Shown piece by piece: positions 1 to 30,746 of a DNA stretch of 30,746 bases. Position numbers and translations under genes: made by a program. The notes below the pieces were generated by a model that saw only the letters and a program-made list of their open reading frames with translations, had not been told where the DNA came from and made no database searches. Every line of letters begins with the position of its first letter. Position 1 is the first letter of the stretch. Source of the DNA: a virus; IMG/VR virus record IMGVR_UViG_3300009537_000110, positions 1 through 30,746 of that record. One strand, written 5' to 3'.

Positions 1-2
1 CA

Positions 3-1727
3 CCCCAGCGGCATACCGCCGAGTGGTGTGTTGGGTCTGTGCATGGTGAAGCCGGAGACTCAACAAAGGTGCGGTTGAGTGGAAGTAAAGCTGGAACCTG
101 GACAGACTTCGCGATGCCAGAAAAAAATGGAGGCGATCTACTGGATTTATATGTGCAGGTAAAGGGCGAAAGTATCCGTAAAGCGATTGAGTGGGCAAAA
201 CACTACCTGGGAGTGGAAGACAGTAAAATCGAAAGCCAGAAGAGTTATCGCCGACCAGAGAAACCAAAATGCAACACCCCAAAAGCGACCGTTCTAACGT
301 GGCTCCATGGAAGAAAGCTGCAGGACAAAACCATTGAGGCTTATCGGGTGGCAGAGCAAGGCAAGTATGCCATTTTCCCTTTCCTGCGTGACGGAAAATT
401 AATATTTGTAAAATACCGCAGCATCGAAGACAAGAAGGATATGCGTGTTGAAGCAGGATGTGAACCGATTCTGTTTGGCTGGCAGGCTATCCCACAAGAC
501 GCAAGGGAGGTTTTAATTTGCGAAGGGGAGCTGGATGCCATGTCATGGTTCCAGATGGGAGTGCCTGCGCTATCGGTGCCTAACGGCGCAAATGGGCACA
601 CCTGGATTGAGAACGAATACGACAATCTGGAACGGTTTGATACGATTTATCTGTCATTTGATATGGATAAACCAGGGCAGAAGGGCGTGAGAGAGGTTGC
701 AGACAGATTGGGGCGCGAACGCTGCAAGGTAGTGGTGTTGATATCTCCCTGTAAGGACGCAAACGAGGTGCTTGAAATCTACGGCACAATAGATCCAAAG
801 CCATGGCTGGAAAGTGCCAAAACACTAGATCCGGACGCACTACGCCATGCTACAGACTTGAAGAATGTGCTGGATATATTTACCGGGAAAACACGAGATA
901 AAGGCTATTACACCCCATGGCAGAAAGTAAAAAACCTCTTTCGTTTCCGTCCCGCCGAATGGACTGTATTGGCGGGCGAAAACCACCACGGCAAATCACA
1001 GGCAGTAGGGCACATCGTTGTTGATTGTTTAAAGCAAGGAGCAAGAACCTGTATTGCCTCACTGGAATATATCCCAGACAGATGGGTGGCTGGGTTATGC
1101 CGACAAGCTTGCGCGATGAACCCGGAAAAAATATCAGAGAACTATGCCGTAGCCGTCAAGGACTGGGTAACACAAAATCTCTGGGCATTTGATTCAGAGA
1201 TCACATCCATTGAGAAGATTTTGGAAATATTCCAGTACGCAAAAAACCGTTATGGGGTGGATTTTTTTGTAATCGATAACCTGGAGATGTGTGATGCGGA
1301 CTCAACAGACTATGAAAACCAACGCAAGATTGCACAGAACCTGGCGATGTTCGTCAAAAACAATAATGTGCATTTAATTCTGGTTCATCACCTCACAAAG
1401 AACGCAGACAACAAAAACCGACATGCCGTGAAAGGGTCTGGATCTATTACCAACCTCGCACATAACGTTATCCTCTGGAAGCGTAACGAGAAGAAAGAAA
1501 GTGAGATTGAACAGCTTGCCGCAGATAACGAAACCATTCCCGACTCGTTATTGATAAAGCCGGATGCCATTATGGATGTAGACAAACAGCGTGAAACTGG
1601 TGACAGGCCAACGATAAAACTGTGGTTTGATAAGGCATCCAGGCAGTTTGTTGGTGATTACCACGGCAAGCCAAAACCGTATGTTAAATACAGCGAGGTT
1701 GCAATGGATAATGGGGGCCTGAAATGA
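3..1727 (+). CDS. T7 gp4-like DNA primase-helicase, 5' end outside window
   Basis: Replicative primase-helicase that makes lagging-strand primers and unwinds DNA at the phage fork. The frame is open to the window edge (first full codon at 3), so the N-terminus is missing and the GTG at 39 is unlikely to be the true start. The first residues (W-x-V-G-S...GEAGDS, then W-x-DF and GGDLLDLY) look like the end of a primase zinc domain. A Toprim core follows: CEGELDA near residue 160 counted from base 39, and DMDKPG near 207. The RecA/DnaB-type helicase has Walker A GENHHGKS near 312, Walker B FFVIDN near 408, and a VHHLTKN segment. The stop overlaps the next start (ATGA). No DNA polymerase is visible, so it presumably lies to the left. 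Confidence 0.93.
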   Translation, partial: PQRHTAEWCVGSVHGEAGDSTKVRLSGSKAGTWTDFAMPEKNGGDLLDLYVQVKGESIRKAIEWAKHYLGVEDSKIESQKSYRRPEKPKCNTPKATVLTWLHGRKLQDKTIEAYRVAEQGKYAIFPFLRDGKLIFVKYRSIEDKKDMRVEAGCEPILFGWQAIPQDAREVLICEGELDAMSWFQMGVPALSVPNGANGHTWIENEYDNLERFDTIYLSFDMDKPGQKGVREVADRLGRERCKVVVLISPCKDANEVLEIYGTIDPKPWLESAKTLDPDALRHATDLKNVLDIFTGKTRDKGYYTPWQKVKNLFRFRPAEWTVLAGENHHGKSQAVGHIVVDCLKQGARTCIASLEYIPDRWVAGLCRQACAMNPEKISENYAVAVKDWVTQNLWAFDSEITSIEKILEIFQYAKNRYGVDFFVIDNLEMCDADSTDYENQRKIAQNLAMFVKNNNVHLILVHHLTKNADNKNRHAVKGSGSITNLAHNVILWKRNEKKESEIEQLAADNETIPDSLLIKPDAIMDVDKQRETGDRPTIKLWFDKASRQFVGDYHGKPKPYVKYSEVAMDNGGLK

Positions 1728-1894
1728 GACGCTGCCCAACCTGCGGTGAGCGCAAAGATGATCGTGACTTCGATCATGTCCACCGACATCAGAAGGAAGG
1801 TCGTAGGTTCATGATATCCGCCGAATGCTCAGCATGCCGAGGGAAAGAGTTTAATGAGCTGGTGAAGTGCTTGAGGCCACCCCAGCATGCCTAA
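1724..1894 (+). CDS. Small zinc-ribbon-like protein (56 aa)
   Basis: A 56-residue protein starting in an ATGA overlap with the primase-helicase stop and overlapping the next gene by 8 bases. Its start is CPTCG and a second pair, C-S-A-C, lies about 30 residues later, so the four cysteines could bind one zinc. There are several His and Arg residues between the pairs. No family is recognised. The tight coupling to the helicase suggests a replication-associated or nucleic-acid-binding role, but that is inference only. Confidence 0.65.
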   Translation: MRRCPTCGERKDDRDFDHVHRHQKEGRRFMISAECSACRGKEFNELVKCLRPPQHA

Positions 1895-2330
1895 TATTAT
1901 CGCCGCCAAAACGCCTGACGGGTCATTAATGCCTCTGCATGAGTATGAAGATGACCTTCAGTACATCGGCCAGGGTGAGATGGTCAACGTGAAAGTTACC
2001 CGGTCCCGGAACATCTGGATGCACCGCAGGTTTATGGCGATGTGCCGGGCGCTCTGGAACCTGGATCAGGTTCACAAAGAGTTCAAGAGTATTGAAGAAG
2101 TGATTGATCAGGTCAAGATATCGGCTGGGCATTGCACGGTGCGGAATTATGCTTCTGGTGATGAAAAGTACATCGTTAAGACGCCGAAAAGTATCGCGTT
2201 TGCTAATATGGATGATACCGAATTTAATGCGTTCTACAATCGGGCGGTAGATGGGGTGTTGCGGGATATCCTACCGGAATACCAGCCTGATGACTTCTTG
2301 GACTATCTTGACCAATTTTCGAGGTTTTGA
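1887..2330 (+). CDS. DUF1367-like phage protein
   Basis: A 147-aa protein resembling the DUF1367 family found in early regions of many lambdoid and other phages. Features seen are an N-terminal TPDGSLMP segment, K-V-x-R-SRN followed by HRRFMAM, then KISAGH, a TPKSIAFANMD segment and a C-terminal acidic helix. The family has no established function; its members usually sit among replication and recombination genes, as here. The start codon lies inside the preceding small gene (8-base overlap). Confidence 0.7.
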   Translation: MPNIIAAKTPDGSLMPLHEYEDDLQYIGQGEMVNVKVTRSRNIWMHRRFMAMCRALWNLDQVHKEFKSIEEVIDQVKISAGHCTVRNYASGDEKYIVKTPKSIAFANMDDTEFNAFYNRAVDGVLRDILPEYQPDDFLDYLDQFSRF

Positions 2331-2332
2331 TT

Positions 2333-2566
2333 GTGGAAATATTAACAGAGATATTCGGGTGGTTTTCTCAGTTACCAGGCTGGCTGCAAGCCCTGATGGT
2401 TTTCGTGGTGTGCGTTGTAATATTCGGCGTGCTTTTGCTATTACTGGTAGCCGTTGAACACTTTTTTGTGAGGGCGGGATTACTTGATGCCGGTTCCAAT
2501 AAGTGCCAACGACGCGCAACAGACATGGGGGGAATTACCGGAAATGCGAAAAGAAACCCAAGGTAA
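2333..2566 (+). CDS. Small single-span membrane protein
   Basis: I chose the GTG at 2333 because GAGG at 2321-2324 lies 8 bases upstream; a TTG at 2327 is an alternative. About 77 residues. There is a short amphipathic N-terminus (EILTEIFGWFSQLPGW), then a hydrophobic segment rich in V, L and I (roughly residues 18-42), and a polar tail that overlaps the next gene. No family recognised. A membrane location is likely, but holin, superinfection-exclusion or other roles cannot be told apart. Confidence 0.5.
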   Translation: MEILTEIFGWFSQLPGWLQALMVFVVCVVIFGVLLLLLVAVEHFFVRAGLLDAGSNKCQRRATDMGGITGNAKRNPR

Positions 2567-2882
2567 ATTGTGCAGCAAGTGCGATAAACAGCCAGCAAGA
2601 TCGGCAGGTCAGCGATATTGCAAGCAATGCCATGCAGAGTATATGCGCAGATGGAGACCGGCTTACTCTGAAATGACGGAAGAACAGAAAAAGAAGGATT
2701 GCGCGAGATCGTATGCAAGCGTGTATAAATACAGAGGAAAATTAATACCAAAGCCATGTGAAAAGTGCGGAAGCGAAGATAATATCGAGATGCACCACGA
2801 AGACTACGATAGGCCCTTGCAGGTGAAATGGTTTTGTCGAGACTGCCACGTGGAACACCACATAGAGATTACTTTAACCTAA
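2487..2882 (+). CDS. HNH-like zinc-binding protein
   Basis: About 131 aa. An N-terminal zinc-knuckle-like part has C-S-K-C and C-K-Q-C pairs. A C-terminal HNH/treble-clef-like module follows: PCEKCGS, then HHEDYDRP, then VKWFCRDCHVEHH. This Cys-Cys, His-His-Asp-Tyr, Cys-x-x-Cys-His order is found in small phage HNH-type proteins. The same module recurs in the gene at 22079, so the two may be paralogous mobile genes. The ATG at 2487 has a GGGA site; the ATG at 2544 is an alternative that would reduce overlap with the upstream membrane gene. Nuclease activity is inferred, not shown. Confidence 0.75.
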   Translation: MPVPISANDAQQTWGELPEMRKETQGKLCSKCDKQPARSAGQRYCKQCHAEYMRRWRPAYSEMTEEQKKKDCARSYASVYKYRGKLIPKPCEKCGSEDNIEMHHEDYDRPLQVKWFCRDCHVEHHIEITLT

Positions 2883-2895
2883 GGAGCAGAACCCC

Positions 2896-3159
2896 ATGAG
2901 TGTAGCCGAAGAGACCTTGCGAGATTTAACCGCGATTGAAATATTAAAACAGGCACTAAACAACCTGGAAGATCTTTGCACCATGAAGGTGGCCGCTGCA
3001 GAAGCATTTAACGAGGCAGTGAAAGCGGTTGCAAAGAAAACCGGAATGGACAAAGCCGTGTTGTCCAGCTATATCACCGCGCGAGTCAAAAATAAACTGG
3101 AAGACTTCGAGAAAAAGCAGGAGCAGATGGAGTTTTTGTTCGAGGGAATTGAGCCATGA
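2896..3159 (+). CDS. Hypothetical helical protein
   Basis: An 87-residue, charged, mostly helical protein preceded by AAGGAG (2880-2885). It has an alternating Ala/Glu/Lys middle (AAAEAFNEAVKAVAKKTGMD) and a coiled-coil-like Lys/Glu tail (KLEDFEKKQEQMEFLFEGI). Its stop overlaps the start of the methylase gene, so the two are probably translated together. No family recognised. Confidence 0.7.
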   Translation: MSVAEETLRDLTAIEILKQALNNLEDLCTMKVAAAEAFNEAVKAVAKKTGMDKAVLSSYITARVKNKLEDFEKKQEQMEFLFEGIEP

Positions 3160-3608
3160 GCGGCGATAACTGGGAAACGCCGGATGAACTGTATCAGGTG
3201 CTGAATAAGGAATTTAACTTCCAGTTCGACTTGTGTGCCAGTAAGGACAACACTAAATGTCCAGAATGGTCGGATGATATTGAGTCCTTCGCTATTTCAG
3301 AACAGGTGTATGACTTCTCGCGATATTGGATGAATCCACCCTATTCGCGCAAAAATATTGACAATGCTATTGAGTCAGCCACTATCGTCAAAGGGCGCGG
3401 GAGCATGGTTGTTTGCTTGGTGCGGTTTGATCCAACGGCGGACTGGTTTAAGCGGTATGTGGATGGGGTGGCCTCTGAGGTCCGCATGCTGGACAGGCGG
3501 GTTAAGTTCAAAGGCGCGCCCTCGGCTTATAATTTCCCCTGCTGTATACCCATCTACACGCCATACAAGTCGTTTTACACGAACTATTACAGCTGGGGGT
3601 GGAAGTGA
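3156..3608 (+). CDS. Phage DNA N6-adenine methyltransferase (Dam type)
   Basis: A 150-aa protein of the small phage adenine-methylase type. It has the N-terminal W-x-TP-x-E/D-x-F-like start (NWETPDELYQVLNKEF), FDLCAS, and the catalytic motif NPPYS near residues 60-64 (the D/N-P-P-Y motif of N6-methylases). A conserved tail has R-x-KF-x-G-x-P-S. It would transfer methyl from S-adenosylmethionine to adenine in DNA, either protecting phage DNA from restriction or marking it for regulation. No partner restriction enzyme is seen, so it is a solitary methylase. Its stop overlaps the next gene as GTGA. Confidence 0.88.
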   Translation: MSGDNWETPDELYQVLNKEFNFQFDLCASKDNTKCPEWSDDIESFAISEQVYDFSRYWMNPPYSRKNIDNAIESATIVKGRGSMVVCLVRFDPTADWFKRYVDGVASEVRMLDRRVKFKGAPSAYNFPCCIPIYTPYKSFYTNYYSWGWK

Positions 3609-3898
3609 ACGGCAAGAAGGCTGACAGCGAAGATGCGGCCTGGCTGGATGCTATTACCCAGCTGGGCTGTATTGTCTGTCGGCTGTATTATTTTGTGTTC
3701 TCTCCTGGCGAAGTACACCACTTCGATGGCGGGAGTAACCACAAGCACACAATATGTTTGTGTGATAGACACCACCGCAACGCGGGCAAAGGTTACGAAA
3801 CCCGCCATGGCAATCAATCTCGTTTCGCAGCAGCGTATGGCACTGACTGGGAACTGTACGATAGGGCAAAGCAATTAATGGGAGAAGCGATATGTTAG
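3605..3898 (+). CDS. Ref-like RecA-dependent nuclease / HNH-family protein
   Basis: I chose the GTG at 3605 (GTGA overlap with the methylase stop, GGGGGTGG upstream); a GTG at 3599 is also in frame. About 97 aa. It shows CIVCR, then EVHHFDGG, then TICLCDRHHRNAGKGYETRHGN, the His/Cys pattern of phage P1 Ref-type and related NinG/DUF968-like nucleases. P1 Ref is known to cut DNA where RecA forms a displacement loop, but this protein is much shorter (Ref is about 186 aa), so only the core is present. It lies next to RusA-like and methylase genes, consistent with recombination. Confidence 0.7.
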   Translation: MNGKKADSEDAAWLDAITQLGCIVCRLYYFVFSPGEVHHFDGGSNHKHTICLCDRHHRNAGKGYETRHGNQSRFAAAYGTDWELYDRAKQLMGEAIC

Positions 3899-4209
3899 TT
3901 AAATTACGAATACTGGGAATCGACTACGATGTTGCGTTTATGGACTCGGACTTAACCGGTTTAGCCAACGTGAATGATGCTGGTAAATGCTATAATACAT
4001 TAACAAGGATTGTTATCAGTATGGATCAATCAATTGCGTACCAGAAATGTGTGCTGCTGCATGAAATTATTGAGGCGCTGGATTACCGGCTTGAGCTGGA
4101 ACTACGGCATAACCAAATTACGTCGCTGGAATCTGGCCTGTTTCAGGTATTCAGAGATAACCCAGGATTAATACAATTGTTTCTGATGGACGAGTCGAAC
4201 ACAAAGTGA
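3892..4209 (+). CDS. Zincin-like metallopeptidase-fold phage protein
   Basis: A 105-aa protein with a beta-rich N-terminus (LRILGIDYDV) and a helix LLHEIIEALDYRLEL. This looks like the HExxH helix of small phage zincin-like proteins, but the second His is Glu (HEIIE). A second helix ends in GLFQVFRDNP, which is also typical of that family. If the metal site depends on both histidines, activity is doubtful; a related downstream residue could substitute. The function of this phage family is not established. It overlaps both neighbours by a few bases. Confidence 0.6.
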   Translation: MLVKLRILGIDYDVAFMDSDLTGLANVNDAGKCYNTLTRIVISMDQSIAYQKCVLLHEIIEALDYRLELELRHNQITSLESGLFQVFRDNPGLIQLFLMDESNTK

Positions 4210-4589
4210 ATGAGATCACCCTCGACTTACCCTGGCCACCATCTGTCAATGCCGTTTGGCGCTCAGTGGTGCGCGGCAAGTTCGCTGCGGTGTACAAAAC
4301 CGATCAGGGTAAGGATTATGAAAAGCGGGTCGGTAAGATACATATACTCATGGGCAAGCCCACACTGGGCGATGCCAGGTTGCGTGTCACGGTCGAGGCC
4401 TACCCCCCTGACCGGCGTAAGCGTGACTTGGGGAACCTGGATAAGGTCCTCATGGATTCGTTAGAGAAGGCTGGTGTCTTTAATGACGACAGCCAGATTG
4501 ACGATTTACGCTTTATTCGCAAAGAGGTAGAGAAGCCTGGAAGGGTCATTGTAAACATTCAGGTTCTGGCCAACCAGTCAGGCCTTTAA
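4206..4589 (+). CDS. rusA: RusA-like Holliday junction resolvase
   Basis: A 127-aa protein close in length to E. coli RusA (120 aa), a dimeric endonuclease that resolves Holliday junctions. It starts with the family's WPPSVNAVWR segment and has RKRDLGNLDK, D-S-L-E-K-AGV and NDDSQI (about residues 71-98), which supply the conserved acidic residues. It starts at a GTG overlapping the previous stop. With the Ref-like nuclease and the methylase it forms a recombination/DNA-processing block. A role in branch removal before packaging is inferred. Confidence 0.9.
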   Translation: MNEITLDLPWPPSVNAVWRSVVRGKFAAVYKTDQGKDYEKRVGKIHILMGKPTLGDARLRVTVEAYPPDRRKRDLGNLDKVLMDSLEKAGVFNDDSQIDDLRFIRKEVEKPGRVIVNIQVLANQSGL

Positions 4590-4617
4590 TTTGACTGGAA
4601 TAATGGAGGAAAAACTA

Positions 4618-4920
4618 ATGATTAAACCAACAGTAGGACGAGTTGTGTATTACAGACCGTGCTTTGAAGACATGCTGGCGAAGACAGAAGGGGAACCACT
4701 TGCCGCCATCATAACGAAGGTATGGGATGATCGCATGGTAAACCTGATTGTTTTTGATCAGGCAGGTACACCCTACGGAAGAACGTCGATTGAATTAATT
4801 CAGCCGAATGATGATTTGCCAGAAGATGGCAGTTATTGCCATTGGATGGAGTACCAGATCGGCCAGGCAGCAAAGAACGAAGAATTACAGGCGCAGATGG
4901 AAGAACAAACAGCGGTATAG
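4618..4920 (+). CDS. Conserved phage hypothetical protein
   Basis: About 100 aa from the ATG at 4618, chosen because TGGAGG lies directly upstream; longer in-frame starts lack such a site. It has a compact beta-rich body (GRVVYYRP, PLAAIITKVWDDRMVNL, then a G-x-Y-CHWM-x-YQIGQA segment) and a Glu/Gln-rich tail. I recall this layout from many phages, always without assigned function. It may bind nucleic acid or protein as a small SH3-like barrel, which is speculation. Confidence 0.75.
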   Translation: MIKPTVGRVVYYRPCFEDMLAKTEGEPLAAIITKVWDDRMVNLIVFDQAGTPYGRTSIELIQPNDDLPEDGSYCHWMEYQIGQAAKNEELQAQMEEQTAV

Positions 4921-4970
4921 TCAGCGAATAACCCACGCGAAGAGAAGGCCGACAGCGGCCGAACCGTATG

Positions 4971-4996
4971 ACCCCGCTTCAATCGGGAGGCGGGGT
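4971..4996 (+). promoter_or_regulatory. GC-rich hairpin before the 5014 ribosome site
   Basis: ACCCCGC (4971-4977) and GCGGGGT (4990-4996) form a perfect 7-bp stem with a 12-nt loop. There is no following T run, so it is not an intrinsic terminator. It ends shortly before AGGAG (5001-5005), the ribosome site of the gene at 5014. It could protect or delimit mRNA or influence translation there. Confidence 0.45.
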
Positions 4997-5013
4997 GGCC
5001 AGGAGAACCAAAA

Positions 5014-5307
5014 GTGACCGAGATTGAGCAAATAGCCCGTTATTGGGCATCAAGACTCTACGGAGAGCTGTGTTTGGATAAACGGCAGAAAGGGTTATAC
5101 CTAGATGAGAAAGAAGTCCTAATTTTGGACTACCACCCTCATCACCGACGAAATCTTAAAGAATTAGATGTTTTCAGCCCCGGGGCCAATATCCATGAAA
5201 TGACCAGGCGGATTAAGGTATCTTTGACTAAACTAATGGATGGCTACCCAATACCAGGGAGCTTGGCGAAGTATGCGGAATATATCCGCAAAAGTTGTGG
5301 AGATTAG
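5014..5307 (+). CDS. Hypothetical protein (97 aa)
   Basis: GTG start with AGGAG 8 bases upstream. A basic, helix-rich protein: IARYWASRLYGEL at the start, a central YHPHHRRNLKELDVF stretch, and a C-terminal KVSLTKLMDGYPIPGSLAKYAEYI segment. No family is recognised. It lies directly before the Q-like antiterminator gene with only 3 bases between, so the two are co-transcribed. Confidence 0.65.
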   Translation: MTEIEQIARYWASRLYGELCLDKRQKGLYLDEKEVLILDYHPHHRRNLKELDVFSPGANIHEMTRRIKVSLTKLMDGYPIPGSLAKYAEYIRKSCGD

Positions 5308-5310
5308 CAA

Positions 5311-5727
5311 GTGAGCGATAATATTAATCTTCTCGGGCGTAAGGCGCTGTCTATCTGGGGTCCCTGGGTGAAGATGCAGAGCGTGGGGGGCTCAAACGGT
5401 GGCTTAACTATGCGATATCATAAGCGTGGGATAATGAGCACAAGGCCAGAAGAGGACTCGCTGGTTGCTGAGTTGGTCGATAGATCGATGGCCTCGCTGC
5501 CTGCAGATAAATATCGTATTGATTATGCGCTTAAGCTCAAATACGTGTTTAACGAATCAAACCGCACTGCAGCAGAGAAGGTGCATACCAGTGAGACCGT
5601 TTATCGTGAATTGTTGCGCTCAGGGGAGGTTTGGGTTGAATCCTTTCTCACGTGCATTAAGCAATCTACAGGCTGCCCGAAACAGCTAAAAGAGTTTTTT
5701 GATATGGTGAAAAGAGGGGTGATTTAA
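5311..5727 (+). CDS. Q-like antitermination protein
   Basis: A 138-aa protein resembling the Q-type late antiterminators of lambdoid phages. It has an N-terminal WGPWVKMQSVGG segment, then a sigma-region-4-like part with repeated helices: DRSMASLPADKYRIDYALKL, YVFNESNRTAAEKVHTSET, then YRELLRSGEVWV. Q proteins load on RNA polymerase at the late promoter and let it read through downstream terminators. It is the last gene of the left rightward block, the usual place of Q. GTG start with GGAG at 5299-5302. A promoter, leader and terminators upstream of the late genes (10528-11246) fit this role. Confidence 0.65.
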   Translation: MSDNINLLGRKALSIWGPWVKMQSVGGSNGGLTMRYHKRGIMSTRPEEDSLVAELVDRSMASLPADKYRIDYALKLKYVFNESNRTAAEKVHTSETVYRELLRSGEVWVESFLTCIKQSTGCPKQLKEFFDMVKRGVI

Positions 5728-5885
5728 ACACGTATTCATCAGCTCAGATAGCCAACAGCACCATGGCTAATTCAAGACTCCGTTGTGTCGCTTCTCTTTC
5801 GAGTGTCGGGACGGGCTACTCCGACGTATTGTTGCGGCTTCGACCTTGCCGCACCTGCAAGCAGGCTAGGACATTCGTTTTGATT
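5728..5885. other. Structured intergenic region between convergent genes
   Basis: No gene is supported here. Four short inverted repeats follow one another: 5750-5754/5764-5768 (AGCCA/TGGCT), 5805-5809/5821-5825 (GTCGG/CCGAC), 5833-5838/5848-5853 (TGCGGC/GCCGCA) and 5854-5858/5861-5865 (CCTGC/GCAGG). The third and fourth are adjacent and GC-rich. There are no T runs on either strand right after the stems, so classic intrinsic termination is not shown. The hairpins may block read-through between the converging operons or protect 3' ends. I checked for tRNA shape and found none. Confidence 0.4.
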
Positions 5886-6230
5886 TCATTTTTCATCCCC
5901 TTTGGGCTGGCTCTCCAAAAACGCATTGGCAGCATTAACAAGATTCTTAGGCAGCTTTTCTATGCCTTCTAGGTTCGTCACAGCATAGCCGCCAATGATG
6001 TATTTCATCGCGTCTTTACTCGGTATAAAAGCGCCAAGGATTAAAATTAGTAAAGCGGGGGCTACCACGAGTTTAGCAATTTTTCGCGCACTTTCTTTCC
6101 CCATCTCATCCGTGAACAGCCCAATACTAATAATAGTCACACCCGCTGCCAAGACAAAGAATGAGATGGCTACCATAAGATCCCCTACCTCCGGCAATAT
6201 AAATAATAAATACAACTCAAATAAGCTCAT
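5886..6230 (-). CDS. Two-span membrane protein
   Basis: I chose the ATG at 6230-6228, with GAGGG 8 bases upstream on the minus strand; a longer frame upstream lacks this. About 114 aa: a hydrophobic segment VGDLMVAISFFVLAAGVTII, a charged loop with K/R-rich KESARKIAK, a second span VVAPALLILILGAFIP, and a C-terminal polar tail (SKDAMKYIIGGYAVTN...). The 'FIPSKDAMKYII' junction resembles a motif seen in small unnamed phage membrane proteins. Second gene of the leftward operon. Role unknown; exclusion or holin-related functions are possible. Confidence 0.65.
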   Translation of the reverse strand: MSLFELYLLFILPEVGDLMVAISFFVLAAGVTIISIGLFTDEMGKESARKIAKLVVAPALLILILGAFIPSKDAMKYIIGGYAVTNLEGIEKLPKNLVNAANAFLESQPKGDEK

Positions 6231-6265
6231 TTTTTTACCCTCTTTAGTTATTAATTGTTTGTCGC

Positions 6266-6568
6266 TCAACAAGTACAGGCATCGTAAGCCGATATGGTTT
6301 TGTCGTGCAAATAGGTCCCATCATCGTCAAAGACATTGAGCTCGATGACTGATGTATCGTGGCCCGTCTCGCGCTTAACTACTCTGCTGTTGTACCAGGT
6401 CGCAGAACAAGATTGTCCGTCTTTGCTCCAATTTTGGAGCTTTGACAGGCACCTCTGGGCCGCATCTTCAGTGCGGTGCTTATGCCCACACTCATTATCT
6501 GTGTGCTGCAATGCTCCGCACATACAGGTTGATCCACTATAAGTCACGCAGGTGTAATATGTTTCCAT
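6266..6568 (-). CDS. Cys-rich hypothetical protein
   Basis: 100 aa, first gene of the leftward operon, with GAGAGGG upstream of its ATG (both leftward genes share a GAGGGTAAA-type site). Eight cysteines include C-M-C near residue 16 and a C-T-C at the extreme C-terminus, plus H-x-H in the CGHKHRTEDAAQRC segment, where 'EDAAQRCL' resembles a helix found in small phage proteins. It may bind metal or form disulphides. No repressor fold is visible, although its position opposite a Cro-like gene is where a repressor would sit in a lambdoid phage. Confidence 0.6.
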   Translation of the reverse strand: METYYTCVTYSGSTCMCGALQHTDNECGHKHRTEDAAQRCLSKLQNWSKDGQSCSATWYNSRVVKRETGHDTSVIELNVFDDDGTYLHDKTISAYDACTC

Positions 6569-6602
6569 CGCTTTACCCTCTCAGTTAATATCCAGTAAAT
6601 AC

Positions 6603-6631
6603 ATCTTAATCTAAAAATTAATACTTGTCAA
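6603..6631 (-). promoter_or_regulatory. Leftward sigma70 promoter
   Basis: On the minus strand TTGACA (6631-6626) is a perfect -35, followed after exactly 17 bases by TAAGAT (6608-6603), a 4-of-6 match to the -10. It would drive the genes at 6568 and 6230. The -35 overlaps that of the rightward promoter. Confidence 0.7.
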
Positions 6632-6653
6632 CAACAATATCAACAACTATACT
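6625..6653 (+). promoter_or_regulatory. Rightward sigma70 promoter with repeated spacer
   Basis: TTGTCA (6625-6630) and TATACT (6648-6653) are separated by 17 bases, upstream of the Cro-like gene at 6680. Between them TCAACAAC occurs twice (6628-6635 and 6640-6647), spaced 12 bases apart, covering the end of the -35 and the whole spacer. This is a candidate operator. A regulator bound here would affect both divergent promoters. Confidence 0.7.
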
Positions 6654-6679
6654 AAGCAAAGTAAACAGAGGACATATTA

Positions 6680-6880
6680 ATGCTTGATCTATATAACGTA
6701 ATACTAATATTAGGGAGTCGGACAGAACTGGCTAAAACCGTCAACTTACACAAGGCCCTGATAACCCGCTGGAACGACTTTGGCTATATACCAGACCAGT
6801 ACACTGTGGTAGTTAAAAAGGCGCTGAGAGCGCGTAAGAAGGTGCTAGACAAGGCTTATGAGCAGGCAATGAAAGGGTGA
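6680..6880 (+). CDS. Cro/YdaS-like DNA-binding regulator
   Basis: A 66-aa protein with a single helix-turn-helix. GSRTELAKTVNLHKALITRW matches the 'GS-x-x-LA-x-x-x-x-x-x-x-x-x-x-x-W' pattern of Cro/YdaS-type repressors, and it is followed by YIPDQYTVVVKKAL, as in YdaS (G-x-IP-x-x). A basic Lys/Arg tail follows. It is the first gene after the back-to-back promoters, with GAGG upstream. It probably represses one or both promoters via the repeated TCAACAAC sites. No matching CI-type repressor is visible in the window. Confidence 0.75.
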   Translation: MLDLYNVILILGSRTELAKTVNLHKALITRWNDFGYIPDQYTVVVKKALRARKKVLDKAYEQAMKG

Positions 6881-6901
6881 AGTAACAGGAGGAGATAGAG
6901 A

Positions 6902-7243
6902 ATGAGTGAACGAAAAGAATTAGGAAAAATACAACGAGTGAGTTTTGGGCATGGCGGTTATCAAAATGCCTGTCTTGGGATTGATTTTACGCTTGGCGGC
7001 GATGTTTGGAGTGTCTCCGACACCAAGTCAGCGTGGGACGCTAATTTAATCACGTGTGACGACGACAACAAATGGACTGAGGAAGACAGGGATAAGCAGT
7101 ATGCGGAAATTATGCGCTACATATCTGATTTGCTTCGCGATGCAAAAGTCCACGACGTATCAGGTTTAGAAGGGATTCCCATAGAGGTCACGTTCGAGGG
7201 AATGATCTTAAAGAGCTGGCGTATACTGAAGGAAGTTTTGTGA
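6902..7243 (+). CDS. Conserved phage hypothetical protein
   Basis: 113 aa, with a strong AGGAGGAG ribosome site. The N-terminal GKIQRVSFGHGGYQNACLGI and the following TLGG-x-x-W segment match a widely distributed phage protein type I recognise only as unnamed. The second half is acidic and helical, ending in IPIEVTFEGMILKSWRILKEV. Second gene of the accessory operon. No function assigned. Confidence 0.75.
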   Translation: MSERKELGKIQRVSFGHGGYQNACLGIDFTLGGDVWSVSDTKSAWDANLITCDDDNKWTEEDRDKQYAEIMRYISDLLRDAKVHDVSGLEGIPIEVTFEGMILKSWRILKEVL

Positions 7244-7267
7244 CCCACCCAGAGATAAGGAGGGGAT

Positions 7268-7477
7268 ATGAATATAGAGCTTCAATGGAAGCTATGGGAC
7301 CTTGATAAGGGAGAGGCTCCTGAGTATGCAGTGCAAAGCTGCGAAGACTGGCTGGTGCTTCAGGTGCGTTATGAAAATGCTTACGAAATCAACTACCAAA
7401 CCGGCAAAACAGAAGGCCCTTTTATGGGCGATTGGACTGATATTAAAATTGGAGAAAGGGAGAAGGTAAATGAATGA
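7268..7477 (+). CDS. Hypothetical small protein (69 aa)
   Basis: A small Trp-rich acidic protein (LQWKLWDLDKGEAPEYAVQ, EDWLVLQVRYENAY, GPFMGDWTDIKIGE) with AAGGAGGGG before its ATG. The last 8 bases overlap the next gene. Not recognised. Confidence 0.6.
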   Translation: MNIELQWKLWDLDKGEAPEYAVQSCEDWLVLQVRYENAYEINYQTGKTEGPFMGDWTDIKIGEREKVNE

Positions 7478-7604
7478 TAGCACAGTGTTTATATGGTTAA
7501 TGCTGATTATATTCGCGAGCACTTTAGCTTTTTGCGGCGAACCTGACTTGCACGATAATTTAATCGAGGCAACCAAGCCCTCCATACTCAATAAGGGAGA
7601 ATAG
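7470..7604 (+). CDS. Tiny membrane or secreted peptide (44 aa)
   Basis: 44 residues: a short polar start (MNDST), one hydrophobic stretch VFIWLMLIIFASTLAF, then CGEPDLHDN and a polar tail. The layout resembles a signal anchor or lipoprotein signal; the pre-Cys residues are L-A-F-C, and Phe directly before Cys is atypical for a lipobox. It overlaps the upstream gene by 8 bases and has an AGAAGG site. Function unknown. Confidence 0.5.
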   Translation: MNDSTVFIWLMLIIFASTLAFCGEPDLHDNLIEATKPSILNKGE

Positions 7605-7606
7605 AT

Positions 7607-7885
7607 ATGGGCCAATCAACATATTTTATATGCGAAAACATCGGATGCAGCGGGACAACGCCCGTTGTGTGTGTTCAAACTTGCGAAGGATGGGAAACAA
7701 GGATGGGTATAGCTTTATTCGGCATGACAAATATGGATAAAGCCGGTTTTGAGGCCGCCGACAATAACCCGTTCCACAAGGATTTTTATGACAACTATGT
7801 TTCCGGCAAAGGCGCAACGCAAGAAGAAGCAATAGAAAATATGAAAAAAGACCAGTCTGATATGGCGGAATCGTTATGGTATTAA
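7607..7885 (+). CDS. Hypothetical protein (92 aa)
   Basis: AAGGGAG precedes the ATG. The N-terminal half holds four Cys (F-I-C, G-C-S, V-C-V, T-C-E) in CENIGCSGTTPVVCVQTCEGW, so metal binding is conceivable. The C-terminal half is acidic and helical (GATQEEAIENMKKDQSDMAESLW), recalling small phage proteins with an 'EA-x-x-N-x' helix. It begins 3 bases after the upstream stop. Confidence 0.6.
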   Translation: MGQSTYFICENIGCSGTTPVVCVQTCEGWETRMGIALFGMTNMDKAGFEAADNNPFHKDFYDNYVSGKGATQEEAIENMKKDQSDMAESLWY

Positions 7886-7913
7886 GCAAACCACCAACCC
7901 AGGGAGAAAGTAA

Positions 7914-8162
7914 ATGAGACACTATGATGTCCAATACAAAATAAAGCCTGAGAAGTCCGCGTATATAGCTACCCGGATATGGCGAGTGATAACTTCCGAT
8001 GTAATACGCGCTGCACAGTTGTGTGTTTCTCGGTTCCCAGCCTGCACAGTCATATCTGTAAACGACAAAGGCCAGATTGATTACGTAGATAGCGAACGGC
8101 ACGAAAGACTTACAACCCCATTAACTGATGGAACAAGAGGGCTAACCAATGACCAAAGATGA
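7914..8162 (+). CDS. Hypothetical protein (82 aa)
   Basis: GGGAG site 8 bases before the ATG. A basic protein: YDVQYKIKPEKSAYIATRIWRV, then VIRAAQLCVSRFPACTVISVNDKGQI, which looks like a small alpha/beta fold ending in a hairpin. Overlaps the next gene by 14 bases. Not recognised. Confidence 0.55.
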   Translation: MRHYDVQYKIKPEKSAYIATRIWRVITSDVIRAAQLCVSRFPACTVISVNDKGQIDYVDSERHERLTTPLTDGTRGLTNDQR

Positions 8163-8565
8163 ACTAGAACAACTCAAAGCCCTGGTAGAGAAAGCCCAAA
8201 AGGTACTTGAGAATGAAAAACCACCCGAGTTTCTGCCGGGCGATATTGTAGAGGGTAGTGACACCGAAGAAGACTGGGGTTTAGACCGGTTTATAAAGTT
8301 CAAAGATGCACACAGCTTTCCTTATGTCTGCCATCAAAACGTTTACAAGTATTGCCGCAAGCCCCGGTGCTCTAATATACGTATACGGCACGATGGCAAG
8401 GGAATACCAGAATGGGTTAAAGGGAAACGGGTAATTATTGAATTTCGCAATGGTAAGAGTCAAAAAGATATTATTGGAACTTATAATTATTCGGGCTGCT
8501 GGACGCATGCCAATGGCCCCGACGACATCATGTTCTACACAATTATAGAGGACTGGCCAAAATGA
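8149..8565 (+). CDS. Hypothetical protein with a domain repeated in the next gene
   Basis: 138 aa: an N-terminal coiled-coil-like helix (ELEQLKALVEKAQKVLENE), a linker with LPGDIVEGSD, a middle segment, and a C-terminal beta domain beginning NIRIRHDGKGIPEWVKGKRV and ending with a hydrophobic strand (I-M-FYTIIEDW). The same order (IRI...P...V...K-x-V...G...W...FY) appears in the gene at 8562. Role unknown. Confidence 0.65.
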   Translation: MTKDELEQLKALVEKAQKVLENEKPPEFLPGDIVEGSDTEEDWGLDRFIKFKDAHSFPYVCHQNVYKYCRKPRCSNIRIRHDGKGIPEWVKGKRVIIEFRNGKSQKDIIGTYNYSGCWTHANGPDDIMFYTIIEDWPK

Positions 8566-8957
8566 AAATTGAAAACAACATCGTCACAGATGAACACGGC
8601 AATCAGTACCAGCTAACCGGCACACTGACCCCGATTGAAGATGAAATCGAGATTGGTGAGCTGGTGCATTGTTGGGACCTCGAAAAAGAAGCGGGAATGA
8701 AACGAGTTGGCGCTTACGAAGGACAATCGCTGGACAGTCGTTATATTACACATGGAGTTCATTGGAGGCACATCGCTCGCCCCACGACCTTTCCTGAAAT
8801 CCGCATTAAGTTTAACGGCACTAAATGTCCTAAAGGGGTTGAGGATAAAACAGTGACGGTGTGGTGGAAGGGTGGGACGTTTGACACTAGTACTTACCCT
8901 AAAGGCCGTGATGTTCCATGGCCAGAAATAGACTTCTATTTGGTTCATCGGGATTAG
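8562..8957 (+). CDS. Hypothetical protein, partial paralogue of the upstream gene
   Basis: 131 aa, starting in an ATGA overlap with the previous stop. The N-terminus (NIVTDEHGNQYQLTGTLTPI) is a beta-rich part not found upstream. The C-terminus (EIRIKFNGTKCPKGVEDKTV, then WWKGGTFDTS and a final FYLVHRD) parallels the upstream gene's end. Probably arose by duplication of the C-terminal domain with swapped N-terminal domains. Confidence 0.65.
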   Translation: MKIENNIVTDEHGNQYQLTGTLTPIEDEIEIGELVHCWDLEKEAGMKRVGAYEGQSLDSRYITHGVHWRHIARPTTFPEIRIKFNGTKCPKGVEDKTVTVWWKGGTFDTSTYPKGRDVPWPEIDFYLVHRD

Positions 8958-8965
8958 AGGTTGGG

Positions 8966-9433
8966 ATGGATATCGTTAAACAGTTATTAGACCTGGCAAA
9001 TAAAGAGGGGGTAGAGGTTACTATTCTGCCCAATAACCATTTTCAAATTCACGGTAAATTACTAGTCAACTACTATCCAATATCAAAAAGGCGCACGGCT
9101 TACGTGCGAGGTACAATAAAGGGTCGGCATAATGTTACTCCAAAACAGGCTATCGCAATGGCTTTTGAGCAACCCAGTACTGTTGGTATGCCTGCTAAAC
9201 GTAGAGGGAAAACAAAAGCTAAAAAAGAAAACTTATTAAAGAAACACCCATTTTGCCATTGGTGTAACAGGGGGCTAACAACAGAGTCTGCCACACTTGA
9301 GCATATCATACCGCTAAAACGTGGCGGGCTAGATAATGCAAACAATCGGGTATTAGCCTGCCGGGAATGCAATCATGGTAGAGGTTGCAATATGCCCGAG
9401 CTAAAAATCGTAGCGGCCAAAATACGTGCCTAA
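8966..9433 (+). CDS. HNH endonuclease
   Basis: I chose the ATG at 8966 (GAGG at 8957-8960); 155 aa. The first 70 residues are a small separate domain (DIVKQLLDLANKEGVEVTIL... RGTIKGRHNVTPKQAIAMA) with a basic linker (KRRGKTKAKKE). The C-terminus is a canonical HNH nuclease: FCHWC, TLEHIIPLKRGGLDNANN, LACRECNHGRG, with the two CxxC pairs binding structural zinc and the EH..N..H residues forming the metal/catalytic site. It differs from the two HNH-like genes at 2487 and 22079. Possibly a homing-type or packaging-associated nuclease; the accessory setting favours a mobile or counter-defence role. Confidence 0.85.
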   Translation: MDIVKQLLDLANKEGVEVTILPNNHFQIHGKLLVNYYPISKRRTAYVRGTIKGRHNVTPKQAIAMAFEQPSTVGMPAKRRGKTKAKKENLLKKHPFCHWCNRGLTTESATLEHIIPLKRGGLDNANNRVLACRECNHGRGCNMPELKIVAAKIRA

Positions 9434-9519
9434 TGCCAGGTAGAAGAGCAGCCCCGGCTAGGGGGGCACTCTGTATTCAACCAGTGTCGAGAGCGGCACA
9501 TAACATAAGGAGACTAAAG

Positions 9520-9597
9520 ATGCGTTTGGAAAACGAGTCTGGGGCACTCCATAACTGGAACTGTATTAATAAAAATTATTTATGTCAAGGGCACTGA
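9520..9597 (+). CDS. Very small peptide ORF (25 aa)
   Basis: A 25-codon frame with an ideal AAGGAG site 8 bases before its ATG (9507-9512). The peptide contains two Cys and ends C-Q-G-H. The strong site is the only support. It could be a genuine small protein, the remnant of a longer gene, or chance. Confidence 0.35.
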   Translation: MRLENESGALHNWNCINKNYLCQGH

Positions 9598-9673
9598 GAC
9601 AAGTCCCGCACCACTATAGTCCGGCGGTGGAACGGTCTTTATGTCGTTGTACCCTAAATAACAGGAGAATAAG

Positions 9674-9886
9674 GTGGAGGTAAAAATATTCAAAGTGGTG
9701 CGCCTTGAAGATAGCAAGGATCGCTGTGAAGCCAAGCAAATTGTCAGATGGAATGCAGGGAGGTCATGCTCTTTTGATGCTATTGCGGAACTAGACGGTA
9801 AAAAACTATGCAAACGCCACGCAAATCAACACATAGCAAATTTGGTTTTAGACGGCCATGCCGTGCTCGCTAAAATTAAAAGGTAA
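9674..9886 (+). CDS. Hypothetical protein (70 aa)
   Basis: GTG start with AGGAG 7 bases upstream. The centre has RCEAKQIVRWN...CSFDAIAELDGKKLCKRHANQH, with three Cys and a C-x-x-H pair, which resembles small phage zinc-binding proteins in which 'G-x-x-LC-x-x-HA' ends the motif. Basic C-terminus. Not assigned. Confidence 0.6.
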   Translation: MEVKIFKVVRLEDSKDRCEAKQIVRWNAGRSCSFDAIAELDGKKLCKRHANQHIANLVLDGHAVLAKIKR

Positions 9887-9903
9887 ATAACAGGAGATAT
9901 GTG

Positions 9904-10059
9904 ATGAAAAAACATGAATTTTCAAAGATGAAGCTAGGTGAAGTAGATTTTCTACATTGCGCCAACCTAAAGACCTTCCCAGATTTTAACCGTACCCACA
10001 ATATGACGATTGCTCGTAAGGAAATGGGGGGCGGGGTTGAAATCCGCAGAGTTGCATGA
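9904..10059 (+). CDS. Small hypothetical protein (51 aa)
   Basis: A 51-aa basic protein with AGGAG 10 bases before the ATG. Begins KKHEFSKMKLGEVDFLHC. Its stop overlaps the next start (ATGA), which supports both as translated. Unknown. Confidence 0.5.
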   Translation: MKKHEFSKMKLGEVDFLHCANLKTFPDFNRTHNMTIARKEMGGGVEIRRVA

Positions 10060-10226
10060 ATTACACGATAGACGTGGAGGGTGACAAAATTTCCATTACC
10101 GAATGGGAAATAGAACGCAGAAATATTTATAATTTAATTGGTCAGCACGATGTAGAAATGAATGAGAATATCGAGGCGGCGCTTGATCACTTGTTCGTAT
10201 TAATGAGGTATAAGCCAAAGCCATGA
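10056..10226 (+). CDS. Small acidic protein (56 aa)
   Basis: ATGA-coupled to the previous stop. A beta start (NYTIDVEGDKISITEWEIER) is followed by one helix with EAALDHLFVLM. Not recognised. The overlap is the main evidence that it is expressed. Confidence 0.5.
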   Translation: MNYTIDVEGDKISITEWEIERRNIYNLIGQHDVEMNENIEAALDHLFVLMRYKPKP

Positions 10227-10274
10227 ATAACCAATACTCTCTACCCCTGGCCAGAATAAATAACAGGAGGACAT

Positions 10275-10451
10275 ATGACAGACAGGCACCACTACATAGA
10301 AACCAAAATCTATGACAATGACGGGGATTTGATAAAGATGACTAGCGCTATCGTGCCGGGGGATTATGAATATTCTGTGTCAGACGAAAAGTACTTAGCT
10401 TGGCTGGAAAACAACAGAAAGAAACGCACGATTATCGATGAGGACAAATGA
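10275..10451 (+). CDS. Small hypothetical protein (58 aa)
   Basis: A very strong ribosome site (AGGAGG, 10265-10270, 4 bases before the ATG). A mixed-charge protein (RHHYIETKIYDNDGDLIKM, then YSVSDEKYLAWLENNRKK). Competing starts at 10223 in another frame lack this signal. Confidence 0.55.
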   Translation: MTDRHHYIETKIYDNDGDLIKMTSAIVPGDYEYSVSDEKYLAWLENNRKKRTIIDEDK

Positions 10452-10531
10452 AATCACAATTTAGCTTAAAAAGGAGAACTACTAAACAAGCGTGGAATAG
10501 AAAAGGGAGGCCGATCGACCCCCCTAGTTGA
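10448..10531 (+). CDS. Very small basic peptide ORF (27 aa)
   Basis: ATGA overlap with the preceding stop, then 27 codons rich in Lys and Arg (KSQFSLKRRTTKQAWNRKG...). Its end overlaps the -35 of the downstream promoter. Supported only by the overlap with a well-supported gene. Confidence 0.3.
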   Translation: MKSQFSLKRRTTKQAWNRKGRPIDPPS

Positions 10532-10556
10532 CAATTTTATAGATTTGTCTTATCTT
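10528..10556 (+). promoter_or_regulatory. Sigma70 promoter before the late region
   Basis: TTGACA (10528-10533), 17-base spacer, TATCTT (10551-10556). The perfect -35 and ideal spacing make this the best promoter candidate upstream of the late operon. Transcription would start near 10563. A weaker second candidate (TTGACT at 10965) lies downstream, with a poor -10. Confidence 0.6.
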
Positions 10557-10562
10557 GGTTGT

Positions 10563-11057
10563 GCAAGCAACCGGAATGTAGTTTCAATATTAAGTTTATC
10601 TTATACATCCGCATTTGTCTATAAACAATTCCTTATTGCTCGCCGCTCTTTCTCACGGCTTAGCGCGATAACCAGAACCGTTCGAACAGTCGTACCGATA
10701 CACCCTACAGGTATGGTTGACGCCGTTAGAGTGCTACTAAGCGGCAAAAGTGGCGGGTTTATTGGTGGAATGCGAAAGCAGATACAAGGCCTAAAGCGGA
10801 TAAGTTAGCGCCCTTCTTGGGGTATCAGTCTCTTTCAGTGCTTGTTAGGGAGATGGGTACGGGAAACAGGATAGCCCTTGCAAAGTCAAGGTAGTCCACC
10901 CTTGGGGGAGATGTACCACAAAGAAAAAGCGACCAAATACCAGAAAATCAGCAGATAATAATATTTGACTTTTGCGCGACAGATAGTAAGCTGAACTTGG
11001 TAGTAATTAAAGTTGCCCCCTGAAAACAGAGCCTCAAGCGAACCTTGGGGTTTTTTT
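10563..11057 (+). ncRNA. Predicted leader or noncoding transcript before the late genes
   Basis: This stretch, about 495 bases from the promoter's expected start to the terminator, carries no convincing gene: the open frame at 10545-10808 has no ribosome site and begins inside the promoter. It contains a start-proximal hairpin (GGTTG/CAACC, 10557-10561/10568-10572). It also has a three-part alternative pairing: CCCTTG at 10875-10880 and at 10899-10904 can each pair with CAAGG at 10887-10891. Probably the leader RNA of a Q-regulated late promoter; a stand-alone ncRNA is also possible. Confidence 0.4.
11032..11057 (+). terminator. Intrinsic terminator
   Basis: Stem CCTCAAG (11032-11038) with CTTGGGG (11044-11050), one G-T pair, 5-nt loop, followed by seven T (11051-11057). 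It would end transcripts from the small-gene operon and from the 10528 promoter unless antiterminated. Confidence 0.85.
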
Positions 11058-11085
11058 CGTTGCGTGGCCAATCTTTCAGAAGGTA

Positions 11086-11111
11086 AGTATTTCAGAATAT
11101 TCTAAAATACT
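11086..11111. promoter_or_regulatory. 26-bp near-perfect inverted repeat (operator candidate)
   Basis: AGTATTT (11086-11092) and AAATACT (11105-11111) flank a perfect central AGAATATTCT (11094-11103), with a single mismatched pair (11093/11104). Twelve of the thirteen position pairs match. AT-rich, with no T run after it, so a protein-binding dyad is more likely than a terminator. It lies between two terminators upstream of the late genes. Confidence 0.55.
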
Positions 11112-11128
11112 ACAGGGAACCTCCCTGT
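11112..11128 (+). repeat. Short hairpin adjoining the dyad
   Basis: ACAGGGA (11112-11118) and TCCCTGT (11122-11128) pair perfectly with a 3-nt loop, directly abutting the 26-bp dyad. No T run follows. It may be part of the same regulatory element, or an RNA hairpin. Confidence 0.5.
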
Positions 11129-11217
11129 GTTGTATAACAATTAATCAATTAACCTTGCCTGTGTTTGGCGAGAAAATAGACAATTCGGCGCGGTTTTATT
11201 CCGCAGAGATTCATAAG

Positions 11218-11246
11218 GCCCTGGTTAGTAATAATCGGGGCTTTTT
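11218..11246 (+). terminator. Intrinsic terminator just before the late genes
   Basis: GCCCTG (11218-11223) pairs with CGGGGC (11236-11241), one T-G pair, 12-nt loop, followed by TTTTT (11242-11246). A-T pairs can extend the base. It lies only 31 bases before the gene at 11278, so late transcription from upstream must read through it. Confidence 0.7.
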
Positions 11247-11263
11247 ATTTTGAGGTTACCAGA

Positions 11264-11281
11264 ATGGGTAAACAACTATGA
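11264..11281 (+). promoter_or_regulatory. Five-codon leader frame coupled to the 11278 gene
   Basis: GAGG (11252-11255) stands 8 bases before ATG at 11264, which opens M-G-K-Q-L-stop. Its TGA overlaps the ATG at 11278 as ATGA. The gene at 11278 has no ribosome site of its own at normal spacing, so ribosomes probably start on the mini-frame and reinitiate. Confidence 0.4.
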
Positions 11282-11853
11282 CAGCTGCACTCATTACGAC
11301 ACACCCACGTCAGATATACACATGCCTGGCTGCGGATGCAAAAACAAACCCTATGGTCGCCGGGGTAGGCGTTGATGTAGATGCTCTACTCTTTGAAACC
11401 GACACCAACAACTCATACAGATTTGCCGGCACAACATGGGCGCAGTTCTCCACCAACCAGTCGTTGCATGTCAACATGCAGGCAGGGGTTTGGACGTATG
11501 GTAATTGGCCTGCAACATGGTGGTTGAGTTGGTCAGGCGCAGCCGGTGCAGCAGATAATTCAGTTATTTATACTTCCGGCGATGTTTCGATGTATGACTA
11601 TCACATTATAGAAAACACATCGGGCGAAACGATGGATATTTTTGTGTCCGTAGATGGGACGAACTTTACAACAGCCGCGGCGGCGGTTGAGTTAATTGAT
11701 GACGTGACAACGGGTGGCGGCGTGAAATCAATCACTATCCCCACAACAAAGACCGCAATCTTGAGGGGTAAGTACAAAAAAATCAGGGTTGATCAAAACG
11801 GTGCAGGTGTGCCAGCAGCCGGAGAAGTACGCGGCGCGCATGGGGTAGAATAA
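11278..11853 (+). CDS. Putative virion/fibre-associated protein
   Basis: A 191-aa protein rich in Thr, Ala, Gly and aromatic residues, predicted beta-rich, with no signal peptide. The second half (YDYHIIENTSGETMDIFVSV, then SITIPTTKTAILRGKYKKIRV) reads like a beta-sandwich structural domain. It ends one base into the SGNH-hydrolase gene, so they are a co-translated pair. I infer a host-binding or fibre accessory role from the partner. First gene of the late operon. Confidence 0.6.
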   Translation: MTAALITTHPRQIYTCLAADAKTNPMVAGVGVDVDALLFETDTNNSYRFAGTTWAQFSTNQSLHVNMQAGVWTYGNWPATWWLSWSGAAGAADNSVIYTSGDVSMYDYHIIENTSGETMDIFVSVDGTNFTTAAAAVELIDDVTTGGGVKSITIPTTKTAILRGKYKKIRVDQNGAGVPAAGEVRGAHGVE

Positions 11854-13214
11854 TGCCGATTTATCCACCCGGATTTTTGCCTTATGGATCAGATGATGAT
11901 TCTATTATTCTGCAAAACCCTTTAACGTCTGCCGCGGCTATAACTGGCGAAACCCAAGCCACAGGGACGTTATTAAACGGCATGACATCAGTCGATTTTG
12001 ACTCTATATTAGGCTGTAAGTGTGCGGGTGAGTTTGGTATTAAGTTCGCCAGCCCAACAGGATACGCCGATCTTGAGGTATCTGGCCAGATTAGCTTTGA
12101 AATCGAAGCGTATTTTATGGCTGATTATGATGCAGCGCGCACGAGTACAGGCGTGGAAGGGTTCGATCACACCTCTAATGATTACTTCTTTTCAAGCGCA
12201 AGCGCTGATTCGTCGGCGGTGTACAGTCGGTGGTATATAACGGCAGCCGGAGAAGTCCCTCAAGGCCATATGAGTAATACCGACGCGCAGGTGGGTACTA
12301 CAAGATTAACCGATCTAGGCAAAGACAGATTTTTAAGATGGACAGTAAGCTGGATCGGGGCAATGTTTTATGTCTATGTGGATGGTAAATTAATTAATAG
12401 CGGTGCATATACCAGCCAAACAGATTTATTTAAAAATATTTATATCGGAAATTTCCGTGGCGGGGCGACAGGTAACGGGACGGTGGATTACTATATACGT
12501 AACCTGGTGGTTAGTACCATGCCGGTGATGCTCCCTATAAGTCCTGATTTAGCGCTGGTCCCGATTGGCGGTGATTCTTTTGCTAATAATTCGATGGCAA
12601 CCAATGACCCTAATATTGGTTACGATAACAGTGCTGGTATTGTTGCTGGCGGCGTGTTGGCGGAAAAGGGATTAGGTGCAAACTTTATAACTCGCGGCAC
12701 ATCAGGATCAACAGCAAATACAACCGTTGGGACACAATGGATAACAAGCGCGGACGGCGTTAGCTATTTGGCGGATTTAGTGACCATTGGTGTTTTACAA
12801 TTAGGTACTAATGATGCTCAACTGGCCCCTGCATCCTATGCCACGATTGACTTTGACACAGATTACAAGGCTGTTATTACCTCAGTAATGGCGACTAAAA
12901 CCTATTTAATTATAGGCAACGTCCCAACAGTTAAAACAGCGACAGGCAAAGACACGGCAGATTATGTGACGCAAGTCGCCGAAGTGAATGCAGTTATTAA
13001 TTCAATTCCTGCATGGTGGGATACCAATAACCCATCAAGGGCAGGCGCGATTAAAGTCTATGATTTATTTGGTAAGACTGGGGGAGAAAGCCCAAGCGTT
13101 GATATGTTCACCGGATCATGGACGGGAGCCTATGACGATTTACATATGTCCTCAAGAGGTCGTAAGATTATGGGCGAGTTAATAGCAGAAAAGGTCTTGG
13201 AATTCTTACGTTAA
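11853..13214 (+). CDS. LamG-like plus SGNH-hydrolase virion protein
   Basis: 453 aa. Residues about 1-225 form a beta-rich domain with the concanavalin/LamG signature W-x-x-x-FYVYVDGKLINSG followed by IYIGNF. Residues 230-453 are an SGNH/GDSL esterase: GGDSF near 239 (nucleophile Ser), LGTNDAQ near 318 (block III Asn), and DDLHMS near 428-433 (catalytic Asp and His). Phage enzymes of this form typically deacetylate or cleave acyl groups on surface polysaccharides during adsorption. Placement before terminase rather than beside the tail genes is unusual. Confidence 0.8.
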   Translation: MPIYPPGFLPYGSDDDSIILQNPLTSAAAITGETQATGTLLNGMTSVDFDSILGCKCAGEFGIKFASPTGYADLEVSGQISFEIEAYFMADYDAARTSTGVEGFDHTSNDYFFSSASADSSAVYSRWYITAAGEVPQGHMSNTDAQVGTTRLTDLGKDRFLRWTVSWIGAMFYVYVDGKLINSGAYTSQTDLFKNIYIGNFRGGATGNGTVDYYIRNLVVSTMPVMLPISPDLALVPIGGDSFANNSMATNDPNIGYDNSAGIVAGGVLAEKGLGANFITRGTSGSTANTTVGTQWITSADGVSYLADLVTIGVLQLGTNDAQLAPASYATIDFDTDYKAVITSVMATKTYLIIGNVPTVKTATGKDTADYVTQVAEVNAVINSIPAWWDTNNPSRAGAIKVYDLFGKTGGESPSVDMFTGSWTGAYDDLHMSSRGRKIMGELIAEKVLEFLR

Positions 13215-13218
13215 AGCC

Positions 13219-13247
13219 TTTTATATACCTAATAGGTTTTTATATAC
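13219..13247. repeat. AT-rich direct repeat upstream of terminase
   Basis: TTTTATATAC occurs at 13219-13228 and 13238-13247. Between and overlapping them, ACCT/AGGT can form a small hairpin followed by T residues, giving a weak terminator-like shape. The spacing suits a regulatory site in the 96-base gap before the terminase genes. Function unproven. Confidence 0.3.
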
Positions 13248-13310
13248 TCCAAACCCACCAAACACTTAACACAAACTAACCGCCACCTGCATTGGCGCGG
13301 AGAGAAAATT

Positions 13311-13868
13311 ATGGCAGCAAAGAAAAACCCCACCAAGAAGAAGGTGGTGAAAAAGAAAGCAAAGAAGAAATCGGTCGCCAAGAAAAGGCCAACAGAGAAG
13401 AAATCCGGCGTAAAGGGTGGTAGACCATCGGATTACGACCCAGCCTACAACGAACAGGCCCGTAAGTTGTGTATTCTGGGATACATCGACGAGGAACTGG
13501 CTGACTTCTTTCAAAAACATGTATCCACAATTTATGAATGGAAAAAGAAACACCCAAAGTTTTCCGAGGCCATAAATGCAGGACGTGATTTAGCTAACGC
13601 CGATGTAGCGGATAGCTTATACAATCGGGCTATGGGATATACCCATAAATCCGAGCACATTCATGTAAACGCCAAAGGGGATGTAACCAGGGTAGCAATA
13701 GACAAGCACTACCCCCCTGACTCGACAGCTTGTATTTTCTTCCTGAAAAACCGTGATAGAACACGCTGGCAAGACAAACAGAACCATGAGATTAACCCGG
13801 GTGATGAGCTCAAAGAGTTAATGGGCATGATACCGTCAACCTTAGGGCCTCCCGGCCAGCGTGGCTGA
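13311..13868 (+). CDS. terS: Terminase small subunit
   Basis: 185 aa. The first 40 residues are an extremely Lys-rich tail (AAKKNPTKKKVVKKKAKKKS). A helix-turn-helix-like region follows: GGRPSDYDPAYNEQARKL, GYIDEELADFF, VSTIYEWKKKHPKFSEA, typical of TerS DNA-recognition domains. The C-terminus has FFLKNRDRTRWQDK, a motif common in TerS. It recognises phage DNA and starts packaging with TerL. Its stop overlaps the TerL start (GTG). GGAGAG precedes the ATG. Confidence 0.85.
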   Translation: MAAKKNPTKKKVVKKKAKKKSVAKKRPTEKKSGVKGGRPSDYDPAYNEQARKLCILGYIDEELADFFQKHVSTIYEWKKKHPKFSEAINAGRDLANADVADSLYNRAMGYTHKSEHIHVNAKGDVTRVAIDKHYPPDSTACIFFLKNRDRTRWQDKQNHEINPGDELKELMGMIPSTLGPPGQRG

Positions 13869-15357
13869 TCTCAAGCGACTCGCTGGCCAGTTTGCAGACC
13901 AACTCTGGCGATTAAATAACCTGTATTACATCACGGATAAACAAGGTAAGCGCGTATTATTCCGGCTGAACGACAAGCAACTGCAGCTCTATCACGAAAT
14001 GTGGTATTTGAGTCTAATACTCAAGGCCAGACAATTTGGCTATACCACATTTATCGATTTATTTATTTTGGATACCTGCTTATTCAACGAGGATACCAAG
14101 GCCGGCATCATTGCTCACAAGCTTGATGACGCAAAGGTTATATTCCGCAACAAGATTCAGTATCCCTACGCAGGTCTGCCCGACGGCCTGAAGGCGGTAG
14201 TCCCGATCAAGACCGAGCGCGCCGAAGAGTACGTGTTCGGCAATAATAGCTCTATACGGGTTAGCACCTCATATCGCTCGGGAACTTTACAGATACTGCA
14301 TATCAGTGAGTTGGGAAAAATATGCGCAAAAGAACCGGAGAAGGCCAAAGAGATAAATACGGGCGCCATCGAAGCGGTGGCCAAAGGCCAGATGATATTT
14401 ATCGAGTCTACGGCGGAAGGACGTGAAGGTCTATTTCATGATCTAAGTAAAACAGCGCAAGATCTGTCGCTCTCAGGTAGGGCGCCGAACGAAATGGAAT
14501 TCAAGTTCTTTTTCACGGCATGGTTCGAGAACCCTGAGTACACACTGAACCCGGTTAACGTGCCCATCCCGCAGGACATGCACGTCTATTTTAAGGCGCT
14601 CGAAGATGAACACGGCATCTACCTGACCCCAGGGCAAAAGGCCTGGTATGTCGTCAAAGCTGCACGACTAAAAGAAGACATGTTCCGCGAGTACCCCAGT
14701 ACGCCCGAAGAGGCCTTCAAGGCCTCCGTGGAAGGTGCGTATTATGGCAAGATTATCGCCAGGCTACGAACACAAAACCGGATCCGTCGTGTAGCCTACG
14801 AGCCATTACTCCCCGTTCATACGTTCTGGGATTTGGGTTTAAATGACGCGATGGCCATCTGGTTCTATCAGCACCGGATTGGCGAACGTCGCCTGATTGA
14901 CTATTACGAGAACAGTGGCGAAGGCATTAAGCACTATGCCCGCATCATGAAAGACAAGAAGTATGTCTACGGCACACATTATATGCCGCATGACGCGAAG
15001 GTGCAGAGCATTCAGACCGGCAAGACCCTGATTCAGTATGCCTCTAACCTGGGTATTAAGCCCATTGTACGGGTACGTCGAGCCAAAAATCAGGAAGAGC
15101 TGTTGAACGATATCGCCACAACACGGGGCTTCCTGGAGACATGCTGGATAGACGAAGAGAAGTGCGACAAAGGCATCAAGGCCCTGGAGAATTACAGGAA
15201 AGAGTGGGATGAGAACCTGGGTACATTCAAACGAACACCGCTACACAACTGGGCGAGTAACGGCGCTGACTCACTGCGCTGCGGTGCGGTGGGTATTGGC
15301 GTGATTAATACTGCCAGCAGCGATGACCTAATACCCGAAGAAGTACCTGATTATTAA
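13861..15357 (+). CDS. terL: Terminase large subunit
   Basis: 498 aa, DNA-packaging motor ATPase and nuclease. The ATPase part has the variant Walker A K-A-R-Q-FGYTT near residue 55 (TerL of this type replaces the usual GKT), and Walker B LHISE near 146-150 with catalytic Glu. The nuclease half begins with FWDLG near 322, has PHDA near 379 and ends with HNWASNGADSLR, all conserved in RNase H-like TerL nucleases. GTG start coupled to TerS. Acts at the portal vertex. Full length. Confidence 0.95.
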   Translation: MADLKRLAGQFADQLWRLNNLYYITDKQGKRVLFRLNDKQLQLYHEMWYLSLILKARQFGYTTFIDLFILDTCLFNEDTKAGIIAHKLDDAKVIFRNKIQYPYAGLPDGLKAVVPIKTERAEEYVFGNNSSIRVSTSYRSGTLQILHISELGKICAKEPEKAKEINTGAIEAVAKGQMIFIESTAEGREGLFHDLSKTAQDLSLSGRAPNEMEFKFFFTAWFENPEYTLNPVNVPIPQDMHVYFKALEDEHGIYLTPGQKAWYVVKAARLKEDMFREYPSTPEEAFKASVEGAYYGKIIARLRTQNRIRRVAYEPLLPVHTFWDLGLNDAMAIWFYQHRIGERRLIDYYENSGEGIKHYARIMKDKKYVYGTHYMPHDAKVQSIQTGKTLIQYASNLGIKPIVRVRRAKNQEELLNDIATTRGFLETCWIDEEKCDKGIKALENYRKEWDENLGTFKRTPLHNWASNGADSLRCGAVGIGVINTASSDDLIPEEVPDY

Positions 15358-15372
15358 AACAGGAGATAGCTT

Positions 15373-15903
15373 ATGAGTTGCAGTCATCTATATGAAGGAA
15401 ACAACAGCATAATACAATGTAAAGGCCGATGTGGACATGACGGCCCTCATTACTCTTACGAAAAAGTATCACATAACCAAGGGGTTAAGGCATTTAAGAA
15501 ATATTTATGGAACAATAATGGTGAAGTACCGGCGCAACCAGTAGAAAACGGCAGGGCTTTCCAGTGTGATTACGACCTTGGACGCGAAGAGCGAAAAAAA
15601 ATAATGAGCCTGGCTATTGCTGATGCAAGGGGCACCCTACCCAAAGGTATGGTGTTTGAGATCAGGACGAAAATTATACCAGCAGAGACCAAATTGGATT
15701 ACGGCAGAAGAAGCCTCACACGCAGGGAAATGGCAGAGAATTGGGGTATTGCTTGGTACAGCGTGCAGCCTGTAAGTCAGCCGGTAGGATTTGAGGGTTG
15801 TTATTCATACACACCCGATGAACCTTTATTCCAATGTGATGTTGATATAGACAAAGAGCCGGAGCTAGGTGGGTATCGATTACTGGCGCGCATTTTATGC
15901 TAA
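15373..15903 (+). CDS. Hypothetical protein (176 aa)
   Basis: AGGAG site before the ATG. It carries clustered Cys and His (CSHLYEG, C-K-G-R-CGHDGPHYSYE), and the phrase FQCD occurs twice (GRAFQCDYD and LFQCDVD). The C-terminus includes SLTRREMAENWGIAWYSVQP. No family recognised. Sits between TerL and a small membrane gene, so it is probably an accessory insertion in the packaging block. Confidence 0.6.
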   Translation: MSCSHLYEGNNSIIQCKGRCGHDGPHYSYEKVSHNQGVKAFKKYLWNNNGEVPAQPVENGRAFQCDYDLGREERKKIMSLAIADARGTLPKGMVFEIRTKIIPAETKLDYGRRSLTRREMAENWGIAWYSVQPVSQPVGFEGCYSYTPDEPLFQCDVDIDKEPELGGYRLLARILC

Positions 15904-15919
15904 AGATTGAGGACAAAAA

Positions 15920-16114
15920 ATGAATAGGAAGCAAATGGACATTATCGCTGGCCTATTTCTTGGCTTGGTGCTGATGTTTGTTATCACGCCTCGCGTACTG
16001 GGCGTACATATGACCGAAGGCGAGATACTAATTGAATTCTGGTATTGGTGGGTCGCTGCCATGCTATCTGCAGTAGCGGCCTGTCTCTGTTATTTTTACC
16101 CAGCAAAGAGGTAA
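15920..16114 (+). CDS. Two-span small membrane protein, possible holin
   Basis: 64 aa. Hydrophobic segments IIAGLFLGLVLMFVI and YWWVAAMLSAVAACLCYF are separated by a short polar loop, with a basic C-terminal end (YPAKR). The size and two-span form resemble class II holins, but many phage membrane proteins look the same and no endolysin is visible beside it. AGGAC site weak. Confidence 0.5.
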   Translation: MNRKQMDIIAGLFLGLVLMFVITPRVLGVHMTEGEILIEFWYWWVAAMLSAVAACLCYFYPAKR

Positions 16115-16119
16115 ATACC

Positions 16120-16284
16120 ATGGCAACACCTGACAACCCTGTTCAGTCAACAGATCTGGATTGGGAGCAACTGGTCCGTGCCGCTGAGGGCAAGGATTTC
16201 GATAAGCCGCCGATTGTCTATGAGTTTGGCGGCGGTAAGCGCACGTTTGAAGATTCGGGCGATAGCTCGGGTATTTACGAATGA
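16120..16284 (+). CDS. Small acidic hypothetical protein (54 aa)
   Basis: I chose the ATG at 16120 (AGAGGT just upstream); the open frame upstream of it overlaps the membrane gene and lacks a site. An acidic, Gly/Asp-rich sequence (ATPDNPVQSTDLDWEQLVRA, EDSGDSSGIYE). No function known. One of several tiny genes in the terminase-portal gap. Confidence 0.55.
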   Translation: MATPDNPVQSTDLDWEQLVRAAEGKDFDKPPIVYEFGGGKRTFEDSGDSSGIYE

Positions 16285-16302
16285 ACATAAGAGGTTACTA
16301 AT

Positions 16303-16536
16303 ATGCCGAGTATCACAGAAAACGTAAAGCATGCGCCTGGCATGAGTTTGCGCACACAAGAAGAACTGCTTGAATTGCTGCAGGCTACACAGGTCGATTT
16401 AGTTATGCTGAAGTTAGCCTTTGATACCCTGGTTACCAAATTGAACGCCGATGCTGTTGCACAGAACCTGGCTGTTGCCAGCTCACAGCTTGACGAGGAT
16501 TACGCTGGATCTGGCGTGCTGACGTTGACGCAGTAA
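16303..16536 (+). CDS. Hypothetical helical protein (77 aa)
   Basis: AGAGGT site before the ATG. The sequence ELLELLQATQVDLVMLKLAF and the following Ala/Val/Leu heptads suggest a coiled coil. The tail is short and polar. Possibly a small head or scaffold-associated protein. Its stop is followed immediately by the next ATG. Confidence 0.6.
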   Translation: MPSITENVKHAPGMSLRTQEELLELLQATQVDLVMLKLAFDTLVTKLNADAVAQNLAVASSQLDEDYAGSGVLTLTQ

Positions 16537-16716
16537 ATGCCTGAATACGGTTGCATACATTGCAGAACACACCAGCCGGCTTACAGCATTGCTCCTTTCA
16601 CCTGTGAAGTTTGCGGGCAAAAGTGGAAACGTGCTGTATTGGTGCCCGGCGAAGGCAGTTACGTGCCAATCGGATCACCGACCAAACAGCTGGACGAACA
16701 CGGAGTTATTGATTGA
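16537..16716 (+). CDS. Small zinc-ribbon protein (59 aa)
   Basis: Starts directly after the upstream TAA. Two Cys pairs, C-I-H-C and C-E-V-C-G-Q-K-W, are spaced as in a zinc ribbon of rubredoxin-like form. The last base of its TGA is the first base of the next ATG. Small Cys-pair proteins between terminase and portal occur in other phages; role unknown. Confidence 0.65.
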   Translation: MPEYGCIHCRTHQPAYSIAPFTCEVCGQKWKRAVLVPGEGSYVPIGSPTKQLDEHGVID

Positions 16717-17057
16717 TGAGTGAGAGCGAGATTATTAAGTCCGTTGTATCCCCTTCGGGCCAGATTATGCTTAAGAATGTGATGCAGACCTTGTATAAAC
16801 ACTACCCAGATCATAAATGGCTATGCAAAGTCGATGAGGATGGCGGCATTATAGCAATCTATAACCTGCGGTTCTCGGGTACACAAGGCTATATTCTGCA
16901 TATCGGCAAGATGGATCCGGAATATCGGTGCGTGATGAACGCTGGGGGTGAGATTTTGGAACGGTATCGTCAACGCAGGGGGCAGGCCAATGAGCGCGAT
17001 TTGATGGATGTTGTCGGTATGCGCGATTTTAAAGGCGAAATTGCTTACGATGCCTAA
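16716..17057 (+). CDS. Hypothetical protein (113 aa)
   Basis: ATG at 16716, TGATG-coupled to the zinc-ribbon gene. A mixed alpha/beta protein (SGQIMLKNVMQTLYKHYPDH, then GIIAIYNLRFSGTQGYILHI) ending in MRDFKGEIAYDA. Overlaps the portal start by 8 bases, a sign of translation coupled to portal. Not recognised. Confidence 0.65.
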   Translation: MSESEIIKSVVSPSGQIMLKNVMQTLYKHYPDHKWLCKVDEDGGIIAIYNLRFSGTQGYILHIGKMDPEYRCVMNAGGEILERYRQRRGQANERDLMDVVGMRDFKGEIAYDA

Positions 17058-19269
17058 TCAAAATCAGATCGATGAGCTGGCTGCAGAGCATGATGAGGCC
17101 GTTCTGGATGACTCTACACGTGATGAAGAGTGGTTACGCCTCGCGCGTGACGCCTATTCAACCTCGACCGACTATCTGGATGGATCGCTTAAGGCGCAAT
17201 GGGAACGTAATTATGCGATGTTTCGCAGTAAACACCCCCCTGGCAGTAAATACTATTCCGAGTCATATAAGGCGCGGTCGAAGATATTCCGACCGAAAAC
17301 ACGCTCTGCAGTTCGTCGCAATGAGGCGGCAGCATCTAAGGCTTACTTCTCGACCTATGATGCGGTCCAGATTAATGCCGAGAATGATGATGATCCAGAA
17401 CAGGTAGCCGCAGCAGCAGTTAATAAAGAGCTGATGAACTACCGGCTTAAGCATTCTGTCCGGTGGTTCAAATGCGTGATCGGCGCTTATCAGGAGACGA
17501 TGAACGTCGGGTTTGTGGTCTCAATGCAACGGTGGATCTACAAAGAGAAGAAGGTTATCTACGAACAAGAAGTGCTCGACGAGAACGGGAAAACCATCCT
17601 TGACGAGCAAGGTAATGCGGTTACCGAGGAAGTCAGCGAGGTAACCGTTATCAAAGATCAACCCGTCATTGAATTGCGCCCACTAGAGAATATACGTCTG
17701 GATCCGGCCTGTGATTGGATTGACCCGATTAATACATCACCGTACCTGATCGATATGATCCCGATGTATGTTTACGAGGTAAGGTCGAACGTAGAATCAG
17801 AGGGATGGCGCGAACTGACTGATGGTGAAATCATGTCGGCCGCAAAACAGCACTACGATACCACCCGTCAACAGAGGGAAGGCACCGAGCGTCGGGACTC
17901 CAAAGAAGGCCAGACCTCGATTAATGAGTATCAACTGGTCTGGGTGCATCGCAATATCATTAAACGTGATAATCAGGACTGGGTGTACTACACGCTGGGT
18001 TCAACCATTATGTTGAGCGACCCAGTGACCATCGAAGAGGCCTACGACCAAACAGAACGGCCCTATGTAGGCGGTAGCTGTATCATTGAGGCACACCGGA
18101 CTTATCCGTCTGCACCGACAGAGCTCGGCGCCGGTATCCAAAACGAAGCCAATGAAATCGCCAATGCGCGTATCGATAACATCAAACTGGCCATCAATCA
18201 ACGCAAATACATCCGTCGCGGCGCTGATATAGATTTCAAGAATCTGATGCGCTCCGTCCCCGGTGGCTGCGTCATGATGGATGATGTGAGTAATGATGTT
18301 AAAGCAGAGGATGTGCGCGACGTAACCAGTAGCTCGTATCAGGAGCAAGACCGGCTGAATGTCGATTATGATGAGATTATGGGGACTTTCTCTCCAGGCT
18401 CCGTACAGTCGAACCGGAAATTGAATGAAACAGTCGGTGGAATGGAGCTGCTTGGCGAAGATGCTAACTTTATGTCTGAATACCAGTTACGAGTATTCAA
18501 TGAGACATGGGTTGAGCCGGTACTGAACCAGGTACTCAAGTTGGTGCAGAAGCACGAAACAGACAAAACCATCCTGGCTATCGCCGGGCGCAAGGCAAAT
18601 ATCAAGAAGCACGGTGTCGAGAAACTGGATTTACGTGCCCTGGCTGAACCTATGACATTGAGTGTGTCTGTCGGATTCGATGCTACTGACCCACGCAAAC
18701 GTATCGAGAAGTTAGCCGTTGGCATGAGGACTATTGGCGAGTTCTTCCCTCAGATCATCCAGCAAGCAGACCCGGAGCCTGTTATCAACGAAGTTTTCGG
18801 GGCGCTCGGGTTTGATACCGGCAAGCGGTTCTTCCCGAGCCTGGGTGAAGGTCAAGATCCACAGATACAGCAACTGCAACAGCAAATCCAGCAGCTGCAA
18901 CAGTTCATCCAGACCAAACAGGTTGAAACCGAAGGTAAGATTAAGGTCGAGCAAATCAAGCAGCAGGGCGCCAATGAACGGGACCGTGCTAAATTAGAGA
19001 TAACGCGCGAAATTGAAGCCGCAAAGACGAAGCTGTCATATATCGACAAGCAGTTGTCCGCAGAAACTAACGATATTGCTCGCTCAGAGCTGCTACTTGA
19101 GCAGGCCGCACTGGAACATAATATGCGCACAAAAGAGCTTGAGCTATTACAGGGTGAACGCGCGGCCATTCAGGAAAAGATTAATATAGCCAGCACTGGC
19201 ATGGATGACTCAAAAGCAGGCGTTATACAGCGAGATAATTACGGGGCAGTGCCTCACGCGCAAGGTTAA
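17050..19269 (+). CDS. Portal protein (P22-size class)
   Basis: 739 aa from the ATG at 17050; an upstream extension would overlap the previous gene with no site. The N-terminus has KFR-like KIFRPKTRSAVRRNEAAASKAYFST, and the middle has the clamp/wing region with LRPLENIRLDPACDW and PYVGGSCIIEAHRTYPS. Next comes GIQNEANEIANARIDNIKLA, then the FSPGSVQSNRKLNETVGGM region. The C-terminus is a long Gln-rich coiled coil (QIQQLQQQIQQLQQFI...) of over 100 residues, which would form a barrel or helix extending into the capsid. Dodecameric DNA gate of the capsid, connected to TerL during packaging. Confidence 0.9.
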   Translation: MPNQNQIDELAAEHDEAVLDDSTRDEEWLRLARDAYSTSTDYLDGSLKAQWERNYAMFRSKHPPGSKYYSESYKARSKIFRPKTRSAVRRNEAAASKAYFSTYDAVQINAENDDDPEQVAAAAVNKELMNYRLKHSVRWFKCVIGAYQETMNVGFVVSMQRWIYKEKKVIYEQEVLDENGKTILDEQGNAVTEEVSEVTVIKDQPVIELRPLENIRLDPACDWIDPINTSPYLIDMIPMYVYEVRSNVESEGWRELTDGEIMSAAKQHYDTTRQQREGTERRDSKEGQTSINEYQLVWVHRNIIKRDNQDWVYYTLGSTIMLSDPVTIEEAYDQTERPYVGGSCIIEAHRTYPSAPTELGAGIQNEANEIANARIDNIKLAINQRKYIRRGADIDFKNLMRSVPGGCVMMDDVSNDVKAEDVRDVTSSSYQEQDRLNVDYDEIMGTFSPGSVQSNRKLNETVGGMELLGEDANFMSEYQLRVFNETWVEPVLNQVLKLVQKHETDKTILAIAGRKANIKKHGVEKLDLRALAEPMTLSVSVGFDATDPRKRIEKLAVGMRTIGEFFPQIIQQADPEPVINEVFGALGFDTGKRFFPSLGEGQDPQIQQLQQQIQQLQQFIQTKQVETEGKIKVEQIKQQGANERDRAKLEITREIEAAKTKLSYIDKQLSAETNDIARSELLLEQAALEHNMRTKELELLQGERAAIQEKINIASTGMDDSKAGVIQRDNYGAVPHAQG

Positions 19270-19272
19270 AGT

Positions 19273-19581
19273 ATGAGCGAAGAAAATACATTCATGGAAA
19301 TGGAACTGCCTGATAACGCCGAGGTTATTGCCCTTGGCATGGAAGCTCAGCAATTTACTTCATCAAGTCTTGGTCGGTACTTGATCGGCTGTGCAGAACG
19401 TGATGCGAATAAGGCGATGAATTTGTTAATGAAGGCTGACCCAACGAATACGTCCGAGATCATCAAGTTGCAGTCAACTATTACACGACTACGTGACTTT
19501 GAATCGTGGCTGGATGAGGTGATCACTGCCGGCAATATGGCTTATCAAGCATACCTGGAGGAAACAGAAGTTACCGAGTAG
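19273..19581 (+). CDS. Hypothetical protein after portal (102 aa)
   Basis: An acidic, helical protein (EENTFMEMELPDNAEVIALG, then DANKAMNLLMKADPTNTSEIIKLQSTITRLRDFESWLDEV), probably a small virion or assembly protein by location. It ends the portal transcript, since an intrinsic terminator follows at 19609. Confidence 0.65.
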   Translation: MSEENTFMEMELPDNAEVIALGMEAQQFTSSSLGRYLIGCAERDANKAMNLLMKADPTNTSEIIKLQSTITRLRDFESWLDEVITAGNMAYQAYLEETEVTE

Positions 19582-19608
19582 AAAGAATTACTTATTGAAT
19601 TTTACACG

Positions 19609-19631
19609 ACCGGCTATATGTCGGTTTTTTT
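19609..19631 (+). terminator. Intrinsic terminator between portal block and scaffold
   Basis: ACCGGC (19609-19614) pairs with GTCGGT (19620-19625), one G-T pair, loop TATAT, followed by seven T (19625-19631). It could reduce portal relative to scaffold and coat, or be a full stop if a promoter lies beyond. Confidence 0.75.
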
Positions 19632-19655
19632 ATTTACTAACTGGAGTTAATACCC

Positions 19656-20702
19656 ATGGCTAAAGAAGATACTACCTCAACTGGCGTGTCTGATGAAATC
19701 GACAACGATGCGATTGATCAAGACGAACTGAACAACATTGATGCCGAGAACGAACAAACACTAAACCCTCGTGACGAAATGATGAGCGACATTGTTGCCA
19801 AGGCCAGAGCTGCACGCGAAGCAGAGGAAACCGGTGATCTGGGGGCCACCACTGATGATGATTTAGGCGAAAACGACGATGATCCTAATGACGGCGAAGA
19901 CGACATGGCGACGGTCAAAGTCGACGGCGAAACATTTCAGGTAAGCAAGAAGGAAGTTGATGAGGCAGGGGGTATTAGTGCCTACCAGAAAGAGAAAGCC
20001 GCATCAAATCGACTGCGCGAAGCCGCTGCAGAGAGGCAGCAGGTTACAGCAGAGAGAGCGCGACTCCAGCAAGAACGCGAAGAATTTGAGCGGACGAAGG
20101 TGACAAACCAGTCATCGTCGACTGCCAATAATGAAAACCAGCCATCCGATGATTCGGACGCTGATGATGTTGACTCAAAAGAGTTAGCAGCCCAGCTGTA
20201 CTCAGGCGACGAAGACCTGGCTGCACAGGCTATCGAAAAGTTACTCAAGGGACGCGGCAAGCCTGCTACCCCAGGGAACACGAACTCGATAACTAATGAA
20301 CAGCTAGTCTCTCAAGCAACCGCTCAGGCCGAGTGGAACATTGAGAAGAAGCAGGCAAATGAAGAATTTGCCAAAGAGTATGGTGATATTAATGAGAAAC
20401 CGATGTTGAGACAAGCCGCGAACGAAGAAACCAAACGCCTGGCAAGGGAACACCCTGACTGGGGTCCCCGTAAGATCATTATGCAGGCGGGCGAAAACGT
20501 ACGCGAAGAGTTCAAGAATGAATTCGCAAAACAACTCAACACCGATGATGGCGAAATGGATAAACGCCGCGATAGAAAAAAGGCCATGGATAATGTGAGC
20601 GGGGCAACCGGCAAGAAATCAAGTGCACCGGTTCCCAAAGCTAAAACCCAGAAAGAGATAGTTGCAGGTATGCAAAAGCAGCGATCTCACTCAAACATCT
20701 AA
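19656..20702 (+). CDS. Scaffolding protein
   Basis: 348 aa with a GGAG site. Typical scaffold composition: an acidic N-terminal third (DDDLGENDDDPNDGEDD), a central coiled-coil region rich in Glu/Arg/Ala (RLREAAAERQQVTAERARLQ, EREEFERTK), and a basic C-terminus (DKRRDRKKAMDN... KSSAPVPKAKTQKEI) that would contact coat. Directly before the coat gene. Drives procapsid assembly and leaves before or during packaging. Confidence 0.85.
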   Translation: MAKEDTTSTGVSDEIDNDAIDQDELNNIDAENEQTLNPRDEMMSDIVAKARAAREAEETGDLGATTDDDLGENDDDPNDGEDDMATVKVDGETFQVSKKEVDEAGGISAYQKEKAASNRLREAAAERQQVTAERARLQQEREEFERTKVTNQSSSTANNENQPSDDSDADDVDSKELAAQLYSGDEDLAAQAIEKLLKGRGKPATPGNTNSITNEQLVSQATAQAEWNIEKKQANEEFAKEYGDINEKPMLRQAANEETKRLAREHPDWGPRKIIMQAGENVREEFKNEFAKQLNTDDGEMDKRRDRKKAMDNVSGATGKKSSAPVPKAKTQKEIVAGMQKQRSHSNI

Positions 20703-20715
20703 TGAGGTAAAAACT

Positions 20716-22006
20716 ATGGCTGGTCAATTATGGGCAGTGAGTGCAGACGGTGGTTAATACTATGGCCACCTAATTTGGCTAAATGCTGGGACGCCCTTAG
20801 AGCCGGTATACCTAAACAGTAGTTGGAAACGGCACGCTGAATGGTTTGAAAAGTTATCGGATTGGGTAATCAGCAGGAAAGATCGCTAAGTCTTACGATA
20901 GGCGAAATCCTCAACGACTAATACGCCAAACACTGAATAACAGTGAAGATAGAGTCTGAGCTTGCGTGAAAACGTAAGAGAAATCGAAGTGAAGTAGGTT
21001 TCCGCCCGAAAGGGTTAGTAGGGGGCTGTCATCCCCTGAAAGTAACAGAACGTATATGTACAGTGACGAATTGTCAGACGTACTGCGAACCGCACTACAA
21101 CCGATGACTCGGTTCCGTCAGCACTCTGATGCTAAAGATGCAACAGACAAGGGTCTGAACGCGGGCGACAAGTTCTATTGGAACGTGTACTCCGACGTTG
21201 GTACCCAAGGTCGGGAACTTGCCGAAGATAAGGCGATGCCTGAAACCAAGTACACTATCACCCAGAACAGCCTGACTATTCAAGAGGTCGGGAATAGTGT
21301 GCCGTACTCAGGTAAGCTTGATAACTTCTCCAAGCATCCTGTCAAAGAAGTCATCAACAAGGTGTTAAAGAACGATGCAAACAAGGGGCTGGATATCAAA
21401 GCCCATGCGCAGTTCAATGCAACACCACTTACTGTAGCGCCTGCGAGCGGTACATCAACAACTGCGGTCACGTTAGAGACGACGGGTACCTGTACCGTCA
21501 CAAATAACGTCGCAATGCGTAACGGTCACGTCAAGGCTATTGTCGATATTATGAAAGAACGTAATATCCCAATGTTTAACGGCCAAGACTATTTCTCTGT
21601 CGCATGGCCAACAACCTATCGCACGTTTAAAAATGATCTGGAATCAATTCACCAATATGTCAGTGAAGGCTTCCGCATGATCATGAACGGTGAGATCGGG
21701 CGTTACGAAGGTGTACGTTTCATCGAACAGACGCAAATCCCCAAGGGTGGCGCGGAAGATTCGACTACATGGAACCCCTATACCAGTACAGCTGATGCGT
21801 GGAATAACGCGCTGTCTGATTGGGCATTTTTCTTCGGTGAAGACACAGTAGCAGAAGGTATTGTTATACCTGAAGAGATGAGAGGAAAAATCCCAAGTGA
21901 CTACGGTCGTTCAAAAGGTGTCGCATGGTATGGCCTGATTGGCTACGGCTTAGTACATTCCGCCGCAGCTGATGCTCGTATCATTAAGTGGGAATCGGCG
22001 GCCTGA
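20716..22006 (+). CDS. Major capsid protein (N4 gp56-like), interrupted by a group I intron
   Basis: Two exons: 20716-20754 (13 codons, MAGQLWAVSADGG) and 21053-22006. Joining them gives G-Y-M-Y-SDELSDVLRTALQPMTRF, as in intact N4 gp56-type coat proteins, and a 330-aa product. In unspliced RNA the first exon runs straight into TAA, giving only a 13-residue peptide, and the rest would have to start at the in-frame ATG at 21056, which has no ribosome site. Exon 1 has GAGG 8 bases before its ATG. The coat has the family's middle (VGTQGRELAEDKAMPETKYT, then VPYSGKLDNFSKHPV). See the intron entry for the splice-site evidence. Confidence 0.9.
20755..21052 (+). ncRNA. Group I self-splicing intron in the coat gene (298 nt)
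   Basis: Helices paired by eye: P1 exon GGUGGU (20749-20754) with guide GCCACC (20765-20770), giving the required U-G at the 5' splice site. P10 UAUG (20761-20764) pairs with exon 2 UAUA. P3 UUUGGC (20774-20779) pairs with GCCAAA (20925-20930), P4 UGCUG (20784-20788) with CAGCA (20871-20875), and P5 GCCC (20793-20796) with GGGU (20864-20867). P7 GACU (20916-20919) pairs with AGUC (20953-20956). P8 CACUG/CAGUG is at 20931-20945. P9 CUUGCGU/ACGUAAG has a GAAA loop (20961-20978). It ends in G (21052). The core motifs resemble the Twort phage intron. There is no ORF inside. Confidence 0.93.
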
Positions 22007-22078
22007 CGCATAACTTTAACGTGTGAATCTGCCTAAGATGTTCTATTATTATAGCCTTCAATAACAGAGGGCGGCATA

Positions 22079-22579
22079 ATGAGAGCAGCGCAAAAAGAAA
22101 GAAAGCAGCAAGCAACCCGCGAATGGAAGAAGGTAAATAAGGAACGACATGCGGAGCTTGCCAGGGCTTATCGAAGGAGAAATCCGGAGAAAACCAAGGC
22201 CCAGAACCAACTTAACTATGCGGTCAGGATGGGACGCATAAAGAGACAGCCTTGTGAGGTTTGCGGATCAGGCGTGCACATACACGCGCACCACCATGAT
22301 TACAGCAAACCTTACGACGTTAAGTGGTTATGTTTTCTTTGCCATAAAGCAAAACATCCGGTGTCAGATGAAGATAAGCGGATAAAGGTGGATGACCACA
22401 AACCTGCTAGGTTGTCTGGTTCAAACAATCCGAACGCAAGCCTTTCTAACGCACAAGTCATACAGATAAGACAACTGCTTAAGATTGGCCTCAGCCAAGA
22501 GAAAATAGGTGAAGTGTTTGGAGTACACCAAGGTACTATCAGCAGGATAAAGTTAAGGAAAGCCTACAAAAACACTTAA
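22079..22579 (+). CDS. HNH-like DNA-binding protein next to the intron
   Basis: 166 aa. A basic N-terminus of repeated Lys/Arg helices (RAAQKERKQQATREWKKVN) is followed by an HNH/treble-clef module: PCEVCGSG, HIHAHHHDYSKP, VKWLCFLCHKAKH. The C-terminus holds an HTH-like helix pair (LSNAQVIQIRQLLKIGLSQE, then FGVHQGTISRIK). This layout resembles free-standing phage HNH homing endonucleases with a recognition helix. It lies directly after the intron-containing coat gene. AGAGGG site before the ATG; an intrinsic terminator follows. Relation to intron mobility is inferred. Confidence 0.8.
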   Translation: MRAAQKERKQQATREWKKVNKERHAELARAYRRRNPEKTKAQNQLNYAVRMGRIKRQPCEVCGSGVHIHAHHHDYSKPYDVKWLCFLCHKAKHPVSDEDKRIKVDDHKPARLSGSNNPNASLSNAQVIQIRQLLKIGLSQEKIGEVFGVHQGTISRIKLRKAYKNT

Positions 22580-22599
22580 ACAGTAACACCAATCGTAAT

Positions 22600-22624
22600 A
22601 AGGCCGGGTAACACCGGCCTTTTT
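22600..22624 (+). terminator. Strong intrinsic terminator
   Basis: AGGCCGG (22601-22607) and CCGGCCT (22614-22620), perfect 7-bp stem extended by an A-T pair (22600/22621), 6-nt loop, T run to 22624. Ends the coat/HNH transcript before the next head gene. Confidence 0.85.
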
Positions 22625-22644
22625 CATTTTAAGAGGTAATAACT

Positions 22645-23040
22645 ATGTACGATAATCCAATGGTCATAACGTACAACGTTGGCTCTCCGCATGACTTTGG
22701 TGCGGCCGCCGATCAGACGTTAGCAATCAAGGGTCCGAAGGGTATGACTGGTCGCGTCATTGACGTGGCTGTGTCTGCTTCGGAGATTTTCACAACCGGT
22801 GGTGATGTGCAGATGGGCATCACTGGCACGTTAGGCAAGTATGTTGATTTACCTCTGGGTACGTTGGCAGACGCCGACTGTCTGACGGCCAGTGAGACTG
22901 CGGGCGCCATCAAAGATGAGATGCTACCTGCTGATACCGATATTGTGGTGTCCTTGCTTCAGACGGGCGGTACGCCCACAGGGCAGGCACATGTCAATAT
23001 TGCGATTGCATGGGCTGGCGTAAATCCACCACTGAGCTAA
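22645..23040 (+). CDS. Putative head decoration or minor capsid protein
   Basis: 131 aa, rich in Gly, Thr, Ala and Val, predicted beta-rich (MVITYNVGSPHDF, GPKGMTGRVIDVAVSAS, GGDVQMGITGTLGKYVDLPL, HVNIAIAWAGVN). Located directly after the coat block, where decoration or capsid-stabilising proteins usually sit. GAGGT site before the ATG. The exact family was not recognised. Confidence 0.6.
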   Translation: MYDNPMVITYNVGSPHDFGAAADQTLAIKGPKGMTGRVIDVAVSASEIFTTGGDVQMGITGTLGKYVDLPLGTLADADCLTASETAGAIKDEMLPADTDIVVSLLQTGGTPTGQAHVNIAIAWAGVNPPLS

Positions 23041-23061
23041 TAAACTGAGAGGTAATTGGCA

Positions 23062-23214
23062 ATGAAAGAAGATAAAGATATGGGCCTGAAAGAGGGCTTG
23101 ATCTCAAAGGCGAAGATTACACAGAAAGAGCCTCGGGGCGAAGGCGAAGGCCAGCGTCCTGTGTGCAAGGAAGAAACTGTGTCGTCTGATCGCGGTAAGT
23201 TCAAGATCAAGTAA
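23062..23214 (+). CDS. Small basic hypothetical protein (50 aa)
   Basis: GAGAGG site before the ATG. A Lys-, Glu- and Gly-rich sequence (KEDKDMGLKEGLISKAKI, RGEGEGQRP), probably disordered. It is followed by a strong intrinsic terminator. Possibly a minor head protein or assembly peptide. Function unknown. Confidence 0.55.
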   Translation: MKEDKDMGLKEGLISKAKITQKEPRGEGEGQRPVCKEETVSSDRGKFKIK

Positions 23215-23234
23215 GCAAGAAGGCAATAGAAGTG

Positions 23235-23265
23235 AAGGGGTTGCTAACAAGCGACCCCTTTTTTT
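23235..23265 (+). terminator. Strong intrinsic terminator
   Basis: An 11-bp stem: 23235-23245 (AAGGGGTTGCT) with 23250-23260 (AGCGACCCCTT), loop AACA, one T-G pair, followed by T to 23265. Among the strongest terminators in the window. Third terminator within the head region. Confidence 0.9.
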
Positions 23266-23283
23266 ATTCAACGGGAGAATAGT

Positions 23284-23682
23284 ATGAGTGATTCACAATT
23301 TAAAGATATGCACTGGACCCAGGTGCGTAAACTGGTAGAGCAAAACGGCGGTGAGTGGGTGAACGTAGAGTCCGGTATTGAATTTCTTGAGGCCAGGCTG
23401 CAATCGCAAGAACCTGCATCAACCGAAGAAACAGGACTGACAATGTCTGATACTGTGGAAGGGCCGGATGAGAACGCTCAAGCTATGGCTGGCAGTGCGG
23501 TGCTTGATGCCCCCCTGAGTGGCCCAGCAGGCCCCCTGAGTGGCCCAGCAGGTGATATCCCCGTATTTGACAACAACCTGCCATACGGCGAGGTATTTGG
23601 TACCTGTAATGCTCGTTTCTTACAAAACGGTCATCACTTCGGCCCCGGCGGTGAGTTCATCAAACCAGAAGATGTCAAGTAA
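23284..23682 (+). CDS. Hypothetical protein with Pro/Gly tandem repeat
   Basis: 132 aa with GGGAG before the ATG. The first 60 residues look like a small folded helix region (FKDMHWTQVRKLVEQNGGEW) with an acidic stretch. In the middle lies PLSGPAG twice in tandem, and the C-terminal part is YGEVFGTCNARFLQNGHHFGPGGEFI. By location it may be a minor head or head-tail protein. Unrecognised. Confidence 0.55.
   Translation: MSDSQFKDMHWTQVRKLVEQNGGEWVNVESGIEFLEARLQSQEPASTEETGLTMSDTVEGPDENAQAMAGSAVLDAPLSGPAGPLSGPAGDIPVFDNNLPYGEVFGTCNARFLQNGHHFGPGGEFIKPEDVK
23511..23552 (+). repeat. 21-bp tandem duplication inside the 23284 gene
   Basis: Two identical 21-base copies (23511-23531 and 23532-23552) encode PLSGPAG twice in frame. 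Such perfect copies usually arise by replication slippage and vary in number between relatives. Confidence 0.85.
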
Positions 23683-23685
23683 TCG

Positions 23686-24387
23686 ATGTCTACCTTCCTT
23701 CAACTTGCCCAGCAATTGCAGCGGGATTTAGGTGTGTCAGGTACGTCCGTTTCTGCGGTAACAGGCCAGACCGGCATGCTTGAGAAGTTGGTGAACTGGA
23801 TTGCGGATGCCGACGAGTTCATTCAGTCCCTGTATTGGGATTGGAAATTTCTCTGGTCTGAGTATTCAATTGCTACCGTTGCGGGGAATGCGGCGCCAAC
23901 GGTCCCCTCGGATCTGGGTGTTTGGGACAGAGAGTCGTTCTGGTTGAATTACACGCTGGCCACAAAAAAGAAACTGCAATACATGGACTATTACGAATGG
24001 CGCGATTCACTTGGTTACGGCGTTAAAACCAACAGTAAACCCAGCTATATCACCATCAAGCCGGACAACTCTATTATCCTTGAGCGACCACCCGACGCTG
24101 CGTATACGTTAACCGGTGAATACTGGAAAACACCTACGCGAATGACAGCAAACGGTGATCTATCAGCCATTCCCGCACAGTTCCATCGCATTATCGTGGT
24201 CCAGGCCAAACTCTGGTATGCCGAAGAAGAGGAAATCACGACTGTCTATCAGGCTGCAGATAAAGAACTAAACGGCGATGAGCGAGGCAATCTTGGCTTA
24301 ATGGACAAACTAAAATCGAATCAGCTGCCTGGGCAGGACGTGCGACGTATGGCACAAAGCCCCTCAATGACGGTCGTTGCCGAGTGA
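23686..24387 (+). CDS. Head-tail adaptor (SU10 adaptor-like)
   Basis: 233 aa resembling the adaptor rings that join portal to nozzle in short-tailed phages (SU10/P22 gp4 type). FLQLAQQLQRDLGVSG, then GMLEKLVNWIADADEFIQSL-WDWKFLW is the family's N-terminal helical pattern. A beta region follows (SYITIKPDNSIILERPP) and then a C-terminal helix (FHRIIVVQAKLWYAEEEE). Its stop overlaps the nozzle start (GTGA), as expected for neighbours in assembly. Confidence 0.75.
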   Translation: MSTFLQLAQQLQRDLGVSGTSVSAVTGQTGMLEKLVNWIADADEFIQSLYWDWKFLWSEYSIATVAGNAAPTVPSDLGVWDRESFWLNYTLATKKKLQYMDYYEWRDSLGYGVKTNSKPSYITIKPDNSIILERPPDAAYTLTGEYWKTPTRMTANGDLSAIPAQFHRIIVVQAKLWYAEEEEITTVYQAADKELNGDERGNLGLMDKLKSNQLPGQDVRRMAQSPSMTVVAE

Positions 24388-24815
24388 GACAAACAACCTA
24401 CTTCCCATTAAAGGGCGGTATTAATCTGGTTGATCCGCCTTTGACGTTGCAGCCTGGCGAGCTATTGGGTTCATCCAATTACGAGCATTACCAAGGGGGT
24501 GGATACCGGCGTATCGATGGGTATGAGCGATACGATGGACGACAATCACCGTCGGCTGCTAGTTACTGGATAGTGGACTATGGTACCGGCGCTATTGCAG
24601 AGCCTTCTGTGAATGCGAATGTTCTAGGTGCCACCAGCGGTGCCACCGGAAAGGTCGGACTGATTGTTGTTACTAGCGGCACTTGGGCTGGCGGCACTGC
24701 TGCAGGATATCTGGTCCTATTTAACGTGGCCGGAAGCTTTATTGATACAGAAGCTCTCGGATTCACCGCGGCAAATGACGGTTTTAATAGCGGGTTTTCC
24801 GCGGGGTTTAGTTAA
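24384..24815 (+). CDS. Tail nozzle protein, N-terminal part (split gene)
   Basis: 143 aa. It begins TTYFPLKGGINLVDPPLTLQ, PGELLGSSNYEHYQGGGYRR and DGYERYDGRQSPSAASYW, which is the start expected of a full-length tail nozzle (stabilisation) protein of these phages. It then runs into one ATSGATGKV...SGTWAGGTAAGYL beta module and stops. The rest (VPGSG-x-x-RGVW-x-YNGVVY onward) is encoded by the gene at 25339. An unrelated gene lies between. Starts as GTGA with the adaptor stop. Confidence 0.75.
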   Translation: MRQTTYFPLKGGINLVDPPLTLQPGELLGSSNYEHYQGGGYRRIDGYERYDGRQSPSAASYWIVDYGTGAIAEPSVNANVLGATSGATGKVGLIVVTSGTWAGGTAAGYLVLFNVAGSFIDTEALGFTAANDGFNSGFSAGFS

Positions 24816-24817
24816 TT

Positions 24818-25339
24818 ATGGTTGATACAGTAAGAACGAAAGCAGCGTTATTGGCTTTATTTGCAGACAACACTACAGGCGATATTAGTCCGCAGGATCT
24901 GCGTGACTTCCTGGTAACGGTTATGGGTTGCTATGGCGGTCTACACATTGAGTCCGGGGTAACTGCGCAGGCTCTGGTGGCTGCTACGCCAGAACTGATG
25001 ACAGAATGGATGCACGACGGTATTTCGTCTAATGTAACACCGGCCTTTGCCAGCAATCAGATCACTATCGATGAGGCTGGAGATTATCAAATCGACTTTA
25101 CGATCTCTTTCCTTGGAATTAATAACGCACAGTTTGATTTCTACTTGCGCATTGATGGTGTTTCTAGCGGTCATGCTTGTTCTACTACAAGCCCAGCAGC
25201 GGCTGTAGTACAGGGAGCGTCATTCAGCAATCAATTTACCCTTGCCGCTGGCGAGGTACTGACTATCTGGGTAACGTCTGACACTAACGGCAATATGACT
25301 GTGAAATTTGCAGATTTTAATGTGAAAAGGCTTAACTGA
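24818..25339 (+). CDS. Inserted beta-sandwich virion protein
   Basis: 173 aa lying between the two nozzle parts. It begins VDTVRTKAALLALFADNTTG, DISPQDLRDFLVTV, a segment shared by phage structural proteins such as those with C-terminal TNF/C1q-like jelly rolls. The second half has YQIDFTISFLGIN, FDFYLRIDG and EVLTIWVTSD, with alternating beta strands. It might form an appendage or fibre trimer at the tail. Its TGA overlaps the next ATG. Confidence 0.65.
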   Translation: MVDTVRTKAALLALFADNTTGDISPQDLRDFLVTVMGCYGGLHIESGVTAQALVAATPELMTEWMHDGISSNVTPAFASNQITIDEAGDYQIDFTISFLGINNAQFDFYLRIDGVSSGHACSTTSPAAAVVQGASFSNQFTLAAGEVLTIWVTSDTNGNMTVKFADFNVKRLN

Positions 25340-27024
25340 TGGGGTTGGCTGCTACTGCTATAGCGGCGTCCGCCAGCAGGAAAGGAGACGCAGCCACAGA
25401 CGCCAACGATACTACCTACTCTCGGTTAGTCATAGACCTGGTACGCGCACATATAGGCGCAGTTCCTGGGTCCGGTGACATCCGTGGAGTCTGGATGTAC
25501 AACGGCGTGGTATACACCTTCCGTGACAATACGGCGGGTACCGCATGCGTGATGTTTCAGTCTTCCTCTGCTGGGTGGGTCGTCGTTGACCTGGGCGCTA
25601 CGATTGCTTTTACGACGGGCACCGAGGCTGGCGATGTTGGTTTTACTGTTGGTGAAACAGTGGTTGGCGAGAACAGCGCTGCGATAGCTGTAGTAGTGGA
25701 CGTCAGCGCAATAACTGGCTCTTGGTCAGGCGGCACCGCGGTAGGGACCTTGTACCTCAAAACAGTGTCAGGCACATTCCAGGCCGAGACCATTACGGGC
25801 GGAACCAGTGGCACAACAGCCTCAATTGCTGGCGATGTGACCGCCACAACACTGGTAGCGGGTGGGCGGTATGAATTTATTACTGAAAACTTCTATGGCC
25901 AGTCTGGTTCTCGGGCTATGTTTGGTGTTGATGGTGCGAATCCTTGCTTCAGGTTTAATGCGGACGGTTTTAGACAAATACCGTCAGGGATGACCGTCGA
26001 TACCCCAACACACCTGATTGCCCACAAGAAACATCTGTTTCTCGCTTTCGGAAGCTCAGTCCAGCATTCCGGGATTGGCACACCAACGATATTCACCATT
26101 GTCACGGGGGCCAGCGAGATCGCGACCGGCGATGATGTAACCGGCTTTGCGACCGTGCCAGGCGACACCCTGGCGATACTTGATCGGAATAGCACCTATA
26201 TTTTATACGGTACCAGTACCGCTAACTGGAGCCTGACAACATTATCAGACGAAGCAGGCGCTATCGAGTGGTCCATTCAGCGGCTGGGTGTGCCGGTTTA
26301 TCTTGACGATAGAGGGTTGACAGACCTGAGATCGGTGCAGGATTACGGTGACTTTAAATCGAGAACTTTCTCAAAGAAGATTAAACCGCTCATCGATGCA
26401 GCGAAACCATTAGTGAAAAGCTCGGTGCGCGTTAGAGACAAAGATCAATACCGCCTGTTCTTGACCAATAAGTCGTTCATTATCGCCGCGTTTGAAGATG
26501 GGAAGTTTGCTGGCTTTACCGAATGCGAATATCCGATTGAAGTCTCAACCGTGTGTTCGGCTGAGGACGCTAACGGTACGGAAGTGCTGTTTTTTGGGTC
26601 AACAGACGGGTATGTGTATCAGATGGATAAGGGCACCTCTTTTGATGGGGCTGCGCTTACCGCCTTTATCCGCCCTGCCTTTAATTATTTAAAAACACCC
26701 GAACAAAAGAAACGCTTTTTCAAGGCGGTTCTGGAGGTCACGGCAGCAAGCCCGGTGACGATCAACTTCACGCCGGACTACGATTACGGTGACAGGGAGG
26801 GGCTGACCCAATCACTGGCGGCATCCTCATCAAGCGGCTATTGGAACGTAGGCAACTGGAATGAGTTTAACTGGGGTGAACAATCCGTTTCAAACCCAGT
26901 GGCGCACTTATCGGGCTCTGGAGTAAATATAAGCATGGTAATGTATAGCGAAGGTATTTATGACACGTCGCATATTGTTCATGGCGTACTTCTTCATTAT
27001 TCAAAACGAGGTTTAGCAAGATAG
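25339..27024 (+). CDS. Tail nozzle protein, C-terminal part
   Basis: 561 aa. The first 28 residues (LAATAIAASASRKGDAATDA...) look like the interior of a nozzle protein rather than an N-terminus. Then come VPGSGDIRGVWMYNGVVYTF, a second SGSWSGGTAVGTLYL module like that in the upstream part, and the beta-propeller-like body (HLIAHKKHLFLAFGSSVQHS, WSIQRLGVPVYLDDRGLTDL). It forms the nozzle or hub that closes the tail. AAGG 8 bases before the ATG allows independent initiation. Confidence 0.8.
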   Translation: MGLAATAIAASASRKGDAATDANDTTYSRLVIDLVRAHIGAVPGSGDIRGVWMYNGVVYTFRDNTAGTACVMFQSSSAGWVVVDLGATIAFTTGTEAGDVGFTVGETVVGENSAAIAVVVDVSAITGSWSGGTAVGTLYLKTVSGTFQAETITGGTSGTTASIAGDVTATTLVAGGRYEFITENFYGQSGSRAMFGVDGANPCFRFNADGFRQIPSGMTVDTPTHLIAHKKHLFLAFGSSVQHSGIGTPTIFTIVTGASEIATGDDVTGFATVPGDTLAILDRNSTYILYGTSTANWSLTTLSDEAGAIEWSIQRLGVPVYLDDRGLTDLRSVQDYGDFKSRTFSKKIKPLIDAAKPLVKSSVRVRDKDQYRLFLTNKSFIIAAFEDGKFAGFTECEYPIEVSTVCSAEDANGTEVLFFGSTDGYVYQMDKGTSFDGAALTAFIRPAFNYLKTPEQKKRFFKAVLEVTAASPVTINFTPDYDYGDREGLTQSLAASSSSGYWNVGNWNEFNWGEQSVSNPVAHLSGSGVNISMVMYSEGIYDTSHIVHGVLLHYSKRGLAR

Positions 27025-27025
27025 T

Positions 27026-28147
27026 ATGGCAAATGATTTTTATACCTACACGCCGGGCACCTACACAAAAGGGACCAAGGCGCGCGCCGAGGTCGTTGAG
27101 GCGGATTTTCAGGCGCTCGAGACGGGTCTTACTAAGCTACCCACTGAAGCGCAACAAAACCGGGGTTCGCGAAATTATATCGCTACCGATACCGGTGCTG
27201 CGGATGCGTATGCTGGCAGCCTGACGCATGTTAGTGGCTCTTACGGCGAAAGTCAGGATGTGTTCCTTCTAATAGCAAACACCAATACAGGAGCATCGAC
27301 ACTTAATGTTAGCGGGATTGGCGCAACTGCTATCGTGCATGCGGATGGTACAGCCCTTATTGCTAATGACCTGACCGCAGGGTATATCGGGCACTTCAAG
27401 CATAACGGTACAGTCTGGCAGTTAATGAATCATTCGCCCGCTTCAGCAACGGCCGCTGCCGCTTCTGCTGTGGCAGCCGCAGCTTCTGCCGCCGCCGCCG
27501 CGACCTCCGAGACTAATGCCGGCACCTCCGAGACCAATGCTGCGGCTTCTGCCGTCGCCGCCGCTGCCAGCGCTGCAGAATATGGCACAGAGTTTCCGAA
27601 CGTCAACGGCGTTGTTGCAGCAACCGATGAAGAGTTAAGCCTGCTTTCAGGTAGATCCTTGGCTTCGACAGACGATGTGATTGACAATTTCCCAGTCGGT
27701 ACTCTGATGTTATTCCAACAGACCGCAGCACCGACAGGCTGGACAAAACAAACGACACATAACGACAAGACTTTGAGGGTCGTTTCTGGCGCAGCCGGTT
27801 CCGGAGGAACAAGCGCATTCAGCACTGTCTTTGCCAAAACAGCCACAGACAGTTACACCCTGTTAGCCGCCGACATTCCTTCCCACACACACACATTCAC
27901 AGGCGATGCTGTTGCAGCTCATACGCACACAATAACGCCTATCTCAGATTTTGAGACTGTTGGCTCATCGGCTGAATCATTAACAAGGGCCACAACACGT
28001 GCTGCGACTACGGATAGTGCTACTGCATCGGGCGGCGGCCATACCCCAACAGGCACTAACGCAGCCACAGGTGGGGGCGGAGGTCATACGCACGGCATGG
28101 ATATTCGCGTGCAGTACGTGGATCTGATTATTTGTTCTAAGAATTAA
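27026..28147 (+). CDS. Tail fibre/collar-like protein
   Basis: 373 aa. An N-terminal virion-anchoring part (NDFYTYTPGTYTKGTKARAE, then FQALETGLTKLP) is followed by a beta domain. Next is an Ala/Ser-rich linker (about residues 138-190) of 'ASAVAAAASAAAAATSETNA' character, and a C-terminal metal-binding-type region with HTHTF, HTHT and GGHTHGMD. It ends in IRVQYVDLIICSKN, as in many phage fibre tips. His-rich triplets of this kind bind iron or other metals in fibre proteins. Probably trimeric, contacting the host. Confidence 0.8.
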   Translation: MANDFYTYTPGTYTKGTKARAEVVEADFQALETGLTKLPTEAQQNRGSRNYIATDTGAADAYAGSLTHVSGSYGESQDVFLLIANTNTGASTLNVSGIGATAIVHADGTALIANDLTAGYIGHFKHNGTVWQLMNHSPASATAAAASAVAAAASAAAAATSETNAGTSETNAAASAVAAAASAAEYGTEFPNVNGVVAATDEELSLLSGRSLASTDDVIDNFPVGTLMLFQQTAAPTGWTKQTTHNDKTLRVVSGAAGSGGTSAFSTVFAKTATDSYTLLAADIPSHTHTFTGDAVAAHTHTITPISDFETVGSSAESLTRATTRAATTDSATASGGGHTPTGTNAATGGGGGHTHGMDIRVQYVDLIICSKN

Positions 28148-28157
28148 GGAGTTATAT

Positions 28158-28526
28158 ATGAACTTGCCTCCAGATAACATTAAATGCCGTTACACCGGGT
28201 TCAAGAAGAAATGTAAGGATATATGTATGAACTGCCCAGCCTGGGTACAGATTATGGGATATAACAACAACACTGGCGAACAGATTAACGAATATAAGTG
28301 TACGGATACCTGGATGCCTATCTTGGCAATAGAAAATTCAAACCAGCAACGTGCAACTGCAGCAGAAGTGGAGGCGCTTAGAAACGAAGTGGCTCTTCAG
28401 CACAAGCAGCTGGTTGGGTTAACGCTTAAAACTCATGGCGTAAAACTTGTTAATAGGCCAGCACCCGAAACCGCAGATAATCCAGGTGTGATACATCAAC
28501 CAATTAACGGTACAGGTACCCAATAA
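28158..28526 (+). CDS. Cys-rich conserved phage protein (122 aa)
   Basis: AAGGAG site before the ATG. The N-terminus has five Cys (CRYTGFKKKCKDICMNCPAW, later YKC), consistent with zinc binding; a coiled-coil-like region follows (ATAAEVEALRNEVALQHKQL) and then a Pro-rich tail. Proteins of this type sit beside fibre and ejection genes in podovirus genomes, but their function is unknown. Its stop and the next start overlap (TAATG). Confidence 0.65.
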   Translation: MNLPPDNIKCRYTGFKKKCKDICMNCPAWVQIMGYNNNTGEQINEYKCTDTWMPILAIENSNQQRATAAEVEALRNEVALQHKQLVGLTLKTHGVKLVNRPAPETADNPGVIHQPINGTGTQ

Positions 28527-29656
28527 TGGCAGTTCAAAACAGTCAAACCGTATTAACCGATCCAAACGCGAATGGATTGCTGGATCCGCCTGCGACCACG
28601 GAGGCTGCACCTGCTTATGACCCAACAGCAACGCCGACCAATGCGGTTGGCGAGAACACGACCACAGAGCCACCGCCATTCGACTACACGGCGAATAAGC
28701 CTGATACGGGCGCTGTAGGTGATACCGGGCTGCTGGATCCTGCGGTTAACGACCTGAATACATTACTGGATCAAAATAATCCATTAATGACTAAGGCGAA
28801 GACGCGAGGCAAGCAGTTCGCAGCAGACCGTGGATTACTGAATAGCACGTTAGCGGGAGAGGCTTCACAATCAGCAGCGCTCGATGTTGTGATGCCGCTA
28901 ACCCAGCAAAACATGCAGAATCGGCAAGCACAAACAGCACAGAACCGCGATATTGCTGCACAGATGGATTTAAGTAATCAGGGTTACCAGCAACAGGCTG
29001 GGTTAACAGATCAGCAAGCAGCCATCCAGGAACAACGCGACATTCTGCTTGCTAATCTGGATCTTGAGAACCGCACCGCGCTGGTTGACCTTGAAATGCA
29101 ATGGAACCAGCAGATTCAGAGTGACCTCAATGCAACGCAAGTGTGGAGTGATGGTATCAAAGCTATTGGGCAGATCCTGAATAATGTTGATATGGATCCG
29201 GAACAACAGAGGTTGGCGGTTCAAGAACAATTATCTGTTCTTAATGCTGGGTTGAATTTTATTGGCAACCTAAATAGCTTTGGTGTTGATGAGAACGGCA
29301 TTCCTACCCCGGGCAATACCACGCAAGGCGCTCCCACGACTACCCCGACTATTGATACCACAACAACCATTGATACCTTACTGGATACAAGCACTGCTAC
29401 AAAAGATGGTGCACGGCCTTTGGCTGAAACCACGTTTAAGAATGATTATTTCAAGAAACTCGCAGATTCTGGAACGATACAGCTTGGCTCGTATAACACA
29501 AGCAGCGAGGATAATGGTGAAATAAGCGTTAATAGTTACGCTGATGTCGCACGCGAATACAGAGAAAATCTAGCCTTTAGGAAAATGGCTGATGCTTATT
29601 TAGGCGAGCAGATGAGATCGTGGGAAATTGCATGGGATGTAGCACATCCGGCATAA
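28526..29656 (+). CDS. Putative internal virion / ejection protein
   Basis: 376 aa. A Pro/Thr-rich N-terminus, then a helical region with Ala/Gln content (RGKQFAADRGLLNSTLAGEA, QSAALDVVMPLTQQNMQNR, QTAQNRDIAAQMDLSNQGYQ). Next are a Thr-rich linker and a final helical domain. 'ADRGLLNST' followed by Gln-rich helices is typical of internal virion proteins that leave the capsid with the DNA. Located before the GNAT gene and another low-complexity protein. Confidence 0.65.
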   Translation: MAVQNSQTVLTDPNANGLLDPPATTEAAPAYDPTATPTNAVGENTTTEPPPFDYTANKPDTGAVGDTGLLDPAVNDLNTLLDQNNPLMTKAKTRGKQFAADRGLLNSTLAGEASQSAALDVVMPLTQQNMQNRQAQTAQNRDIAAQMDLSNQGYQQQAGLTDQQAAIQEQRDILLANLDLENRTALVDLEMQWNQQIQSDLNATQVWSDGIKAIGQILNNVDMDPEQQRLAVQEQLSVLNAGLNFIGNLNSFGVDENGIPTPGNTTQGAPTTTPTIDTTTTIDTLLDTSTATKDGARPLAETTFKNDYFKKLADSGTIQLGSYNTSSEDNGEISVNSYADVAREYRENLAFRKMADAYLGEQMRSWEIAWDVAHPA

Positions 29657-29657
29657 C

Positions 29658-30098
29658 GTGAGAGAGGCAACGCCAGACGATTTATCAGACATTTACCGGC
29701 TGTTTCTATCTGCATATAGCCTGTCAGCGTATGCCGCCTTTCCGGTAGATGAAATCTCGGTAAAGCGCACGATAGGCCAGATACTACTGGGTGGATTTGC
29801 GCATGTGACTGAGAATGTAGACGGGGCAATCTTGGGATTAATTCGGCCGGCCCTATTTAACCCGAGCATTAAAGCAGCCGCAACTCCCTTTTTTTTTGTA
29901 CAAGACTCTGCCAGGGGGCAGGGTATCAGGCTATTACGGGCCTACATTAAATGGGCAGAACAGCGGGCACAGATTGTTACGCTTTCAATATCGTATGGAA
30001 ACGCGGAGCAAGTAAAACGAACTGAACGGTTATATGAGCGTATGGGCTTTATCCGTGCTGGTACTGAATTTATCAAAATAGGTGATCAACATGTCTGA
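29658..30098 (+). CDS. GNAT-type acetyltransferase-like protein
   Basis: 146 aa, GTG start. It shows the GNAT fold pattern: an N-terminal TPDDLSDIYRLF helix, a central VT-x-x-VDGAILGLIRPALF strand pair, FFFVQDSARGQGIRLLRAYI (the acetyl-CoA loop motif, with Arg where G/A is usual), and a final ERLYERMGFIRAG. GNAT proteins transfer acetyl groups from CoA. Its presence between virion-protein genes is common in podoviruses of this type, perhaps for acetylation of a virion or host protein. Its stop overlaps the next gene. Confidence 0.8.
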   Translation: MREATPDDLSDIYRLFLSAYSLSAYAAFPVDEISVKRTIGQILLGGFAHVTENVDGAILGLIRPALFNPSIKAAATPFFFVQDSARGQGIRLLRAYIKWAEQRAQIVTLSISYGNAEQVKRTERLYERMGFIRAGTEFIKIGDQHV

Positions 30099-30746
30099 GA
30101 TTGTAGATATTGGAAAAGGTATTGTTTCTGGCGTAGGCGATATACTGGGAGATAATAAGTTTTTAACGGCGGTCGCTGTCATTGGGATTGCCATGTATAC
30201 CGCCGGCGCCTTTTCAGGTACAGCGGCGGGCGTAACGGGCGGTGAAGCCGCAGCAGCGGGCGCAGTCGGCGAAGCAGGGGTGACGGGGGCAGCAGCAGGT
30301 GCAGGAATTGGAGCAGAAGCAGCTGTAGCTGGCGAAGCGTTAGGCGCAGGCCTCGGCACAGAAACGGCGCTCGGGCTTGATGCCGGCCTACTTGCCGGGG
30401 AAAACGCAGCGATGACCGGCGGTAACGCCTTCGAGGCAGCCTTGGCTTCAGGTGGTACAGGTGCAACGGCAGGTGGCGCCACACTTGCAAGTGCGGTACC
30501 AAGCGTAACGCCAGGTGTTGCGGCCGGGCAAGGTGCGGGTGAGCTAGTTTACGGCAAGCCAATTACACACTGGCAAAGCATGGGGATGAGCCAAAGTCAG
30601 ATTGCCGATATGGCAGCAAAAGAGGCCGTTTCAACAGGCGGTGGATTGCTGGATGGTAACTGGGGCCTACCTGCAACGATGGTGGCCGGACAAGCTCTTG
30701 CTGGCGCGGCTACTGCCGAAGAAGCTGCGAAGGCCCGCGAAGAAGA
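30091..30746 (+). CDS. Ala/Gly-rich candidate ejection protein, 3' end outside window
   Basis: The frame is open from the ATG at 30091 to the window edge (218 codons), overlapping the acetyltransferase gene by 8 bases. After a charged start (SEIVDIGKGIVSGVGD) there is a hydrophobic stretch (FLTAVAVIGIAMYTAGAFSG). A long Ala/Gly-rich low-complexity region follows, then a segment with LVYGKPITHWQSMGMSQ and a second Ala-rich part. This composition is typical of podovirus ejection proteins, which insert into membranes. I see no domain that fixes the function. Open frames on the opposite strand here are shadows of its Ala/Gly codons. Confidence 0.6.
   Translation, partial: MSEIVDIGKGIVSGVGDILGDNKFLTAVAVIGIAMYTAGAFSGTAAGVTGGEAAAAGAVGEAGVTGAAAGAGIGAEAAVAGEALGAGLGTETALGLDAGLLAGENAAMTGGNAFEAALASGGTGATAGGATLASAVPSVTPGVAAGQGAGELVYGKPITHWQSMGMSQSQIADMAAKEAVSTGGGLLDGNWGLPATMVAGQALAGAATAEEAAKAREE

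Follow-up and report, generated by a model that had tools for sequence, protein, structure and literature searches.

The interval 20755-21052 of the window (the whole 30,746-nt stretch of viral DNA analysed, IMG/VR record IMGVR_UViG_3300009537_000110) is almost certainly an ORF-less group I intron in the gene of the major capsid protein (MCP). It belongs to a lineage that has repeatedly colonised this gene and, to judge from its sequence, is predicted to splice itself out. The assignment draws on computations of sequence, structure, covariation, a precise empty site, a conserved first exon and the distribution of introns across a hotspot gene. A cmscan of the whole window with Rfam 15 returned a match to RF00028 at 20745-20978 of the plus strand (69.2 bits, E 8.3e-16; gathering cut-off 50 bits) and no match to any other RNA family. 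The model stops at P9; the last 74 nt of the intron (20979-21052), consisting of three further hairpins and a tail, fall outside it. The preliminary description had proposed a compact ORF-less group I intron with these very coordinates, to be checked with the Rfam group I model. The significant score, the covariation, the empty-site relative and the starts of homologues show the coordinates to be right. Its small size, which had been held to be notable, is not exceptional, as introns of 228-233 nt are found in the MCP genes of relatives, and an ORF-less intron of 265 bp has been published from a virion structural (tail) gene of a different lineage, in mycobacteriophage BAKA (PMC3706429). The gene and its intron are laid out as follows.

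20704-20707, plus strand: Shine-Dalgarno-like (SD-like) GAGG ahead of the true start codon of the MCP; same context in the intronless relative L009
20716-20754, plus strand: MCP exon 1, 13 codons MAGQLWAVSADGG, last base U; placed by homologue starts and by synonymous changes relative to L009
20755-21052, plus strand: group I intron, 298 nt, no ORF; placed by RF00028, homologues and the empty-site relative
21053-22006, plus strand: MCP exon 2, 317 codons plus stop

The intron is inserted in phase 0, after codon 13. It opens with an in-frame TAA, ends in G and holds no endonuclease ORF, its longest frame being 27 aa. The longest MCP frame, 21056-22006, has ATG as its first codon. Independent evidence comes from the protein. 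Intronless homologues from Vibrio, Escherichia and other phages, found with tblastn, begin MAGQ.W exactly 14 codons before this ATG, and removal of 20755-21052 thus restores the gene (MAGQLWAVSADGG-YMYSDE...). Splicing of 20754 to 21053 gives the N-terminus M-A-G-Q-L-W-A-V-S-A-D-G-G-Y-M-Y-S-D-E. An alternative junction one base further on at both sides (20755^21054) yields an identical mRNA; we prefer 20754^21053 because only that junction has G as the final intron base. In L009, an IMG/VR contig whose MCP is 93% identical and which, like L107 below, comes from metagenome 3300009537, the gene is uninterrupted. Exon 1 differs from L009 at three third positions within the first 13 codons, and all three changes are synonymous, which indicates that the upstream exon has been kept as coding sequence. 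The insertion after codon 13, the restored G-Y-M-Y-SDE and the stop directly after the splice site, all of them proposed earlier from the sequence of the window, are thereby borne out by the homologues and by L009. The assignment to N4 gp56-like coats held only as a distant relationship: the window MCP scores 47.9 bits against TIGR04387 (N4-gp56 major capsid family), below the cut-off of 60, with relatives at 43-44, and 63.8 bits against the phrog_1357 major head protein.

The ATG of the frame 21056-22006 would also suit a degenerate, non-splicing remnant, with the coat made from an internal start and lacking its first 14 residues. We consider this very improbable. There is an SD-like GAGG before 20716 but not before 21056, and exon 1 has been retained with its SD and with synonymous changes only; the internal start at 21056 is rejected on these grounds. 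The core helices are intact, the score lies above the Rfam cut-off, and where relatives have their introns at codons 35, 55, 291 and 305, the gene cannot be read unless it is spliced. The elements of the predicted structure are these.

20749-20770, plus strand: P1, exon GGUGGU(U) 20749-20755 with guide (G)GCCACC 20764-20770; sequence, alignment, fold, covariation among sites
20774-20930, plus strand: P3, UUUGGC 20774-20779 with GCCAAA 20925-20930; fold, covariation
20784-20875, plus strand: P4 with extended P5; P4 20784-20788/20871-20875, P5 20793-20796/20864-20867 plus P5a; alignment, fold
20876-20910, plus strand: P6/P6a; Rfam alignment, fold
20916-20956, plus strand: P7, GACU 20916-20919 with AGUC 20953-20956, enclosing P8; Rfam alignment
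20931-20935/20941-20945, plus strand: P8; Rfam alignment, covariation
20961-20978, plus strand: P9 with GAAA loop; alignment, fold, covariation
20980-21038, plus strand: P9.1, P9.2 and P9.3, three 3' hairpins; fold, covariation, relatives

The core helices P3, P4, P6, P7 and P8 are all present in the Rfam alignment and the fold, and a P7.1/P7.2 insertion is absent from the window intron. The minimum-energy fold of 20740-21060 yields P1, P3, P4, P5, P6, P8, P9 and the 3' hairpins; P7 is missing from it because it is the pseudoknot strand. The pairings that had been drawn by eye (P1, P3, P4, P5, P7, P8 and P9 with its GAAA loop) were thus recovered by the alignment, the fold or both. The U-G pair at the 5' splice site is present as the wobble U20754·G20765 in P1, and the terminal G (omega-G) is G21052. 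P10 is possible and short, with four pairs (U21053·G20764, A21054-U20763, U21055-A20762, A21056-U20761), one of them U·G. Fold energy was dropped as proof of an intron: alone it is not significant (z -1.7; 7 of 100 shuffles equally good). P1, P3, P8, P9 and P9.1 covary among related introns. With helix strands picked by hand, the pairing of a strand with its own partner as against the partner from another intron was 0.94 and 0.61 for P1, 1.00 and 0.59 for P3, 0.97 and 0.41 for P8, 0.89 and 0.68 for P9, and 0.91 and 0.59 for P9.1.

In the proposed mechanism, guanosine would attack after U20754, paired to G20765 of the internal guide, in the first transesterification; U20754 would then attack after G21052 in the second, joining 20754 to 21053. 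The MCP would be translated from 20716 only once the transcript had lost the intron. On unspliced RNA the in-frame UAA may halt ribosomes at codon 14, away from the ribozyme core. Stop codons of this kind have been described in many group I introns (PMC3984707). The most abundant virion protein of the phage would then depend on a ribozyme, and its 13-codon first exon escapes gene callers.

Group I introns in coat genes are known in kind, from mycobacteriophage LittleE and lactococcal phage Tuc2009 (PMC3706429); the presence of many sites in one MCP family is the more interesting result. LittleE resembles the window in having a group I-type intron in its MCP gene, with U at the exon end and G at the intron end (PMC3706429). 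It differs in that its intron is 820 bp long, carries a LAGLIDADG ORF on the opposite strand and sits in an unrelated MCP, and in that splicing was proved there by RT-PCR and N-terminal sequencing (PMC3706429), whereas in the window we infer it. Tuc2009 (cited in PMC3706429), likened here by its description, has a group I intron in a capsid gene of a different phage and gene family. The literature searched yielded no report of introns in the MCP family of the window. Within that family, the nearest same-site intron is that of L107 (IMG/VR 3300009537_000007), which is likewise inserted at nt 39 of the coding sequence, directly after GGTGGT, and shares homologous 3' hairpins and a AAGTAACAG tail; after the hairpins, both introns read CUGAAAGUAACAG(A/G)ACG. 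Unlike the window intron, it is 749 nt long, has a LAGLIDADG-type ORF inside and a shorter P5. Vibrio phage 1.232.O (MG592596) also has a group I intron in a homologous MCP gene and an HNH gene downstream; its intron differs in lying after codon 305 and in having a P7.1/P7.2-type insertion. In the segment MG592596.1 3721-10539 (L002), the intron occupies 3821-4133 (313 nt) and the C-terminal exon 4134-4223. The GenBank MCP is annotated as truncated, its CDS stopping inside the intron and missing the C-terminal exon; introns explain such truncated MCP annotations.

The MCP gene is a hotspot for group I introns in this phage family. We gathered relatives by five scans of viral_contigs, the larger of which took the best 80 matches. 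Among the matches listed, at least 18 loci (the window included) have interrupted MCP genes, and at least 179 distinct MCP proteins are intronless. The 18 loci yielded 26 delimited introns at nine nucleotide positions of the MCP coding sequence (36, 39, 40, 100, 105, 165, 873, 916 and 927), with two more running off contig ends. A single insertion event at one site is rejected, since nine positions were found. All sites fall in codons 12-55 and 291-309; this clustering at the two gene ends may in part be ascertainment, because genes interrupted close to an end are more likely to rank among the best 80 matches taken in the larger scans. U precedes the intron and G ends it in all 26 delimited cases, the boundaries having been set with this rule in mind where frame and homology leave a freedom of 1-2 nt. 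Splicing gives a stop-free MCP frame in every one of the 15 reconstructed genes, 13 of which are complete. One gene (L119) holds three introns; two or three introns per gene have been published for phage polymerases and terminases (PMC11878797). A search with RF00028, which misses introns of 228 nt, of the whole records of 199 relatives (5.17 Mb) gave 19 matches, all in the MCP gene, which makes up ~3.8% of the bases of these records. Querying 50 records with the DNA of one 228-nt intron likewise gave matches in MCP genes only. The sequence around the insertion sites is more conserved than expected by chance (p 0.002 with 8 sites, 0.02 with 5 clusters). Group I introns were already known to sit at conserved sites (PMC2814812).

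At the codon-13 site, the introns lie one nucleotide apart, at nt 40 in L061 and L014 and at nt 39 in the window and L107, the insertion position tracking which exon base is U. The L050 contig stops (1-3) at MCP codon 13/14, where the window has its intron; the assembly may have broken there at a polymorphism between intron-plus and intron-minus alleles.

The gene downstream of the MCP bears on how the intron may have arrived. HNH genes of at least two families occupy the slot right after the MCP stop in different phages, as listed here.

22079-22579, plus strand: free-standing HNH + HTH endonuclease gene of the window (phrog_2340, 81 bits), inserted after the MCP stop and before the gene that follows
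Window 22007-22645: post-MCP slot with HNH gene
L099 3719-4222: post-MCP slot with HNH gene
L042 3964-4473: post-MCP slot with HNH gene
L050 956-1477: post-MCP slot with HNH gene
L002 4272-4757: post-MCP slot with HNH gene

Collaborative homing has been described for phage systems (reviewed in PMC3984707). Here, the downstream HNH enzyme would cut the intronless MCP junction and so mobilise the ORF-less intron. Such a route is possible but unsupported, and we regard it as unlikely. The HNH + HTH gene lies directly after the MCP and is missing along with the intron in L009, and in 1.232.O, too, an HNH gene lies downstream of an MCP gene that has an intron. On the other hand, the HNH gene of 1.232.O is from a different family, and most intron-bearing relatives have no HNH gene in the slot. 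Moreover, the slot is filled by a 61%-identical HNH gene in L099 and by a different one in L042, and the MCP genes of both are intronless. These two loci rule out a strict linkage between HNH gene and intron and mark the HNH gene as an independent mobile gene. The first 60 nt of exon 2 (21053-21112) are ~70% identical to L009, most of the first 600 nt being higher (~83% elsewhere), as expected from coconversion, and AGT at Ser17 is common to the window and the intron-bearing L014. Of 48 intronless genes, however, 7 have AGY as well, which makes the case for a coconversion tract weak.

At least two intron lineages are distributed over the nine MCP positions. When ORF-trimmed cores are placed in a tree, the codon-13, codon-35 and codon-55 introns, that of the window among them, stand apart (UFBoot 97) from those at codons 12, 33, 291, 305 and 309 and from the common phage introns sampled. 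Over the aligned core, P4-P6 of the window intron shows 76-88% identity to common phage introns, and the 3' part of the window intron belongs to the codon 13/35/55 type. These affinities hint at a domain exchange that might have combined a common-phage P4-P6 with the 3' domain of the other lineage.

Introns of one lineage occupy different MCP sites, P1 having been retargeted. Two ORF-less introns, one at codon 35 of L112 and the other at codon 55 of L119, are ~78-81% identical over their full length, and their guides have changed to match the targets TTCCGT and TTCCAT, respectively; the codon-55 guide pairs 6/6 with both. Likewise, the ORF-less introns of codons 12 and 309 make up a single clade (UFBoot 81), and each is preceded by C/T-TGGGT. 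These pairs would fit intragenic spread by RNA-level reverse splicing, free of an endonuclease, between sites matching the guide at about six bases, a reading that we regard as less likely than not. Against it, endonuclease-driven ectopic insertion may also have occurred, and related introns are found in other genes too, so that movement could pass via other phages: the intron in the P22-type coat gene of ctn9Y15 groups with the codon-55 introns (UFBoot 97), and the codon-12 introns are no closer to the codon-309 intron than is one from a Xanthomonas phage polymerase gene. The reviewed circumstantial evidence for reverse splicing comes from rDNA (PMC3984707). It is doubtful that the MCP is a dedicated landing gene in which lineages shift sites by reverse splicing via a 6-nt P1 match, with many copies endonuclease-free. 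The family, with its nine positions, its closely related introns at separate sites and its clean empty sites for comparison, is a natural setting in which to weigh reverse splicing against endonuclease homing for a protein-coding gene.

Two loci outside this MCP family are of note. The ctn9Y15 intron (Podoviridae sp., L381, MW202674.1 15385-18510, at about 1488-1695) is related to the 228-nt MCP introns, and the P22-type coat gene is annotated as two pieces around it. In Bajarodcaudo virus 2 (L379, PQ006093.1 9310-11214), intron-like sequence at 888-1190 adjoins the end of the annotated major capsid CDS.
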